Below are positions 1-64,000 of a DNA stretch of 64,000 nt, in pieces. A program made the translations under genes and the position numbers. This DNA comes from Rossellomorea sp. AcN35-11 (GTDB lineage: Bacteria; Bacillota; Bacilli; Bacillales; Bacillaceae_B): positions 4,094,001 to 4,158,000 of the forward strand of contig CP128835.1 in the NCBI GenBank assembly GCA_030388825.1, in the 5' to 3' direction. Every line of letters begins with the position of its first letter. Position 1 is the first letter of the stretch. A model generated the notes under the pieces. It worked only from the letters and a program-made list of their open reading frames with translations, was not told the origin of the DNA and searched no databases.

Positions 1-1901
1 GTGATTGAATAAATACGAGGGGGCGTCCCTGCTGCCCATGCCTGGGGAGAACAAGCGACAGGATACTTTACAGCCTTCCCGATTGCAGAGTCATAGCCGC
101 AGAACAATTCCGGCAGTCGATCATACTCGAAGTGTCGGGATGCATCAATCAGTCCGCTCATCACCTTCTTTGATTCTTCCATAAATCCTAATTTACTTAA
201 TCCCAGAAGAGTCATGCTGTTATCATGGGGCCAAATGCTTCCATCGTGATAACTCATCGGGTTATAACCAGCCTCGCCTTTCCCCATGGTGCGAATGCCG
301 TAGCCTGAAAACATCTTGTCATTCGTCAACGTCTGACTTACTTTTTCAGCCCTCTTTCGAGACATCATTTCTGAATATAAAACGTGTCCTGGATTAGAGG
401 TGATCGATTCAACCTTTTCCTTGTTCTGATCAAGTGCGATGGCATAGAATTCCACGTCATCCATCCAAAACTCCTGTTCAAATCGCTCTTGGAGCTTGTT
501 CGCTTCCATTCTCAACCTGGAAGCCGTTTCTTGATCCTCAAGTTCTTCATAAACTGCAGCCAACCCACGTTTCGCCTGGTACACATACCCTTGAACCTCT
601 ACTAAGGCAATCGGTGTATCTGCATAGTCCCCGTTTCGATGTACAATGGAATCCCCAGAATCCTTCCATCCCTGGTTAGCAATTCCTTTCGACGATTCCT
701 GATGATATTCAACGAATAGATCTCCATCACGGTCTCCATATCGGTCGATCCACTCAAGCGCTCTCTTCACGTTGTCTGAAAGATTTCGGAACGTATGGAA
801 GTCACCCGTCCATTTCACATACTCGGTTAACAGAACTAAAAATAGCGGGGTTGCATCAATCGTTCCATAATAAGGGGTGAACGGAATTTGGTTCGTATTC
901 GCAAGCTCTCCGTACCGAATCTCATGCATGATTTTGCCAGGCTGTTCATCTCTCCACGGATCCACCTTTGTCCCTTGTTCACTGGCCATCGTGAACAGGG
1001 TTCCTTTTGCCACCTGTGGCTCGAAGGCAATCATCTGCAGTGCGGCAATCAGACTGTCTCTTCCAAATGGAACCCCGAACCAGGGCAGGCCTGCTACAGG
1101 AAACTTTCCGTATCCAGTGTCCGTCAGGAGGACGCGGAGATCTGACAACCCTCTGTCCACCAGTCGTTGCAGCGGCTGGTAATCCGTTTCAACTTTCGTT
1201 AAACCGGCTGACCATTCTTTATATGAAACCTTTAATTTTTGAAGAGCTTCTTCGACTGGTAATAGATCATCTCTGACCTCTTCTTTTTCCAGTGGTACGA
1301 CCATCAATGTAATGGACTTTTCTTCCTCATGCTGAAGCTCAATCTGGAAGGTAATCTCACCATTTTCCTCCACGTTTTTCGCTTTGGCATCCCAATGGAT
1401 CTTTGTCGCCCGATTGATGCCGTCTGCTCCTTCATATTGAAAGGTCAGTGTTTGATCCTCTACCTTCTGCCCCGCCCTCATTCCTATGTTTCCGGTTTGG
1501 AATCCGCGTACGATGAACATATCGTTAAAGTCCACATCGACTTCCACCTTCAACTCAAACGATACCGGTTTTGGATAATAATTTTTCGTCGTGATCGTTT
1601 CGTATAGCACATCTCCGTAAATAAAGCGCTTCCTTTCGATCTCTACTGATTCCCTCCAAAGAATAAGTTTTCCATCCTCTTCTTGGTGGGGGTTCGTCAA
1701 TAGAATGGTAGACATATAGTTTTCGGATCCATCCGAATGTAAGAGAATCGGTTTTTCATGATTGATTTTCACATTCAGCTTACTGAGATACCTTGTGTCA
1801 TTCTTATACAAACCAAGTCCATAGCTATGATCTGAAACGATATCTCCCTGCTCATCTGTAAGAAGAAATAAGTTATTCTCTTTAATGACTCTGTAATTCA
1901 T
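1..1901 (-). CDS. Glycogen debranching / amylo-alpha-1,6-glucosidase family protein (partial, 3' end off window)
   Basis: The reading frame starts at an ATG preceded by GGAGGAACC and runs off the left edge. The N-terminal part (about residues 1-220) is a beta-rich GDE_N-type region; the rest is a GDE_C-type alpha/alpha-barrel. Motifs seen are GLPWFGVPFGRDS, FTPYYGTIDATPLF, MSYHDGSIWPHDN and CSPQAWAAGTP. Family members hydrolyse alpha-1,6 branches or related alpha-glucosides in the cytoplasm; the substrate here is not provable. It lies downstream of a same-strand LacI gene and two LacI-type operators sit in its leader. Near the edge the frame changes at a five-G run (19-23): removing one G restores the expected GTPLVFIQS continuation, so a sequence error or true frameshift is likely there. 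Confidence 0.85.
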   Translation of the reverse strand, partial: MNYRVIKENNLFLLTDEQGDIVSDHSYGLGLYKNDTRYLSKLNVKINHEKPILLHSDGSENYMSTILLTNPHQEEDGKLILWRESVEIERKRFIYGDVLYETITTKNYYPKPVSFELKVEVDVDFNDMFIVRGFQTGNIGMRAGQKVEDQTLTFQYEGADGINRATKIHWDAKAKNVEENGEITFQIELQHEEEKSITLMVVPLEKEEVRDDLLPVEEALQKLKVSYKEWSAGLTKVETDYQPLQRLVDRGLSDLRVLLTDTGYGKFPVAGLPWFGVPFGRDSLIAALQMIAFEPQVAKGTLFTMASEQGTKVDPWRDEQPGKIMHEIRYGELANTNQIPFTPYYGTIDATPLFLVLLTEYVKWTGDFHTFRNLSDNVKRALEWIDRYGDRDGDLFVEYHQESSKGIANQGWKDSGDSIVHRNGDYADTPIALVEVQGYVYQAKRGLAAVYEELEDQETASRLRMEANKLQERFEQEFWMDDVEFYAIALDQNKEKVESITSNPGHVLYSEMMSRKRAEKVSQTLTNDKMFSGYGIRTMGKGEAGYNPMSYHDGSIWPHDNSMTLLGLSKLGFMEESKKVMSGLIDASRHFEYDRLPELFCGYDSAIGKAVKYPVACSPQAWAAGTPPRIYSI

Positions 1902-1954
1902 CTTTGGTTCCTCCTACTGTCAAAAAGGTTTTATTAGTGAATCATTCCAACTGG

Positions 1955-1974
1955 TTTCCGAAACGTTTTGGAAA
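1955..1974. promoter_or_regulatory. LacI-type operator O1
   Basis: TTTCCGAAACGTTTTGGAAA is a near-perfect inverted repeat around a central CG, typical of LacI/GalR operators. It lies 54 bp upstream of the debranching-enzyme start. Confidence 0.7.
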
Positions 1975-2003
1975 CATTCAAAAAATAAAAAATCCTATCT
2001 TTT

Positions 2004-2019
2004 TCCAAAACGTTTCGGA
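2004..2019. promoter_or_regulatory. LacI-type operator O2
   Basis: TCCAAAACGTTTCGGA is the same inverted-repeat core as O1, about 48 bp further upstream. Two sites in one leader would allow cooperative or looped repression. Confidence 0.7.
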
Positions 2020-2081
2020 TCATCTCCTAAATAAAAGTTGGCTATTCCTTTATGGAGACGTTCACCAACATTTATTCATTT

Positions 2082-3086
2082 CTATAAAGTGCTTTCTCTT
2101 TTGATTAACTTTGTCTCTAACACCATCCGGTGGGTCTTGGACTGATTTGATAATAAATCGAGGAGTAGTCTTGCCCCTTCATACCCGAGTTGAAACTTAT
2201 TCTGTTGGACGGTTGTCAGAGTGGGACTGACATAGGAAGCCAGCAGTATATCATCATATCCCACGATGGAAAGCTTTTCAGGAACCTTTACATTCAACTC
2301 TTTCGCTGCACTCATGGCCCCAATGGCCATTAAATCACTTGCACAAAATAACGCTGTGATTTCAGGATATGAGGTTAATAATGAGAGGGCTGCCCTCTTT
2401 CCACTTTCTTCTGTAAACTCCCCATTAACGATGTAATTGGCATTGAGTCCGACCTGTGCCCTTTGTAATGCATTTTCATACCCTTCCAATCGCTGTTGAC
2501 TAACAAACGCAAATTCATGGCCATTAATCATCCCGATCTTTTTGTGCCCCTGATCGAGTAAATGCTGAACGGCTTTCTCGGCTCCTAATACATTATCCGT
2601 TGTCACATGACTCACATTCCCGGATTCAAGGGGAATATCGATCAGTACGCAGGGAATGTCACTTTCCACGACTTCATGTAAATAAGGGTCATCGGTTCGT
2701 ATACCCTGGATAATGACACCGTCCACTCTTCTTTCCCTGCAAAGTTGAGTGTACGTCTTTTCACGCTGCTTCGAAGAATTGGTATTGAATAACACAAGAT
2801 CGTAGTCGGAACCGGAAACAAATTCATTAATCCCTGCCAGCACTTCCACGATGAAATTATCCTTCACACTTTCCTTCGAGAATCCTGAAACGAGTAATCC
2901 AATCGTCTTCGACTTCTTCATGACCAAACTTCTGGCAATCGAGTTCGGACTGTAATTCAACTCCTTTGCCACTTGGGCAATCTTTTTCCTCGTGTCTTCA
3001 TTTACATCAGAATATCCATTCAACGCTCTTGAAACCGTCGTCACGGACACTCCTGCTACTCTCGCAATATCTTTAATCGTTGTCAC
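2082..3086 (-). CDS. LacI family transcriptional regulator
   Basis: A 334-residue LacI/GalR repressor. The N-terminus carries the helix-turn-helix and hinge (TIKDIARVAGVSVTTVSRA at residues 2-20, then YSPNSIARSL). The remainder is a periplasmic-binding-protein-like sugar-sensing domain ending with a typical SIVGYDDI...TTVQQ segment. The start is GTG with a GGGAG ribosome site. It is transcribed towards the debranching enzyme, and matching operators occur upstream of both genes, so it probably represses itself and that gene in response to an alpha-glucan-derived sugar. The effector is inferred only from the neighbour. Confidence 0.9.
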   Translation of the reverse strand: MTTIKDIARVAGVSVTTVSRALNGYSDVNEDTRKKIAQVAKELNYSPNSIARSLVMKKSKTIGLLVSGFSKESVKDNFIVEVLAGINEFVSGSDYDLVLFNTNSSKQREKTYTQLCRERRVDGVIIQGIRTDDPYLHEVVESDIPCVLIDIPLESGNVSHVTTDNVLGAEKAVQHLLDQGHKKIGMINGHEFAFVSQQRLEGYENALQRAQVGLNANYIVNGEFTEESGKRAALSLLTSYPEITALFCASDLMAIGAMSAAKELNVKVPEKLSIVGYDDILLASYVSPTLTTVQQNKFQLGYEGARLLLDLLSNQSKTHRMVLETKLIKRESTL

Positions 3087-3095
3087 TTACACATC

Positions 3096-3113
3096 TCCCA
3101 AAACGTTTCGGAT
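3096..3113. promoter_or_regulatory. LacI-type operator O3 (autoregulation)
   Basis: TCCCAAAACGTTTCGGAT sits 10 bp upstream of the lacI GTG start and shares the AAAACGTTTCGGA core with O2. It supports autoregulation. Confidence 0.65.
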
Positions 3114-3181
3114 TTCCTATAATTGAATGATATAACAACTTGAAAACGATTACAACATTATTCTTCTATAACGTTGGACAT

Positions 3182-3243
3182 GGGGACAGGCACTGTGTCC
3201 CAGGCCAGGGTTGTGGGACGCGGGGACAGGCACTGTGTCCCAG
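3182..3243. repeat. Two direct copies of a small hairpin repeat
   Basis: The 20-mer GGGGACAGGCACTGTGTCCC followed by AG occurs twice, 40 bp apart. Each copy can fold (GGGACA with TGTCCC). Related GGGACA/TGTCCC hairpins occur elsewhere in the window, for example just after htpX. Confidence 0.8.
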
Positions 3244-3422
3244 ATTTGGATGGTGTGACGCAGTGACCAACTTCGGAGAGACTGTTGTATTACTCCCTTC
3301 GCCTGTCGGGTTTGCTCTGATATAGATGGAATTTCTCAGAAATGTCAATGATTCTTTACAACCCTAAGGCCCCGCACACATCCTTTTTCTGTAATTCCCT
3401 CAAAATGTCACTACCAGAATGA

Positions 3423-3456
3423 AAAAGACAGCGAACGTCACTACATTCGCTGCCTT
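3423..3456 (-). terminator. Rho-independent terminator of dbpA
   Basis: On the minus strand a GGCAGCGAATGT / ACGTTCGCTGTC stem is followed by TTTTTC, 36 bp after the dbpA stop. Confidence 0.75.
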
Positions 3457-3491
3457 TCTGTCCTGTTCATTATAGCTTCCAAACCATCCAT

Positions 3492-4937
3492 TTATTTTCT
3501 CGCTTCATGAACTTTCAGCTTCTTACCTTTGACTGTGGTTTTCTTCATTGCTTGTAAGACTAACGGCCCTTTGCCATTCAATATCTCTACATAAGATAGA
3601 TTTTCCTGGATTGTGATGATACCGATGTCATCAGCCGTCACTCCATCCATTTTGGCGATGGTCCCAACAAAATCGACAGCCCTGATTTTCTTCTTCTTTC
3701 CGCCATTGAAGTAGAGCTTCATGATGTCTCTGTTCAACTGCTCACTTTTGTCTGATTTATAATCAGGTTCCTCCTCCAGTTTACGCTCAAATGCAGCTTT
3801 CGACTCCAATACCGTTTCTAATGAAGGGGCCACTAGCTTTGGAATCGAGAATCCGATATACTGCTCAATCTCTGCAAGGAATTTCTCTTCATAAGGTGTA
3901 CAGAAGGTGATCGCTTTTCCGGTTTGACCGGCTCTCCCTGTTCTCCCTGTGCGATGGACATAGCTTTCTTTTTCCATGGGAAGGTCATAGTTGATGACAT
4001 GGGTGATATTTTCGATATCAATTCCTCGCGCCGCTACATCCGTTGCCACCAGGTAGCGGAAATCTCCCCGTTTAAAATCATCCATCACTTCAAAACGGGC
4101 TTCCTGAATCATACCTCCGTGGATTTTATCCACAGGATACCCGGATCGATCCAGTTCTTCACACAATGTATCCACATTTTCCTTTGTCCGGCAGAAAATG
4201 ATACAGCTATCAGGATTTTCAACGGTCGTCACGTTTTTCAGAAGGGTAAGCTTATCTTCATCCCTCACTTCAAACAAGGAATGATCTATTTTATCCGTTG
4301 TGATCCCCGTTGCTTTGATTTCAATATGGACGGGTTCCTTCATATACTTGTGACAGAGCTCTTCCACGTCTTCCGGCAGTGTAGCCGAGAAGGTCAGGGT
4401 CATTCGATCCCTCGGCAATTTCTGAATAATGGCTTCCACCTGGTCAATAAAACCCATGTTCAGCATCTCATCGGCTTCGTCGATGACAAGATATTGAAGT
4501 TTATCCAGGGGAAACGTCCCTTTTTCAATATGATCAAGGACACGTCCAGGGGTGCCGACGACGACATGATTTTTCTGCTTAAGCTCCAGCTTTTGACGGT
4601 GAAAAGGAGATTTCCCATACACAGCAGCCGCTTTGATACGCTTATATCGTCCGATGTTCGTGATGTCCTCTTTCACTTGAACGGCAAGTTCCCTGGTTGG
4701 CGTCAGAATGAGTGCCTGGGGTTTATTTTCTTCCCATACCACCATCTCGCAAAGAGGGATCCCGAATGAAGCCGTCTTCCCACTTCCCGTTTGCGACCGG
4801 ACAACTAGATCCTTTTTCTCAAGGGCAAGAGGAAGTACCTTGGATTGGACCTCTGTAGGGGCTTCATAGCCTAAACCAGATAGTGCATTTATAATAGTAT
4901 CGCTAAGTTTATAATCTCGAAATTGTCTCATTCTCAT
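3492..4937 (-). CDS. dbpA: ATP-dependent RNA helicase DbpA (YxiN type)
   Basis: A 481-residue DEAD-box helicase with the full motif set: Q motif (APTEVQ), Walker [27 protein letters not shown], then [10 protein letters not shown]. The last 75 residues (after the [13 protein letters not shown] linker) match the RNA-recognition domain of Bacillus DbpA/YxiN, which binds hairpin 92 of 23S rRNA and directs the enzyme to assembling 50S subunits. Length and sequence agree closely with the B. subtilis protein. It has its own terminator and is monocistronic. The start ATG has a GAGG ribosome site; a second in-frame ATG two codons later is an alternative. Confidence 0.97.
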
Positions 4938-5087
4938 GTTAAAACCTCATTTATTTTTTCTTATTTTCATGGAAAATCTTGAATTCTATTCAACACTACA
5001 AATTCTTTTGAAATATCTTTAGGTATTCCATCAATAATGTGTTATGCTTTACCTAACCATTTTAAACTTGTAACATGTTGTCTCCGG

Positions 5088-5117
5088 GACCGACGAACGC
5101 TGTCGGTCCCTTTTTAT
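5088..5117 (+). terminator. Plus-strand terminator with no upstream plus-strand gene
   Basis: GGGACCGAC, a 7-nt loop, GTCGGTCCC and then TTTTTATTT form a textbook terminator on the plus strand, but every gene nearby lies on the minus strand. It may end a small RNA starting just upstream, or be antisense to the dbpA leader. Confidence 0.7.
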
Positions 5118-5177
5118 TTCCAAAAGCGCAGGCTGCGACGAGGCGGAACCTTCCATTAAACAATCAACCCGGACAAT

Positions 5178-5204
5178 AAAAAAAGGACCCTCCGAGAGAG
5201 TCCC
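5178..5204 (-). terminator. Terminator of the first csp gene
   Basis: On the minus strand GGACTCT / AGGGTCC is followed by seven T residues, 15 bp after the csp stop codon. Confidence 0.85.
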
Positions 5205-5218
5205 TTCATCAAAAGCTA

Positions 5219-5419
5219 TTACGCTTTGTTTACGTTAGTCGCTTGAAGTCCACGTTGACCTTGCTCAGTGTCAAATGTAACTTTTTGACCTTCGTCTAGA
5301 GATTTAAATCCTTCGCCTTGGATAGCTGAGAAATGTACGAATACATCTTCTCCACCTTCGATTTCGATGAAACCGAAACCTTTTTCTGCGTTAAACCATT
5401 TCACTGTACCTTCTTGCAT
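5219..5419 (-). CDS. Cold-shock protein, CspB/CspD-like (copy 1)
   Basis: A 66-residue single cold-shock domain. RNP1 (KGFGFIEIE) and RNP2 (VFVHFSAI) are intact, as is the N-terminal [11 protein letters not shown] strand. These proteins bind single-stranded RNA/DNA as chaperones and aid translation at low temperature. A second copy 500 bp away differs at only two residues (KSLDE against KTLEE), so the pair is a recent duplication. The start ATG follows AGGAGG and a palindrome shared with copy 2. It carries its own terminator. Confidence 0.96.
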
Positions 5420-5540
5420 GTGTGTATCCTCCTGTGTGGATTCGAATCCACGATTTATTACTATCGTTGCTCAATGAGAGATCAAAGGCGAAAAGTTTAA
5501 GTACTTATTCTTTCCTTACAGACCGAACAAAAATAATTCT
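5420..5540 (-). promoter_or_regulatory. Conserved 5' leader of csp copy 1
   Basis: Reading the minus strand, the block TTGTTCGGTCTGTAAGGAA and later GTAATAAATCG are shared with the second csp leader. A perfect palindrome GTGGATTCGAATCCAC (5436-5451) lies two bases upstream of the AGGAGG site (5427-5433). Long structured leaders are a known feature of Bacillus csp mRNAs. Confidence 0.6.
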
Positions 5541-5649
5541 TACTCAGTGTAACAGATAAACCAACTAAAAGCAAACCCCTTCAAACTCTCTCTTTATAAA
5601 GGAGAAACCTCTACATTCGTCGAAAGTAAAAGATAAAGGGGATGGTTTA

Positions 5650-5862
5650 ATGAATAAGGTTGGATTACTCAAAAGCTTGAGTAAAGCTAGTCGCGGAAAC
5701 TTTTTTTCAATCGAACTTCCAGTGTCATCGCAAGAAGAAGCAGAATCCATCGAAAAGTCAGCAGCTGAATTAGAAAAGGAAGGAAAAATCAAAATCAGGG
5801 AATGTACTCTGAAGGAATCCTGCGTCTATATTCAAGGCATCATGAAATATTCGTTAACGTAA
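5650..5862 (+). CDS. Hypothetical 70-residue protein between the csp genes
   Basis: The ATG follows an AAAGGGGA ribosome site at good spacing, which supports translation. I do not recognise the family. The protein is soluble, with a charged helix rich in E, K and S in the middle (SSQEEAESIEKSAAELEKEG) and a C-terminal beta-like segment with one cysteine. It runs opposite to both csp genes and lies between them, so it may have been inserted when csp was duplicated. No function can be assigned. Confidence 0.55.
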   Translation: MNKVGLLKSLSKASRGNFFSIELPVSSQEEAESIEKSAAELEKEGKIKIRECTLKESCVYIQGIMKYSLT

Positions 5863-5902
5863 CCGCAAAAAATGCCACCACATTCAGGTCCTTTTAGAAA
5901 AA

Positions 5903-5930
5903 GAAAAAAAGGACCCTCCATAGAGAGTCC
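5903..5930 (-). terminator. Terminator of the second csp gene
   Basis: GGACTCT / AGGGTCC followed by a T tract on the minus strand, almost identical to the terminator after csp copy 1. The duplication therefore included the terminator. Confidence 0.85.
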
Positions 5931-5945
5931 TTCCTCATAAAGCAA

Positions 5946-6146
5946 TTATGCTTTGTTTACGTTAGTCGCTTGAAGTCCACGTTGACCTTGCTCAGTGTCA
6001 AATGTAACTTTTTGACCTTCTTCTAACGTTTTAAAGCCTTCGCCTTGGATAGCTGAGAAATGTACGAATACATCTTCTCCACCTTCGATTTCGATGAAAC
6101 CGAATCCTTTTTCTGCGTTAAACCATTTTACTGTACCTTCTTGCAT
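5946..6146 (-). CDS. Cold-shock protein, CspB/CspD-like (copy 2)
   Basis: A 66-residue cold-shock domain protein with the same RNP1 and RNP2 motifs as copy 1 and two conservative changes. Leader, ribosome site and terminator are also duplicated. Most nucleotide differences between the copies are silent, which points to purifying selection on both. The two proteins are likely interchangeable RNA chaperones; different leaders could give them different temperature responses. Confidence 0.96.
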
Positions 6147-6270
6147 GTGTGTATCCTCCTGTGTGGATTTAAATCCACGATTTATTACTATTATTGCTCA
6201 ATTAGATATCAAAGGCGGAAAGTTTAAATACTCTCATTCCTTACAGACCGAACAAAAATAACTATTATTA
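6147..6270 (-). promoter_or_regulatory. Conserved 5' leader of csp copy 2
   Basis: Matches the copy 1 leader, including TTGTTCGGTCTGTAAGGAA. The palindrome next to the ribosome site is GTGGATTTAAATCCAC (6163-6178): its central CG has become TA, keeping it perfectly palindromic. Confidence 0.6.
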
Positions 6271-6370
6271 ATAGTAACAGGTAGCCGTCCATATAGCAAA
6301 TACTATTTTATATCGACATCTATATTAGAAAAAAAGTCCACTCCCAAAAAGGAAATGAACGTAAATAGGA

Positions 6371-6520
6371 TTAATTATCTTTCTGCTTATTGCCATGCTT
6401 AACGCCTTTACTTGTATAAGGCTTGTTGCTTTTTTTCTTGTTGGCCCCTGCCTGCCATCGGTTCCAGCCTTTCTTTCCTGTTCCTTGGCCGGTTCCGCTC
6501 TTTTTCTTGGGTTTACTCAT
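6371..6520 (-). CDS. Small basic protein, DUF3934-like
   Basis: A 49-residue, lysine- and glycine-rich protein beginning MSKPKKKSGTGQGTGKKGWN and containing RWQAGANKKKSNKPYTSKG. The pattern GTGKKGWxRWQA matches, from memory, the DUF3934 family of small Bacillus proteins of unknown function. The ATG has a GGAG ribosome site seven bases upstream. The strong positive charge suggests nucleic-acid or ribosome association, which is inference only. Confidence 0.7.
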   Translation of the reverse strand: MSKPKKKSGTGQGTGKKGWNRWQAGANKKKSNKPYTSKGVKHGNKQKDN

Positions 6521-6606
6521 TTTTTCACTCCGTTATGGTTAGGTTCGTTCTTTCAAGTTCGTCCCTGCTATCATACCATTTATTTGAGGCAGAAAGTACT
6601 TCTTGT

Positions 6607-7380
6607 TTATTCCACTTCGTTTTTCTGACCCGTATAGATAAGGACGGCATCCCGAAGGAATTCTGCTGCACCATCTTTTACAGCATCATAATATGCTTTG
6701 AATCTCTCATCATCCACGTACATCTGGGCAAGGCCTGCATGAGCTTCCTTACTATAGTGTCCCCAGTAGAAAGTGATCCACTGTTTATGCAGGTCTGCCA
6801 CTTTTTGAGCCGCTCGACCCGAAGGATCGCCTGTTTGAAGGGCTTCTCCCAAGACTTGTTTGATTTCCTGTTCCAGCCCGGTGATTTTTTTGTGCTCTTC
6901 TTCAGACATGTTCCTGAGCCTTGCATTCGACTCATCCATTGCGTTGCCGCCATATTTCCCACGTACTTCTTTTCCATACTTTTTCTCGTTGTCCGAAACC
7001 ATCCTTTGCTTGAATCCCTCAAACTTCTCATGATCTGTCATGGTCATCTTCCCTTCCTTTACTTGTAGTGTTTTATTTACGTTGGCTATCAATCGATCAA
7101 GCTGCTCTCTTTTGGCCAGTAAAATTTCCCGGTGTTCTATTAATGCATTTGTTTCGTCGAAGGCTGGATCATCAAGAATATCTTTAATTTCATCCAACCC
7201 CATACCCAGTTCTTTGTAAAAGAGGATCTGCTGCAGTCTGTCGACTTCTTTTTCCCCGTAGATCCGGTAGCCTGATGAATTGATTCTGGCCGGCTTTAGA
7301 AGTCCAATTCCATCATAGTAACGGAGGGTTCTCGTACTCACACCAGCCATCTCCCCCAATTTTTTAACGGTATATTCCAT
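6607..7380 (-). CDS. MerR family regulator with TipAS domain (Mta-like)
   Basis: A 257-residue regulator from the second of two adjacent ATGs, which has the better spacing to AGGAGG. Residues 1-70 are a MerR winged helix (YTVKKLGEMAGVSTRTLRYYD). A coiled-coil dimer helix follows, then a C-terminal TipAS-type ligand domain (about 130-255) with the WxxFYWGHYSKEAHAGLAQMYVDDERF pattern. B. subtilis Mta has the same layout and activates multidrug efflux genes on binding the drug. No efflux gene is adjacent, so the target may be autoregulatory or distant. The promoter in front has the 19-bp spacer expected of a MerR-activated promoter. Confidence 0.9.
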   Translation of the reverse strand: MEYTVKKLGEMAGVSTRTLRYYDGIGLLKPARINSSGYRIYGEKEVDRLQQILFYKELGMGLDEIKDILDDPAFDETNALIEHREILLAKREQLDRLIANVNKTLQVKEGKMTMTDHEKFEGFKQRMVSDNEKKYGKEVRGKYGGNAMDESNARLRNMSEEEHKKITGLEQEIKQVLGEALQTGDPSGRAAQKVADLHKQWITFYWGHYSKEAHAGLAQMYVDDERFKAYYDAVKDGAAEFLRDAVLIYTGQKNEVE

Positions 7381-7403
7381 CATGTCACCTCCTGACAATT
7401 TTC

Positions 7404-7434
7404 ACTTTACAGCCTGACGCCGCGTAAATGTAAA
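7404..7434 (-). promoter_or_regulatory. MerR-type promoter with 19-bp spacer
   Basis: On the minus strand TTTACA (-35) and TAAAGT (-10) are separated by exactly 19 bp, and the spacer holds the dyad ACGCGGCGT. Overlong 19-20 bp spacers with an internal dyad are the hallmark of promoters untwisted by MerR-family activators. Confidence 0.65.
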
Positions 7435-7568
7435 GGGGTATATGGAGGAAACATGTTTTTTTGTATAACAGCCCTCCGGAATGGGATCCATTTGTTGAAT
7501 TCCTTGAAAATATAATGTCAGTCCGATATTCTTAGAATATTAATTATCCTTTTAAGGTTGTGTTTAGC

Positions 7569-8276
7569 ATGCGTATTAACAAGTATATCAGCGAAGCTGG
7601 GAAAGCATCCAGACGAGGTGCAGATAAATTGATCACGGAAGGAAGAGTCACAATCAATGGGAAAATCGCCAAAATAGGTGATCAAGTGAATCCCGGAGAT
7701 GACGTAAAAGTAAGCGGGGCCCCTGTCAGAGTCGCACGGAATAATGTGTACATCGCTTTGAATAAACCGGTGGGGATCACGAGTACCACCGAAAAAGGCG
7801 TGAAAGGAAATATCGTCGATCTCGTTAACCATCCATTACGGATTTTCAACATCGGTCGTCTGGATAAAGATTCCGATGGATTGATCCTCTTGACGAACGA
7901 TGGAGATATCGTCAATGAAATTCTCCGCGCCGAAAACCAGCATGAGAAAGAATACATCGTAACAGTTGACCGCCCGATTTCCGAGGATTTCTTAAAGCAG
8001 ATGTCAGAGGGTGTCAAGATCCTTGGTACGAAAACATTGCCATGTAAGGTGGAGCAGGTCTCCAAATACGTATTTCAGATCACACTGACTCAAGGCTTGA
8101 ACCGGCAGATCCGCCGTATGTGTGAAGCCCTTGGATATGAGGTGTACCGATTGCAGCGTACACGAATCATGAATATTCACTTAGGCAACCTGCCTGTAGG
8201 TCAATGGAGGGATCTCTCCAAAAAAGAAAAAACACGACTGTTCCAGGACTTACATTATGAACCGAAGGAATGGTGA
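7569..8276 (+). CDS. rluF: 23S rRNA pseudouridine synthase, RluF type
   Basis: About 235 residues. An N-terminal S4 RNA-binding domain ([22 protein letters not shown]) precedes an RsuA/RluB/E/F catalytic domain with the active-site aspartate in [19 protein letters not shown] and the later [15 protein letters not shown] motif. RluF converts U2604 in helix 74 of 23S rRNA; the exact target is by family. I chose the ATG at 7569; a GTG nine bases upstream is in frame but lies only two bases after the weak AAGG site. A terminator follows the stop directly. Confidence 0.88.
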
Positions 8277-8281
8277 AAAAA

Positions 8282-8321
8282 ACACACCCCCGACCAGGAC
8301 ATCCGGGGGTGTCTTCTTTTT
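8282..8321 (+). terminator. Terminator of rluF
   Basis: ACACCCCCG / CGGGGGTGT stem followed by CTTCTTTTT, six bases after the stop codon. Confidence 0.85.
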
Positions 8322-8694
8322 ATGTACAGACACTTAAGATTCTTCATGATCCCCTGCTCCTTCTCAGGTCCCTCTATTAGCTTATTGGAGTAGATTCAGT
8401 CATTGCATTGAAACCATAAGAACAGCCATATTCCCAAAAGAATAATCCTTTTTTATCCACAAAGATAGTCTCATCGTTTCAATAAAATCAATCCCCTCAA
8501 CATTCGAATGATACCCTCATATCCATAAATACCCAAGGATACCGACTTTCCCACTAGTTTATAGTTAAAATTACACTATTTCTTCTATTCACATAAGATT
8601 CCCATATGAGTTTGGTCCTCTATTCAACCTGGTCATATTTTGATAATTTTGATTTGCATTAACATGCAGACTATTTTCAGGGAGGATGACAAAA
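8322..8694. other. Intergenic region upstream of first sphericase-like protease
   Basis: AT-rich and without a supportable gene. It must contain the protease promoter, but I cannot pick a clear -35/-10 pair. Confidence 0.5.
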
Positions 8695-9957
8695 GTGAAG
8701 AGAAAAGCGAAATGGTTAGGTTCACTGCTAGTAGGGGCAGCTCTTGTGACCCCTTCATTCGGAGCACAGACAGATGCAAAGGTACAGGATGAGGTCAAAG
8801 GGCAAGACAACATCAGGGTATACATACAATCGGATAACACCTCTATCAAAAATGAAGCAAGGAGTAAATATGGGACGAGATGGAATCTGGATGAAGACAC
8901 TTTCTCCACTACCGTAAATCAAAGCCAATTTGAAGCCCTACAGAAAAATAAAAATCTATCAGTTCAAAAAGTGTCAAACGTACAGGTGGATCTCCTTTGG
9001 GACTCCAATAAATCCGTTTCTCCCACTGATCAAACACCATGGGGAATCGAGGCAATGTATGAAGATCCCGCCATTCAAGCGACAAGTGGTGGAGAAAACA
9101 TTCGTGTAGCTGTATTGGATACAGGAGTGAAGACCAACCACCAGGATCTGGAGAATCGGTCAGAACAGTGTAAAGACTTCACCGGGCTCCTATCCCCTTT
9201 GAGAGATGGAAGTTGTTCTGATTTGCATGGCCATGGTACTCATGTTGCCGGCAGTGTACTGGCTGATGGAGGCGATGCAGGAACCGGAATCTACGGAGTC
9301 GCTCCAGATGCTAAGCTTTGGGCTTATAAGGTCCTCGGGGACACCGGAATGGGCTTCTCCGATGATATTGCTGCTGCCATCCGACACGCTTCCGATGAAG
9401 CTAATCGCCTTGGAGTGAACCTGGTTATTTCCATGTCGCTTGGATCAGACGGAAAGGACGAACTGATTTCTGAAGCAGTAACATACGCTAACAAGAATGG
9501 CACCCTTGTAGTAGCGGCTGCCGGAAATTCCGGTCCCGATGAAAACACGATCGGGTACCCTGGCGGTCTGAAAGAAGCAGTGGCGGTTGCTGCTTTAGAA
9601 AACACAGTTGAAAACGGAACGTACCGAATCGCTGACTTCTCTTCCAGAGGGAATCCTTCAACAGACGGTGATTATATCATCGGAGAACAGGATGTAGAGG
9701 TTTCGGCTCCAGGAAAAAACATCCTATCAACCTGGAATGACGGAACATATAATACGATCAGTGGTACGTCAATGGCGACTCCACATGTATCAGGCCTGGC
9801 AGCTAAGATTTGGGCAGCGAATCCGGGCTTGACGAACACACAGCTGAGATCAGAGCTTCAAAACAGAGCCAAAGCGAAAGACATCCTCGGAGGGCTACAT
9901 GCAGCTCAAGGAGATGACATCGCTTCTGGATTCGGTTTCCCGACAGTAAAACAATAA
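8695..9957 (+). CDS. Secreted S8 serine protease, sphericase/TA41-like subtilisin
   Basis: About 420 residues. The GTG start is preferred because the SD GGGAGG abuts the in-frame ATG at 8686 but lies nine bases before the GTG. The N-terminus is a signal peptide (MKRKAKWLG, hydrophobic core, TPSFGA), followed by an inhibitor-like propeptide and the catalytic domain from about residue 110. The triad is visible: Asp in VAVLDTG, His in HGHGTHVAG, Ser in SGTSMATPHVSG; the oxyanion Asn is in AAAGNSGP. Two cysteines flank the DFTG loop (EQCKDF, GSCSD), as in sphericase. The C-terminal DDIASGFGFPTVK matches that family. A close paralogue lies at about 44.6 kb. It is monocistronic. Confidence 0.93.
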   Translation: MKRKAKWLGSLLVGAALVTPSFGAQTDAKVQDEVKGQDNIRVYIQSDNTSIKNEARSKYGTRWNLDEDTFSTTVNQSQFEALQKNKNLSVQKVSNVQVDLLWDSNKSVSPTDQTPWGIEAMYEDPAIQATSGGENIRVAVLDTGVKTNHQDLENRSEQCKDFTGLLSPLRDGSCSDLHGHGTHVAGSVLADGGDAGTGIYGVAPDAKLWAYKVLGDTGMGFSDDIAAAIRHASDEANRLGVNLVISMSLGSDGKDELISEAVTYANKNGTLVVAAAGNSGPDENTIGYPGGLKEAVAVAALENTVENGTYRIADFSSRGNPSTDGDYIIGEQDVEVSAPGKNILSTWNDGTYNTISGTSMATPHVSGLAAKIWAANPGLTNTQLRSELQNRAKAKDILGGLHAAQGDDIASGFGFPTVKQ

Positions 9958-9962
9958 ACACC

Positions 9963-10006
9963 AACCTCCTTACCCCATTGTATTTCTTTGGGTAAGGAGG
10001 TTTTTT
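9963..10006 (+). terminator. Terminator of first sphericase-like gene
   Basis: AACCTCCTTACCC pairs with GGGTAAGGAGGTT, followed by TTTT. The same CCTCCTTAC stem is reused in the terminator after the response regulator. Confidence 0.9.
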
Positions 10007-10094
10007 ATGTTCTGCTTCCCCTGAAATACAAAGACCTCACCCCAAAACGTTTAAGAAGCCTCAAAAGAACTAGTCCTTTAGTAGTAGAGAGTCT

Positions 10095-10121
10095 AGACAT
10101 TTGGACAATGGAAAAATGTCT
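10095..10121. promoter_or_regulatory. Inverted repeat upstream of two-component system
   Basis: AGACATTT and AAATGTCT form a perfect 8-bp inverted repeat with an 11-bp spacer just upstream of the likely promoter. It is a candidate site for autoregulation by the response regulator. Confidence 0.45.
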
Positions 10122-10127
10122 GAATCT

Positions 10128-10157
10128 TTGGGAAGATAGTGTGATAGAGTTTATATA
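10128..10157 (+). promoter_or_regulatory. Putative sigma-A promoter of the two-component operon
   Basis: TTGGGA, a 17-bp spacer and TTATAT (or TATATA at 18 bp) lie 50-120 bp upstream of the kinase. Confidence 0.5.
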
Positions 10158-10250
10158 AGAGGGACAGCGCTCCCTTATCATCTATTTATCAAAGGGGGGA
10201 TTTTTATCGCTCATTCCATATCCCGTGAAAGATATTCTTATCTTTACCTC

Positions 10251-12041
10251 ATGACGATCAGTGTCATCGGATGGTGCGCCATCCTCTATCATTCGATCAA
10301 CTTGAGTGCTGATACGTCTTCTCTTTTGGTGCTGCTGTTGTTCGCCCTGTTCCTTGGGATCACAGAGTACTATCCCATCCCTGTCTGGAAGGGATTTACG
10401 ACCATTAATTTCCCTTTATTGTATACCTTATATCTGATCTACGGGCTCAGTATGACCGTCACCATCTTCGCCCTCGTTCTCCTCGTGACTGGATTATGGC
10501 AGAAGCGTCCTTTAAGGATCCTCCTCTTTAATCCCGCTCAGTTGGGAATCAGCTTCATTCTTGCCGTAGCGGCTGTCGAAACCTATATGAATCCAGCCAT
10601 ACAGGGAGAAAATCTGATCATAGCAGGGACTTTGAGTTACTGCCTGCTCTTACTCTTCTATTATGTCATTAACAATGTCATTGTGGATATGGTCCTTCTC
10701 TTAAGGCCTCAGCCATATAAGTTCGATGCATGGAAGAATAAATTGATATCAGAAGCAAACAGTGCCCTGATCTCCATCATGTACGGCGTTCTCTTTTACA
10801 TATTGGGAAGCCAGAACCGCGGGGAGATCGACGTATTTTCTTATTTCTTCTTCTTCTCGCCGTTGATTGCCATTTCGCTGATCGGTGCCGGATATATGAG
10901 GATCAAGACAGAAAAGAACAGATTGAAGAGTCTCTTTATTGTGACGAAAGAATTGAATAAGCATATGCTGCAACAGAATCCGTTCCAATCATTTTTCAAG
11001 GAATTCAAACATGTGGTGTTCTATGATGAATTGTTGCTGTTATCCTTGCGACACAGTGAGTGGAACGTCAAGTATGATGGGAGGTCGTCCAAAGACCCCA
11101 TCATGGAAAATTGTTCATTCGAAGACCTCCCTGGTACGCAGACCATCCATTATATTAAAAACAGGAAATATGAGGAAGAGAATGGGCTCACCCGCTGCTT
11201 CAGCAAAGAGATGAAAGCGTTTGTGTGTGTACCCTTGTTACTGGAAGAAGAATTGCTCGGCCTCCTCGTCGTCGCTCGTTCAAGAAGCAACAGTTTCCTT
11301 GAAGAAGAACGCAATGCCCTTGCAACCACCGCCAATCAATTGGCTGCCGTCCTTAAGACAAGGACTCTCGTAAAAGAAGAAGAAGAGAAAAACATTCTGG
11401 AAGAAAGAAATCGGATTGCCAGGAACATCCACGATGGAATCGCTCAGAACCTGGCAGGCGCCGTCCTGAATCTGGAAACTGCCCAACGGAAATGGGCCAA
11501 GCATCCCGATGACAGTTACGCATTGGTCGATGCCTGTACCCAGAAGCTCCGGGAAAGTTTATTGGAAGTCCGAAATTCCATCTATGCCCTCAAGCCCCCT
11601 TCCCGTAAAAACGTGGGCTTGATCCCGGCAATCAATAAAAGAATCGAAGAGTTCTATAAAGATGATACGTATAAGGATACCAATCTCACTTTCTCGATCA
11701 GGGGGAAGCCCTATACATTGAGTTCCATGGTGGAAGGCATTCTATTCGATACGTTCCAGGAGAGTGTCCAAAACAGTTTAAAGCATAGTGAAGCAAGAAA
11801 TATCGACGTATCACTCCACTATCAAAAGGAGAACATCATGCTTAAGATAAAGGATGACGGAAAGGGATTTTCCCTCTTCCATGCCATGATCAAAGCACAG
11901 AAGCATCCACATTTCGGCATCATGCAAATGAATGAAGCCGCAGATAAGATTAACGCCACATTGCATTTTGAAAGCAAAGAAGGAAGTGGAACCGAAGTTA
12001 TCCTTGGGGTTCCGCGCCTGGGAATGGAGGGAGAACGTTGA
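10251..12041 (+). CDS. Membrane sensor histidine kinase, HisKA_3 (NarL/LiaS class)
   Basis: About 596 residues. Six or seven hydrophobic segments fill residues 1-220 (MASE-like sensor), followed by a GAF-like region (about 245-370), the dimerisation/phosphoacceptor helix [17 protein letters not shown] with the reactive His, and an HATPase_c domain (N box [12 protein letters not shown] box DDGKGF). The partner response regulator overlaps by four bases. The only good ribosome site (AAAGGGGGG, 10191-10199) does not serve the ATG at 10251; the in-frame codon at ideal distance is ATC (10206), which would add 15 residues. It lies between secreted protease genes and may control exoprotease production, which is inference. 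Confidence 0.9.
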
Positions 12042-12688
12042 TTAAGGTATTTTTGATAGATGATCACGCCGTGCTGAGAGATGGGTTGACCAACATCCTC
12101 GGATTGGAAGAAGATATACAGGTTGTCGGGGAAGCGATATCTGCTCATCAGGTCCTCGAAGAACTAAAGCATTCGAAGCCCGATGTGATCCTTCTTGATA
12201 TCAACATGCCCGGAAAGAATGGGATCGACGTATTGAAAGAAATTAAAACTTATCATCCGGAAATGAAAGTGATCATCCTGACCATGTTCAGCCAGGAAGA
12301 TTACTTCTACCACGCCATTGATTTAGGGACAGACGGGTACTTATTGAAAGACTCCCCTTCATCCCAAGTCGTTGAAGCAATTCGATCCGTTTATAAAGGG
12401 GAATCGTATATCCACCCCCTCATGACCAAGAAACTTCTGAATCTTCACCAGAATAAAAATAAACAGGACGAAGAGGACCAATTGACCATGAGGGAAAAAG
12501 AAGTGCTCACTTTTCTTGTTGAAGGACTCTCCAATAAAGAAATTGCCGGCAAACTTCATATCACTGATAAAACCGTGAAAATCCACGTAAGCAACATCTT
12601 CAAGAAATTCAAAGTGAAGAGCCGGTCCCAAGTGATCATTTATGCTGTGAAGCACAGGCTCGTCCCATTGCCTCCTTACATTGAGTAA
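12038..12688 (+). CDS. LuxR/NarL-family response regulator
   Basis: A 216-residue regulator with a receiver domain (acidic pair DD in [12 protein letters not shown], phosphoacceptor Asp in [10 protein letters not shown], Thr in LTMFS, Lys in LLKDSPS) and a LuxR helix-turn-helix ([22 protein letters not shown]...[14 protein letters not shown]). The TTG start overlaps the kinase TGA and has its own GGAGGGAG site, so the pair is translationally coupled. Targets are unknown; the flanking S8 protease genes are the obvious candidates. Confidence 0.95.
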
Positions 12689-12700
12689 GGAGGTTTTTTT
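12671..12700 (+). terminator. Terminator overlapping the response-regulator stop
   Basis: CCTCCTTAC / GTAAGGAGG stem with T7. The stem includes the last codons, so the stop codon lies inside the hairpin. Confidence 0.85.
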
Positions 12701-12758
12701 ACTACTTTAGTCGTATCCACTTTGTCTTTTGTCCTAATAGGATTAGACCTATGCCTAA

Positions 12759-12787
12759 TTTACTAGAAGATTCACACTATATATACT
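12759..12787 (+). promoter_or_regulatory. Sigma-A promoter of the tandem S8 protease genes
   Basis: TTTACT, 17 bp, TATACT, 22 bp upstream of the start. The short dyad CTAAT-AGG-ATTAG lies just upstream and could be an activator site. Confidence 0.6.
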
Positions 12788-12809
12788 TTTTAAAAAAGGA
12801 GGGAAATCT

Positions 12810-14220
12810 ATGAAGCTACGTTTACTTGTTTTAGTCGTACTTTGTCTGGCATTCGTTGTGCCGGCAAATACCTCTCTACATAGTGAAGCTTCCACAATGA
12901 ATCATTCTAAAGTGGAAGACGGCCTCTTGGCCAAGTTCACTGAAGCAGGCACCCCGCTTGAAATCATCGTCAGTTTTACTTCACAGGATAAACACACACA
13001 GAAACAGGTACTTCAACAAACAGGGATTGAGAAGGGCATCCTTCTAAACCAGCTGCCCATGGCCGGAATGACCGCCACCAAGGAGCAGATAGCTGCATTA
13101 AGTCAATCGAGCAAAGTCCGTTCCATCTACTACAATCAGAAGCTGGAATACGAAAATGCCGATGCAACCAGACTAACCGGTGTCGACAAGGTCCGGACAG
13201 ATGGTGATTTCATCAAGAAGAACGGCGGACTTCCCATAACGGGAGACGGTGTCGGAGTGGTGGTGAACGACAGCGGTGTGGATGGGACTCATAAGGATCT
13301 TGAATTCGGGGATCACCTCGTGCAAAATGTCGCCGCTTTCATGAACCTGAATGCTGTGACAGAGCTCGCCCCCGTGACGTATGTGGAGAATGTTCCGAAT
13401 ACGGATAATAACTCAGGACATGGAACTCATGTGGCAGGAATCGTCGGAGCCACCGGAAAGATGTCTTCCGGGAAACATGAAGGCGTCGCACCCGGTGCTG
13501 ATTTAGTCGGGTACGGTTCCGGAGCAGGATTAGCGATATTGGATACACTCGGTGCGTTCGATTACAGCCTGACGCATCAGTTCGAATACAATATCCGCGT
13601 CATCACCAATTCATGGGGGGATACAAGTGAAGCCGGAAAGCCTTTTGATCCGGAGCATCCCATCAATATTGCCACGAAGAAATTATTCGACCGCGGGATA
13701 CTCACCGTATTCTCTGCAGGGAATTCAGGCCCCGGAGAAGGAACGATCTCAGGGAATTATAAGAAAGCTCCATGGGTCGTAACCGTGGCGGCCGGTACAA
13801 AAGGTGGCGAATTAACGGAGTTTTCATCCAGGGGGACTGAAAGATGTCGGCGGAACCGTCTCGGTGGATGGTCAAGAATGGCATTGGACTGATGCACCAA
13901 CCGTAACGGCACCTGGTGAGAATATTATTTCCACAAGAGTCATCTCCCCCATTCCAGCATTGGGGGCAACCATTGATGTAGAATTCATCGACCCGGCCTA
14001 TCTTCCTTATTATACGACGATGAGTGGTACATCAATGGCAGCACCCCATGTTGCCGGGATTGCTGCACTATTATTTGAAGCAAACCCTACATTAACACCT
14101 TTAGATGTGAAAGAAATCTTAACGTCCACTGCAACGAACATGCCAAACGATGAGTCTTGGGAAGTAGGAGCAGGTTATGTGAATGCCTACCAGGCTGTGA
14201 AGGAAGCTTATATCCATTAA
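12810..14220 (+). pseudogene. Secreted S8 subtilase, one frameshift (gene A)
   Basis: About 470 residues once repaired. A signal peptide (MKLRLLVLVVLCLAFVVPA) and an I9-like propeptide precede the subtilase domain: Asp in VVVNDSGVDG, His in NSGHGTHVAG, Asn in SAGNSGPGEG, Ser in SGTSMAAPHVAG. The frame breaks between the Asn and Ser regions at about 13834-13845, after FSSRGT. Deleting one base there (the G of ACTGAAA) restores KDVGGTVSVDG, which matches the downstream paralogue, so this is a single-base insertion or a sequence error. An AAGGAGGG ribosome site precedes the ATG. Gene B follows after 17 bp, suggesting co-transcription. Confidence 0.85.
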
Positions 14221-14237
14221 TGAAGGAGAGTGAACGT

Positions 14238-16715
14238 ATGAAGAAGTTATCATTCATCTACGTATTCATCGTAGCAGCATTGATCTTTTCACTGGTAGGA
14301 GGGGCCTTCACATCCCCCCCTTGCCCAGGCGCAAGAAGGGGTCCATGTGGATCCTCGATTAACAGAGGCCCTCAAACAGAATAAACCCGTTTATCAGGTG
14401 ATCGTCACGTTTAAGCAGAACGGTCCGGTGACGGATGGACAACTGGATGTATTGAAGAATGCCGGCGTGGAAACAGGATTATCCATGCACACCCTTCCCA
14501 TGGTGGGGGTACTGGCAACGAAATCACAAATAGACACCTTATCTCAAAGCAGTGAAATTCTGTCACTCTATTTAAATGAAAAACTCGACTATTATAATGC
14601 AGATTCAACCGCCATAACAGGTGTAGACAAAGCCCAAACGGATGCTTCATTCAGAAATGCCAACAATGGAATTCCGTTCAGTGGAAAAGGAATCGGTGTA
14701 GTGGTCAATGACAGCGGTGTCGATGGCACACACAAGGATATCGAATTCGGAAGGAATCTGGTGGAGAATGTGTTGGGAAGTACGAATCTCAATAGCCTGT
14801 CTCCAAGCTTACTTCCTGTGACGTATACAGAGGGTGTCGTCAATACGGATACCAATTCGGGTCACGGTACCCATGTCGCTGGAACTGTCGGCGGAACCGG
14901 GGCCATGTCGAAAGGAAAGTACGCCGGCAGCCCCTGGAGCCGATCTGATTGGATATGGTTCAGGTGCCGCGCTGTTCGTCCTCGATGGTATTGGCGGATT
15001 TGATTATGCCATCACCAACCAGATTGAACACAACATCAGAGTCATTACAAACTCATGGGGCTCTTCAGGCGACTTTGATCCCTACCATCCTATCAATCTG
15101 GCAAGTAAAGCAGCCTATGATCGCGGCATCACGGTGCTTTTCGCAGCCAGGGAATGAAGGTCCCGGTGAAAACACCCACAACCCTTACGCAAAAGCCCCT
15201 TGGGTTATCTCTGTAGCGGCTGGTGTGAAGGATGGGACACTGGCTGACTTTTCTTCAAGAGGAACGAAAGGCGTCGGTGGGACGTTTGAAATGGACGGAA
15301 AGCAATGGACATGGAAAGATGAACCATCGGTTACTGCACCGGGAGTGGACATCATTTCAACCCGCACAGTCTCACCTGTACCGGCACTGGGAGCTACGGA
15401 TGACGTGAACATGATCGAGCCGGCTTATCTACCTTATTACACAGTCAGCAGTGGAACATCCATGGCGACTCCACACGTTGCAGGGATCGTCGCCCTTCTC
15501 CTTGAAGCAGATCCGACTCTCTTGCCTGAAGAAGTGAAAGGGATCATTCAACAGTCTGCCACCAACATGCCTGGATACGAGTCATGGGAAGTAGGGGCCG
15601 GCTATGTGAATGCTTATGCAGCGATCGATTCCGTCGTTCATGATCGAACATACGGCGAAACACTCACAATCAACCAGGACTTTAACAGCTCTGTCGATAC
15701 ACAGACGGAACGGAAACCGTTTACGGTTGATTATAATCCGAACACGTTTACATCTGATAATGAATATGAATTCGTCGTGACAGGCGGTTTGAACACCCTT
15801 TCTGCCAAGGTTGACGCCAAAGGATTACTGGAGGAGACAGGAAATCCTGTGAACCTTGTCCTTGTTGACCCTGACGGGAATGAGCACAGTTCAGGGATCA
15901 GCTTGCTCTTTCCTTTATCCACGGATCGAACGGTTGTGGTACAGAATCCAAAAGCAGGCACATGGAAAGTGAAAATAGTAGGAATCAGAGGGAATGAAGT
16001 AAATCCTATTGGTTCAGGTGTCCCTGAAGAGGTAAAAGGAACTCTATCCTTCACATCTGTGAACGGATTTAATGGACTTTCTGACATTTCAGGAGATCCG
16101 GCAGAACAAGCGATCAAGTCAGCTGTCAGCAATCGTTTAGTCGATGGATATACGGATGGGACATTCAAACCCCGCAACTTCCTAAAGAGAGATGAACTGG
16201 CTCAGTATTTGGTGATGGGGGCTGAGATCCGCCAGAACCTATCAAGTTCAGACTTAATTTCTGATGCAAAAGCTGATTTTCTTCCCTTTATATCAGCTGT
16301 TACTTCAAAGGGCGCTGCCTTTAGAGACGGAAATCAGAATCAAAAAGGGGTCATGACCCTGAATGAAGAAGGAAAATTCAATGGAAAACAGAGGGTCAAC
16401 CGCACAGATCTTGCCTACTCCCTCGTTCAATCCCTTGGACTTGAACAACAGGCAGCCGGCTTTTCTGGGAACATCACTGCCCTTTACAAAGGGGAAGAAG
16501 TGAAGGTTGTGGATACAAATACAGTACCTCCTGAACAGAAAGGATATGTTCAAACGGCCATTTCGTTGAACATCCTGAATGTACAATTTAAAGTCGAACA
16601 AGGACCTTATGATCTGGAACCGACATTGAAGGCCTATTTCCATCCAACACAGGATGTGACACGTGGAGATTATGCCGTAGCCGCTGCAAGGTACTTTGAA
16701 GCCTATTTAAAATAA
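14238..16715 (+). pseudogene. Secreted S8 subtilase with C-terminal SLH-like region, three frameshifts (gene B)
   Basis: About 825 residues if repaired, and paralogous to gene A. Breaks are at (i) a seven-C run in the signal peptide (about 14314-14320), where six C would give SPLAQAQEG with a signal-peptidase site; (ii) about 14930-14938, where two bases (GT) seem missing or one is extra relative to gene A GVAPGADL; (iii) about 15147-15152, where one extra C destroys AAGNEGPGEN. The Asp, His and Ser motifs are all present across frames. After the protease domain comes a beta-rich P-domain-like part and then an SLH-like repeat (SAVSNRLVDGYTDGTFKP), which would anchor the enzyme to the cell wall. 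The ribosome site is GAAGGAGAG. It is a true pseudogene or a poorly sequenced gene. Confidence 0.85.
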
Positions 16716-16727
16716 CACTTAATTGGA

Positions 16728-16756
16728 AAAGACCCGTCCATCGCGACGGGTCTTTC
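16728..16756 (+). terminator. Terminator of tandem S8 protease genes
   Basis: GACCCGTC / GACGGGTC stem flanked by AAAA and TTT, 15 bp after the stop. Confidence 0.8.
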
Positions 16757-16784
16757 GTTATCCACCACACAATGCCCTTTTGCT

Positions 16785-17135
16785 TTATCCTTCATTGACG
16801 GCTGAATCCAGGTGAAATCCGAGAAAGCGACTACCCTGAAAAATCAATTCTCCCCGGTCCCCTTCTATGATCATCCCATAGTCCTTATCTTTCACCTTTA
16901 GTTCCATCCTGTCACCTTCCTCTACTTGGAAGGTAATATAATAGAGGCTGTAGGCCCTAGATTCTCCTCCGCCCCTTATGGCCGTCCTCTTCCCAATCAC
17001 TTTGGCCTTCACCTTTTGTTCCGGTGATTGATTATTATTACTCCATTCTGATAATCCCTTCGTGACAGAAAATACGATGATCGAAAACACGATCAAAAAA
17101 ATGATTCCAATCATAACCGGCACCACTTGAAACAT
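16785..17135 (-). CDS. DUF2500 membrane-anchored protein
   Basis: 116 residues from the ATG that follows GGTGGGGAG. One N-terminal membrane helix (PVMIGIIFLIVFSIIVFSV) is followed by a short linker and a beta-strand domain (KVKAKVIGKRTAIRGG...YYITFQVEEGDRMEL...DYGMIIEGDRGELIFQGSRFLGF). This layout is typical of the DUF2500 family; its function is unknown. An upstream in-frame start would add 21 residues with no hydrophobic signal and is less likely. Confidence 0.8.
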   Translation of the reverse strand: MFQVVPVMIGIIFLIVFSIIVFSVTKGLSEWSNNNQSPEQKVKAKVIGKRTAIRGGGESRAYSLYYITFQVEEGDRMELKVKDKDYGMIIEGDRGELIFQGSRFLGFHLDSAVNEG

Positions 17136-17340
17136 GATCTCCCCACCTGGCTGCACCCTGCATTCCCCCTTGAACTTTTTTCTATATTTTAACATCAAGA
17201 AACCTGTCTGTGTTCGTCATCCAGTTGATTATTTTTCATTATCCACTTTCAAAGAATCTGGGATGCGGATACAGATTGGATGAATCGGAAGGGGTCCATT
17301 TACCTCCATATACTGTCCTGAGAGTATTCAGCAACTAAAA

Positions 17341-17377
17341 TAGCCTGATCGACAACCGTAAGGTTTCGATCAGGCTG
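17341..17377 (-). terminator. Terminator of the DesR-like gene
   Basis: AGCCTGATCG / CGATCAGGCT stem with T-rich sequence on both sides, 11 bp after the stop codon. Confidence 0.75.
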
Positions 17378-17387
17378 CCTTTTTCAA

Positions 17388-17849
17388 TTACCCTGCAGGG
17401 TGCTTCATCTTGTTCATAATCATAGTGAAATAATTTCTCTTCACGGGGCTGCGGGATTCTAGTCCTTCATAAGAGGGAGGGTCCTCCAGCTTAGGGGAAT
17501 ACACCCGTGTCCCCTTTATGATTTTTCTGATGGAGGACGTAAGCTCCTCACTTGGACTGTCTTTTGGCAAATACCCTTCGGCATCAACTTGTTCCACTCT
17601 CTCTCTATACCCCATTTTGGCAAATGTAGTAAGGACGAGCAATGGACATCCCACTTTAAGAGGTCCGTCCCTCTCAAGCATTTCTATCCCCATGATGAAG
17701 AGGTCGGGTTTGAGTTGATGAATCTGTGTCAATGCATCGTGCCTGTCTGCTGCCTGTCCGACGACCTGCATGTCGTCTTCGAGATTGAGGAGGGAGATCA
17801 TGGTTTCGCGGATTGATTCTAGTTCCTCCTGAATGACGATCCTAATCAT
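17388..17849 (-). CDS. Degenerate DesR-like response regulator (phosphoacceptor Asp lost, HTH mostly deleted)
   Basis: 153 residues. Similarity to B. subtilis DesR is clear (SLLNLEDDMQVVG, VLTTFAK, KDSPSEEL, SIRKI, VYSP). Position 54, the phosphorylated Asp of DesR in CIMDIEM, is Gly here (FIMGIEM); six residues after it are missing relative to DesR; and the LuxR helix-turn-helix is reduced to its last helix (KRNYFTMIMNKMK). It lies immediately downstream of des, where desK and desR sit in B. subtilis, but no desK is present. It may be a decaying remnant or a phosphorylation-independent, non-DNA-binding modulator. A good GGAGGG ribosome site remains. Confidence 0.75.
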   Translation of the reverse strand: MIRIVIQEELESIRETMISLLNLEDDMQVVGQAADRHDALTQIHQLKPDLFIMGIEMLERDGPLKVGCPLLVLTTFAKMGYRERVEQVDAEGYLPKDSPSEELTSSIRKIIKGTRVYSPKLEDPPSYEGLESRSPVKRNYFTMIMNKMKHPAG

Positions 17850-17880
17850 GTGAATTCCCTCCTTTATAAGGCTGTCAAGT

Positions 17881-17906
17881 AAAGACTCTCCTTAAAAAAG
17901 GAGAGT
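17881..17906 (-). terminator. Hairpin between des and the DesR-like gene
   Basis: GACTCTCCTT / AAGGAGAGTC stem, followed on the minus strand by TTTACTTG. It probably attenuates or ends the des transcript. Confidence 0.6.
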
Positions 17907-17915
17907 CGGCGGGAT

Positions 17916-18948
17916 TTATAATTCAGGTTTGGCTTCAGTCGAGATTCTTGATTTAGACTTACTCAAGGACTTTATCGCTTTAAAGCTAACGAATGTTTTG
18001 TTGTTTTCGTCCCACAGCTTGAATCGCAATGACTTTAAGCTTGTCATAAGCGTAATGGTCGGTACGTTCTGTAATGGCTCTGTGTTATTATGGGCTTCTT
18101 CCAATTTGTAATTCGGCACCCTTGGACTCAGATGATGCACATGGTGATACCCGATGTTCCCAGTCAGGAACTGCATGATCTTGGGAAGCTTGTAGAATGA
18201 GCTTCCTTCAACAGCTGCCAACACATATTGCCATTCCTTGTCTTCTTCGAAATACGAATCTTCAAAGGTATGCTGAACATAGAACAACCAGATTCCGATT
18301 GATCCTGAAATCATAAAGATGGATCCCTGTACTAGAAGGAATTCCTTCCAGCCCAGCGTCACGCATAGAAGTGCAATAAGGGACACGATGATCACGTTCA
18401 CTAAATAGGTGTTGTGACGCTCTTTCTTACGGGCGTTCTTACGGTTGAACCGGTTCTTGAGAAGAAATACATAAATCGGTCCCAACACGAACATAACGAA
18501 TGGATTGCGGTAAAGGCGATAGGCTAAACGAGTTTTGAAAGGTGCTGCTGCATATTCATCAATCGTCAGTGTCCAGATGTCCCCGGTTCCACGCTTATCC
18601 AGATTTCCACTTGTGGCATGGTGGACGGCATGATCATGTCCCCACTGATCGAACGGAAATAGGGTCAGTACACCCATGGCCGTTCCGACGAATCGGTTGG
18701 CACGACGGCTTTTAAAGAATGAGAAATGGGTGCAATCGTGAAAGATAATAAACGTACGTGTCAGGAATCCTGCAAGCGATCACGATTGGAACGAGTGCCA
18801 GCCAGTACGACACAGAAAGACTTTGATACGCAAGAAACCATAATAGAAAGAATGGCCCGATGGTATTGATAATCTGCCATACACTTTCTTTTGTTGTTGA
18901 TTTTTCATAAGGAGCAACTTCTTTTTTCAACGTTTTTATATTTGTCAT
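17916..18948 (-). pseudogene. des: Membrane fatty-acid desaturase Des (delta-5 type), one frameshift
   Basis: About 343 residues after repair, close to the 352 of B. subtilis Des. It introduces a double bond into membrane phospholipid acyl chains at low temperature. Histidine boxes are visible: HDCTH (spanning the break), HHATSGN, and HHVHHLSP. Several membrane helices are present. The frame is broken at 18774-18775: GCTTGCAGG should read GCTGCAGG, which restores VIAAGFLTRTFIIFHDCTHFSFF. A single inserted base in an otherwise well conserved gene suggests sequence error. Upstream lies a DesR-type operator; downstream lies a degenerate DesR. Confidence 0.88.
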
Positions 18949-18981
18949 CTCATAATTCCCTTCATTGAAAGTGTTGGATTC

Positions 18982-19048
18982 ATTATAGGATAAGAGAAAA
19001 GCTCGTGTTAGTAGTAGGTGTCATATGGTGGATATGACAAATGTCATA
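18982..19048 (-). promoter_or_regulatory. des promoter with DesR-type operator
   Basis: On the minus strand the -10 is TATAAT (18982-18987) and a weak -35 CTAACA lies 18 bp upstream. Upstream of these are a GTCATA half site (19020-19025) and the perfect palindrome TATGACATTTGTCATA (19033-19048), centred near -65. In B. subtilis, phospho-DesR protects about -28 to -77 of the des promoter, so position and layout fit. Confidence 0.65.
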
Positions 19049-19326
19049 AGGGAGAAACTGTAAGCCGCTTTCATTGCCTAAAGTCCTTGGTATTACTCGG
19101 TTCTTAATCTTTTGTTTGCGTTTTCAACACCTTATATTTTTTTTTGAAAATAGAAAAATATTCTTGTTTTGGTGAAAAAACGCCTGATGATGACGCAAAA
19201 AAAGAGAGAGCCTGAATGTATCCGGACTCCCTCTCCACACTGGACTTATCCTCTGTATCCTCTGTGATATTCAAAGCAAACGCTTTTCCAGACTGATTCC
19301 GTTCACTGGATGTTTCAACATGAGCC

Positions 19327-20856
19327 TTACGGTAAAACAACAATTTTTTCATGACATGATGCACAATACTTGCCATATCGGATACATGTTTCTAATGAAT
19401 CTTCCGGTTCCATGGGCCACCACCTGATGGAGCCCATCGGTGCTAGTGGAGCATACGTTTCTACTTCAGGGGGGATACGTCCTATGACCACTACTTCCAG
19501 ATCTCGGAAATGGGTATCCACCCCCTTCTGCAGAGTTTTGATTAACTGAGAAGTATCGTACACCTTGCAGGAATATGGAATGGGAAAAAGAATCGATACG
19601 TGTGACTTCTTTTCATGAATGACGTGAGCCGTTTCCTTTCCTTTATCCCCCTCGTGCCTATTCCATATACGTTGGTACGGCACTTCTTCCGGCAGCTCCT
19701 TCTCTCTTACCTTCTGATACATTCTCTCATGGTAATAGTGTCTGAGCTGTTTTACGAGAATTTGAATTTGCTGGTTCCTTATAAAGGTAGAATTATTCCC
19801 CTCCCCATTTCGATATTGGATATATAATAAGTCAGGGACGGCCACAAAGGTCGTAGCCAGGAAGGTGCGGATCAGCATATCATAATCGTCTGCCACCATC
19901 AGTTCCTCCCGATGGCCTCCGATTAAGTGATAGCATTCCCTTGTCCATGCACGGGGGTGATTGGGTAACCCTACAAGATGCCTGATCGTACTTCCATTTA
20001 TGGCTGTATGTTTGTTTACATTTTGCCATCGTTTCAATGACGGCACCCATACGCGGTAATAAACGCTATATCCGAAACCGGAATCCCACCCGTACCAATG
20101 GGCCTGTTTGCTATCCTCGTATACCTCCGAACAATCTCCATAAGCAAATCCGCACTGGGGATTCTCTGTCAGGGCGTCGACGATTTTCTGCAGGCAGTCA
20201 GGGGTCAGTTCATCATCATGATCTACTTCTACCAGGATTTCTCCCGTACACAGACTTGCCGCATACCTTTTTACAGCCCCGATATAGCCGCTCCTTGAGT
20301 CTTGGCGGTAACAGCGGACACGGGGATCCTTCATTGTCTGCAAGTCCCGTAAATAGGTTTCATCCTTATCCCCCGAATCATCGATGATCACCCACTCCCA
20401 ATTTGGATAGGTTTGATTAAGTAATGAACGGTATGGCCGCTTAATCTTTTCCCCCGACCTATACGCCGCCGTAAAGACAGATACTAAAGGTAGATCCGTA
20501 GTGAACCTACTTGATGGGATCGGTTTGGTCTCAGGAAATGGATCCGTCCGCATCAACCAACAGTAAAACAATTTTTGAGGCTCTATGTCATCGGGTGACG
20601 AATAATGAAGCCAGCGTCTCCTTTCCATTCTTGACAGTCCATTCATCGTGTCAAATTCTTTCCAGTCCGGTCCCAACGTCACATAAACACGGGGATGTTT
20701 CGGATGTACTTCTGGAATTGCTTCATCCGGCTCAAATACCTTCACGACAATGCGGCTTTCCGTAAGGCGGAGTAGTACACTCCCTACATCCACCTCTTTA
20801 CTTTTCGCAGAAATAAAGAGATAAGCAGTTAGCAAGGGAATGCCATTGGCAGACAT
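19327..20856 (-). CDS. Family 2 glycosyltransferase, large
   Basis: 509 residues. A GT-A domain of family GT2 lies at about 118-330 (LVSVFTAAYRSGEKI, WEWVIIDDSGD, GEILVEVDHDDELTPD with the DxD metal site, AYGDCSEV). About 110 N-terminal and 160 C-terminal residues are unassigned; the C-terminus again has a Rossmann-like pattern (SHVSILFPIPYSCKV...LEVVVIGRIPPEV). It transfers a sugar from a nucleotide-sugar donor to a glycan or protein; the acceptor is unknown. The ATG follows AAAGGAGAG, and the gene lies 41 bp downstream of a GT4-type gene, forming a two-gene operon at the edge of the surface-glycan locus. Confidence 0.85.
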   Translation of the reverse strand: MSANGIPLLTAYLFISAKSKEVDVGSVLLRLTESRIVVKVFEPDEAIPEVHPKHPRVYVTLGPDWKEFDTMNGLSRMERRRWLHYSSPDDIEPQKLFYCWLMRTDPFPETKPIPSSRFTTDLPLVSVFTAAYRSGEKIKRPYRSLLNQTYPNWEWVIIDDSGDKDETYLRDLQTMKDPRVRCYRQDSRSGYIGAVKRYAASLCTGEILVEVDHDDELTPDCLQKIVDALTENPQCGFAYGDCSEVYEDSKQAHWYGWDSGFGYSVYYRVWVPSLKRWQNVNKHTAINGSTIRHLVGLPNHPRAWTRECYHLIGGHREELMVADDYDMLIRTFLATTFVAVPDLLYIQYRNGEGNNSTFIRNQQIQILVKQLRHYYHERMYQKVREKELPEEVPYQRIWNRHEGDKGKETAHVIHEKKSHVSILFPIPYSCKVYDTSQLIKTLQKGVDTHFRDLEVVVIGRIPPEVETYAPLAPMGSIRWWPMEPEDSLETCIRYGKYCASCHEKIVVLP

Positions 20857-20897
20857 TTGATCTCTCCTTTCATGGTGATCATGGATGTGCCATTAAT

Positions 20898-21966
20898 TTA
20901 CGGTGAAAAAATATGAGATAACTTATTCTTAACGACTGTCTTGCAGTCAAAATGATGTCTGATTGAGGCTGAACCCTTCTTCGCAATTTCCATAGCTTGT
21001 GGGCGATTTTCAGTGATCCAATTCAAAGTGTCCATGATGGATGGAACATTTGCATCAATCTCAAGGAAATCTATTCCCGCCTCCAAGGTAAAGCGATCTC
21101 GCCTGGGGTTCGTCGATACCAATAGGCACCCTGTTGACATTGCGTCCGCTGCAGCGGTCGTTGGAAATCCATCAAGTGCATATCGATCTTGAGTCCCCGT
21201 ATATATGAATACATGAGAATGCTCATATACCTGTTTCAATCGTTCTGGCGGCAGAGCTCCATAGAAGGAGTAATTTGTATTGGTTAAAAGATGTAAATCA
21301 TTTTGCCAATCCCCGATGATATTTAAATGAAATTGATCATCTAATTGATTAAATACTTGTGTTAATAGAGGAAATCCTTTACGGACCGCTCGATGGGCCG
21401 CAAACGTTAAATGAAGTTTTCCATCGATTGATTTCTCTGCACTGGAATAGAAGTCTGTATTGATTCCAACCGGAATAAAGATGCTGGTTGAAATTTCTTT
21501 TCTTACTTCCTCAATGTTGGTAAACACAGATCCACATCGTTCTCCCACCATTTTAAGAGCTTGCGAGGAGGTATCAGGACCCAGCCCTCCTCCAGTACAG
21601 TGTTGCGTGCAGGTTAATCCCTCTTTCTTTCATAAAGGAAGATAGATTCCATTGTGGGTTTGATCCTGGAATCTTTGGTCCCCCTGGCAAAGAAGTGCAG
21701 CCTAGCAGACTTGCTGCGAGATTTAAAAATACACAATAGATGTCGGTCACCCTTTCCTTCTTCGCGATTTCCTGAAATGAGGAAAATGGATAGACAGGTG
21801 CAGGAAACTCGTCATGGTAAACGTAAGTTGCAAAAAATAATGCGTCGCGGCACTGTTTGTTGATTTCAATGTTTTCCCAATACCTAAATCCACTTTGTTT
21901 CCAAGGAAAACACGTATCAATGACGGCCAGTCGTCTATTATTATCCTTACGCTTATCAGTATCCAA
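20898..21966 (-). pseudogene. Glycosyltransferase, GT4-like, one frameshift
   Basis: About 355 residues after repair. The TTG start follows AAGGGGTG. The C-terminal half has a GT-B donor domain (KLHLTFAAHRAVRKGFPLL, FYGALPPERLKQVYEHSHVFIYTG, DGFPTTAAADAMSTGCLLVSTNP). The frame breaks at about 21612-21620: dropping one base near GGGATTAACC joins KERG to LTCTQHCTGGGLGPDTSS, a glycine-rich donor-site loop. It is co-transcribed with the GT2 gene downstream. It is divergent from the aminotransferase gene, so the 150-bp gap holds promoters for both directions. Confidence 0.75.
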
Positions 21967-22117
21967 GGGAACACCCCTTTCTCATTATAGAAACACCCAT
22001 AGCTCTCCCTTTGCAAAACTCAATTGGGTCAATACGGAAAATTCTCCTTATCCAGAGTCTATTCCCTTCATCCTGGAAATATATTGGATATGGAAAGGAG
22101 TTGAACGTTCCTATACT

Positions 22118-23234
22118 ATGATGAATATTCCCTTTTTACGACCAAACTTAGTAAAGCAGGAAGTTCTCACACCTTATTTATCAGAGATAGACGCTACAAG
22201 GCAGTACAGCAACTACGGCCCCCTCAATACACGATTCGAAGAACTTGTCCTTCGTGATTACTTTGATGGAACAGGAGCGGTCACCACAGTCAGCAATGCC
22301 ACTATCGGACTGATATTAGCTCTTTCTCGGTGCAGGAGACCCAAAGGGAAATATGTACTGATGCCAAGCTTCACTTTTTCAGCCACTCCGCTTTCTGCCT
22401 TATGGTGTGGATTGGAGCCATACTTTGTGGATGTTACATGGGATGAGTGGTGCATGGATACAGAATGGGTGTCTGAATTGGTCTCAACGTTGGGAGACGA
22501 AGTGGCAGCGGTTATGCCCTACGCCACATTCGGCACACACATGAATCTTGATTTCTACCGTGAATTGCATGAAGCGGGGGGTTCCCGTCATCATAGATGC
22601 AGCGGCAAGCTTCGGGGTGAAGGGATCTCAAAGTCACTTTGGTCAAGACTTCCCAGGACCTGTCGTCTTCAGTTTTCATGCGACGAAATCTTTCGGGATA
22701 GGAGAAGGCGGTCTCATATATTGCCGGGACTTAGATTGCATTTCAGAGATTAGGCAATCAGAAAATTTCGGTTTCTCCACAAGCAGGGAAACCACATTAA
22801 AAGGGATGAACGGCAAAATGTCCGAATACTCGGCAGCCATTGGACTTGCCACATTGGATACCTTCAAGCAAAAGCTAAACGACCGCCAGAAAGTGTATCA
22901 TTGGTACGTAGATCAATTGAACGAACAACACTTATTGTCGAAGGGATGGAGCCTTCAATTGACGAATGGACAGATTCCATACCAATTCATGCCGATCTTA
23001 TGCCCCCCTCAAACACAGAACGATGAAGTCATCGACACACTGAAGGAACTGAAGATCGAAGCGCGCACGTATTTTTCTCCGCCTTGCCATCTGCATCCCC
23101 TATTTTCACATCACCATAAAACGTCAATGGAAAACACTGAACGAATCTCAAGGAGAGTGATCAGTTTACCTTTATGGGAAGAAATGACCTATGACTTGGT
23201 TCAACGCATTGTAGAAGGGATATCCCGTCCATAG
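22118..23234 (+). pseudogene. DegT/DnrJ/EryC1 sugar aminotransferase, one frameshift
   Basis: About 371 residues once repaired. It is a PLP enzyme that aminates a nucleotide keto-sugar. Visible are the N-terminal NIPFLRPNLV, the SNATIGLILAL cofactor loop, the Asp in VPVIIDAAASFG, and the PLP lysine in FSFHATKSFGIGEGG. The break is at a six-G run (22576-22581): five G would read HEAGVPVIIDAAA. With RmlB encoded nearby, the likely substrate is dTDP-4-keto-6-deoxyglucose, giving a 4-amino sugar; this is inference. The start is one of two adjacent ATGs; the AAAGGAG site is rather far upstream. Confidence 0.8.
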
Positions 23235-23866
23235 AACAGCTCGTTATATGGGGATGCGGCGGTCATGCACGGGAGGTCCTTCACCTTTGCGAACAGATTG
23301 GCAGCCACGTAATCGGATTCCTGGATGAAAGAACAGAACTAAAAGGCCGAATCGTAGACAGTGTGCCTGTACTTGGAGACCTCAATGATATCCTTCCTCT
23401 CAGAGATCAGGTCAGGATTGTATGCGCAGGTGTAGGAGACCCGAAGGTAAAAAAGCGTTTTGTGGAGAAAACAAAAAGTCTGGGATTTTCAATCGCCGAT
23501 TCTCTGATTCATCCGTCTGTTCATATTTCTAAGCGAAATACGATTGGAAAAGGAAATGTGATTTGTGAAGGTACAATCATGACAACGAATGTGCAGATCA
23601 ACGATTTCGTGATCGTGAATAGAGGAGTCATCCTGAGTCATGATAACCGGATTCATGACTATGTGACCATTGCTCCGGGGGTAACGATAGCGGGAAATGT
23701 AACGATAGAAGAAGGGGCAAATATCGGGATAGGCAGTTCCATACGAGAAAAAGTAACCATCGGCGCATGGTCCATGATCGGAGGAGGCTCATTCGTCAAA
23801 GAATCAGTCCCTGCTCATACGCTTTACGCCGGAGTCCCTGCTATTTATAAAAGAAGATGGCCCTAA
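23231..23866 (+). CDS. NeuD/PglD-type sugar O- or N-acyltransferase (apparent ATA start)
   Basis: About 211 residues. A PglD_N Rossmann domain (IEQLVIWGCGGHAREVLHLCE...VIGFLDER) precedes a left-handed beta-helix of hexapeptide repeats (VHISKRNTIGKGNVICEG...GVTIAGNVTIEEGANIGIGS...IGGGSFVKE) ending YAGVPA. Such enzymes acetylate amino sugars made by a partner DegT aminotransferase, here the gene just upstream. The domain clearly begins before the first available GTG (23363). Its natural first codon is ATA at 23231, overlapping the upstream TAG, with AAGGGA ten bases before it and no ATG, GTG or TTG in that frame. Confidence 0.8.
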   Translation: MEQLVIWGCGGHAREVLHLCEQIGSHVIGFLDERTELKGRIVDSVPVLGDLNDILPLRDQVRIVCAGVGDPKVKKRFVEKTKSLGFSIADSLIHPSVHISKRNTIGKGNVICEGTIMTTNVQINDFVIVNRGVILSHDNRIHDYVTIAPGVTIAGNVTIEEGANIGIGSSIREKVTIGAWSMIGGGSFVKESVPAHTLYAGVPAIYKRRWP

Positions 23867-23885
23867 CGATAGGGGAGGTGACGGG

Positions 23886-24752
23886 ATGAATCGACCATTA
23901 GTGAGTGTTGTCATTCCTGCATACAATCGGCCCGATACATTGAAGACTGCCCTGGATAGTGTGCTAGGTCAATCTTACCCTTTAATTGAAATCATCATAT
24001 GTGATGACAGTTCCGATGATAGGGTGAAAGACATGGTCGAGCCTTATCTAGCAAAACACACAAACATAGAGTATGTGAAGAATGAACAGAATCTATTTCT
24101 GAAAAACTGGCAAAAATGTTACGACTTGGCACAGGGAGAATTTATCAATTACCTTATGGACGACGATGTTTTTCATCCTGATAAAATTAAGAGAATGATC
24201 TATTTTTATGAGAATTTTGACGGTATCAGCCTTGTGACCTCTCATCGTCAGACAATCGATGAGACAGGGGAACCAATCCCTCCATTTCGTGCCACCAGGA
24301 AATTATTCCAAGAAACAAGGGTCATGAATGGGAGATGGTTAGGTGACTTGGCGCTGACCCAATGTTTAAACATGATTGGTGAACCTACAACAGTCCTTTT
24401 CAGAAAAAAAGATTTACAGGAACCCTTCGGAGTGTATAAAGGCAGTCAGTATTCCCTTCTTAACGATGTAGCCGCATGGCTGAATCTGCTCGCGAAAGGA
24501 AAAGCGGTATACATCGCTGATACATTAAGCTACTTTAGAATTCACCCTTCGCAAAATAATCAGACTCTCGGTGAAACTACATTCAGTCAATGGCTGGAGC
24601 TTATTGTATCGAGTCGTGAGGATGGTTTCCTTGCTAGTGATGATGACTACGTAAAGGCTCTTCTCACCTATCGGAACCGGATCCAACATCGACCCCCTTT
24701 TTCAAATGACGTTAAACGGATTGATGAGATACTGAGTGAACTTCCTGAGTGA
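23886..24752 (+). CDS. Family 2 glycosyltransferase
   Basis: 288 residues, GT-A fold. Motifs are VSVVIPAYNRPDTLKTALDSVLGQSY, IIICDDSSDD, the metal-binding YLMDDDVFHPDKI and a later WLNLLAKG. Its ATG has a GGGAGGTG ribosome site and lies 19 bp after the acyltransferase, so aminotransferase, acyltransferase and glycosyltransferase form one plus-strand operon that makes and transfers an acylated amino sugar. The stop codon is two bases from the end of convergent rmlD, with no terminator between them. Confidence 0.9.
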   Translation: MNRPLVSVVIPAYNRPDTLKTALDSVLGQSYPLIEIIICDDSSDDRVKDMVEPYLAKHTNIEYVKNEQNLFLKNWQKCYDLAQGEFINYLMDDDVFHPDKIKRMIYFYENFDGISLVTSHRQTIDETGEPIPPFRATRKLFQETRVMNGRWLGDLALTQCLNMIGEPTTVLFRKKDLQEPFGVYKGSQYSLLNDVAAWLNLLAKGKAVYIADTLSYFRIHPSQNNQTLGETTFSQWLELIVSSREDGFLASDDDYVKALLTYRNRIQHRPPFSNDVKRIDEILSELPE

Positions 24753-24754
24753 CG

Positions 24755-25603
24755 TTACCGATCAATACATCCCATATATCGTTTTAACCCATCCTTCCAG
24801 GAAGGCATGGGAGGAAATCCGTTGATTCTGAGAGCCATATGATCCATCACGGAATAGGAAGGTCTGGCTGCTGGTCTCGGGAATTGTTCAGTTTCACATG
24901 GTCTGAGATCGACTTCCAGGCCAGCCTCCTTAAATATTTCTTTAGCAAATTCATACCATGTACAGGAATCTGAGTTGGTCACATGATAGGTTCCAAACTT
25001 CTTAGTCTCAATCAATTGAAGAATTGCTTTTGATAGATCGCCCGTATAAGTCGGGCTCCCTCTTTGATCATCCACGACTGACAGAAAAGCTTTCTCATCA
25101 GCAAGCTTCAACATGGTTCTGACAAAGTTTGGACCCTTTGAGCCAAATAACCAGGAAGTACGAACAATGAAATACTTCGAATGGATCTCCTTGACGATCA
25201 TCTCACCTGCTAATTTGGACTGTCCGTAGGTATTAACCGGAGACACTGGCGAATACTCATGGTACGGTATCCTTGATTTTCCATCAAATACATAGTCGGT
25301 GCTGATATAGATGAAGACAGCTCCCCATTGCTCCGCAGCCGTTACGAGATGACGTGTTCCCAGGGCATTGATTAAGAACGCTTTATCCACATTGGTCTCT
25401 GCCTCATCCACCTTGGTATATGCAGCACAATGAATGATAATGTCGGGTTGTATCCTCCAAATTGTTTCCTGTACAATCACTTGATCCGTAATATCCATTT
25501 GAACTTTATTCTGACCGAAAACAGTATACCCGCTTCTTTCAAGATACTTTATAAGGTCAGAACCAAGCTGGCCTCCCGCTCCCGTGACAAGCACTTTATT
25601 CAT
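24755..25603 (-). CDS. rmlD: dTDP-4-dehydrorhamnose reductase RmlD
   Basis: 282 residues, extended SDR. The NADPH-binding GAGGQLG motif is at residues 8-14; YISTDYVFDG and the catalytic YGQSKLAGE (Tyr-x3-Lys) follow. It reduces dTDP-4-keto-L-rhamnose to dTDP-L-rhamnose, the last step of the pathway. It is the last gene of the rmlACBD operon and lies 15 bp after rmlB. Confidence 0.95.
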   Translation of the reverse strand: MNKVLVTGAGGQLGSDLIKYLERSGYTVFGQNKVQMDITDQVIVQETIWRIQPDIIIHCAAYTKVDEAETNVDKAFLINALGTRHLVTAAEQWGAVFIYISTDYVFDGKSRIPYHEYSPVSPVNTYGQSKLAGEMIVKEIHSKYFIVRTSWLFGSKGPNFVRTMLKLADEKAFLSVVDDQRGSPTYTGDLSKAILQLIETKKFGTYHVTNSDSCTWYEFAKEIFKEAGLEVDLRPCETEQFPRPAARPSYSVMDHMALRINGFPPMPSWKDGLKRYMGCIDR

Positions 25604-25618
25604 AGCAGCCGCCTCCTT

Positions 25619-26587
25619 TCAGAGTTCCCTCTTCTTTTCCCACCACTCTTGATTCGATTGGTACCAGGCAACCGTCTCCCTCAAACCCTTCTCGAATGAA
25701 TAAGCAGGGCTCCAGCCTAATTCCTGTCGTATCTTACTAGAATCAATGGCGTATCGAAAATCGTGCCCCGGTCGATCCTGAATGAAGCTGATGGAAGCAT
25801 TCGAATTCCCAACTATATCCATTATCTTCCTTACAACTTCTACGTTCATCCATTCATTATTCCCGCCGATGTTATACACTTCACCTGGTTTTCCCTTCTG
25901 TATGACAGCGTCTATGGCGGAGCAGTGATCTCTCACATGTAACCAATCACGAACATTTTTCCCATCCCCGTATACAGGTAGTTCCTTCCCCGTGATGGCT
26001 CGTATGATCATTCGGGGAATCAGCTTTTCCGGGAACTGAAAGGGTCCATAATTGTTGGAGCAGCGTGTGATATTCACATGTAAGCCAAATGTTTCATGGT
26101 ATGATCTGACAAGACAATCTCCACCTGCTTTACTCGCTGAATAAGGGCTGTTCGGGGACAAAGGGGATTGCTCGGTAAAGAAGCCCGAAGGCCCCAGTGA
26201 GCCATATACTTCATCCGTCGATATTTGTATGAAACGGATCTGATGGCTTTTAGCAATATCCAACAAGCATTGAGTTCCCACGATATTGGTCCTGACAAAT
26301 TCAGCTGAGTGCTGGATACTTCTATCTACATGAGATTCAGCCGCGAAATGAATGATCAGATCCACATCGTGCTCTTTCACCACATACTCCATTAATTCAT
26401 AGTTCGTAATATCTCCCTTTATAAAAGTATATGAATCGTCATTTTGAATACCGTTTAAATTCTCAAGATTTCCTGCGTACGTTAAGGCATCCACATTCAC
26501 AATGGATTGTTCAGGATATGTTTCATGAATATACCGGATGAAATGACTTCCGATAAATCCTGCTCCGCCTGTCACTAGCATTGACAT
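25619..26587 (-). CDS. rmlB: dTDP-glucose 4,6-dehydratase RmlB
   Basis: 322 residues, extended SDR with GGAGFIGSHF, AAESHVDRSI, the ISTDEVYGS catalytic segment and YSASKAGGD. It makes dTDP-4-keto-6-deoxy-D-glucose, the branch point for rhamnose and for 4-amino sugars, so it could supply both RmlC/D and the nearby DegT enzyme. It sits five bases after rmlC. Confidence 0.96.
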   Translation of the reverse strand: MSMLVTGGAGFIGSHFIRYIHETYPEQSIVNVDALTYAGNLENLNGIQNDDSYTFIKGDITNYELMEYVVKEHDVDLIIHFAAESHVDRSIQHSAEFVRTNIVGTQCLLDIAKSHQIRFIQISTDEVYGSLGPSGFFTEQSPLSPNSPYSASKAGGDCLVRSYHETFGLHVNITRCSNNYGPFQFPEKLIPRMIIRAITGKELPVYGDGKNVRDWLHVRDHCSAIDAVIQKGKPGEVYNIGGNNEWMNVEVVRKIMDIVGNSNASISFIQDRPGHDFRYAIDSSKIRQELGWSPAYSFEKGLRETVAWYQSNQEWWEKKREL

Positions 26588-26592
26588 ATAAG

Positions 26593-27150
26593 CTACTCCT
26601 TTATAGAAAAGTGAAATTCCGCTTGATTAAAAGGGGGAAGATTCCGATCTTTACCGGACAGAATCGGTGACGTAACGGGCCAATCAATGTTTAAATGGGG
26701 ATCATTCCACATAATCCCCCTATCAAGGGAAGGATCATAATACTCATCGACTTTGTAAAGAACAGTCGTCCCGGGAACCAGTGTACAAAATCCATGAGCA
26801 ATCCCTCTGGGAACCAACACCTGCCTATGGTTTTCATCACTCAATAAGACTCCGATCCACTGACCAAACGTATCTGAATCATGCCTTAAATCCACCATTA
26901 CATCATAGACAGAACCTGATGCAACCCTGACCAGCTTGGTCTGCGCCTTCGGATTCAATTGATAATGCAGTCCCCTGATCACTCCCTTTTCCTTCGAATA
27001 AGAGTGATTGTCTTGAATGAATTCATATAAAATGCCGTTATTCTCAAACATTTTTTGGTTATAACTTTCCATAAAAAAACCTCGGTGATCAGGATACACA
27101 CTGGGCTCAATAACAAATACTCCTTGAATTTCAGTCGTCAGCAGGTTCAT
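26593..27150 (-). CDS. rmlC: dTDP-4-dehydrorhamnose 3,5-epimerase RmlC
   Basis: 185-residue cupin. The catalytic His is in IRGLHYQ, and the family patterns [14 protein letters not shown] and [11 protein letters not shown] are present. It overlaps the end of rmlA by 20 bp, indicating translational coupling. Confidence 0.96.
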
Positions 27151-28033
27151 GACTCACCTCGTAACGTTTGTTGTAGGCAGTATCCAATAGATACTTACCA
27201 TATTGATGATTCATCAATGGTCTCGCTAACCGAAATAATTGTTGCTTGGAAATGTATCCTTTTTGGAAGGCGATCTCTTCGACACAACCAATTTTAATAT
27301 GCTGGGTTTCTTCTACCGTCTTCACAAATTGAGAAGCATGAAAGAGAGACTGATGTGTTCCGGCATCTATCCAGGCATCCGTGGCACCGAGCAAGTGCAC
27401 CGTCAAGTCCCCTTCCCCTAAATAGGCAGTCATGATATCAGTGATCTCTAGCTCTCCACGCTTTGAAGGTTGAATGCCCTTCGCAAAGTCAACCACCCTT
27501 TGATCAAAGAAATACAATCCCGCCAAGGCATAGTTCGACCTGGGCTGTTCCGGCTTTTCTTCTATTGAAATGGGTTTCCCGTCTTCAGAAAAACTCACAA
27601 CACCAAATCGTTCCGGATCACTGACATAGCACCCAAACACCGTTGCACCCTTTTTCTGCATTGCGGCTTTATGCAATTGTTGTTGAAACGTATATCCATA
27701 AAAGAGGTTATCCCCAAGAATAAGGGCTGTCTGATCTTGACCGATAAAAGATTCTCCGATTAAAAAAGCTTGTGCAATGCCATCAGGTGATGGCTGGACC
27801 GCATATTCGATGGAAATCCCAAGGCTTGATCCGTCTCCCAACAATTCCAAGTATCTTGAAGAGTCATGTGGGGTGGAAATAATCAGTATCTCCCTTATCC
27901 CTGCACTCATCAATGTGGACAGCGGATAATAAATCATCGGTTTATCATAAACCGGCAATAAATGCTTTGAAACAGATTTCGTCAAAGGAAATAACCGGGT
28001 TCCGCTGCCCCCTGCCAATATGATGCCTTTCAC
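27131..28033 (-). CDS. rmlA: Glucose-1-phosphate thymidylyltransferase RmlA
   Basis: 300 residues. The nucleotidyltransferase signature [11 protein letters not shown] is at the N-terminus with [26 protein letters not shown] and EEKP follow. It activates glucose-1-phosphate with dTTP, the committed step. The C-terminus is about ten residues longer than the common form. GTG start with GGGGGAG. It is the first gene of the operon, preceded by a sigma-K-like promoter. Confidence 0.95.
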
Positions 28034-28078
28034 TACCTCTCCCCCTTTTACAAAATATGGATGATTCTGTTTCGATTA

Positions 28079-28107
28079 TAGTGTATGAGGATAAAATTAT
28101 TTGGTAC
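28079..28107 (-). promoter_or_regulatory. Sigma-K-like promoter of the rml operon
   Basis: On the minus strand AC (in GTACC), 16 bp, then CATACACTA. This fits the sigma-K consensus AC-N16/17-CATANNNTA and lies 46 bp upstream of the rmlA GTG. It suggests mother-cell expression late in sporulation. Confidence 0.6.
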
Positions 28108-28160
28108 ATAACAAAGATCATCACTGCGTATGGAGGAAGGATAGATACTAAGAAAAGAAG

Positions 28161-28204
28161 TTAGTCAAAAGACTAAAGGTAGTCGTACATTAGTACGACT
28201 ACCT
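28161..28204 (-). terminator. Tandem hairpins after the collagen-like gene
   Basis: A perfect 12-bp stem AGGTAGTCGTAC / GTACGACTACCT with an ATTA loop is followed on the minus strand by a second stem TTAGTC-TTTT-GACTAA. They separate the collagen-like gene from the rml operon. Confidence 0.7.
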
Positions 28205-28231
28205 CAAATCCCCTATTTCGCGGGTGATAAC

Positions 28232-30727
28232 TTATGGTGTAGAAAGCAAGATCGTAATGGCAATTCCATTGTTTAGGTTTGGAACATTCGAACGATTTAT
28301 TCTTACTGATATGATATCACACTGACTGACAGGAACATTGGAAGAAGCAAAATTACAACAATTAGGACTAGTGACTGTGACCGTTGCAGCGGTATCCACT
28401 GGGGTGTTAGTACACAAAGTGCTCCTCACTACAGTAGCTGTCACACTTCCATTCATGCCTAGGTTATTATCCCGAGTGTGTAAAGCAATTCCTGTAATGG
28501 TGGAATTTTGAGCAATGACTACGGTATTTTCTACAAAATTTCCAGAATCTGAACCTATCCCTACATAGTTTCCATTTGGGACATTCTGATCTCTCGCAAG
28601 ATAGATGGCAGAATTACCAACAGCCGGACCTTGCTCGCCTTGAGGACCTTGTTCACCTTGAGGTCCCTGCTCGCCTTGAGGGCCTTGTTCCCCTTGAGGA
28701 CCTTGCTCGCCTTGAGGGCCTTGTTCCCCTTGAGGACCTTGCTCGCCTTGCGGGCCTTGTTCCCCTTGAGGGCCTTGTTCTCCTTGAGGTCCCTGTTCTC
28801 CTTGAGGTCCCTGTTCTCCTTGTGGGCCTTGTTCCCCTTGAGGTCCCTGCTCGCCTTGAGGACCTTGTTCTCCTTGAGGGCCTTGTTCCCCTTGAGGGCC
28901 TTGTTCTCCCTGAGGTCCCTGCTCGCCTTGAGGTCCCTGTTCTCCTTGAGGTCCCTGTTCTCCTTGTGGGCCTTGTTCTCCTTGAGGGCCCTGCTCTCCT
29001 TGAGGGCCTTGCTCGCCTTGAGGACCTTGTTCTCCTTGAGGACCTTGCTCGCCTTGAGGACCTTGTTCTCCTTGAGGGCCTTGTTCTCCTTGTGGACCTT
29101 GTTCACCTTGTGCGCCTTGTTCCCCTTGAGGGCCTTGTTCTCCTTGAGGTCCCTGTTCTCCTTGTGGGCCTTGTTCCCCTTGAGGTCCCTGCTCTCCTTG
29201 AGGACCTTGTTCTCCTTGAGGACCTTGTTCTCCCTGAGGACCTTGTTCTCCCTGAGGACCTTGCTCGCCTTGAGGACCTTGTTCCCCTTGCGGACCTTGT
29301 TCACCTTGTGCGCCTTGTTCGCCTTGAGGACCTTGCTCGCCTTGAGGTCCCTGTTCTCCTTGTGGGCCCTGCTCCCCTTGAGGTCCCTGTTCTCCTTGTA
29401 GGCCTTGTTCACCTTGAGGACCTTGTTCCCCTTGCGGACCTTGTTCCCCTTGTGGACCTTGTTCTCCTTGAGGGCCTTGCTCGCCTTGAGGACCTTGTTC
29501 TCCTTGTGGACCTTGCTCGCCTTGAGGACCTTGTTCTCCTTGTGGACCTTGCTCGCCTTGAGGACCTTGTTCCCCTTCCGGACCTTGTTCTCCTTGTGGA
29601 CCTTGTTCACCTTGTGCGCCTTGTTCGCCTTGAGGACCTTGCTCGCCTTGAGGGCCTTGTTCTCCTTGTGGACCTTGTTCCCCTTGTGGACCTTGTTCTC
29701 CTTGTGGACCTTGCTCGCCTTGTGGGCCTTGTTCTCCTTGAGGGCCTTGCTCGCCTTGAGGACCTTGTTCTCCTTGTGGACCTTGCTCGCCTTGAGGACC
29801 TTGTTCTCCTTGTGGACCTTGCTCGCCTTGAGGACCTTGTTCCCCTTCCGGACCTTGTTCTCCTTGTGGACCTTGTTCACCTTGTGCGCCTTGTTCGCCT
29901 TGTTCGCCTTGAGGACCTTGCTCGCCTTGAGGACCTTGTTCTCCTTGTGGACCTTGTTCCCCTTGTGGACCTTGTTCTCCTTGTGGACCTTGCTCGCCTT
30001 GTGGGCCTTGTTCTCCCTGAGGACCTTGTTCTCCTTGAGGGCCTTGTTCTCCTTGTGGACCTTGTTCTCCTTGTGGGCCTTGCTCGCCTTGAGGACCTTG
30101 TTCCCCTTGCGGACCTTGTTCCCCTTGTGGACCTTGTTCTCCTTGAGGGCCTTGCTCGCCTTGAGGACCTTGTTCTCCTTGTGGACCTTGCTCGCCTTGA
30201 GGACCTTGTTCCCCTTCCGGACCTTGTTCTCCTTGTGGACCTTGTTCACCTTGTGCGCCTTGTTCGCCTTGAGGACCTTGCTCGCCTTGAGGACCTTGTT
30301 CTCCTTGTGGACCTTGTTCCCCTTGTGGACCTTGTTCTCCTTGTGGACCTTGCTCGCCTTGTGGGCCTTGTTCTCCCTGAGGACCTTGTTCTCCTTGAGG
30401 GCCTTGTTCTCCTTGAGGGCCTTGTTCTCCTTGTGGACCTTGCTCGCCTTGGGGACCTTGTTCTCCTTGGGGACCTTGTTCCCCTTGTGGACCTTGTACA
30501 CCCTGTGGACCTTGAGGGCCTTGTGGTCCCTGTTCCCCTGATCCTCCTCCTGCTGGTCCCTGAGGACCCTGCTCTCCATTTATTCCTTGTGGACCCTGAG
30601 GACCCTGAGGACCTGGAGGACATTTGAAAGGATAAAATGAACAGCTTTCAGGAGGTTCATATAAATCTTTAAAATAAGCATCATAAATACTATTCGATCT
30701 TCTTAATTTATTATTTTTTTTCTTCAC
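28232..30727 (-). CDS. Collagen-like surface glycoprotein (BclA-type architecture)
   Basis: 831 residues. A short basic, cysteine-containing N-terminus (about 1-37) lacks the BclA-type leader motif I know. Residues 38-702 are about 220 Gly-X-Y triplets, overwhelmingly GPQGEQ with rare GAQ, GPE, GVQ and GLQ variants. A 129-residue C-terminal domain ([18 protein letters not shown]...ITILLSTP, four Cys) probably trimerises. Such proteins form hair-like naps on spore or cell surfaces and are often glycosylated. The rml operon is directly downstream and glycosyltransferases are close, as for exosporium BclA with rhamnose genes in the B. cereus group. GTG start after GGAGGAGAG. Confidence 0.92.
28620..30610. 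repeat. 18-bp collagen-coding repeat array with higher-order units
   Basis: About 2 kb of 18-bp units encoding GPQGEQ. A marker block (GPEGEQ preceded by [12 protein letters not shown]) recurs three times at spacings of 270 and 369 bp, so blocks of 15 and about 20 units were duplicated. One block carries a 9-bp insertion encoding an extra GEQ. Confidence 0.9.
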
Positions 30728-31016
30728 TTATCTCTCCTCCATAAGGAAGCATTGTGTTTGATCTTAGATGAATGGCTGTATCACAATGACCTCGGGTTCA
30801 CACACATAAAGGATTGTGATGGATGAACCTCTTCCTATCATGGAATTAATGGCATCATACTCTGTCAACTCTTTTAAAACGGGTACTATTCATGCATGAT
30901 TCCATTACTCCTATTTGCTTTATATATGTATATAGATGAGAAAAGAATGGGACACGGCACCCGCCCTGTTTCACTTAGATAATCCTATTTTTAAGGCTTT
31001 CCTGTTGTTCATAACC

Positions 31017-31055
31017 AAAAAAGGGGATTCCGAAAGCAGCACTGCCGGAATCCCC
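31017..31055 (-). terminator. Strong minus-strand terminator
   Basis: GGGGATTCCG / CGGAATCCCC stem followed by T6 on the minus strand. It may be a back-up terminator for the methyltransferase transcript. Confidence 0.8.
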
Positions 31056-31151
31056 TCTTACCCAACACTATTTTATTAGAAGCAACTTATCTCTTATCTA
31101 CCAAAAATCAGATAATCCTGCTATTTTACTAATTCCTAAACCTCCACCCAT

Positions 31152-31180
31152 AAAAAAAAGCGTGGAAATCACTCCCACAC
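31152..31180 (-). terminator. Terminator of the methyltransferase gene
   Basis: GTGTGG / CCACGC stem with T8 on the minus strand, starting four bases after the stop. Confidence 0.75.
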
Positions 31181-31183
31181 TCC

Positions 31184-32122
31184 TCACTCGCAGACCAGCA
31201 CCTGTCTGACAAATCTCCCCTTACTCACTTCACAGCGATCAACAATATGAAAACCAGCCATAGCCACATTCTCATCTACATCTTCCAGGGTTACAATCAC
31301 AACCTTCTCCGCAAAGCGCCTCGCACTGCGTAGCATTTCCAGCTGTTCATCATCGGTTATGACAGAACAAAGATTATAAGGCAGATCAATGACAGCGACA
31401 TCAAAGCTGCCTGTCACATCATGAATATCCCTTAATGACACTTTCCCTTCCAAGCCGAAATATGCAATATTCTCCTTCACTCCGTCCATTATCAGTGGAT
31501 TACGGTCGCTTCCGACGATGTTGATGCCCATGGATAATGCTTCTACCAGGACTGTTCCGATACCGCAGCACGGATCGATCATCCTGATTCCTTCCGTTTC
31601 CGGAGCCGCAATGTTTACAACAGCCCTGGCAACGCGGGTACTGAGTGCAGTGGAATAGCTGTGGGGTTTTTTCACATGATGCAACCATACGGCTTCATTT
31701 TTCGCATATGTTCCGAATACCCACCGACTCCCGGTGTCCATCACACCGAACCAAATACTCGGATTCACTAAATCGGCTTCCGCCTTTAGATGCAAGCCCA
31801 CTTCCTTCTCTATCTTACGGAGCTTCTTAAAGCCCACTCGATCAGAATCAGGATTTTGCACAAACACCACTTTGAATCCATCTGGTGTTTCCAAATCTTT
31901 TATTTCATCTATTAAATCTGTAAAGCTTTCTCCCTCGCATATAATCTCAATTCTTTCCCTGATAAACGGACTCCTGCTGGGATCGATCTTCACTGAACTT
32001 TCGAGTATACCAGATTCGGAGTTTTGTCCAAATAACGCTCTTCTTTCCAATCGGCACAGTGATTCTTCGTTCTCTTCCCATGAATACATATATAAATAGT
32101 TTTTCGTTTCTATTATGATCAT
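31184..32122 (-). CDS. SAM-dependent RNA/DNA methyltransferase (Trm11/UPF0020-like)
   Basis: 312 residues. The C-terminal half has a Rossmann methyltransferase with motif I in MIDPCCGIGTVLVEAL, an acidic second motif (IVGSDRNPLIMDG) and catalytic DLPYNL, a variant of the DPPY motif found in N2-guanine tRNA/rRNA and some DNA N-methyltransferases. The N-terminal half (about 1-150) looks like a degenerate substrate-binding (THUMP-like) region. The substrate is unknown. It stands alone between terminators. Confidence 0.75.
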   Translation of the reverse strand: MIIIETKNYLYMYSWEENEESLCRLERRALFGQNSESGILESSVKIDPSRSPFIRERIEIICEGESFTDLIDEIKDLETPDGFKVVFVQNPDSDRVGFKKLRKIEKEVGLHLKAEADLVNPSIWFGVMDTGSRWVFGTYAKNEAVWLHHVKKPHSYSTALSTRVARAVVNIAAPETEGIRMIDPCCGIGTVLVEALSMGINIVGSDRNPLIMDGVKENIAYFGLEGKVSLRDIHDVTGSFDVAVIDLPYNLCSVITDDEQLEMLRSARRFAEKVVIVTLEDVDENVAMAGFHIVDRCEVSKGRFVRQVLVCE

Positions 32123-32183
32123 CTCCGTATGATGTTAAGAATAATGTGATACATTAGAACATTGTACCATATGTGGAACAGGG

Positions 32184-32227
32184 AAAGCCCCCTGGTCAGC
32201 TAACAAGTTAGTGTACCGGGGGGCTTT
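32184..32227 (-). terminator. Terminator after the nucleosidase-like lipoprotein gene
   Basis: AAAGCCCCCTGGT / ACCGGGGGGCTTT stem, symmetric, 15 bp after the stop. Confidence 0.7.
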
Positions 32228-32241
32228 CGTCATGTCATGAA

Positions 32242-33108
32242 TTATTTTTGGATCATAGCGATATATTCTTTCACCACCTCATACACATATTCCTGATTGG
32301 CTGAGGCGGTTTCAGGGTTATATGCCCCGCCATTCGTCTTATTGTTGGATAATATTCGAATGCCTAAAAAGGCTACATCATAAGCTCCCGCAATTTGGGC
32401 CGCTGCCGCCCATTCCATTTCTTCAACAGAAGTTCCGTAATTCTCATGGAACCAATTGATCCGGTCCACTTCATTATTCCAAACATCTGCAGAACCTATC
32501 GTCCCTTCCACTACTTTTCCTTTTTCATGAATATCTTTCACGGCCTTGGCTGCATGAAGCAAGTCTTCGTCACCATCATAATATCGGATATTTTCTGCGT
32601 TCGGATCTTCTCCGGCACTTCCTTCAGAAGCCATCAGGTCCATGGGGATCCAGTCTGTTGGTGCAATCCCTTCTCCCTCTTCCAGGTGTCCTGTCTTTAA
32701 GGACCCCAGATTGACGGTTCTTTCGCCAATTACGATATCATACACATTCAGATCAGGGTCATGTCCACCGGATGTACCTTGATTAATGATGGCAATCGGA
32801 TCGTATTTTTCAACGGCTACTGCCGTTGCTGCAGCTGTGTTTTCCATTCCCTTTCCCGTTTTGGTGACGATGACTGGATAACCATCCATCGTGCCTTTAT
32901 AAAAGACAAATGATCCGGACTTCTCTTCTTTAACATCTTCTAACTTTCCAGCAAACTTTTCAGCTTCAATCGGCATCGGGCCTTGAATGATGATCGGCCT
33001 TTCCGACTTTTCTTCCATAGCCTCTGTCTGTGAAGTAGAGCTGCAGCCTGTGAATACACTTAATGCCAGTGCTGAAACCATTGTGAATGTAGCGATGTTC
33101 TTTTTCAT
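32242..33108 (-). CDS. Nucleoside phosphorylase/MTA-SAH nucleosidase-like lipoprotein
   Basis: 288 residues. A lipoprotein signal peptide ends in the lipobox VFTGC (Cys22), so the protein is anchored outside the membrane. The mature part is a PNP_UDP_1 fold: IIIQGPMPIEAE, VTKTGKGMENTAAATAVAVE, INQGTSGGHDP, the MEWAAAAQIAG substrate-binding Met-Glu segment and FLGIRILSNN. Cytoplasmic MTA/SAH nucleosidases have the same Glu and Asp/Asn positions, but a surface-anchored form is unusual. It probably cleaves extracellular nucleosides for purine uptake. The guanine riboswitch in its leader supports a purine role. Confidence 0.85.
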   Translation of the reverse strand: MKKNIATFTMVSALALSVFTGCSSTSQTEAMEEKSERPIIIQGPMPIEAEKFAGKLEDVKEEKSGSFVFYKGTMDGYPVIVTKTGKGMENTAAATAVAVEKYDPIAIINQGTSGGHDPDLNVYDIVIGERTVNLGSLKTGHLEEGEGIAPTDWIPMDLMASEGSAGEDPNAENIRYYDGDEDLLHAAKAVKDIHEKGKVVEGTIGSADVWNNEVDRINWFHENYGTSVEEMEWAAAAQIAGAYDVAFLGIRILSNNKTNGGAYNPETASANQEYVYEVVKEYIAMIQK

Positions 33109-33157
33109 TGTAATCTCTCCCTTTCCTGATGAAGTAATCCCGCTGTTTTGGCCAAAA

Positions 33158-33200
33158 GAAAGAGATCTGGAACAAGTAGAATCGTCTCTACTATCCAGAC
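33158..33200 (-). terminator. Expression-platform terminator of the purine riboswitch
   Basis: On the minus strand GAGGTCTGGA and AGTAGA pair with TCTACT and TCCAGATCTC, followed by TTTCTTTT. The preceding CTTTGACTCG can pair with the aptamer P1 strand CGAGTTGAAG as an antiterminator. Confidence 0.65.
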
Positions 33201-33284
33201 CTCCGAGTCAAAGTAAGATTGATAGAACAAAAATGTCCATTACAAAATGGTTGAGGCAAACACGCCTAAAAACCGAATACTTCA

Positions 33285-33356
33285 ACTCGTAGTCTGGTTC
33301 TTATAATGGGAACCAGGTAGAAACACTCAGACCATATTACCGAGGATATACGAGTA
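33285..33356 (-). promoter_or_regulatory. Purine (guanine-type) riboswitch aptamer
   Basis: P1 is ACTCGT / ACGAGT. P2 (CTCGG / CTGAG) has a TAATATGG loop. The J2/3 core TTTCTACC is intact. P3 is CTGGTTC / GAACCAG with a CCATTATAA loop, and J3/1 reads GACTACGAG. The J3/1 specificity base is C, as in guanine-sensing xpt, not U as in adenine riboswitches. It lies in the 267-nt leader of the nucleosidase-like lipoprotein gene. Confidence 0.92.
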
Positions 33357-33381
33357 ACGATATGTAAATCAGTACTGTGCT

Positions 33382-33410
33382 ACTATACCAAACCCGAAAT
33401 AGATATTCAA
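33382..33410 (-). promoter_or_regulatory. Sigma-A promoter of the riboswitch leader
   Basis: TTGAAT, 17 bp, TATAGT on the minus strand, placing the transcription start about 20 bp before the aptamer. Confidence 0.75.
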
Positions 33411-33533
33411 CAAAAATACGAATTTTATTTGAATATTATGTTTTAATGTTCGTGTTTAGTTCATCCAAAATCATTTAATCCGTACGAAAAAGCCTATCTA
33501 GCTGGAGATTAAACAAACTCATCTAAAGGAGTT

Positions 33534-33565
33534 CTGTCCCTGATCCTGAACAATAGCAGGGACAG
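33534..33565 (-). terminator. Hairpin after cotA
   Basis: CTGTCCCTG / CAGGGACAG stem, 13 bp after the cotA stop. The T tract is poor. Confidence 0.5.
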
Positions 33566-33577
33566 ATTCACCATTTT

Positions 33578-35116
33578 TCACGGAATCACATAATAAGGAC
33601 GCATCATTTCATAATCTTCATGTTCAAGGATGTGACAATGCCAAACAAACAATCCCGTATAGGGCCCGAACGGAATAATGATACGGGTGATTTCATGGGG
33701 ATTTGCCCGGACCGTATCTTTCCATCCCTGTTCATTTGGATCAGGAGACTGTCTGGGACCGGTCGGGACAACCTTCTTTTCTTTGTCATACATCTCTTCA
33801 TCAAAAGGCTGCCTGTCAAGGATTTGAAACCGTACCATGTGTAAATGGATGGGATGCGTTGCTCGAGACACATTCACAAAGGTCCAGACCTCCACACTCC
33901 ACAATCGGGGCATTTCAGATATTGGATCCACCCACAATCGATCATCCAATAAATGGATGGACCGTCCATATTGATCCGGCCTCATATTCAACAGCAGTTT
34001 CCTAGTCTTGTTACGATATCTTTCTTCTAACTTTGGAACGTGTGTCAGCCGTTGGGGAACGCTGCTGACATCCCGGTATGACAACGGACGAGTGACCCGG
34101 AATTGCATGACAGATCCGGTCGTTTCAGGGTCTGGTTTATTGCCTTGGGGAAACGGGGACTCAGCATCATTCATCATCGTTACAGTTTCCCCGAGAGATG
34201 ATGTAAAATCGATGATAACATCTGCTCTTTCTGCCGGAGCCAGAAGTAAGCTCGATACTTCTACAGGCGTTGGCAATAACCCTTGGTCCGTACCGATTTG
34301 AATGAAGGGTAACCCATTTGAAAGGGATAATCGATAAAAGCGGGCATTGGATCCATTGAGGATCCTAAACCTGTAGCGCCGGGGCTCAGTCTCGAAATGA
34401 GGCCATACTTTCCCATTCACCAGGATCGTGTCACCGAAAAAGTCCGGCAGAACCGAAGGATTTACGCCTGGTACAGGAACCTCTGGTTGAGACGGATATA
34501 AGAGACTTCCGTCCGGATTAAATGAACGATCCTGAATGAGGAGGGGAATGTCGAACGGCATGCCCGGCAAGTTGAGACACTTCTCCTCTTCATCCTGGAT
34601 GATATACAATCCCGCCAACCCGGCATAAATATTCAGGCGGGTGATCCCCATTGCATGGTCATGATACCAAAGGGTTGTTGCTTCCTGTTGGTTGGGATAG
34701 GTATAGATTTGATTGGTGAATCGAGGCCCAACTTCTTGAAATCTCCTCGTGAACCAGGCTTCGGGGTACCCGTCACTTGTATCCGGTGTCACACCACCAT
34801 GAAGATGGACGACTGTCCGCACCTCGGGTTTATTTTTTTCTGCACCGTGAACCGTCGTATCAATGGGCAGAAAATGCTTCAACGGCAGCTCATTTTTCCA
34901 CAAAACGCAGATCGGCTCATTCCTCTGTACTCGAAAGGTGGGACCGGGATATTCACCGTTATATCCCCAAATGGTTGTTGGCGGCAAATCTCTGTGAAGC
35001 TTTTTCATCGTCTGGATCATGCTTACTTCATAATATGGTATAGGATGCAGCCATGAGGTCGGCTGGATGTCATTCATGATAGGAAGTGGATCGACAAATC
35101 GGTCGAGCATGAACAT
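33578..35116 (-). CDS. cotA: Multicopper oxidase, spore-coat laccase CotA type
   Basis: About 512 residues. The four copper-ligand segments are present in order: VHLHGG, WYHDHAMG, HPIHLHMV and HCHILEHEDYEMMRP (with the T1 Cys-His and axial Met). There is no signal peptide, as for CotA, which is assembled into the spore coat from the mother cell. It oxidises phenols and bilirubin-like pigments, protecting spores. The ribosome site GGAGG serves either of two ATGs (35116 or 35110). Confidence 0.93.
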   Translation of the reverse strand: MFMLDRFVDPLPIMNDIQPTSWLHPIPYYEVSMIQTMKKLHRDLPPTTIWGYNGEYPGPTFRVQRNEPICVLWKNELPLKHFLPIDTTVHGAEKNKPEVRTVVHLHGGVTPDTSDGYPEAWFTRRFQEVGPRFTNQIYTYPNQQEATTLWYHDHAMGITRLNIYAGLAGLYIIQDEEEKCLNLPGMPFDIPLLIQDRSFNPDGSLLYPSQPEVPVPGVNPSVLPDFFGDTILVNGKVWPHFETEPRRYRFRILNGSNARFYRLSLSNGLPFIQIGTDQGLLPTPVEVSSLLLAPAERADVIIDFTSSLGETVTMMNDAESPFPQGNKPDPETTGSVMQFRVTRPLSYRDVSSVPQRLTHVPKLEERYRNKTRKLLLNMRPDQYGRSIHLLDDRLWVDPISEMPRLWSVEVWTFVNVSRATHPIHLHMVRFQILDRQPFDEEMYDKEKKVVPTGPRQSPDPNEQGWKDTVRANPHEITRIIIPFGPYTGLFVWHCHILEHEDYEMMRPYYVIP

Positions 35117-35309
35117 CACTCCTCCATAAGAACTCTTCAAGCTGATACTAAAAGAGTATTCTTCTCATGCATTCGTTATCCCACCCTTTTCCAGTTCATC
35201 GATGATCTTCCCGATTGCACCCAACAAATGCCCAGAAGCAGACAAGCGCATCCACATGTTACAGATGATCTAAAGTTGGGAACTACTATACTAAAAAGGA
35301 GAAACTGTC

Positions 35310-36131
35310 ATGCCGGAAGGTCCAGAAATCAGAAGAGCTGCCGACCTAGTGGAACGTGCTCTTCAACATAAAACCGTACAGGATGTATACTTTGCTTTTC
35401 CTCATTTGGAGGTTTACGAAGACTTATTGAAAGGTTCCACCGTTATCCGGGTGGATACAAAGGGAAAAGCCATGCTGATCCGCTTTGACAACGGTTATAC
35501 CATTTACTCCCACAATCAGCTTTATGGAAGGTGGTATATCCGAAACCTGTACAACTATCCGCAGACGAACCGTCAGCTCCGACTTTCCTTGCATAATGAG
35601 AATAAGTCCGCGCTCTTGTACAGCGCTTCCGATATTGAAGTGCTCCGTGACGGGGAGGTGCACGTGCATCCATTTGTGGCAAAGGTCGGTCCGGATATTT
35701 TGAGCGAAGAAGTCACGGAGGGTGAACTGCTGGAGAGAATGAAGGATAAGCGATTTTCCAAACGGAAATGGTCCATCCTCCTGTTAGACCAAAGCTTTGT
35801 GGCTGGTATCGGCAATTATTTGAGGTCTGAGATAATGTTTGTAGCAGGGATTCATCCTTCCCTTAGACCGGCGGACTGTACTATAGAGCAGCTGACGAAA
35901 GCGGCAGAGGCGATAATTCAGCTGATGGTGCAATCCTATAAGACCGGGGGAATCACGAATAATCTTGAACTTGCAGACAGGTTGAAGGCGGAGGGTATGA
36001 AGCGCTCCCGTTACCGTCATTGGGTCTTTAACCGTGAAGGGGCTCCATGCTATATGTGTGGGGGGGAAATCGAGAAAATGATGGCTGCTTCCAGGAGACT
36101 GTATTTTCGTCCTCATTGTCAACGTGTGTAG
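35310..36131 (+). CDS. nei: Endonuclease VIII (Nei-type DNA glycosylase)
   Basis: 273 residues. The N-terminus MPEGPEIRRAAD supplies the catalytic Pro2 and Glu3, and Lys53 sits in the beta-turn TKGKAM, as in E. coli Nei. The H2TH region (LLLDQSFVAGIGNYLRSE) is intact. It removes oxidised pyrimidines and cuts the strand. Oddity: the C-terminal zinc finger is CYMC...RPHC, so the third Cys is Arg (codon CGT, one transition from TGT). A neighbouring His might replace it. A strong AAAGGAGA ribosome site precedes the ATG. Confidence 0.93.
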   Translation: MPEGPEIRRAADLVERALQHKTVQDVYFAFPHLEVYEDLLKGSTVIRVDTKGKAMLIRFDNGYTIYSHNQLYGRWYIRNLYNYPQTNRQLRLSLHNENKSALLYSASDIEVLRDGEVHVHPFVAKVGPDILSEEVTEGELLERMKDKRFSKRKWSILLLDQSFVAGIGNYLRSEIMFVAGIHPSLRPADCTIEQLTKAAEAIIQLMVQSYKTGGITNNLELADRLKAEGMKRSRYRHWVFNREGAPCYMCGGEIEKMMAASRRLYFRPHCQRV

Positions 36132-36144
36132 TGGGACAGGTAAA

Positions 36145-36188
36145 AAGCCTGATCCCTTTTTTACATGGGCAAAAAAGGGATCAGGCTT
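36145..36188 (+). terminator. Terminator of nei
   Basis: AAGCCTGATCCCTTTTTT pairs with AAAAAAGGGATCAGGCTT, followed by TATG. It is symmetric, so it may also serve the convergent selO. Confidence 0.8.
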
Positions 36189-36219
36189 TATGTTAGAAAA
36201 AACTTCTTTATTTTTATGA

Positions 36220-37675
36220 TCACGTACCACAGTAGGTTCGATAAGGACGGTCTGGCCGGTCTGGAAGATGCGTGTATTCTATGTCCCCTGGAGAAAGCTC
36301 ATAGGGGTTGGATAGAACAGCGAGGAGACGCTTCATTACGCTGCAGTCGCCCCGCTCCACGGCTGCTCCCAACGCTTCCTCCACCCTGTGATTCCGCGGT
36401 ATGACGGCGGGGTTGCTTTTCCTCATTAATTCGCAGGCATCCGTTCTGGTTTCCTTTTGTCTATCCAGCCTTTCGTACCACCGTTCTTTCCATTGGTCAA
36501 ATTCTTTACTCCCTGAAAGTGAAGAATCCAGTTCCTCATCAAGGGCCAGTCCCCTGAACGTGTTCGTATAGTCGGCACCGTCCTTTTTCATCAAGTCAAG
36601 AAGGTCCTCTGCCAGGACCCGGTCACCGTCCTCTTCGTTAAAGAGACCGAGTTTATCCCTCATCCCCTTCATCCAAAGAGACTCATACTGTTTTGGAAAT
36701 TCGTAGACCGCTTCCTGTGCAAGCTCCAATGATGTCTGTTGCTCATCATGGAGGACCGGCAACAACGATTCGGCAAACCGGGCTAAATTCCACCCTGCAA
36801 TGGGAGGCTGATTCCCATAAGCATACCGTCCCCCTGTATCGATAGAGCTGAAGACTGTTTCAGGATTATACAGATCCATGAAAGCACAAGGACCATAATC
36901 AATCGTTTCTCCACTGATCGTCATATTGTCAGTATTCATCACACCGTGTAAGAAGCCCACGAGCTGCCATTTGGCCAAGAGGGCGGCCTGGCGCTTAATG
37001 ACTTCCTGCAGCAGGTGCAGAGAACGGTTCGGGGCGTTCATTCCTTGCGGGTAGTGACGCTCCACTGCATAATCCACCAGTGCCCTCAGATCCTCTACAC
37101 TTCCAAACTTTGAAGCGAATTGAAAGGTACCGACGCGAAGGTGGCTGGCCGCCACTCGAGTCAGAATCGCACCCTTCTGTTCTGTTTCCCGGTAGATGGG
37201 TTCCCCCCGTAGTGACCACTGAAAGGCTTCTTGTAGTCGGAATGCCAAGTCCATGCATGGCTTCACTGATGATATACTCACGGAGCATGGGTCCAAGTCC
37301 CGCCCGGCCGTCACCCCCGCGGGAATAAGGGGTCCTCCCACCGCCTTTGAGCTGGATATCGAACCGCTCTCCCTCTGGCGTAATCTGCTCACCGATCAGG
37401 ACAGCCCTGCCGTCCCCCAGCATATTGAAATGTCCGAATTGATGACCTGCATAAGCCTGGGCAATAGGTTCTGCCCCCACCGGGATATCATTCCCTGATA
37501 AGATCTCTGCACTAAGTTCCTCTGCATTCAGCCCCAACGATCCCGCCATCTCATCATTTAGAACAATCAATTCAGGTGAATCAACCGGTGCAGGGTCTTG
37601 TCGGGTAAAAAATGCCCCTGGCAGTCTCGTATAACTGTTTTCCAAATTCCAGCCTGCTTTCTTTTCCATAAGCAC
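36220..37675 (-). pseudogene. selO: Protein adenylyltransferase SelO (YdiU family), one frameshift
   Basis: About 484 residues when repaired, the usual family length. SelO is a pseudokinase that transfers AMP to protein Ser/Thr/Tyr. Seen: [55 protein letters not shown], then in the second frame [27 protein letters not shown]. The break is at a six-C run (37203-37208): five C would join VVTTGE to PIYRE. GTG start with GGAGGAG; an ATG two codons later is an alternative. Confidence 0.9.
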
Positions 37676-37974
37676 GTTCTCCTCCAGTTCAGTACTAGCA
37701 TAAAAAAATCATAGTCGGTCTATGATTTGTCCAGGTTCTTTTATCTGACCTTCATTATAACGTTCTTCCTGTCTGCTGTCCTTTGTTCCATTTCAACATC
37801 TATACCGATAGGTTTTTCATGAATATCATTCCCTATACCTCGCAATGGATCAGAGTTCTTTTGGGAATAACCATAAAATTAACATTATTGTAAAAAATAA
37901 AATTATTTTGAAATTATTGTCATATAAAGCTATAATGGTCGTGAAGATGAACGAATTTATCAGGGGGTGTTTCA
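37676..37974. other. Divergent promoter region selO / permease operon
   Basis: AT-rich, with the permease promoter near the right end. Nothing else is recognisable. Confidence 0.5.
37908..37936 (+). promoter_or_regulatory. Sigma-A promoter of the permease operon
   Basis: TTGAAA, 17 bp, TATAAT. Near consensus, 38 bp upstream of the TTG start. Confidence 0.8.
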
Positions 37975-38871
37975 TTGAGAAGATTCAACTTCATCCGTCT
38001 TCCCGTCCAATTCTTCCTTACTTGTATCGGATTATTTCTTTTTAGCGGGGCAGGTTCCCTGCTTGCTTATGACAGTGAATTGGTCATTATGCTGGGGAGA
38101 TATCTTCAAACATTACAGGAGATCGGAAAGGACATTTCACAGCCTGCTTCCATCATCATCCAGTTAGGGGATCCGCTGAATCCGAAAAGCTACCCGATTT
38201 ATCCCATGTTATTTCAGATGTTCGGCTATTCCTTTTCCCTTCTCATCCTTTCATTCTTTCTGGCCGCCGTCACCTCGTCCCTTATTAGCTACCTGTTCAT
38301 GTTTCTGCCGGGCAGGGTGTATCGAATCTGCTTTCGGATACTCGATTCGCTGGATTCACTTCCAGATGTATTGATCATTGTCTTTATTCAATTGTTCATT
38401 GTCTGGTTCTTCAAGAAAACCAACATCCTGCTGTTTGACATTTATACCCTTGGGGATGAAAAAATCTATCTGCTCCCCGTCATTTGTCTGGCGATCATGC
38501 CCATCGCATTCTTAACGAAGCAATTCTTATTTCAGCTTCGGGAAGAAGAAGAAAAGCCCTATGTAGAATATTCCTATTCGAAGGGTTTCTCAAAAGCCTA
38601 CACCATATGGGTGCATTTATTCCGGAACGTATGGGTCCATTTTTATTATCATATCAAACCCATCTTCCTGCTGATGCTCTCGAACCTGTTGATCATTGAG
38701 ATTCTCTTTAATATCAACGGCTTTATGAATGTGCTCCTTGACGTATCAAGCAATACCCCAAGCGCATTTTTCATCGGTATGCTGATGATCTACATACCTT
38801 TTTTCATCGTGTTCACTTTAGGAGCCGTTTTCCTTAGGAAATGGCTGTCCGGAGAGGAGGCTGGAGCATGA
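37975..38871 (+). CDS. ABC transporter permease, OppB/DppB-like
   Basis: 298 residues, about six membrane helices. The TTG start follows AGGGGGTG. A cytoplasmic loop YVEYSYSKGFSKAYTIWVHLFRNVW occupies the position of the EAA coupling loop of peptide/nickel permeases (B type). The sequence is divergent from classical OppB. The ATGA overlap with the next gene shows coupling. No ATPase or conventional binding-protein gene is adjacent, so it must borrow an ATPase or work differently. Confidence 0.75.
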   Translation: MRRFNFIRLPVQFFLTCIGLFLFSGAGSLLAYDSELVIMLGRYLQTLQEIGKDISQPASIIIQLGDPLNPKSYPIYPMLFQMFGYSFSLLILSFFLAAVTSSLISYLFMFLPGRVYRICFRILDSLDSLPDVLIIVFIQLFIVWFFKKTNILLFDIYTLGDEKIYLLPVICLAIMPIAFLTKQFLFQLREEEEKPYVEYSYSKGFSKAYTIWVHLFRNVWVHFYYHIKPIFLLMLSNLLIIEILFNINGFMNVLLDVSSNTPSAFFIGMLMIYIPFFIVFTLGAVFLRKWLSGEEAGA

Positions 38872-39902
38872 TTATCATCCGATCACCAAGGTTTTGGCTG
38901 CCCCTCAGTATCATCCTGCTCCTCCTGGCAGGCAGTTTTATCGTGCCTGCTTTCTTCCCTGAGCTCCTGGAGCCGGGACCACCGTATTTAAAGGATGAGA
39001 AGGGAATGATCATTGCAGATCCCCCTTATTCCATGGAGGAAATGAAGCCTTTAGGAAGTGACAAGCTGGGGCGGAACCTGTTCTATCTGCTGCTGGCCGG
39101 CGCTAAATATACGCTCCTGTCCGCTGTCATCATTGCTCTCCTTCGTATGATGGGCGGGTTTATGTTCGGGACGTTGTATGCCTTTCTGCCACAATGGGCC
39201 AGACAGTTCATTAAAGGTGTAGGGGATACGTTCAATTTCATCCCCCTTGCCATTGTAGCCTTTGTTCTCCTTACACCGCTGCAACTGGCCTTCCAGGCAG
39301 AGGCCATGTCGTCCTTTCGGTTCCTGGTCATCGAGATCCTGGTGATCGCCATCATCATGATCCCTTCCCTCGGTATGTATATCGGGGAGGAAATGAAGGA
39401 TTATCTCAAGAATGATTTCGTCTCTGTCTCCAGGCAGATCGGAGCGACGAAATTCCATCTCATCAAAAGGCACCTGCGTCCACAGTTCAGCCGCAATGCC
39501 ATCGTCATGTTTTCAGAGCAGACATCCCAGACCCTTTACCTCCTTATTCAGCTTGGGGTCCTCCACATCTGCCTGGGAGGTCTGAGGATCGAAGAGTTCG
39601 GGATCATGGAACACGTACCCGAATACTTCTCCTATACCAATGAATGGGCAGCAACGATGAGTATCAATATTCGCCAGGTCTTCCTTTATACCTGGCTGGT
39701 CATGACACCACTTGCCTTTTTTGCCGTTTCGATATACTGCATCAACGAGATCACCAGGTTCTTAAAAGAGGTGCTCCTTGAAGATAAGCTTCCGGTGAAC
39801 AAAAAGAAGCAAGATGTCTCGCAGTCACCGCTCCCATCCTCTAAGCTTGAAGAGCCATTCGCGTTTACGCACCAATCTCATTCAAAGGAGGAAGCCCAAT
39901 GA
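38868..39902 (+). CDS. ABC transporter permease, OppC/DppC-like
   Basis: 344 residues. An N-terminal helix, an extracytoplasmic segment with PLGSDKLGRNLFYLLLAGAKYTL (the OppC signature GTDxLGRDxxSRxxxGxRxSL in relaxed form), then about five helices and an EAA-like loop VSVSRQIGATKFHLIKRHLRPQ. The C-terminus carries an extra hydrophilic tail of about 50 residues. It pairs with the upstream B-type permease and overlaps the downstream lipoprotein gene by four bases. Confidence 0.8.
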   Translation: MIIIRSPRFWLPLSIILLLLAGSFIVPAFFPELLEPGPPYLKDEKGMIIADPPYSMEEMKPLGSDKLGRNLFYLLLAGAKYTLLSAVIIALLRMMGGFMFGTLYAFLPQWARQFIKGVGDTFNFIPLAIVAFVLLTPLQLAFQAEAMSSFRFLVIEILVIAIIMIPSLGMYIGEEMKDYLKNDFVSVSRQIGATKFHLIKRHLRPQFSRNAIVMFSEQTSQTLYLLIQLGVLHICLGGLRIEEFGIMEHVPEYFSYTNEWAATMSINIRQVFLYTWLVMTPLAFFAVSIYCINEITRFLKEVLLEDKLPVNKKKQDVSQSPLPSSKLEEPFAFTHQSHSKEEAQ

Positions 39903-40498
39903 AGAGCAGGATGATGATCACACTTATCGCTTCTGTCTTTCTTCTCTTGTCAGGCTGCCGGGTTGAAATGGCTACGGAGCTTCCTGAAAGGAAACCAAAG
40001 CCTAGCGGCATCAGGATCGAAATGACGGGAACGGTCCTCCTTGAAGAAAAACAAGTGGTCGTAGAAGGACAGACAGATCTGCCTGAAGATGCCATCTTAT
40101 TTGCCGGACTCAAAGAATACGGGGATTACGAATCATACCCGAGGATTCTGAACTGGCAGGCTGAAGAGGGAGAGGAATATGTGACCGAAAGCACAGGTAA
40201 AGTTGGCAAAAACGGAACATTCCAGATTACCGTGGACCGGGTCGATCCTGAGAAGAGGTACAAGCTGGAAGTGTTATTCAATCCAGCAATACAGCCCTCC
40301 AAGGTTCAGGAGGTCTTCGGGATATGGGGGGAAAACATTGCTCCTACAATAGGAATGACAGACTTTGAATACAACGAAAATATCCTGACCGGCTTCATCA
40401 AAATTGCGCCGATCATGAACATTACGGATAACGGCGGTTTGGATTCCAAGTGGAACCTCACGAATATTTTCGGTGAGAAATCCAGGCCGATTCAATAA
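39899..40498 (+). CDS. Lipoprotein of the permease operon
   Basis: 199 residues with a lipobox LLLSGC (Cys20). The mature part looks like one or two immunoglobulin-like beta domains (IRIEMTGTVLLEEKQVVVEGQTDLPEDA...GTFQITVDRVDPEKRYKLEVLFNP), not an SBP_bac_5 peptide-binding protein (about 500 residues). It may still present substrate to, or shield, the permease pair. Its ATG overlaps the permease TGA. Confidence 0.7.
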   Translation: MKSRMMITLIASVFLLLSGCRVEMATELPERKPKPSGIRIEMTGTVLLEEKQVVVEGQTDLPEDAILFAGLKEYGDYESYPRILNWQAEEGEEYVTESTGKVGKNGTFQITVDRVDPEKRYKLEVLFNPAIQPSKVQEVFGIWGENIAPTIGMTDFEYNENILTGFIKIAPIMNITDNGGLDSKWNLTNIFGEKSRPIQ

Positions 40499-40536
40499 AG
40501 AAAGCCCCTCACATTGAATGTGAGGGGCTTTCTTTG
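40497..40536. terminator. Bidirectional terminator
   Basis: A near-perfect stem AAAGAAAGCCCCTCACATT with its complement, A-rich before and T-rich after, between convergent genes. Confidence 0.85.
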
Positions 40537-40582
40537 TCAACTGGATCAGACAGCACGGCTACTCAACAGGCTGATGGAGTCC

Positions 40583-41971
40583 TTACTGATTCAGGGTCAG
40601 GGTGGCGACACATTCGACATGAACGGTCTGAGGGAATAGATCCACTGGCTGCACCCCATCCAACGTATATCCAAACGGTTCAAGCTCCTTAATGTCCGTG
40701 GCAAATGTATCCGGATTGCAGGATACGTATACAATGCGCTCCGGTTTCGCCCGGCCGATTCGTCTCATCACTTTTCCGCCAGCACCGGAACGCGGAGGAT
40801 CGAGCATCAATAATTGAGGGTGGCCAAAGCTCTCTAGCATTTGATCAATCCCTTTACGGGCATCCTTTGCCAGGAACGTCGTGTTGGAGATCCCATTATC
40901 CTCTGCATTTCGCTTTGCCGATTCAATGGAACTTTCGACGATTTCAATGCCTGCAAGCTCTCCGACTCTGCTTGCAAATGGAAGGGAGAAAGTTCCTACT
41001 CCACAGAAAAGGTCGATCATTTTTTCTGACTTCTTCGGTTGTCCCATCTCAATCGCTAAGTCTACGAGCTTTTGAGCCTGAGTCGGATTTGTCTGGAAGA
41101 ACGTATCGAACCAAAGGCGGAAACGGTATCCATCCATTTCATCATAGATGAAGTCGCGACCGGCCAACAGATGAATCTCTTCTGCCTGGGTCCGGTCCGC
41201 CCAAGCCGTATTTTCAAGCCATAGCAAGCTTTTTACGTGAGGGAATTTTTCACTGATGCGGGCAACTAAATCGTCCACTGCCTCCTGATGGTTCTCCGGT
41301 GCTTCAGTCGCGAACAGACCAAGCATCAGCTCACCTGTGATGAATGATTGTCTTACCATCAGATGACGGAGCAATCCTTCGTGCTCGTCTTTATTGTATC
41401 CTTTTAGATGATGATCCTTCACCCAATCGGCTACTTCCATGGTCGCTTCCACCATTTCTTCACTGGCGATCAGACATGTCTCAAGGGAAATGATCTTACG
41501 GAAATTCCCTTGTTCATGCAGCCCCAGTGCCCCTTCAGGAGAAAACGTGAATTCCATCTTATTACGGTAACGCCATGGATTGTCCATCCCCATGGTGTCC
41601 CGGACCAGAGCGGGATCAAAGCCTTGGCTTTCAAGGGCATGTTTCACATGATCCGTTTTCTGCTTCAACTGTCCTTCGTAATCCCAATGCTGCCACACAC
41701 ATCCGCCGCAGCGTTCAAAATGGGGACACGGAGCCGGGACTCTTTCAGGATGGGCCTCTAGAATTTCGTCAGGCATCGCCTTCCTTCTTCTTCTGTCCGG
41801 CTGATCCACTGTTACCTGGACCTTTTCACCTGGCAGGGTCTGGGGAATCGTAAGCCTAAGCTTCTTTGGATTGCCGAGCTCATTCTCACGCCAGATCACA
41901 GCCTGTCCAGAACCCTTTTGATCCAGCTCTTCTATAGTAGCAACCATTGTTTCTGGTTTCATATTCGTCAA
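40583..41971 (-). CDS. 23S rRNA/tRNA (uracil-5-)-methyltransferase, RumA/YfjO type
   Basis: 462 residues. The N-terminal TRAM domain (about 1-70) is followed by an iron-sulphur site C-x5-C-x2-C (CPHFERCGGC) with a fourth Cys in LETCLIA. The SAM domain has DLFCGVGTFSLPFA, and the catalytic nucleophile is in YVSCNPDTFATD. It makes m5U in structured RNA. B. subtilis has two such paralogues, RlmCD (YefA) and YfjO; the length fits YfjO, but the exact target is not decided here. The TTG start at good distance from GGAGG is preferred. Confidence 0.88.
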   Translation of the reverse strand: MTNMKPETMVATIEELDQKGSGQAVIWRENELGNPKKLRLTIPQTLPGEKVQVTVDQPDRRRRKAMPDEILEAHPERVPAPCPHFERCGGCVWQHWDYEGQLKQKTDHVKHALESQGFDPALVRDTMGMDNPWRYRNKMEFTFSPEGALGLHEQGNFRKIISLETCLIASEEMVEATMEVADWVKDHHLKGYNKDEHEGLLRHLMVRQSFITGELMLGLFATEAPENHQEAVDDLVARISEKFPHVKSLLWLENTAWADRTQAEEIHLLAGRDFIYDEMDGYRFRLWFDTFFQTNPTQAQKLVDLAIEMGQPKKSEKMIDLFCGVGTFSLPFASRVGELAGIEIVESSIESAKRNAEDNGISNTTFLAKDARKGIDQMLESFGHPQLLMLDPPRSGAGGKVMRRIGRAKPERIVYVSCNPDTFATDIKELEPFGYTLDGVQPVDLFPQTVHVECVATLTLNQ

Positions 41972-42254
41972 TTTCTGGTCCTCCTTGAAAACGTCTGTCT
42001 AACTTAATACTTTAGTAAAAATAGAGGCGGAATGCAACTGGCACTTGTGCCCTTACACCATCCCTCAGGTCCTTCTCAAGGTCCGTCCCTCAACACGTTA
42101 CCCCATTAAAGGTCGGACCTTGAATTCGGGAGGGTATGCAGTGTCCATATTCCCCGGTGATACAGGCTCACCTGGCCTTTCAGATGACTTTCAAGTTGAA
42201 ATCTTTATGAAAGATCGACCTTCAGCATCCTAGCCTTACTATCGAATGCATTGC

Positions 42255-42290
42255 AAAAAGGCGCCTGGCCCACGATGGGATCAGGCACCT
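42255..42290 (-). terminator. Terminator of htpX
   Basis: On the minus strand AGGTGCCTGATCCCA pairs with TGGGCCAGGCGCCT, followed by TTTTTG. Confidence 0.75.
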
Positions 42291-42303
42291 CTTCCTATAT
42301 TAT

Positions 42304-42325
42304 ACGGGACAGTGGTTGTCCCCGT
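42304..42325. repeat. GGGACA hairpin repeat after htpX
   Basis: ACGGGACA-GTGGT-TGTCCCCGT, six bases after the htpX stop. It resembles the duplicated hairpin at 3.2 kb. Confidence 0.6.
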
Positions 42326-42330
42326 GCCAT

Positions 42331-43213
42331 TTACTTCGCTTCTAAACGACTGATCCGATCATCAAGATCAGGGTGAGTCGAGAACATCGCCGATTTACGA
42401 CGGCCATTGATCTTCAACGTGGAGATGGCTGTGTCATCTTCCCCTTTCATGCGGCTTGAATATGCTTTCAGCATTTGCAGGGCATGGACCATTTTATCCT
42501 TACCGGCAAGATCCGCTCCCCCCACGGTCGGCGTGATATTCACGGTGACGTGAATAGGCAAAGACAACTAAACTTCCAAGAATCGAGAATACAATCTGGA
42601 AGATAATGACGGCAATGAAATGAACGATCGGTGCCATTTCCTCCCGTGCAAATCGTGACGCGATCCATGCGGCGATCCGTGCCAGGAAGACAACAAATGT
42701 GTTGACCACTCCCTGCAGCAGCGTCATGGTCACCATATCCCCGTTCGCTACGTGGGCAACCTCATGGGCAATGACACCTTCCACGGCATCATCATCCATT
42801 TCACGGAGTAACCCAGTTGAAACAGCCACGAGTGAGCGCTTCTTGGAAGGACCTGTCGCAAAGGCATTCACTTCAGGAGAATCATAGATTCCGACTTCCG
42901 GCATATGCACCAATCCGGCTGCTCTTGATAACCGGTGGACTTTCTCGACAACGGCACGTTCCTCAGATGACAACGCCCCATCAGGATTCAACACCTGGAC
43001 ACCCATCATTCGCTTTGCCATCCAACGTGACATGGCCAATGAAATGAACGACCCGGAGAAACCGATGATGGCACTGAATACGAGTAGTGCCCCTAAATCT
43101 ATCCCGCCTGAAGCATTGATGTAATTACCTGCTCCCGTAACGGAAAAAATGATACTGATCGTCAATAGTACTAAAACGTTGGTTAAAAGGAAATAAAAAA
43201 TTCGTTTTCCCAT
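42331..43213 (-). pseudogene. htpX: Membrane metalloprotease HtpX, one frameshift
   Basis: About 293 residues when repaired (B. subtilis HtpX is 298). Two N-terminal membrane helices, the zinc-binding HEVAH motif in [14 protein letters not shown], two further helices, and the distal glutamate in [15 protein letters not shown]. The break is inside that motif at a six-C run (42518-42523): with five C it reads correctly. HtpX degrades misfolded membrane proteins under heat and envelope stress. Given how well the rest is preserved, sequence error is the likely cause. Confidence 0.92.
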
Positions 43214-43383
43214 CTTGATATCTCACTCCTATTTCAAGTTCATATGAACCTGTATCTGAAATTTATTATACGTCCTTTCCTCCTAAAATACAAGAAGAAT
43301 CCTCCTGGAAGAGTGAAATTGACGGCATCTGTCGGAAGAAGTACTATAATAGAAGAGAATGAGAAAGAGACGGGGGAATGAAG

Positions 43384-44121
43384 ATGGACATGTTCAATTT
43401 GACACGCAGCCATATGGCAGAACTACTCTTGGCCCTAAATGGTACCAGGACCCATACTCCAGCCATGATTCTGCAGGATGCATGGACTGCCTTTGATCCT
43501 GATCGTGATTTCTCCGAAGAAGACATGCCTCCAGTCGTTCAGAAAATCCTCACCACCACGAAAAAGGAAATCGGTTTTTCATTAAATGAAATCGTCTCCC
43601 TTGGAAATCTGATCGAATTTACCAACTTCCCTCAAAGCACCGTCCAAAACTGGGTGAAGCGTGATGTGAAAGTATTGATTGGATCTCCTATGTTTGGAAA
43701 GAAATATACGATTGAACAAGCCGCGATGCTGTTCATCGTTGAGGATCTCAAGGCAACTCTGGATTTTGAATCGATTCGGAACATCCTGACTCTCGTCTTC
43801 AATAATATTGAAGACCGTACCGATGATATCGTGAATCCCACTGACCTGTACGCTGCCTACTCCTCTATCTTTGACAAGATCCATCATCAATCATTACCTG
43901 GGATGAAGACCTCTATCCCGGGGTCGGTCAATGAGGCGATCGATCAGTTCATCCAAGGGGAGTGCCGGGAAGTCCTGCCTACCTTTAACGGGGTTAAGGA
44001 AGACAATCTCAATAAGGTCCTCCACGTACTGGTCGTCTCCGTCCTTACCGTGCAGTCTGCTTTCTATCAGGCAGCTACGAAGAAGTATGTGGATCAGGCT
44101 TTACAGTTGCAGGATACATAA
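43384..44121 (+). CDS. DUF1836 domain protein (MerR-like helix-turn-helix)
   Basis: About 245 residues from the ATG seven bases after GGGGG; an ATG two codons earlier touches the ribosome site. The central segment (LGNLIEFTNFPQSTVQNWVKRDVKVLIGSPMFGKKYTIEQAAMLFIVEDLKATLDFESI) matches the DUF1836 family, which looks like a winged helix-turn-helix followed by a helical domain. Probably a DNA-binding regulator of unknown target. It is divergent from htpX; a TATAAT at 43345 may be its -10. Confidence 0.8.
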   Translation: MDMFNLTRSHMAELLLALNGTRTHTPAMILQDAWTAFDPDRDFSEEDMPPVVQKILTTTKKEIGFSLNEIVSLGNLIEFTNFPQSTVQNWVKRDVKVLIGSPMFGKKYTIEQAAMLFIVEDLKATLDFESIRNILTLVFNNIEDRTDDIVNPTDLYAAYSSIFDKIHHQSLPGMKTSIPGSVNEAIDQFIQGECREVLPTFNGVKEDNLNKVLHVLVVSVLTVQSAFYQAATKKYVDQALQLQDT

Positions 44122-44149
44122 AAAAAGCCTGGTCTCCAGGCTTTTTTTT
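44121..44149 (+). terminator. Terminator of the DUF1836 gene
   Basis: AAAAAAGCCTGG / CCAGGCTTTTTTT hairpin directly after the stop codon. Confidence 0.9.
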
Positions 44150-44553
44150 ATGAGTCACAGGAAACCACCGAGACACATCCTCCTTCAGGAAACCCTCCTC
44201 CCTTCTATGTTTGAAAAACATGTCGAATCCTCCTTTAAGCCATCACTTTTTAAAAAAAGTTTCACTTACATGTTGAGAAAGTAAAGGTCAAAATGACTAG
44301 TAGGAAATCCCTCATTACATGTAACAGGATGAAAATTTTCATAAATTCTCCCCTTGAAAGGTCACTCTTTGATTGTATTGTTTACTAAGTTAAGATGACA
44401 GAAAATTCGACTTATTCAGTTAACTGTCGTTTTTTGATACTATAAATGAGCAAGATTCATTACATACTGGTTCAGTTGCTCTCTCTATGATTCTTGTAAA
44501 ATGACTTCAGCGAGTCACATTTGTCGTCAGTACCAAAACAAAAAGAGGAGAGG
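44150..44553. other. Intergenic region upstream of second sphericase-like gene
   Basis: About 400 bp, AT-rich. It includes CAGTTAACTG (a palindrome) followed by a TATAAA, possibly the protease promoter. No coding sequence recognised. Confidence 0.45.
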
Positions 44554-45801
44554 ATGTTGAAAATGAAGGTAGGAAAGATTTTAGGAAGTGTTGCTTTAAG
44601 TGCTCTATTGGTGGCACCAGTCTACACGAGCCCCGTTGATGCTGTACAAAACTCCGAAAAGGTACGTGTACTTATTTCTTCAACAAATGAAAAAGCCGCG
44701 GTTCATGCAAAAAAGAATTATGGTGTCCGCTGGGACTTTAATGAAAATGGATTCTCCACTGATATGACGGAAGCACAATATCATGCACTTCAAAAGAACA
44801 AAAACTTGTCAGTCAAGCTGGTTGATGAAGTTTCAGTGTCTGCAAAGCCAGGGGGAAATGCAATGGCTGCACCGAGTGATCAAACTCCATGGGGAATGGA
44901 AGCGATATATGAGGATGCAAACATCACTGCAACGACCGGTGGCAGCGGCATTAAAGTAGCCGTTCTTGATACGGGGGCCAATATCAATCACTCCGACCTT
45001 ACGAATAACGTTGAACAATGTAATGACTTCTCACAAAGGAAATCCAATCTTGTCAAAAATGTCTGTGAAGATAAAAATGGTCACGGTACGCATGTAGCTG
45101 GCACGGTACTCGCAGACGGAGGAGCCGGTGACGGGATATACGGAGTCGCACCCGATGCAAAGCTTTGGGCGTATAAGGTATTGAACGACCGTGGTTCAGG
45201 ATACTCTGATGACATCGCAGCCGCAATCCGCTATGCCGCTGATGAAGCAGACCGGTTAAACGTCAACACGGTCATCTCCATGTCCCTGGGCTCAAGCTCA
45301 GAGAGTCCACTTATCACCGATGCAGTCAACTATGCTTATAATAAAGGTGTATTGGTGGTAGCAGCAGCAGGCAACTCCGGTCCAAGCGCCAACACGATTG
45401 GTTATCCAGGAGCTCTTATAAATGCTGTAGCGGTGGCTGCACTCGAGGATGTGCAGCAAAATGGCACGTACCGGGTGGCTGACTTCTCTTCACGCGGGAA
45501 TCCGAACACGGATGGAGACTACGCCATCGGAGTCCGTGATGTAGAGGTTTCCGCTCCAGGAAGAGCCATCGAATCGACATGGTATGATGGATCGTATCAT
45601 ACCATCAGCGGAACTTCCATGGCAACGCCACACGTTTCAGGATTGGCCGCAAAAATCTGGTCGGCGAACCCTACCCTTTCTTCTGCCCAACTTCGTGCCG
45701 AAATCCAAAACCGTGCGAAGAACAATGATATTCTGGGTGGATCTGGTGCTGCAGCAGGGGATGACTATGCTTCAGGATTCGGATTCCCTACTGTCAAATA
45801 A
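44554..45801 (+). CDS. Secreted S8 serine protease, sphericase/TA41-like (second copy)
   Basis: About 415 residues. A GAGGAGAGG site could serve ATG 44554, TTG 44557 or ATG 44563; all give a signal peptide (KVGKILGSVALSALLVAPVYT). A propeptide precedes the mature start near SDQTPWGMEAIYED. The triad: Asp in VAVLDTGANINH, His in NGHGTHVAG, Ser in SGTSMATPHVSG; oxyanion Asn in AAAGNSGPSANTIGYPG. Two Cys flank the DFSQ loop. It is a clear paralogue of the protease at 8.7 kb, in particular over WAYKVL..GSGYSDDIAAAIR. It resembles sphericase and cold-active TA41 subtilisins. Confidence 0.94.
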   Translation: MLKMKVGKILGSVALSALLVAPVYTSPVDAVQNSEKVRVLISSTNEKAAVHAKKNYGVRWDFNENGFSTDMTEAQYHALQKNKNLSVKLVDEVSVSAKPGGNAMAAPSDQTPWGMEAIYEDANITATTGGSGIKVAVLDTGANINHSDLTNNVEQCNDFSQRKSNLVKNVCEDKNGHGTHVAGTVLADGGAGDGIYGVAPDAKLWAYKVLNDRGSGYSDDIAAAIRYAADEADRLNVNTVISMSLGSSSESPLITDAVNYAYNKGVLVVAAAGNSGPSANTIGYPGALINAVAVAALEDVQQNGTYRVADFSSRGNPNTDGDYAIGVRDVEVSAPGRAIESTWYDGSYHTISGTSMATPHVSGLAAKIWSANPTLSSAQLRAEIQNRAKNNDILGGSGAAAGDDYASGFGFPTVK

Positions 45802-45832
45802 CTTTATAAATAAAGCGTTTTAACATAATCAA

Positions 45833-45868
45833 GGGAACTTCCATCCATCAGGAAGTTCCCTTTTTTTT
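45833..45868 (+). terminator. Terminator of second sphericase-like gene
   Basis: GGGAACTTCC / GGAAGTTCCC stem with T8. Confidence 0.9.
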
Positions 45869-45877
45869 CCCTCCTTA

Positions 45878-47164
45878 TTATCGATCTTTCCGTACAAGAT
45901 CCCCGTAGGTCTCTCTTTCAATGACAACCCGCGATTCCCCATCCTTCACAAACACGACAGCAGGCCTCGGGATCCGGTTATAATTACTCGCCATGGAATA
46001 GCCGTAAGCACCTGTACTGAACACTGCGAGGATATCTCCGTAATTTGTCGGCGGCAGCATCAGGTCCCAGATCAGCATATCTCCTGATTCGCAGCACTTC
46101 CCGGCGATGCTCACGAGTTCCGTGCACTCCTCATTTGGGCGGTTGGCAAGAACCGCATGGTATTTCGCCTGATACAGAGCCGGACGGATATTGTCCGTCA
46201 TCCCTCCGTCAATGGCCACATATGTGCGTACATCAGGGATGATTTTCTTCGATCCCACTTTGTAGAGGGTCGTCCCTGCTTCTGCAACCATGCTTCGGCC
46301 CGGCTCCACCCATACTTCAGGGAGGGGATATTCGTTCTTGGCAAAATAGTTTTTCACACTGTCGGTGATTCCTTTCACGTATACTGGGATCGGCAGGGGC
46401 TGATCTTCCTCAGTATAACGGACACCGAATCCTCCACCGATATTCAATACAGGCAGGGTCACATCGTACTCGATGCGAATCCGCTGCAGGAAATCAGCCA
46501 GTACCCCGATCGCCTGATCGAAGCCTTCACGCTCAAAGATCTGGGATCCGATATGGGAATGGAGCCCCAGTAATGTGAAGTATGGCTTTCTAAGAGCCAG
46601 TTGAATCGCTGTTCGCGCCTGCCCGTTGGAGATGCTGAATCCGAATTTCGAATCCTCCTGCCCCGTGGTGATGTACTCATGGGTGTGGGCTTCGACACCC
46701 GGGGTGACCCTGATCAGGATCTGAACCTGTTGCTCCCGCTCTCTGGCAAGGTCGTGGAGCAGTTCAAGTTCCAGGAAACTGTCGACGACGAAGCAGCCGA
46801 TTTCAGCCTCAAGAGCCATGAGAAGCTCTTCTTCTGACTTATTGTTCCCATGGAAATGGATGCGCTCAGCCGGAAATCCAGCCTCCAGGGCTGTATACAA
46901 TTCCCCTCCGGACACCACATCCAGTGAAAGATTTTCCTGCTCAGCCAGTCGCACCATCTCTTTACAAAGGAACGCTTTACTTGCATAGGCCACCTGATAT
47001 TTGAGGCCGCTTTCCTCGAATGCCTCACGAAACAACTTCGCATTCCCCCGGATCATGCCTTCATCGTACACCATTAAAGGCGTACCGTAGGTTTCCGCTA
47101 AATCACCCGTGCTCATCCCACCGATTTCAAGATCTCCTCGAACATTTACGTCAACTGTACTCAT
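45878..47164 (-). CDS. lysA: Diaminopimelate decarboxylase
   Basis: 428 residues from the ATG after AAAGGAG (an upstream in-frame start would add 12 residues inside the leader). Fold-III PLP enzyme: PLP lysine at about K63 in VAYASKAF, HGNNKS, the LHSHIGSQ stretch, the GGGFGVRY phosphate loop, EPGRS, and CESGD with the active-site Cys. It converts meso-diaminopimelate to L-lysine, the last step of the pathway. Expression is controlled by the lysine riboswitch in its leader. Confidence 0.97.
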   Translation of the reverse strand: MSTVDVNVRGDLEIGGMSTGDLAETYGTPLMVYDEGMIRGNAKLFREAFEESGLKYQVAYASKAFLCKEMVRLAEQENLSLDVVSGGELYTALEAGFPAERIHFHGNNKSEEELLMALEAEIGCFVVDSFLELELLHDLAREREQQVQILIRVTPGVEAHTHEYITTGQEDSKFGFSISNGQARTAIQLALRKPYFTLLGLHSHIGSQIFEREGFDQAIGVLADFLQRIRIEYDVTLPVLNIGGGFGVRYTEEDQPLPIPVYVKGITDSVKNYFAKNEYPLPEVWVEPGRSMVAEAGTTLYKVGSKKIIPDVRTYVAIDGGMTDNIRPALYQAKYHAVLANRPNEECTELVSIAGKCCESGDMLIWDLMLPPTNYGDILAVFSTGAYGYSMASNYNRIPRPAVVFVKDGESRVVIERETYGDLVRKDR

Positions 47165-47198
47165 ATCCAAAACTCCTTTTGACTCTCTAAAAAAACAC

Positions 47199-47232
47199 AA
47201 AAAACCCGTATGAAGCGATGCTCATACGGGTT
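47199..47232 (-). terminator. Attenuator terminator of the lysine riboswitch
   Basis: AACCCGTATGA / TCATACGGGTT followed by T6 on the minus strand, between the aptamer and lysA. Confidence 0.9.
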
Positions 47233-47274
47233 ATCATCAAAGTTTCCGGAAACATGATGAAGACTATGTATTAA

Positions 47275-47462
47275 CATCTCTTCAATAGTGCTCCACAACT
47301 TTTTCATTGTGACAGTCCAACATTTCTTCAATGCTGGCCCAACAAAAAATAGAATTGGCTATTTTCTGCTTCGGCGATCTGCCTTTCCCTTCTTGTCCCA
47401 GAATCCAATATTCTCAAAGAAGATACTCATCATACTCGCGCCTCTATTATCAGAGAGTGACT
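47275..47462 (-). promoter_or_regulatory. Lysine riboswitch (L box) aptamer
   Basis: On the minus strand the leader contains AATAGAGGCGCGAG, then GAGAATATTGGATTCTG, GGGAAAGG, the near-invariant ATCGCCGAAGC, GGGCCAGCATTGAA, GAAATGTTGGACTGTCA and a closing CACTATT that pairs with AATAG. This order and sequence match the B. subtilis lysC L box. Lysine binding would favour the downstream terminator and shut off lysA. Confidence 0.93.
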
Positions 47463-47480
47463 TATTATTTTATTGGCATA

Positions 47481-47510
47481 ACTATACCATTCTCGTAAAA
47501 TGGTTGTCAA
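47481..47510 (-). promoter_or_regulatory. Sigma-A promoter of the lysA leader
   Basis: TTGACA, 18 bp, TATAGT on the minus strand, just upstream of the aptamer. Confidence 0.8.
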
Positions 47511-47816
47511 TTGTTTTCAGAAAAACCCCTGGAACCCCATTGAATTTACTCAAGATCGATTTGGAACCGGTTTACCGTTCCAAATCAACGTAGGGAATGG
47601 AACATCCAATGAGTAATCCTTAAGGTCTGCATCCGCCGCCTGGCTGAATGTAGACTAAAAACGCAAGTGGAGATCCTCCACTGTGATTCCATAACCAAAA
47701 CGTGGACTATTCGCCTAAAGCGTGAGATGTTCCTCCAAAGGATGAATGGCACGACGCACGATCGTCTCGCCGTTTCCTATTCCCTTGGACTTTTCCTGGT
47801 CTTTTCCGTTCACTTT
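47511..47816. other. Intergenic region upstream of the lysA leader
   Basis: About 300 bp. The hairpins GATTTGGAAC / GTTCCAAATC (about 47557-47583) and GTGGAG / CTCCAC (about 47667-47681) may end the upstream lipoprotein transcript. No coding sequence seen. Confidence 0.45.
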
Positions 47817-48803
47817 TCACTCTAATAAATACTTATATTCACCTCCTTGAACTACTTCATTTGCCTCCATCTCCGTCCATTCTCCAATTGAAACACCTGG
47901 ATTCGCATCCAAGTAACTTTGAGTGATTTGAAAACCTATTTTGTAGTTTGACCACAAAGGAATATCTTTGGCTGAGTTGCCCGTGAAAAACTCATTGTAA
48001 ACACTTGAGTCGTAGGAATTTGCATTTTTTCTTAATTCCTCTAAAACGATGTGCTGACTCTTATTTGCCAAAGATTCCGCCCATGGGGCCTGATAATCGG
48101 GGTACACTAATCCCGCAAAAGAATCCGCTTTCCCTTCGAAAATAACAGCCTCCATCAATGAGTAAAGTTCTTTACCGCTCCTTTCCATGTTCACTGCATG
48201 GTGATATTCGTGTGCCACTATATAATTTAACGTTTCCTCTTTAAACGAAGGGTCTATCTGGAGTAAAATGGCACCTTCACTCATGGTCAATCCCCAAACT
48301 CCATCCATTTTTTGTATAGTAAATGTATTTTCAGGGTTAAGAGGCATGACAAAAACCGTCTTGGTGCCCCCGGATAAGTAATTGGCAGATTTTATAAGGG
48401 ATTCTTTTATCAATGTATTGATTCTATCTTGCTGCTCAAGCAGTTGGACTGTATTTTCTTCTAATGTTTGCGGGTTCTCCGTAGGTTGAAAGAATGGAAA
48501 GTACATATTCCCTATATCTATATTCTTCTCAGCAGCGTACTGCTGAAAGGGAACAACCACTTTTCCCCCATATTCAACTTTTGTATGTTGAGATGGATCG
48601 TCCTGTACAAGACCTGTGTATTCAAGAATTTCCTCATAGAGAGGGATGATCTGAAAGGTCTGTTCATCATGGGTAAATTCCAATGAAGCTTGAGAAGGGA
48701 TCGAAGGAGCTTTATCACTCTTGGCACTGCTCTCGTCTTTGGAACATCCGATTACCATTGACATGATTAGAACAAGGATGGCTGGGTACGTAAGTTGTCT
48801 CAT
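47817..48803 (-). CDS. Putative zinc-metalloprotease lipoprotein (DUF2268-like)
   Basis: 328 residues from the ATG after AAAGGAGAAG. Lipobox MVIGC at the N-terminus marks a membrane-anchored extracellular protein. The C-terminal half has LNYIVAHEYHHAVNMER, a HExxH zinc site, followed about 25 residues later by EGKADSFAGL, which can supply the third ligand. This matches the DUF2268 group of predicted Zn-dependent proteases. Substrate unknown. Confidence 0.78.
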   Translation of the reverse strand: MRQLTYPAILVLIMSMVIGCSKDESSAKSDKAPSIPSQASLEFTHDEQTFQIIPLYEEILEYTGLVQDDPSQHTKVEYGGKVVVPFQQYAAEKNIDIGNMYFPFFQPTENPQTLEENTVQLLEQQDRINTLIKESLIKSANYLSGGTKTVFVMPLNPENTFTIQKMDGVWGLTMSEGAILLQIDPSFKEETLNYIVAHEYHHAVNMERSGKELYSLMEAVIFEGKADSFAGLVYPDYQAPWAESLANKSQHIVLEELRKNANSYDSSVYNEFFTGNSAKDIPLWSNYKIGFQITQSYLDANPGVSIGEWTEMEANEVVQGGEYKYLLE

Positions 48804-49014
48804 ATTCACACTTCTCCTTTCATAATGGGATAAACTCTGTTCGACACGATTTTCTGTCAGGCATAGAATCACCGGCTGGTGTTTTAGTACTAAAAAGATT
48901 CATTGAAACATATACGATTGAATTTCCAAATAGTTTCAATTCCTCCGGATACTTGTTTAATAGTCTCCTATCCCTCTTCCGTTTGACCAACAAAAATTTG
49001 TGTGAGTATACATA

Positions 49015-49049
49015 GAAAAAGAAGCTTATCATCAACCATAAGCTTCTTT
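49015..49049 (-). terminator. Terminator of the prolyl hydroxylase gene
   Basis: AAAGAAGCTTAT / ATAAGCTTCTTT with a T tract on the minus strand, 29 bp after the stop. Confidence 0.85.
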
Positions 49050-49077
49050 CGGTCTATAGAATATCGTTTTATTCTTC

Positions 49078-49737
49078 TTACTTAAATACCTTCCTTCTCA
49101 TCCACTGCGTAGCAGCCCATTTATCCCCGATGACGACCGGTGCCCCGCCGTGGAGTGTCAGATCGTTCAGCTCCTGGCTGTCATAGAAATATTCGAAGTA
49201 AACCGCCATCCCTTTTTGTGGGGAGACGGAGAGATTCAGTTTCGGGAAGTAGGTTTCCCCGCCTTCTTCTACGTCGTTCAGATACATGACGAGGGTACTG
49301 ATTCTCGGGTTCTTGACAGGCCTTGCCGATGCCGAGAAGAAATCAAAGTGGGCCTTATATTCCTGACCCGGTTTATAATTAAGGATTTGCAGACCTTCCC
49401 CATGCTCGACGGGTATATTCATAATCTGCGAGACCCGCTTTTCAATACGAGTCACGACGTCATGCTCATTCTCTTCAAGGAAGACAGAACTGCTCGTCCG
49501 GAGCTCGTCGACTGTCCGGGTATTCCCAATTTTTGACCGTTCGACACGGTCCTTGGATAACTGGATGAGTTGATCGCATTCTTCGTGGCTCAGCACATTT
49601 CCGAGAACGACGATCAGCGGCTCTTCCATCTTCACGATGATCTGAATATCCCGGTCGTCCGTCTTGATTTTATTCCCTGTATGGTGAAAAATCGTTTGTT
49701 CCTTTACAACTGTTTCAGTAGTTTCCATTGCCAACAT
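49078..49737 (-). CDS. 2-oxoglutarate/Fe(II) prolyl 4-hydroxylase-like protein
   Basis: 219 residues. The double-stranded beta-helix carries His130 and Asp132 (KAHFDFF), the distal His196 (TLHGGAP) and Lys206 (GDKWAATQW) for the 2-oxoglutarate carboxylate. Overall it resembles the B. anthracis prolyl 4-hydroxylase, which acts on proline-rich and collagen-like peptides. The window also encodes a collagen-like protein with more than 200 prolines, an obvious but unproven substrate. The ATG follows AAGAGG. Confidence 0.88.
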   Translation of the reverse strand: MLAMETTETVVKEQTIFHHTGNKIKTDDRDIQIIVKMEEPLIVVLGNVLSHEECDQLIQLSKDRVERSKIGNTRTVDELRTSSSVFLEENEHDVVTRIEKRVSQIMNIPVEHGEGLQILNYKPGQEYKAHFDFFSASARPVKNPRISTLVMYLNDVEEGGETYFPKLNLSVSPQKGMAVYFEYFYDSQELNDLTLHGGAPVVIGDKWAATQWMRRKVFK

Positions 49738-49796
49738 TCATCAACCTCTTATCGTATTTTTAACATTCTGACTTCTTACATTGGTGGAAGCATCCT

Positions 49797-50040
49797 TTGA
49801 ATCTTCCAATCTGGAAAAACGATTGCAACAATAGGCATAACGGTCATCATTTTTTGTTGGCTGTTCCCTCCCGGGTGTATTTTCATATATTTTACACCCG
49901 GAATGGGTCTATTTCTATCTTTATTTTTCTCTTTCCTGATGAAAAAGTTGGAATCACATCAGGAAGCGGGATCCCTGCAGGATTTGCTTAGGAAAAAGGG
50001 TGTCACAGAAAAGACCCGGATGGGTCATTCGTGTAAATGA
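49797..50040 (+). pseudogene. Possible small membrane protein, one frameshift
   Basis: A frame open from 49801 to 50040 encodes TIATIGITVIIFCWLFPPGC and then IFIYFTPGMGLFLSLFFSFL: two hydrophobic helices followed by a charged tail KKLESHQEAGSLQDLLRKKG. It has no canonical start, but dropping one A from the A5 run at 49815-49819 joins it to TTG 49797, which has a GGTGGAAG ribosome-like site, giving about 80 residues. The membrane pattern is protein-like. Function unknown. Confidence 0.4.
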
Positions 50041-50144
50041 GGGCTCAGAAATGGAACAAGACCTTGAATACTTGTTACGAGTTTCGGAAGGGGGCTAGAG
50101 AATTTTTGGGTGGTTTTTCAATATATTGATCAAAATACAATAAA

Positions 50145-50167
50145 GAGAACAGCAACTTGCTGTTCTC
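50145..50167 (-). terminator. Palindromic terminator after the sigma/anti-sigma gene
   Basis: GAGAACAGCAA / TTGCTGTTCTC followed by TTTATTGTATTTTG on the minus strand. Confidence 0.6.
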
Positions 50168-50285
50168 CCATCTTAAAACCCTTTTCATTTATATCCTATT
50201 TGAGTGTGATAATTGTGCCTGATATTTTGGTTATATCAGTGATCCTACCTTAATGATATCGGCTAGTCACCTAATCTAGTCATCT

Positions 50286-52346
50286 TCACTGTCCATCCAA
50301 TGAAACTCTTATCACATCATCGACATAAGTTGTAGTGCTGTAACCTAGAATGTCAAGTTGGGTAGGAATGTAATCTTCCGTGGAACCATCACGATAAAAG
50401 TCTATCGTCTGGACCGTTTCAAAGTAACGGGGAAGGTCCATTTCACCGTGTACATATTCATTCACGTCATACACTTTCCCATCCTCATCCATCAACACAC
50501 CTTCCCCGCTGTTTACCCCGATTGAAATCATATCATCGTCTTCTGACATGCCTTTGAAATGATAATTTACACTCTCATAGGCCCTGTCCTTTGACATACC
50601 ATGGGTCAGAACCACCTTTGCCGGGTTCCCGACACTGATCTTATCAATCGTAATCGGATTGCCAAGGTATTCAGTCGTTTGGGGCAGATCCTTGCCGGCA
50701 TCGAGGATGATGGTTTTTGGTTCATCCACGGATAATCGAAGCGAGGCGAATCGGATGTCCACTTCCTTTGGATCTTGGAAATAAAGAGTGTCGAAGGCTG
50801 CGGTAAAGGCAGTCCACCCTTCTTGATCCCAGGCCTCCACATACATATGGCCCCCGAACGGGTTTGAATCTGACTTCTTTTCACCTGCTTTAATAGAATC
50901 AAAGTTGATCATTTCAATCCTTTGTTTATCTGATTCACTCTGAAAGCTGTACTGGAGGATTGTCGCAGTCGGGGCGATGGTCAGCTTATCCAATCTCACC
51001 GGGATCCCGGCGACTTTGACTTCCCGATTCATTTCATGAAGATGGGAAGATTGCTTTTCGAATGGGATCTTAAAGCTCCAGTCTCCCTCGGCAAACTTCA
51101 TTTCCCCTTCTGTCACCCATTTACCCTGGGAGTCTAGGGATAATTGCATGACCCTGGCAATATTCAGGTGAATCTCCCCCTTATCCTCCACTACGGGTGA
51201 CAGGCTGATGGTACCCACATACACATTGGCCTGATCATTTCCGTAGTCACTTTGATCGACGGGTGGAGAATAATACCTGTAACCATCTCCCATACTCATA
51301 ACGTCACGTTCATTTTCGATAAAGATGCCTTCGTACGGATTAATCATATATTGATAATCATGGTTCATATCCTCGATTTCATAAAACACCAGGGTCTGTA
51401 CGTCATCGGCCACGACACTTTTGATCGTGATCTTGACTCCGTCACTTTCGGCCTCAAGGTTCAACCGCTCTCCCAGGTTATGCTGGAGCAGGGTACGAAG
51501 CCGTTCATCCTCCTCTGTATAAGAATAATAGAGACTTGCGAATCCCCCCGTGACAAATCCCGTGCTTATGAGGAGGGCGAATACACCTGCGATAGACATC
51601 AGGATTGAATTCCGCTTCTTTCTCCGTTTCTTCCTGCTCGCTTCTCTTTCATCCACCCTGCTCCTGAGCTTTTCCATAAATCGGTCAGGAGGGGAAATCT
51701 CCCTGCGCAACCGGTCAAGGGTCAGGGTCACTTCCTGGAAGGAGGCCAGGTCTTCCTGGCAGTACTGGCAATGATAAATATGTATTTCAAATTCGACTTT
51801 CTCTGGTCGCTCCATGGTTCTTCCTAAGTAATCCAAATAGGAGGGCTGATAGTCGGTACACCCCTGGAATCGTCTTCCTTGATTCATCTTTTCACGAATG
51901 ACCCTGATCCCTGCAAACACCCTTGAAGTAACCGTTTCGACGGGAATGCGGAGAATTGTGGCAGCCTCTTCCCGGGAATACCCCTTCACATACGTTAACG
52001 CGACTGCGTCTCTCTCTGGACTTTCCAGTTGACGGATAGTCCCGAATTGATCATCCCCACCTGAAGACGGTGAACTCTTTTCATCGACCAGCTCCTGACA
52101 CTGATGTAAAAAAACAGCAGCGGCTTTCCGTTCAAACGAAAGTTCTTTTTTCCTTCTGTGCATCTCTTCCTCTAATCGGATGATGGAACGGTAAAATGCC
52201 TCCTCCAGCTCCTCCTCACTGTCCAGGAAAACACGGCCGAGTGCGTACAGTGAGCGTGCCTCCTTTTCAAACCAGGCGATGATCGAATCCAGTTCCCGTC
52301 TCCCGTACTTACTGACCAGCACGGGACCGGTTTCCAATTTCGCCAT
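50286..52346 (-). CDS. ECF-like sigma factor fused to zinc-binding anti-sigma and membrane sensor (DUF4179/DUF5643-like)
   Basis: 686 residues from the ATG six bases after AAGGGGGG. Residues 15-90 resemble sigma region 2 (SLYALGRVFLDSEEELEEAFYRSI). Residues 105-155 are sigma region 4 (ERDAVALTYVKGYSREEAATILRIPVETVTSRVFAGI). A zinc anti-sigma motif follows: C163, then H189-x3-C193-x2-C196. One membrane helix (about 247-270) leads to an extracytoplasmic domain of about 400 residues built of beta-rich DUF4179/DUF5643-like units. Normally sigma and anti-sigma are separate proteins. Here release of the sigma part would need proteolysis, or the protein acts from the membrane. Confidence 0.85.
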   Translation of the reverse strand: MAKLETGPVLVSKYGRRELDSIIAWFEKEARSLYALGRVFLDSEEELEEAFYRSIIRLEEEMHRRKKELSFERKAAAVFLHQCQELVDEKSSPSSGGDDQFGTIRQLESPERDAVALTYVKGYSREEAATILRIPVETVTSRVFAGIRVIREKMNQGRRFQGCTDYQPSYLDYLGRTMERPEKVEFEIHIYHCQYCQEDLASFQEVTLTLDRLRREISPPDRFMEKLRSRVDEREASRKKRRKKRNSILMSIAGVFALLISTGFVTGGFASLYYSYTEEDERLRTLLQHNLGERLNLEAESDGVKITIKSVVADDVQTLVFYEIEDMNHDYQYMINPYEGIFIENERDVMSMGDGYRYYSPPVDQSDYGNDQANVYVGTISLSPVVEDKGEIHLNIARVMQLSLDSQGKWVTEGEMKFAEGDWSFKIPFEKQSSHLHEMNREVKVAGIPVRLDKLTIAPTATILQYSFQSESDKQRIEMINFDSIKAGEKKSDSNPFGGHMYVEAWDQEGWTAFTAAFDTLYFQDPKEVDIRFASLRLSVDEPKTIILDAGKDLPQTTEYLGNPITIDKISVGNPAKVVLTHGMSKDRAYESVNYHFKGMSEDDDMISIGVNSGEGVLMDEDGKVYDVNEYVHGEMDLPRYFETVQTIDFYRDGSTEDYIPTQLDILGYSTTTYVDDVIRVSLDGQ

Positions 52347-52489
52347 AGTCATCCCCCCTTTTTCCAAATCTCTCAATCTCATCCTATTAATTATTTCAAA
52401 ATTCCCAATCATTCACAATGATTTTATGCAGCTTACCTCCGTTAACCTCCTATTCCTCTCTTGAAAATCTAAACTTACCAATTGGGGAA

Positions 52490-52518
52490 TTGACGAATTT
52501 CACTTCTCTATCTATAAT
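52490..52518 (+). promoter_or_regulatory. Sigma-A promoter of the first RsbR paralogue
   Basis: TTGACG, 17 bp, TATAAT, 46 bp upstream of the start. Confidence 0.8.
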
Positions 52519-52564
52519 TTCATTACCGAAGTGTCAATCATTAGGATATGAAAGAGGCGTGGAA

Positions 52565-53413
52565 ATGAAAACAAAAGACAAGCTGATGGATTACTTTCGT
52601 ATACAGTCAGAGCAAGTGGTCAATGAATGGCTGGAGATGCGGGTGGACGATCAATTTTCCATTTTTCATGCACATGCGTCAAAGGAGATAGAAGATAAAC
52701 TGAGGCGGGAATGCAGAAGTTTTATTCAGTTTATAACAGAAGCATTAGTGAACAAAGATTTCAAGCTTTCCGAGGAACTTATGAATTGGTCGAACACCAT
52801 CGCCAGAGAGCGTGTCAATGACGGGACAAGCATTGATAAGGTGCTGGATCAGTTTCAGAGATTCAGAGCCCTTTATTTTCGTTTTATGAAAAAATGGTTC
52901 CTGGAGAATACAGACATGCTAGAGGAAGAGCGGTATGACCTGATTGAAAACTATCAGTTGATCTTCGATGAAGTCATCAAAACCTTTGTCCTTTCATACA
53001 AAAAGCACTATGAAAATAGGTTGAAAGATCAGATGGGTCTCATCAATGAATTAAGCTCCCCTGTTATCCCTCTTTCCGAAACGATCGCCATCCTCCCCCT
53101 GGTCGGGGATATCGATACATCCAGGGCGAAATATATCATGGAGTCTACGCTGCAGAAGTGTTTGGAAAAAGAAATTCAGCATCTGGTTGTGGATCTCTCA
53201 GCCGTTCCGGTCATAGACACCATGGTGGCACAGAAAATCTTTGAACTGATGAATACGTTGACATTGGTGGGGGTCCAGCCTATGATTACAGGAATCCGTC
53301 CTTCCATTGCACAGACCGCCGTTCAATTGGGTATCCCACTCGGTTCATTGACTATTCATTCTTCCCTGGTCTCTGCCCTGGATCATCTGGGGTACAGCCT
53401 CAATCCCTGCTGA
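52565..53413 (+). CDS. RsbR-family stressosome co-antagonist (paralogue 1)
   Basis: 282 residues from the ATG after GAGGCGTGGA. The N-terminal 150 residues form a non-haem-globin-like helical sensor. The C-terminal STAS domain runs from ELSSPVIPLSETIAILPLVGDIDTSRA, with LVVDLSAVPVIDTMVAQ and ITGIRPSIAQTAVQLG, the two RsbT-phosphorylated regions of the family. RsbR proteins build the stressosome that gates sigma-B. The rsbS/rsbT genes are not here, so this is a dispersed paralogue (RsbRB/RC/RD type). Confidence 0.9.
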   Translation: MKTKDKLMDYFRIQSEQVVNEWLEMRVDDQFSIFHAHASKEIEDKLRRECRSFIQFITEALVNKDFKLSEELMNWSNTIARERVNDGTSIDKVLDQFQRFRALYFRFMKKWFLENTDMLEEERYDLIENYQLIFDEVIKTFVLSYKKHYENRLKDQMGLINELSSPVIPLSETIAILPLVGDIDTSRAKYIMESTLQKCLEKEIQHLVVDLSAVPVIDTMVAQKIFELMNTLTLVGVQPMITGIRPSIAQTAVQLGIPLGSLTIHSSLVSALDHLGYSLNPC

Positions 53414-53414
53414 T

Positions 53415-53459
53415 AGTCAAAAAAAGGTCTGAATCCCATTGGATTCAGACCTTTTGACT
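53415..53459. terminator. Bidirectional terminator
   Basis: AAAAGGTCTGAATCC / GGATTCAGACCTTTT between convergent genes. Confidence 0.9.
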
Positions 53460-53461
53460 AT

Positions 53462-53794
53462 TCATATTCGATCGATTTCACTCAATTGTTCCATCATATC
53501 CAGCTCAATCATCTCTTTTGCCTTTGAGAAGGTAAGCACTTCATTGGAAACCCAATGATTATATAATTTTGACAGGGCGTTTCGGTGATACACCGTACCT
53601 TTGACCTCAGTGAAGAAATAGATGATCAACAGATTGACTACATCTGCAGGAAGAGACTTTTTCCGTTCAATCCCCTTTAGGGCGAGGATGTCCAACCCTC
53701 TTAACGGGCCTCCCACCACGGTTTCTGCCATGTGAAAATGGTCAGCAGTCCGGCAAAGGATCAACAGTTCAGGATTAATATCTTCAAGTTTCAA
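53462..53794 (-). CDS. Small DnaD/DnaB C-terminal-domain-like protein
   Basis: 110 residues. The stretch LPADVVNLLIIYFFTEVKGTVYHRNALSKLYNHWVSNEVLTFSKAKEMIE resembles the DDBH2/DnaB_2 domain of Bacillus DnaB and DnaD (P.GVINVLI..VL...N.L...Y...IA.HW...KV.T...A). It stands alone without the usual N-terminal winged helix. It may bind ssDNA or replication-initiation proteins. TTG start with AAAGGGG at 7 nt. Confidence 0.6.
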   Translation of the reverse strand: MKLEDINPELLILCRTADHFHMAETVVGGPLRGLDILALKGIERKKSLPADVVNLLIIYFFTEVKGTVYHRNALSKLYNHWVSNEVLTFSKAKEMIELDMMEQLSEIDRI

Positions 53795-53902
53795 GTGAAT
53801 TCCCCTTTTACATAGATACTGAAGGAATGATCTTCATTTGATGATAGGATCAACTACTATGTATTATAACAAAAAAGCGTAACAGAGGAATACCCCGGTG
53901 TG

Positions 53903-54466
53903 CTAATTCTTACTTAACCAGAATTCCATGACTTTCTCATTCGCTGAAGGATAGAGAAGGTCCTTCACTTGCTTCTCCATGAGATAACACTCTGACAGCC
54001 ATAGGGGAAGAGGTAGACAATCATTTTCTTGCTTCCACAAACGTTTTCGTTCCAGTGCATCTTCCACTTTCATCTTCACCCAAGTATCTAGGATCAGATT
54101 ATCCCTTTCGGCTTCACCTTCTTCCACCAATGGATGGATACAGCTGGTGAAATAGGGGATACCGTCAGGGAAGTGACTTCTATTCTTTACCCAGATCACG
54201 CTTTCTTTTGGAATGAAGCCTATCGTCCTATTTGTAGTCAAAGGCTGCCTGCTTTCTTCTAAAAAACAATAACACCCTGACCATTCCCTGTCGTCTTCTC
54301 CCGGCAGAAACAACTCTGTTGTATAAAGGGATTGCCCTGTATCATAGAGGTTGTAGACCACACGATTGATAAAGACTGGATCGCTCTTTTGATTCAAAGA
54401 GCCGGGCCCTGGTGGACTACACGTAAATCCATGTGAGTCGAATCGTACCATTTTGACGAATTGCAT
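53903..54466 (-). CDS. Hypothetical protein
   Basis: 187 residues from the ATG after AAGGAGGGG. I do not recognise the family. It has no signal peptide or membrane helix. The N-terminal half is beta-rich with several aromatic residues and four cysteines (GFTCSPPGPG, GCYCFLEESRQ, FTSCIHPL); the C-terminal half is helical and acidic/basic (DTWVKMKVEDALERKRLWKQEND). It lies between the DnaD-like gene and the second RsbR paralogue on the same strand. Confidence 0.65.
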   Translation of the reverse strand: MQFVKMVRFDSHGFTCSPPGPGSLNQKSDPVFINRVVYNLYDTGQSLYTTELFLPGEDDREWSGCYCFLEESRQPLTTNRTIGFIPKESVIWVKNRSHFPDGIPYFTSCIHPLVEEGEAERDNLILDTWVKMKVEDALERKRLWKQENDCLPLPLWLSECYLMEKQVKDLLYPSANEKVMEFWLSKN

Positions 54467-54570
54467 AGCGCCCCTCCTTCTATCGTGAATTCCTAAGGGC
54501 ATCCTTCACCAATTCACTTTATAGTTGGAGGAATTCCCTCTATAGGATTCATGTAAACAAAAAATCATAA

Positions 54571-54596
54571 AAAAAGAGCGAGAATGATCCTCGCTC
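54571..54596 (-). terminator. Terminator of the second RsbR paralogue
   Basis: GAGCGAG / CTCGCTC followed by T7 on the minus strand. Confidence 0.9.
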
Positions 54597-54613
54597 ATCA
54601 CATGCTCTTCTTT

Positions 54614-55447
54614 CTAACGCACTTCGCTTAATGCTTTTTCAAGAGTGGACGTGACAGAAATGTTGTCAAATGAGATCCCCAATTGAACCGCGGTTTGGGC
54701 TATTTCCGGCCGTATCCCTGAAACGGTGCTCTTCACACCGATCAGACTCAGGCTGTGGATGATCTGGAATAACTGGTGGGCCACCATGGTATCCACCATG
54801 ATAACACCTGACAGATCAATGAAAAGATGTCCCACATTTTTATCCACACATTCAGCCAGGGTATTTTCAAGGATATACTTTGCCCTTCCCGTATCGATAT
54901 CCCCGATCAGGGGCAGGACACCTGTTCTCTTATCGATCAGGATGACCGGGGAACTCAACTCCCTGATCATTTCCTGCTGGGCACTCAGGCGCCTTTGGGC
55001 ATACTCATAATTTCCTTCGGCGAATTTTGAAATGACAAGACTGAACGTCTGGATCATCAACTCTCGTATAGAATCAATTTCTTCCGGTGAAAACATGTTT
55101 TTATGCTCACGCCTAAATTCCTTCAACACCCCCAGGTATTGATCCTGGGTTCTGAAGAACTCTCTCAGAATAAAATGGGTAGGGGTTTGCAAATGCTCTT
55201 CATCCTTGGCGATTTCCTCGATCCATTGCTCGAAATTCAATAGCGCATCCTGACCCACTTCCTTAAAGAGGACACAAAAGCGTTCGTGGAATTCATGATT
55301 TTGGCGTTTCAACGTTTGGATCACTTTCTGGTCCCTGGAGGCATAAACCCCGGTTGGATCGTTCTTGTCCAGTGACGCATACCAGTCTTCCGTCAGCTGC
55401 CATGTACGTTCGGTCATATATTCGTAAAATTGTTCAAAAACCTGCAT
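54614..55447 (-). CDS. RsbR-family stressosome co-antagonist (paralogue 2)
   Basis: 277 residues from the ATG preceded by AGTAGG. Helical N-terminal sensor (about 1-145), then a STAS domain with ELSSPVILIDKRTGVLPLIGDIDTGRA, LFIDLSGVIMVDTMVAHQ and VSGIRPEIAQTAVQLG. It is clearly related to the paralogue 1.2 kb away; the residue before GIRP is Ser instead of Thr. It probably joins the same stressosome with a different input. Confidence 0.9.
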   Translation of the reverse strand: MQVFEQFYEYMTERTWQLTEDWYASLDKNDPTGVYASRDQKVIQTLKRQNHEFHERFCVLFKEVGQDALLNFEQWIEEIAKDEEHLQTPTHFILREFFRTQDQYLGVLKEFRREHKNMFSPEEIDSIRELMIQTFSLVISKFAEGNYEYAQRRLSAQQEMIRELSSPVILIDKRTGVLPLIGDIDTGRAKYILENTLAECVDKNVGHLFIDLSGVIMVDTMVAHQLFQIIHSLSLIGVKSTVSGIRPEIAQTAVQLGISFDNISVTSTLEKALSEVR

Positions 55448-55616
55448 GTTCAACCTACTTTCTTTTAAGCAAGATAATATGATGAATTTACACTTTTTCA
55501 TTGATATTCATTCAGCCTGTAACCGCACTCTTAAAATAATTGTTCATAAGCTTAATGTACTATTACCTTGGATAAAAGTAAAAGAAAAAGATGAACGAAA
55601 GATTTAGAAGAAAAAA

Positions 55617-55646
55617 TAGGGACGGACCTTCAGAGGTCCGTCCCTA
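55617..55646 (-). terminator. Terminator of the symporter operon
   Basis: An AGGGACGGACCT stem with its perfect complement and a TCAG-type loop, followed by TTTTTTC on the minus strand. Its core recurs at 60.56-60.60 kb. Confidence 0.85.
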
Positions 55647-55651
55647 TAAGC

Positions 55652-57118
55652 CTATCCGATATTTCGATATTCCTCGGCGATTCTGACGCTTTTTTGCTGT
55701 GTGAAGGCGCTGATGACAACGACAATGAGGACGTTGCAGATTAATCCGATGATGCCGGCGTGTATATCAAAAGGTGTCGAGCCGGCTATCAATTGATAAT
55801 AATAGTTGACGATTGTACCGACGATGAGACCGGTGATGACAGCGGGACCTGTCACTCTTTTGGAATAGAGGGCACCGTAGACCCCGGGTGCAAATTGAAC
55901 GATGGAACCATATGCACCCAGCAGCAGGGCAATGAGCCCCTGCCCTCCAAATACGGTAATAAAGTAAGCAAGCCCGCCTACTACAAACACCCCGATTCTC
56001 ATCAGCAGCAGTGTCGTCCGGTCAGGAAGATCCGGCTTGACATTCTTGATCACCCCGTCCGTAAATTCAAGGGAGGCACTGTGGGTGATGGCATCTGCAG
56101 TCGACATAGCTGCAGCAAGCGCCCCTGCACCTACAAGCCCATACACCCAACCGGGCAGACTGAGGACCGTGGTGATCAAATAAGGGAGAATCTCATCAGG
56201 TGCCCCAATATCAGCGGGATTGACGATATTCACTGCGGAAAACCCGACAAATAACAGAGGAATAAGAAACAGGGCAAAGACAGGATAGACCAATACGGTT
56301 TTCTTGATCGTGCGTGCATTGGAGGCATAGGACTTTGAAAACAGGTGGGGCCACATCAAGAACCCAATCAGTGAAACAAGGATCGTGGTCGTATAAGCGG
56401 TACCCGACATGGTGGATCCTACCTGACCGATTTCAAAGAAGGCAGGGTTGTCCTGAACCAGATTCGTAAACATCCCCCCTACGCTGTCGTGCAGCTGATT
56501 CACAATGGCAAGTCCCACCACCCAGGAAATAACGATCATCAAGATCCCCTGAAATACATCAGACCATGCAGCAGCCCGTAAACCACCCGTTGCCACATAG
56601 ACGACGACGATCCCATACGCCAGGAGAGCTCCCAGCCACAGGGGGATGCGCCCTTCTGTCATGATATTGAAGATGTAGGCCATCCCTTTCATCTGCGTGG
56701 CAAGATATTGAATGGAGGCGAATAGTGCAATGAATCCGATTAATATCGGGAGAGTCTTCCCGCCATAGCGCTTTTTCATAAAGCCTGACACCGTGTAAAT
56801 GTTGAATTTTCGTCCGATCTTCCCGATTTTCGGCCCAATGATATACCATGGAAGAATGGCAAAAGCGGTATAAGTTAAAATATAAAGTGCAGGTGCCCCT
56901 TTTGAATAGGCCCATCCAGGTGCTCCGAGAAATGAAAAGGCACTGAATACAGCTCCTCCCATCAGGAACCACATGACAACTAACCCAAGTCCTCCCCCTG
57001 CAACGGTAAATTCATCTAACGAATTTTTATCATGACCCCTCCCGGCCATCACACCTACTACCAGTGCAATGACAAGGTAGCCGATCATCATGATCATCGC
57101 AATCTGCCAATCTGTCAT
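55652..57118 (-). CDS. Sodium:solute symporter family transporter
   Basis: 488 residues with about 13 membrane helices. Family marks are the N-terminal YLVIALVVGVMAGR, DEFTVAGGGLGLVVMWFLMGG, the sodium-site region GWAYSKGAPALY and VGAGALAAAMSTADA. It imports a substrate with Na+, probably the compound broken down by the two hydrolases of the operon. Its ATG shares one base with the TAA of the DUF3311 gene. Confidence 0.93.
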   Translation of the reverse strand: MTDWQIAMIMMIGYLVIALVVGVMAGRGHDKNSLDEFTVAGGGLGLVVMWFLMGGAVFSAFSFLGAPGWAYSKGAPALYILTYTAFAILPWYIIGPKIGKIGRKFNIYTVSGFMKKRYGGKTLPILIGFIALFASIQYLATQMKGMAYIFNIMTEGRIPLWLGALLAYGIVVVYVATGGLRAAAWSDVFQGILMIVISWVVGLAIVNQLHDSVGGMFTNLVQDNPAFFEIGQVGSTMSGTAYTTTILVSLIGFLMWPHLFSKSYASNARTIKKTVLVYPVFALFLIPLLFVGFSAVNIVNPADIGAPDEILPYLITTVLSLPGWVYGLVGAGALAAAMSTADAITHSASLEFTDGVIKNVKPDLPDRTTLLLMRIGVFVVGGLAYFITVFGGQGLIALLLGAYGSIVQFAPGVYGALYSKRVTGPAVITGLIVGTIVNYYYQLIAGSTPFDIHAGIIGLICNVLIVVVISAFTQQKSVRIAEEYRNIG

Positions 57119-57339
57119 TACTTGACCTCCTCTTCATCTTTGTCCGGATCCATTCGATAGAGTACAAGAACAATCAAAAAGGTGATGACAATCCATGAAA
57201 TCACCCAGAAGATCGAAAACGGCATACCGAGGATCATCGGGGTCGCCCTGTTCCCGATTGAAAACAATGGGAACACCAATAACAGAAACGGCAAAATCAA
57301 AGACAGGCAATAGATTTTGGTAAACGTACTCTTACTCAT
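57118..57339 (-). CDS. DUF3311-type small membrane subunit
   Basis: 73 residues, two membrane helices (YCLSLILPFLLLVFPLFSIG; WVISWIVITFLIVLVLYRMD) and an acidic tail. Small DUF3311 proteins are regularly encoded just before SSS symporters and are thought to be accessory subunits. It overlaps the amidohydrolase by an ATGA. Confidence 0.85.
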   Translation of the reverse strand: MSKSTFTKIYCLSLILPFLLLVFPLFSIGNRATPMILGMPFSIFWVISWIVITFLIVLVLYRMDPDKDEEEVK

Positions 57340-58946
57340 GAAACACCCTCCTTTTTTGTTGCGTATACCACTTTCCCGTCAACAATCGTTACGTCTACTT
57401 TTAAATCCCGTATTCGTTCAGGTTCACAAAGTAATATAGATTCATTCAATACGACAAGGTCGGCAAGCTTCCCGGCTTCTATACTTCCTTTCCATGATTC
57501 TTCAAAGCTGGCATAGGCACCATACCACGTATAAGCCTTAATGGCTTCCTGCAAGGTGATCCGCTGCCGGGCTCCCACCACTTCACCCGATTTACTCATA
57601 CGGGTGAGGGCTGTGTAAATACCGTAGAGCGGATCTAGAGTGGTGATCGGGCTATCCGATCCGATGGCAAAAGGAATGCCGCTTTCGGCAAAACTCCTTA
57701 AAGGAAACATGATGTTCACCCGATCCCCATAATCTTTCCTATATCCGTCTCCGAATTCATAGAGAAAGGCTGGGTTTGGGATGGGAATGATTCCTAATCG
57801 ATGTATGTCCTTGATGAGATCCGGCGGGGTCATTCCCGAATGTTCAATGCGATGGCGATGATCGTCTCTCGGATGTTGTTCCAATGCAGCCCTGACCGCT
57901 TCGATCATCATTTCCACGGCTTTGTCACCCATGGCATGGGCGGTGATCTGCCATCCTGCTTTGTGGGCTTTTCCAAGGGATTCATTTAACCCTTCCTGGT
58001 CTAAATATAAAATGCCGGAGTCAACAGGGTTGCTCGTATAGGGTTCCCTCGTCTTTGCCGTCGGACCGCTGCTGCTTCCATCGATAAAGACCTTTGCCGG
58101 TCCGATCCTCATCCACTCATCTCCGAGCCCTGAAACCATTCCGCTTTGAACCCCTTTCTCCACCATCCCAGGTGAATCATGGAGAGATCCGTAAAGGGCA
58201 TATACTCTCTGCTTTATCCGCTTCTCTTTAACAGCTTTTTGAAGGAAGCGTATATGCTCCGGCCCATACCCGCCCGCATCGTGGACACTCGTGATGCCTT
58301 TCTCCAAATAGTCCATGGAAGCGAGAGTCAAACCTTCCTGTACTTCCTCTGCCGAATAGTGGGCTAAAAGAAACATCTCCATGTGGGCCGCTTCAAACAG
58401 AAGTCCTGTCAATTCACCATTCTCCCGGCCAAACTTCCCTCCATCCGGATCTTTGGTGTCTGAATGGATGCCGGCAAGATCCAGTGCACTCGTGTTGACA
58501 CAGGAGATATGCCCGCATGTGCGGACAACGATGATGGGATGCTCGGTGGAAACCTGATCCAAGTCCCACCTTGAGAGATGCCGTCCCTCATCAAGACTGT
58601 TCTGGTTATATCCCCATCCCCTTATCCATTCTCCTTTTGGGGTACTCTCCGCTTTCTCCTTCAAATTCCCGAGTAGTTCTGTTATGCTTCTTGCTTCTTT
58701 TCCATTCACACCGAGCTTATTGGTACCGTAGAGCTCAAGATGTGCATGGGCGTCAATGAAGCCGGGCAGAATACTTTTCCCCTCAAGGTCAATCACCTGC
58801 GTGTCTTCACCAGCATACCGTACTATTTCCTCATTCGTACCAACCGCCAGAATGGTATTCCCCAGAATGGCCACCGCTTCTTTCACCGCGAATTCAGAAT
58901 CAACCGTAACCACTTCTCCATTCATCAGGAGCATTGTCGCCTGCAA
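57336..58946 (-). CDS. Amidohydrolase family 3 (YtcJ-like) metal hydrolase
   Basis: 536 residues. Composite-domain amidohydrolase: ILPGFIDAHAHLEL carries the HxH metal site, VRTCGHISCVN follows, VFIDGSSS gives the position of the bridging lysine/Asp region, ITAHAMGDKAVEMM and HRIEHSG carry further ligands, and GSDSPITTLDPLYGIY has the catalytic Asp. It cleaves an amide or cyclic amide of unknown identity. TTG start with GGAGGTG. Cytoplasmic, second gene of a four-gene operon. Confidence 0.88.
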   Translation of the reverse strand: MQATMLLMNGEVVTVDSEFAVKEAVAILGNTILAVGTNEEIVRYAGEDTQVIDLEGKSILPGFIDAHAHLELYGTNKLGVNGKEARSITELLGNLKEKAESTPKGEWIRGWGYNQNSLDEGRHLSRWDLDQVSTEHPIIVVRTCGHISCVNTSALDLAGIHSDTKDPDGGKFGRENGELTGLLFEAAHMEMFLLAHYSAEEVQEGLTLASMDYLEKGITSVHDAGGYGPEHIRFLQKAVKEKRIKQRVYALYGSLHDSPGMVEKGVQSGMVSGLGDEWMRIGPAKVFIDGSSSGPTAKTREPYTSNPVDSGILYLDQEGLNESLGKAHKAGWQITAHAMGDKAVEMMIEAVRAALEQHPRDDHRHRIEHSGMTPPDLIKDIHRLGIIPIPNPAFLYEFGDGYRKDYGDRVNIMFPLRSFAESGIPFAIGSDSPITTLDPLYGIYTALTRMSKSGEVVGARQRITLQEAIKAYTWYGAYASFEESWKGSIEAGKLADLVVLNESILLCEPERIRDLKVDVTIVDGKVVYATKKEGVS

Positions 58947-58994
58947 ACCCTCACCTCCATTTATGTAAGGAGGGACCTGCCCTCCACTGCTTGA

Positions 58995-60281
58995 TCACTT
59001 ATCCTGTACTACAGCTGAAACGTCATTGGTATCAAGCGACCTCTCATGCCCCTGACAGATCCGCAATGCGGTAGCGTACAGAAGCTCCACGCCTTTATGG
59101 ATATCGTCCATTTCTGCAAACTCCAGCGGATTATGACTGATGCCTTTTTCACAGCGGACGAAGATCATCCCGTAATCGCTTATATACGACATGAAGAGGG
59201 CATCATGAAACGGGCCGCTCATCAAAGTCGGCGAGTCGAGTCCCAGCTTCCCGTCTTCCTCTTTCATGATGGACTTGATCCAGTCGGCGCAATATCTTGG
59301 TTCACTGCGGGTATCCTCTTTGATCTCGTATGACAGGTTGTACAGAGAGGAGGTGTCTTCTATGATTTGATAGAGTTTGTCTTCAAGCGTTGTACGGGCT
59401 TCAAGGTCGATGTCGCGAAGGTCGACCGTAAACTCTACTTTTTCAGCGATGATATTTCTCGAATTCGGGAATACCTGCATGCTCCCTACTGTTCCTACAG
59501 TGGTGTCAGTTCCTTCTCTTTTGACCAGCTCATCGAATTTCCGGATGATTTCTGAAGCCCCGACAAGGACATCCTGCCTCATGTTCATCGGTACGGATCC
59601 TGCATGACCGGCGAATCCTTTGAGGGTGACCGTCAGCCAGATCGGACCCGAAATGCCAGACACGATTCCAACGGGTTTTCCTTTGTTCTCAAGGACAGGT
59701 CCCTGTTCAATATGGAGCTCAAGAAACGCGGCGATATCCCCTTTTTTGTATACGGGACTTTCCGTGATATCCGGTTGTACCCCGAATTCCTTCAACGCTT
59801 CCCTTCTCGTCACACCCTGCTTGTCTTTCCGTTCAAGCTCACCATCCTCAAGCATCCCGGCGAGGGCCCTGACGCCGAACACCCCTTTATTGAACCGGCT
59901 GCCTTCTTCATCGGAGAAACAAATCACTTCAATGGTCCGGTCCGGCACGATCCCTTTGTCCTTGAAGCTATGGACGACTTCGATGGCTCCGAGGGCCCCT
60001 GCGGTACCGTCGAACCTTCCCCCATATGGCTGGGAATCAATGTGGGATCCGAGGATAAGGATCGGCTTATCTGGGTCAGTCCCTTCCATCCTACCGATCA
60101 GGTTCCCGAATCCATCAATCTTTGCTGTTAACCCGGCATCCTCCATCCAGCTTTTCACCACATCCACGGCCTTTCGGTCTTCCTTCGAATGAGCCAGGCG
60201 GCAAACGCCCGTCTCCCCGATCTTTCCAATTTCAGCAAGCTCCTCAAGATGCCTCTTTAATCGATCTCCATTGATTACCAT
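58995..60281 (-). CDS. N-carbamoyl-L-amino acid hydrolase / allantoate amidohydrolase family
   Basis: 428 residues, M20-like di-metal amidase. Ligands: GSHIDSQPYGGRFDG (His, Asp), CFSDEEGSRF (Glu-Glu), LELHIEQGPVLE (His, Glu), and the C-terminal FVRCEKGISHNPLEF (His). A dimerisation lid lies at about 215-330 (GFAGHAGSVPMNMRQD). It hydrolyses ureido groups, releasing ammonia and CO2. First gene of the operon, start ATG after AAGGGTGG. Together with the amidohydrolase and symporter it suggests scavenging of carbamoyl or purine/pyrimidine-derived nitrogen. Confidence 0.9.
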   Translation of the reverse strand: MVINGDRLKRHLEELAEIGKIGETGVCRLAHSKEDRKAVDVVKSWMEDAGLTAKIDGFGNLIGRMEGTDPDKPILILGSHIDSQPYGGRFDGTAGALGAIEVVHSFKDKGIVPDRTIEVICFSDEEGSRFNKGVFGVRALAGMLEDGELERKDKQGVTRREALKEFGVQPDITESPVYKKGDIAAFLELHIEQGPVLENKGKPVGIVSGISGPIWLTVTLKGFAGHAGSVPMNMRQDVLVGASEIIRKFDELVKREGTDTTVGTVGSMQVFPNSRNIIAEKVEFTVDLRDIDLEARTTLEDKLYQIIEDTSSLYNLSYEIKEDTRSEPRYCADWIKSIMKEEDGKLGLDSPTLMSGPFHDALFMSYISDYGMIFVRCEKGISHNPLEFAEMDDIHKGVELLYATALRICQGHERSLDTNDVSAVVQDK

Positions 60282-60351
60282 CGAACCACCCTTTTCTCCA
60301 TTGTTTATGAAACTTATAGATAAGTGTATTTTGAAAAAGCTTGTTTATCAT

Positions 60352-60366
60352 TAGACAAACTGTCTA
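60352..60366. promoter_or_regulatory. Palindromic operator candidate of the hydrolase/symporter operon
   Basis: TAGACAAACTGTCTA has 6-bp arms around a 3-bp centre and lies 70 bp upstream of the first gene. The regulator is unknown and not encoded nearby. Confidence 0.5.
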
Positions 60367-60557
60367 CAAAACAACATGGGAATCAGACATTTCGGTAAAA
60401 AGAAAGAAATTTCAGAAAAATAAAAAGAGACCCTTCTCCATGAACTCCCTGACACGATCCCCCTTTCAACATGAACAGGCCTGCTATGACTAGGTTCTAG
60501 ATGATTTTCACAGAATCCTCCTCCATTTCCGAAAATGAAGCGATTGACACAGGAGAA

Positions 60558-60604
60558 AAAGAGGGACGGACCTTATGATGAAATCATAAAGTCCGTCCCT
60601 CTTT
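60558..60604. terminator. GGGACGGAC hairpin, terminator of the metal-ATPase operon
   Basis: AAAGAGGGACGGAC / GTCCGTCCCTCTTT with a second inner stem (TTATGAT / ATCATAA). It shares its core with the terminator at 55.6 kb. Confidence 0.7.
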
Positions 60605-60721
60605 ATGGAAGAGATCATGTGCCGGATGAGAAAGATTGTTTTCCTTTAAGGAACCAACCTTTGTGCCGCCTTCCCAAAGACCGACGGCTTCAAAGCTGAT
60701 GGAGTCCTTATAGTATCCTAC

Positions 60722-60749
60722 ATCTATCATGTTTTTTTCCATGATAGAT
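60722..60749 (-). other. Hairpin after the small membrane gene
   Basis: ATCTATCATG / CATGATAGAT with a short loop, six bases after the stop. Without a T tract it may stabilise the transcript rather than end it. Confidence 0.4.
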
Positions 60750-60755
60750 TCACTT

Positions 60756-60998
60756 TTAATTGCTTGTTACTTTTTTTTCCGCAATCAAGTCCTCGAGACG
60801 TTCTTTTTGAGAGATCAGATCTTCAATCGATAAGTCCTGTCTGTAGGAAGGCTGCATGGATTGTAAGCCGGTTGAGATGGGATTATGCTGGATCAACTGT
60901 GACAGCTGTCCCTGATTTTGTTCGTAAAGACGATATCCTACTGCTCCCACCACTGTTCCTGAAACGAATCCCATAAGAAAATCTTTGTTCACTACCAT
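60756..60998 (-). CDS. Small membrane-associated protein of the metal-ATPase operon
   Basis: 80 residues. One glycine-rich helix near the N-terminus (FLMGFVSGTVVGAVGYRLY) with small-residue packing, then a hydrophilic part ending in a predicted coiled coil (SIEDLISQKERLEDLIAEKK). Family not recognised. It is the last gene of the operon, 22 bp after the HMA-like gene, and may be an accessory subunit of the ATPase. Confidence 0.7.
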   Translation of the reverse strand: MVVNKDFLMGFVSGTVVGAVGYRLYEQNQGQLSQLIQHNPISTGLQSMQPSYRQDLSIEDLISQKERLEDLIAEKKVTSN

Positions 60999-61020
60999 GT
61001 TTAAGTCCCCCTAGATTTTA

Positions 61021-61596
61021 TTATAATAAAAGCGCTTTGCTCTTATTTGCATCATTGAATAATTCGACCATATTGACTGCCCACGTTAAGGTGGCGACAT
61101 GAAGGATGTTACCGGCACCCAGAGAAAGCATGCTCACAATACCCGTAATCACATCCGGATGCCTCAGCTTGTTCTGGCCATGAGATAGGACGGTATAGGC
61201 TGTCGAGATCATAACTGAATAATCTAATACACCCGGTATCTTCCCTGACGACTTTCTTAAGTAAGCCAGGAGAATCAGGAATCCCGTTACTAAGGACCTC
61301 AGTAAATCCTTCCTTAGGGCAGGAGTCATATTGACCATGATATGATCGAGTGGATCAAACCTCGTTTGCTTAAAAAACAGGCTGATGAACCGAAGTATGA
61401 CATGTTTGTCTATGATCGCTTGATCATAGGATATCACCATGGACTGGATGATTGGCTCGATTCTCACCATTAGAATCCCTTTGATTGAGGAAAACATATG
61501 CTTGATTTGTTCATAATCCTTTTTGTCATGAAGGGCCGGTATGATCAGGCGGAGTCGACCAGGTATGTCGTGGATGATGTTAAAGGTTCCTGCCAT
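61021..61596 (-). CDS. HMA-like domain membrane protein
   Basis: 191 residues. The N-terminus repeats the degenerate HMA fold of the ATPase (IIHDIPGRLRLIIPAL against ILHAIPGRTRLLFHTD) and lacks a CxxC metal site. The C-terminal 100 residues hold two or three membrane segments (LLRSLVTGFLILLAYL; DVITGIVSMLSLGAGNILHVATLTW). It overlaps the ATPase gene by 52 bp and has its own AAGGAGGAG site inside that gene. Probably a partner or regulator of the pump. Confidence 0.75.
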   Translation of the reverse strand: MAGTFNIIHDIPGRLRLIIPALHDKKDYEQIKHMFSSIKGILMVRIEPIIQSMVISYDQAIIDKHVILRFISLFFKQTRFDPLDHIMVNMTPALRKDLLRSLVTGFLILLAYLRKSSGKIPGVLDYSVMISTAYTVLSHGQNKLRHPDVITGIVSMLSLGAGNILHVATLTWAVNMVELFNDANKSKALLL

Positions 61597-63674
61597 TGAA
61601 CTCGCTCCTCCTTCAAGAGTAATGTCGTACTATTCAGTAATACGCCGATGGTGGCCGCATTATGAATCGCAGCCCCGACGATGGGTGCAATCACCCCGAA
61701 TGCACCGAGCATGATCGCCACACTGTTGACTGCAATCGTAATCGTGAAATTCTGTTGAATCTTGGTCATCGTTTTCTTCGATAACTGAACGGCATCGGAA
61801 AGGATCAATGGATTGTCGGAGGTGATGACAACGTCACTTGCTTCGACGGCAATATCAGTCCGCTTCCCACCCATGGTGACCCCGACGTCGGCAAAGGCGA
61901 GTGCCGGGGCATCATTGATCCCGTCCCCTACCATCATCACGCGATTTCCGGACCTTTTGAGTTCTTCAACATACTTTGCTTTTTCATGGGGGAGGACCTC
62001 AGAATAGTAAGCATCCAATTGAAGTTCCTGATACACGTCCTGGGCGACTTGTTGATTGTCTCCTGTAATCATGAGGACTTCATCGATGCCAGATCTTCTC
62101 AGTTGATTGATGGTCCGTTTCATCCCATTTCTGATCCTGTCTTCTATGATGATGACACCTGCCACCTTCCCGTCTAAAGCAACCATGACGGCATTTCCAG
62201 ACTGGGACAGCTTATGGACGAACTTGAGGCCTCTTATATCCACCCCTTCTTTTAGGAGAAGCTTCTTATTCCCGACTAAAACCTTTTTATCCCCGACCCG
62301 TGCTTTCACCCCGTGTCCGACCATTTGTTCCATCTGTTCGTGGTCATGATCAGGAAGATCAAGCTTCCATTCCCTGGCCAGATTCAACATGGCCTCCGCG
62401 ATTGGGTGAGAGGAATGCTCTTCGGCGGACGCAACGTACATGAGAATCTCTTTTTCCATATAGCCGTTATAGGGGATGATTTGTTTAACGACAGGCTTAC
62501 CTTGGGTCAGGGTTCCCGTTTTATCAAGGATCACAGTGTCAATGGTTGAAAGCTTCTGAACGTACTCCCCGCCTTTAATAAGAGCACCGTTCCGAGCCGA
62601 TTTCCCGATGGATGCCGAGATGGCGGCAGCGGTGGACAGTTTGATCCCGCAGACATAATCGATGACAAGCATGTTCAATACCCGGTCCCAGCTCCTTGTG
62701 GCGGCGAAAATAAAGCCAGCCAGTAAAAAGGACACGGGAACGAGACGCTCGGAAAGCTCATCGGCATAAGATTGAATTGGGGCTTTCTTCTGTTGTGCAT
62801 CTTCTATTAATTGAACGATCTTCGAGACCGCTGTCTCTTCCCCTATCTTCTCCACTTTGACCCTGATGTTTCCCGACCTGACAATCGTTCCGGCATACAC
62901 ATTCTGATTGTGTTGGATTTCCTTCGGATAAAATTCCCCTGTAATGGAAGATTCATCAATGCTTGCCGATCCATTCAGGACAAGTCCATCTGCACAAACC
63001 TTTTCCCCTTCAAAGACCATGATTTCATCTCCCGGACCAATATCCTGGATGGAAACTCTTCTTTCATTTCCTTGCCGGTCAACTTTCCACACATAAGGAA
63101 CATCCAGATTCATCATGTCCCTGACGTAACGGCTCGTTCGTTTAGCCGTCATTTCCGTGATCATCTCACTTAACGTAGACATGAACAGGATCACCAGTGC
63201 AGACCTGGGATTCCCTTTCAGTAAAGAAGCAAAAATGGCTGCCGTACTTAATGTATCTGCATTGGGCTTCTTTCCCTCCTTGAATCCCTTCGTCCCATTG
63301 GCGATGATGTGCCGGGAAGCATATATGCTCATCAAGGCACCCGGACGAATCAGCTGCTTTATTCCAAGCAGACCCTTGGCCGGGAACAAAACATCCACCA
63401 AAAGGGCGGCCCCGCTCACAGCAAGTTCCTTCTTATGATTGATTTCCTTTTCAATTGATACAGACATTCTCTTTTTAACGGTATGGATTAATTGACTGGG
63501 TGAAATCGCAGCTTCGTGATGGATGAGGATCGATCGGGTTTCAGCTGTATAAATGGCGGAATACACACCGGGCACTGAACGAAAACAGGCTTCAATGATC
63601 TTTGGATGACTGTCAGTATGAAAGAGAAGACGAGTTCTACCTGGGATCGCGTGTAGAATCCGGATCTTATTCAC
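61545..63674 (-). CDS. P1B-type heavy-metal ATPase, CtpC-like
   Basis: 709 residues. A degenerate N-terminal HMA domain without CxxC, membrane helices, an A-domain with SSITGEFYPKE, the phosphorylation motif DKTGTLTQGKP, the HP locus SSHPIAEA and GDGINDAPAL. The metal-selecting helix 6 reads VIDYVCGIKLSTAAAI in place of CPC. As I recall, CtpC-type manganese/zinc exporters have a similar D-Y/F-x-C...LST arrangement, so Mn2+ or Zn2+ is a better guess than Cu+ or Cd2+. GTG start, sharing one base with the upstream TAG. Confidence 0.88.
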   Translation of the reverse strand: MNKIRILHAIPGRTRLLFHTDSHPKIIEACFRSVPGVYSAIYTAETRSILIHHEAAISPSQLIHTVKKRMSVSIEKEINHKKELAVSGAALLVDVLFPAKGLLGIKQLIRPGALMSIYASRHIIANGTKGFKEGKKPNADTLSTAAIFASLLKGNPRSALVILFMSTLSEMITEMTAKRTSRYVRDMMNLDVPYVWKVDRQGNERRVSIQDIGPGDEIMVFEGEKVCADGLVLNGSASIDESSITGEFYPKEIQHNQNVYAGTIVRSGNIRVKVEKIGEETAVSKIVQLIEDAQQKKAPIQSYADELSERLVPVSFLLAGFIFAATRSWDRVLNMLVIDYVCGIKLSTAAAISASIGKSARNGALIKGGEYVQKLSTIDTVILDKTGTLTQGKPVVKQIIPYNGYMEKEILMYVASAEEHSSHPIAEAMLNLAREWKLDLPDHDHEQMEQMVGHGVKARVGDKKVLVGNKKLLLKEGVDIRGLKFVHKLSQSGNAVMVALDGKVAGVIIIEDRIRNGMKRTINQLRRSGIDEVLMITGDNQQVAQDVYQELQLDAYYSEVLPHEKAKYVEELKRSGNRVMMVGDGINDAPALAFADVGVTMGGKRTDIAVEASDVVITSDNPLILSDAVQLSKKTMTKIQQNFTITIAVNSVAIMLGAFGVIAPIVGAAIHNAATIGVLLNSTTLLLKEERVQWQEPLTSSTTYLVDSA

Positions 63675-63980
63675 TACCTGTCACCGCCTTCCTTTGTAAT
63701 GAGAGTGTACGCCCAGTAAAGGAGGCTGCTCGCGAAAGCCGGATTGGCTGCAAACCCTGTAGCCCCTTTGAATAGAAGCCATGCAACCAGCAAGGATTCA
63801 ACGTCTGCTTTCCCCCCCTGTTTGTTTTTTGATGAGGTGGTCAACTGTATGGACCCCTTTTTTCATCGTTTTCTTCATCTTTGAATCCATTTCGGCATAG
63901 GTCTGAGTAGAAATGTGAACAGCGAATTGTACAATTTCATCGAATTGTTCGGGAGTCAGGTGACTGCTGTGAAATTCCAT
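63674..63980 (-). pseudogene. Small protein preceding the metal ATPase, one frameshift
   Basis: About 101 residues if repaired. The first 56 residues are hydrophilic and helical (SHLTPEQFDEIVQFAVHISTQTYAEMD, then MKKTMKKGVHTVDHLIKKQ). A seven-C run on the plus strand (63812-63818) breaks the frame; with six the protein continues as GGKADVESLLVAWLLFKGATGFAANPAFASSLLYWAYTLI up to a TAG that overlaps the ATPase GTG by one base. That perfect junction argues the repaired form is real. GGGAG precedes the ATG. First visible gene of the metal operon; function unknown. Confidence 0.6.
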
Positions 63981-64000
63981 CAACAGGCTCCCGGTGATTC

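Follow-up and report, generated by a model that had tools for sequence, protein, structure and literature searches.

A gene of Rossellomorea sp. AcN35-11 was found to encode, within one polypeptide, a part derived from a sigma factor, a zinc anti-sigma domain, and a sensor that sits in the membrane, and this fusion, which an earlier note on the same DNA had proposed, occurs naturally in the Bacillaceae and is conserved across genomes. The gene lies in the 64,000-nucleotide stretch that was analyzed, which we call the window. The explanation that we favor, to which we give about an even chance of being correct, is that the sigma part has turned into a sigma mimic, conserved in the family, which docks on the zinc anti-sigma domain of its own chain; we infer both the docking and the function. 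The sigma part is probably a built-in decoy or clamp rather than a switch.

The fused gene and its distribution

The coordinates of the fused gene, its domains, and its neighbors are given in Table 1. The earlier note had described an uninterrupted frame with one membrane helix and a DUF4179/DUF5643-like outer part, and each of these features was recovered. The frame is continuous over its 686 codons, the long model helix (residues 223 to 266) includes the membrane stretch, and the Pfam profiles of DUF4179 (E of 1.1e-13) and DUF5643 (E of 7.1e-9) matched the outer part. The longest open reading frame started at 52412. We preferred the alternative start at 52346 because the upstream starts were inside a conserved promoter-like stretch and because a ribosome-site-like run (GGGGGG) preceded 52346.

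Table 1. Features of the fused gene and its surroundings, in window positions
Feature	Positions	Strand	Basis or remark
Fused protein coding sequence, 686 aa	50289..52346	-	Single frame in 33/35 genus genomes; stop codon 50286-50288
Diverged sigma region 2, residues 19-86	52089..52292	-	Model helices; r2 match in 33/43 fused relatives; no Pfam match in window protein
Sigma region 4, residues 101-156	51879..52046	-	Sigma70_r4_2, E 1e-6, residues 104-146
Zinc anti-sigma domain, residues 160-235 (C163, H189, C193, C196)	51642..51869	-	Invariant motif; NF052375; RsrA/RsiW matches
Membrane helix, about residues 246-270	51537..51611	-	Sequence; model helix 223-266
DUF4179, residues 240-325; membrane helix followed by short helices 268-277 and 281-288	51372..51629	-	Pfam, model
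DUF5643, residues 437-549	50700..51038	-	Pfam
Extracytoplasmic part, residues 271-686, 3FBQ fold	50289..51536	-	Foldseek E 1.3e-8; Z 14.3, rmsd 6.2, 259 aligned
Promoter-like site TTGTGA-17-AATAAT, TG before second hexamer	52390..52418	-	Consensus match only
Terminator-like hairpin, 3' of fused gene	50143..50169	-	3 in region vs 2.0 +/- 1.5 in shuffles
STAS-domain protein, RsbR-like, weak RsbRD_N match	52418-53410	+	Divergent from fused gene, upstream region shared
STAS-domain protein, RsbR-like	54617-55501	-	Flanks fused-gene locus
2OG-Fe(II) oxygenase, prolyl-hydroxylase-like (own reading)	49081-49737	-	
DUF2268 predicted Zn-dependent protease gene	47820-48872	-	Downstream of fused gene and oxygenase gene

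Seven promoter-like sites were counted in the region, compared to 4.5 +/- 2.1 in shuffles. The second half of the site upstream of the fused gene was within a block retained by all 9 upstream regions that were aligned for the window's clade, and its first hexamer varied in two of the 9. Among the columns listed for the aligned upstream regions of 29 fused genes from other genera, the ribosome site was the sole common element. The terminator-like hairpin on the 3' side makes the fused gene look like a single-gene unit.

A full-length match to the fused gene was present in 33 of the 35 genus genomes (G002 and G018 were the two without one). The set of proteins that holds the window protein contained 35 distinct fused proteins, 33 of the genus and two of other genera, and all were single frames of 676 to 692 amino acids. 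Some genus matches were tallied with one internal stop; on translation the same genes, 35 distinct ones in 40 rows, each gave a single frame, so the apparent internal stop fits the terminal stop having been tallied. A 97% identical copy was present in Bacillus sp. RO3, and among the best 80 of 164 relatives the fused gene was also found in Rossellomorea, Neobacillus, Cytobacillus, Lederbergia, Mesobacillus, Virgibacillus, Psychrobacillus, and others. Across the order, 91 of 397 sampled genomes had a match at E<=1e-20, and 63 full-length one-frame places (a count of rows) were located in 54 of the 397. The remaining matches were partial, two-gene, or distant (e.g., sigW-rsiW-like). No plasmid copies were found at E<=1e-5. 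The one-frame homologues in the genus and the order ruled out an artefactual joined frame, and the fusion is not a sequencing error.

Domains of the fused protein and its predicted structure

The two sigma regions named in the earlier note fared differently. Region 4 was confirmed, as Sigma70_r4_2 scored 28.7 bits in the window protein (Pfam cut-off, 25.7), and the same profile was present in all 35 proteins of the set holding it and in 41 of 43 fused proteins from other genera. For region 2, the window protein had no Sigma70_r2 match in Pfam even at E<=10, a result that the earlier note had itself named as one that would refute its reading. Genome-wide, there were 31 Sigma70_r2 matches at E<=0.001, and none was at the fused-gene locus. 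At E<=0.1, the profile was reached by 4 of the 35 proteins in the set holding the window protein and by 33 of the 43 from other genera, and 15 of 15 controls matched it. The profile comparison also brought region 2 of SigW into register, with a nonsignificant 4.8 bits for this piece alone, and the model placed four helices in region 2 of the window protein. What stands of the assignment is a diverged homologue: region 2 is diverged rather than absent, most strongly in the window's own clade, several members of which have it partly deleted.

The zinc anti-sigma motif that the earlier note had read as C-x25-H-x3-C-x2-C was invariant in 35 of 35 proteins and was retained in 104 of the 107 fused proteins that we aligned. 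Together with the predicted helical zinc domain beside the membrane helix, it has the characteristics of a class I zinc anti-sigma domain. NF052375 (antisigma) matched all 35 proteins at E<=0.001, with a score of 34.4 bits for the window protein against a cut-off of 100. Profile matches to RsrA (5frf, E of 1.3e-4) and RsiW (5wuq_C, E of 0.013) were also obtained. The zf-HC2 profile, which the earlier note had suggested as a check, gave weak matches in 12 of the 35 proteins and 16 of the 43 from other genera at E<=0.1, and it was unlisted for the window protein. NCBIfam returned partial ECF sigma and generic anti-sigma matches for the window protein, and all 25 listed of the 47 were far under cut-off. 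DUF4179 scored 51.8 bits (Pfam cut-off, 30.1), which places the protein in the DUF4179 anti-sigma family. A single frame holds the sigma and zinc anti-sigma domains, the membrane helix, and the outer part, and this layout is of the ECF52/53 type as PMC8999054 defines it.

An AlphaFold2 model of the window protein (mean pLDDT, 80.7; pTM, 0.54) contained sigma2 and sigma4 helices, the zinc domain, the long helix, two short helices, and outer beta domains. The sigma part aligned as a single body, over 141 to 143 residues, with CnrH/CnrY (Z 12.7, rmsd 3.3), SigW/RsiW (Z 12.1, rmsd 3.2), and RpoE/NepR (Z 11.8, rmsd 3.1). All sigma matches had a Z of 12.7 or less, and a Z under about 13 may reflect no more than a common helical arrangement; the argument for a closed state rests on rmsd over both domains. 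The rmsd was 4.7 with free SigG1 (Z 11.1) and 26.8 to 27.7 A with eight polymerase-bound ECF chains. With AlgU/MucA and SigE/RseA, a single domain aligned (74 to 81 residues). The match to PhyR (9cb6) was middling, with a Z of 8.9 and an rmsd of 2.8 over 122 aligned residues.

A control model of a two-gene sigma alone was open, at 22.6 A from SigW/RsiW, 22.9 A from CnrH/CnrY, and 11.6 A from polymerase-bound SigE (6jbq). This control had no anti-sigma chain, was built from 15 sequences, lacked RpoE/NepR in its match list, and brought the models to two in total; it shows only that a closed state is not the program's default for any such sigma. The model thus predicts that sigma2 and sigma4 are closed, as in some sigma/anti-sigma complexes. 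According to PMC7406223, anti-sigma factors of the RseA kind insert between the sigma domains and those of the RsiW kind wrap around them; the predicted arrangement resembles the wrap-around kind.

Sigma signatures, selection, and two-gene relatives

The sigma parts of 107 fused proteins were aligned with five two-gene sigma factors and nine unfused ECF sigma factors, and six positions were scored. We take these positions to be contacts with the polymerase or the promoter (polymerase, -10 element, or -35 element) in known sigma factors, and either Q or H at the region 2.2 position was scored as kept. Among the fused proteins, 57 scored 0, 34 scored 1, 13 scored 2, two scored 3, and one scored 4. 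Four of the two-gene sigma factors scored 6 and one scored 5; for the unfused ECFs, seven scored 6, one scored 5, and one scored 3. A score of 0 to 2 was thus seen in 104 of 107 fused proteins and a score of 5 to 6 in 13 of 14 controls lacking the fusion, which may look too uniform because their number is small and a single search with a two-gene sigma supplied 11 of the 14. When the fused rows were thinned at 60% identity, the 25 that remained gave six scores of 0, ten of 1, eight of 2, and one of 4. The earlier note had proposed a membrane-tethered, working sigma factor. This proposal was unsupported as written, since the contact positions were mostly replaced across the fused family and the window protein kept one of the six.

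The individual positions showed the same pattern. The region 2.2 Gln position was Q in 9 of 9 ECFs, H in four and Q in one of the two-gene forms, and Y in 95 of the 107 fused proteins. The region 2 Asn was retained in 7/9 ECFs, 5/5 two-gene forms, and 6/107 fused proteins; the Thr of GTVK in 9/9, 5/5, and 10/107; and the Arg of YRG in 8/9, 5/5, and 14/107, respectively. The basic tail of region 2 was swapped for neutral or acidic residues in the fused proteins, and the mean net charge of the 12 residues that end the region was -1.6, compared to +2.6 in two-gene and +3.2 in unfused sigma factors. For the whole sigma part, the corresponding means were -3.2, +1.8, and +5.7. The linker between the sigma domains was 10 to 35 residues long in fused proteins (median, 33; window protein, 29), 42 to 45 in two-gene forms, and 45 to 47 in unfused ECFs. 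The Trp of FxTW was retained in 14 of the 35 proteins in the set holding the window protein. A strict A-x-A beside the membrane was present in 6 of 107 fused proteins versus 2 of 3 two-gene forms, a tiny control in which the segments compared differ.

Among 33 close pairs, dN/dS was below 1 in both sigma domains wherever it was defined, ranging from 0.06 to 0.61 for sigma2 (32 pairs) and from 0.07 to 0.89 for sigma4 (31 pairs). Judged by these ratios, the sigma part is under purifying selection, and a pseudogene reading of it is disfavored. In 69 fused proteins of other genera, the mean pairwise identity of region 2 was 0.65, compared to 0.50 to 0.72 for the other folded parts. In the 35-protein set holding the window protein, region 2 was the least conserved folded part (identity of 0.37 versus 0.43 to 0.63 for the outer parts).

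Two-gene forms, in which a sigma gene is followed by an anti-sigma gene, were identified at G255:C12, G157:C30, G275:C104, and G176:C43. In G255 and G157, the anti-sigma gene starts before the sigma gene has ended, and in G275 and G176 it begins within a few bases after the sigma gene. A more distant two-gene form, G415, has one TAG separating the parts. DUF4179/DUF5643 operons such as those of G255 and G157 have the same order of parts as the fused protein, spread over two genes, and differ from it in that the genes are separate and the sigma signatures are retained. The genome that the window comes from also has two two-gene DUF4179/DUF5643 systems (G000:C1, about 291784-293279 and 1992038-1993499), and both of their sigma genes match Sigma70_r2.

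A sigma tree was made by a quick method with 40 of the 107 fused rows and was rooted on seven unfused ECFs. All 40 fused rows formed one clade (SH-aLRT, 99) nested in the two-gene forms, and this placement indicates that the two-gene form is the older state. The earlier note had held that separate genes in related genomes would mark the fusion as a sequence error; a few two-gene homologues were indeed found, but the sigma tree places them as the older state, and fused homologues are widespread. In an anti-sigma tree, 22 of 24 fused rows were on one side of a branch with a support of 100. The other two, L132 and L133, grouped with two-gene forms on a long branch, which may reflect either long-branch attraction or a fusion that occurred a second time. 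Both L132 (G162) and L133 (G103) have a badly degraded sigma part and a badly degraded zinc motif.

These sequence comparisons support a history in which an ancestral operon had an ECF sigma gene closely preceding or overlapping a zinc anti-sigma/DUF4179/DUF5643 gene, and the two genes became one in a single ancestor of most or all family members. Thereafter, the sigma part lost most of its polymerase- and promoter-contact signatures and its linker shortened, while purifying selection persisted.

Possible roles and genomic setting

The two sigma domains are predicted to sit closed, like those of some sigma/anti-sigma complexes, and a sigma mimic in this state would fill the zinc anti-sigma domain of its own chain in cis. 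A signal sensed by the outer domain might loosen this contact and free one of the two parts: either the anti-sigma domain, which could then capture a genuine ECF sigma factor, or the mimic, which could act on another partner. In class I complexes, according to PMC7406223, the face of sigma2 that binds polymerase and the -35 face of sigma4 both lie under the anti-sigma domain; thus, after fusion, these faces could have been remodeled for permanent binding. Among the points against a mimic, region 2 has not been erased, since 33 of the 43 proteins from other genera reach Sigma70_r2 at E<=0.1, and region 4 persists in nearly all fused proteins. The usual region 2.2 Gln is already an H in four of the five two-gene sigma factors, and the model departs from some sigma factors bound by anti-sigma factors (AlgU/MucA and SigE/RseA).

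We also advance, tentatively and as a minority possibility, a fuller account in which the protein would be an anti-sigma factor with its own sigma decoy. It would carry out partner switching within one membrane chain: the decoy would occupy the zinc anti-sigma domain at rest, and the outer signal would free the anti-sigma domain (or the decoy), whose target in trans would be a genuine pair of ECF sigma and anti-sigma factors. If so, the protein would do in a single membrane-bound chain what PhyR and NepR do as separate proteins, and it would derive from a sigma/anti-sigma operon. G157 and G255 have a two-gene system and fused paralogues within the same genome (L164, L127, L128, and L126), a natural setting in which a fused protein could act on a two-gene sigma factor.

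The next explanation after a mimic is a one-component sigma factor that stays tethered and silent until site-1 and intramembrane cleavage, both putative, release it, as happens with IutY and has been proposed for ECF52/ECF53. The domain order is that of ECF52/53 and IutY in the account given in PMC8999054, DUF4179 carries the signal-peptidase switch in RsiV according to PMC6066255, and region 4 and a diverged region 2 persist under purifying selection. However, most of the contact positions are lost, the tail of region 2 is acidic and not basic, the linker is shortened, the window's clade has extra region 2 deletions, and the FxTW Trp is kept in fewer than half of the set holding the window protein. 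The scarcity of a strict A-x-A (a weak point, with its tiny control and unequal segments) and the resemblance of the upstream promoter-like site to the housekeeping type (also weak) point the same way. A tethered sigma factor is therefore possible but disfavored, and we regard it as doubtful.

An unlikely reading makes the sigma part a structural remnant, kept only to stabilize the cytoplasmic end of a sensor with its output elsewhere. The low conservation of region 2 in the 35-protein set and the degradation of both the sigma part and the zinc motif in L132 and L133 are consistent with a remnant, but in the 69 proteins of other genera region 2 matches the other folded parts in conservation, and dN/dS is below 1. 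Quite improbable is a membrane-tethered transcription factor whose region 4 helix-turn-helix would bind DNA without polymerase: region 4 is the sigma piece that Pfam detects best, but the recognition helix rarely keeps the Thr of GTVK or the Arg of YRG, and the sigma part is net negative where those of two-gene and unfused sigma factors are net positive. A frameshift or assembly error that merged two genes has next to no probability, for although two-gene homologues do exist, the single frames recur in 33 of 35 genus genomes and in 54 genomes of the order.

Several known systems resemble the fused protein in part. In the account of PMC8999054, ECF52, ECF53, ECF48 (SCO4117 type), and IutY (ECF243) have sigma, anti-sigma, and membrane parts in one polypeptide, with a zinc anti-sigma domain in ECF48/52/53, and they are described as proteolysis-released sigma factors of Actinobacteria or Pseudomonas putida. 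Compared by description alone, the Bacillaceae protein differs from these in having mostly lost the contact positions and in having a DUF4179/DUF5643 outer part. Fused ECF sigma factors have been described as one-component switches, and this family suggests another outcome, in which the sigma part is retained, selected, and seemingly disarmed. ECF201, ECF257, and ECF265 are Firmicutes groups with extensions of unknown mechanism in the same source. They could include fused proteins, and we do not claim that the family is unlisted. Among the literature matches listed (titles and abstract openings), there was no description of such a fusion in Bacillaceae, and no paper was found under DUF5643.

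PhyR of alphaproteobacteria, as portrayed in PMC4598750, has an ECF-like sigma2-sigma4 fold, is a mimic and not a sigma factor, and binds an anti-sigma factor. The fused protein is like PhyR in its predicted sigma-like fold without sigma signatures, and PF22233, a further PhyR likeness, was matched by 22 of 43 fused proteins of other genera at E<=0.1. PhyR has a receiver domain, of which the window protein had no Pfam match at E<=10, and acts on a separate NepR, whereas the mimic proposed here shares its chain with a zinc anti-sigma domain and a membrane sensor. It would be an ECF-derived sigma mimic outside the PhyR line. The two-gene relatives make the step from sigma factor to mimic directly testable, and the family is a warning that region 4 by itself may not suffice to call a protein a sigma factor. 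B. subtilis RsiV shares DUF4179 around the membrane helix; by the description in PMC6066255, it differs in that its sigma factor (SigV) is separate, its outer part beyond DUF4179 has no relation to 3FBQ, and it binds lysozyme. The outer domain of BAS1627 (3FBQ) has the same fold as that of the fused protein (Table 1).

No target sigma factor was identified for the fused protein, and no gene neighbor was widely shared across genera in the 79 loci obtained from the best 80 of 164 relatives. In the same loci, RsbR-like, prolyl-hydroxylase-like, and other genes were considered as a conserved operon partner and rejected, as they recurred in only 10 to 14 of the 79, of the Rossellomorea type. The widest neighbor cluster outside the Rossellomorea-type records was transporter-ATPase-like (our own reading), in 24 of the 79 loci and at mixed positions. 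STAS/RsbR-like relatives were near the fused gene in 12 of the 79 loci, in Rossellomorea-type records, and a relative of the 2OG-Fe(II) oxygenase was near it in 14 of the 79 and downstream in 13. Adjoining copies of the fused gene were present at loci L069, L108, L109, L128, and L131; at L069 there were three, and the third runs past the end of the locus.
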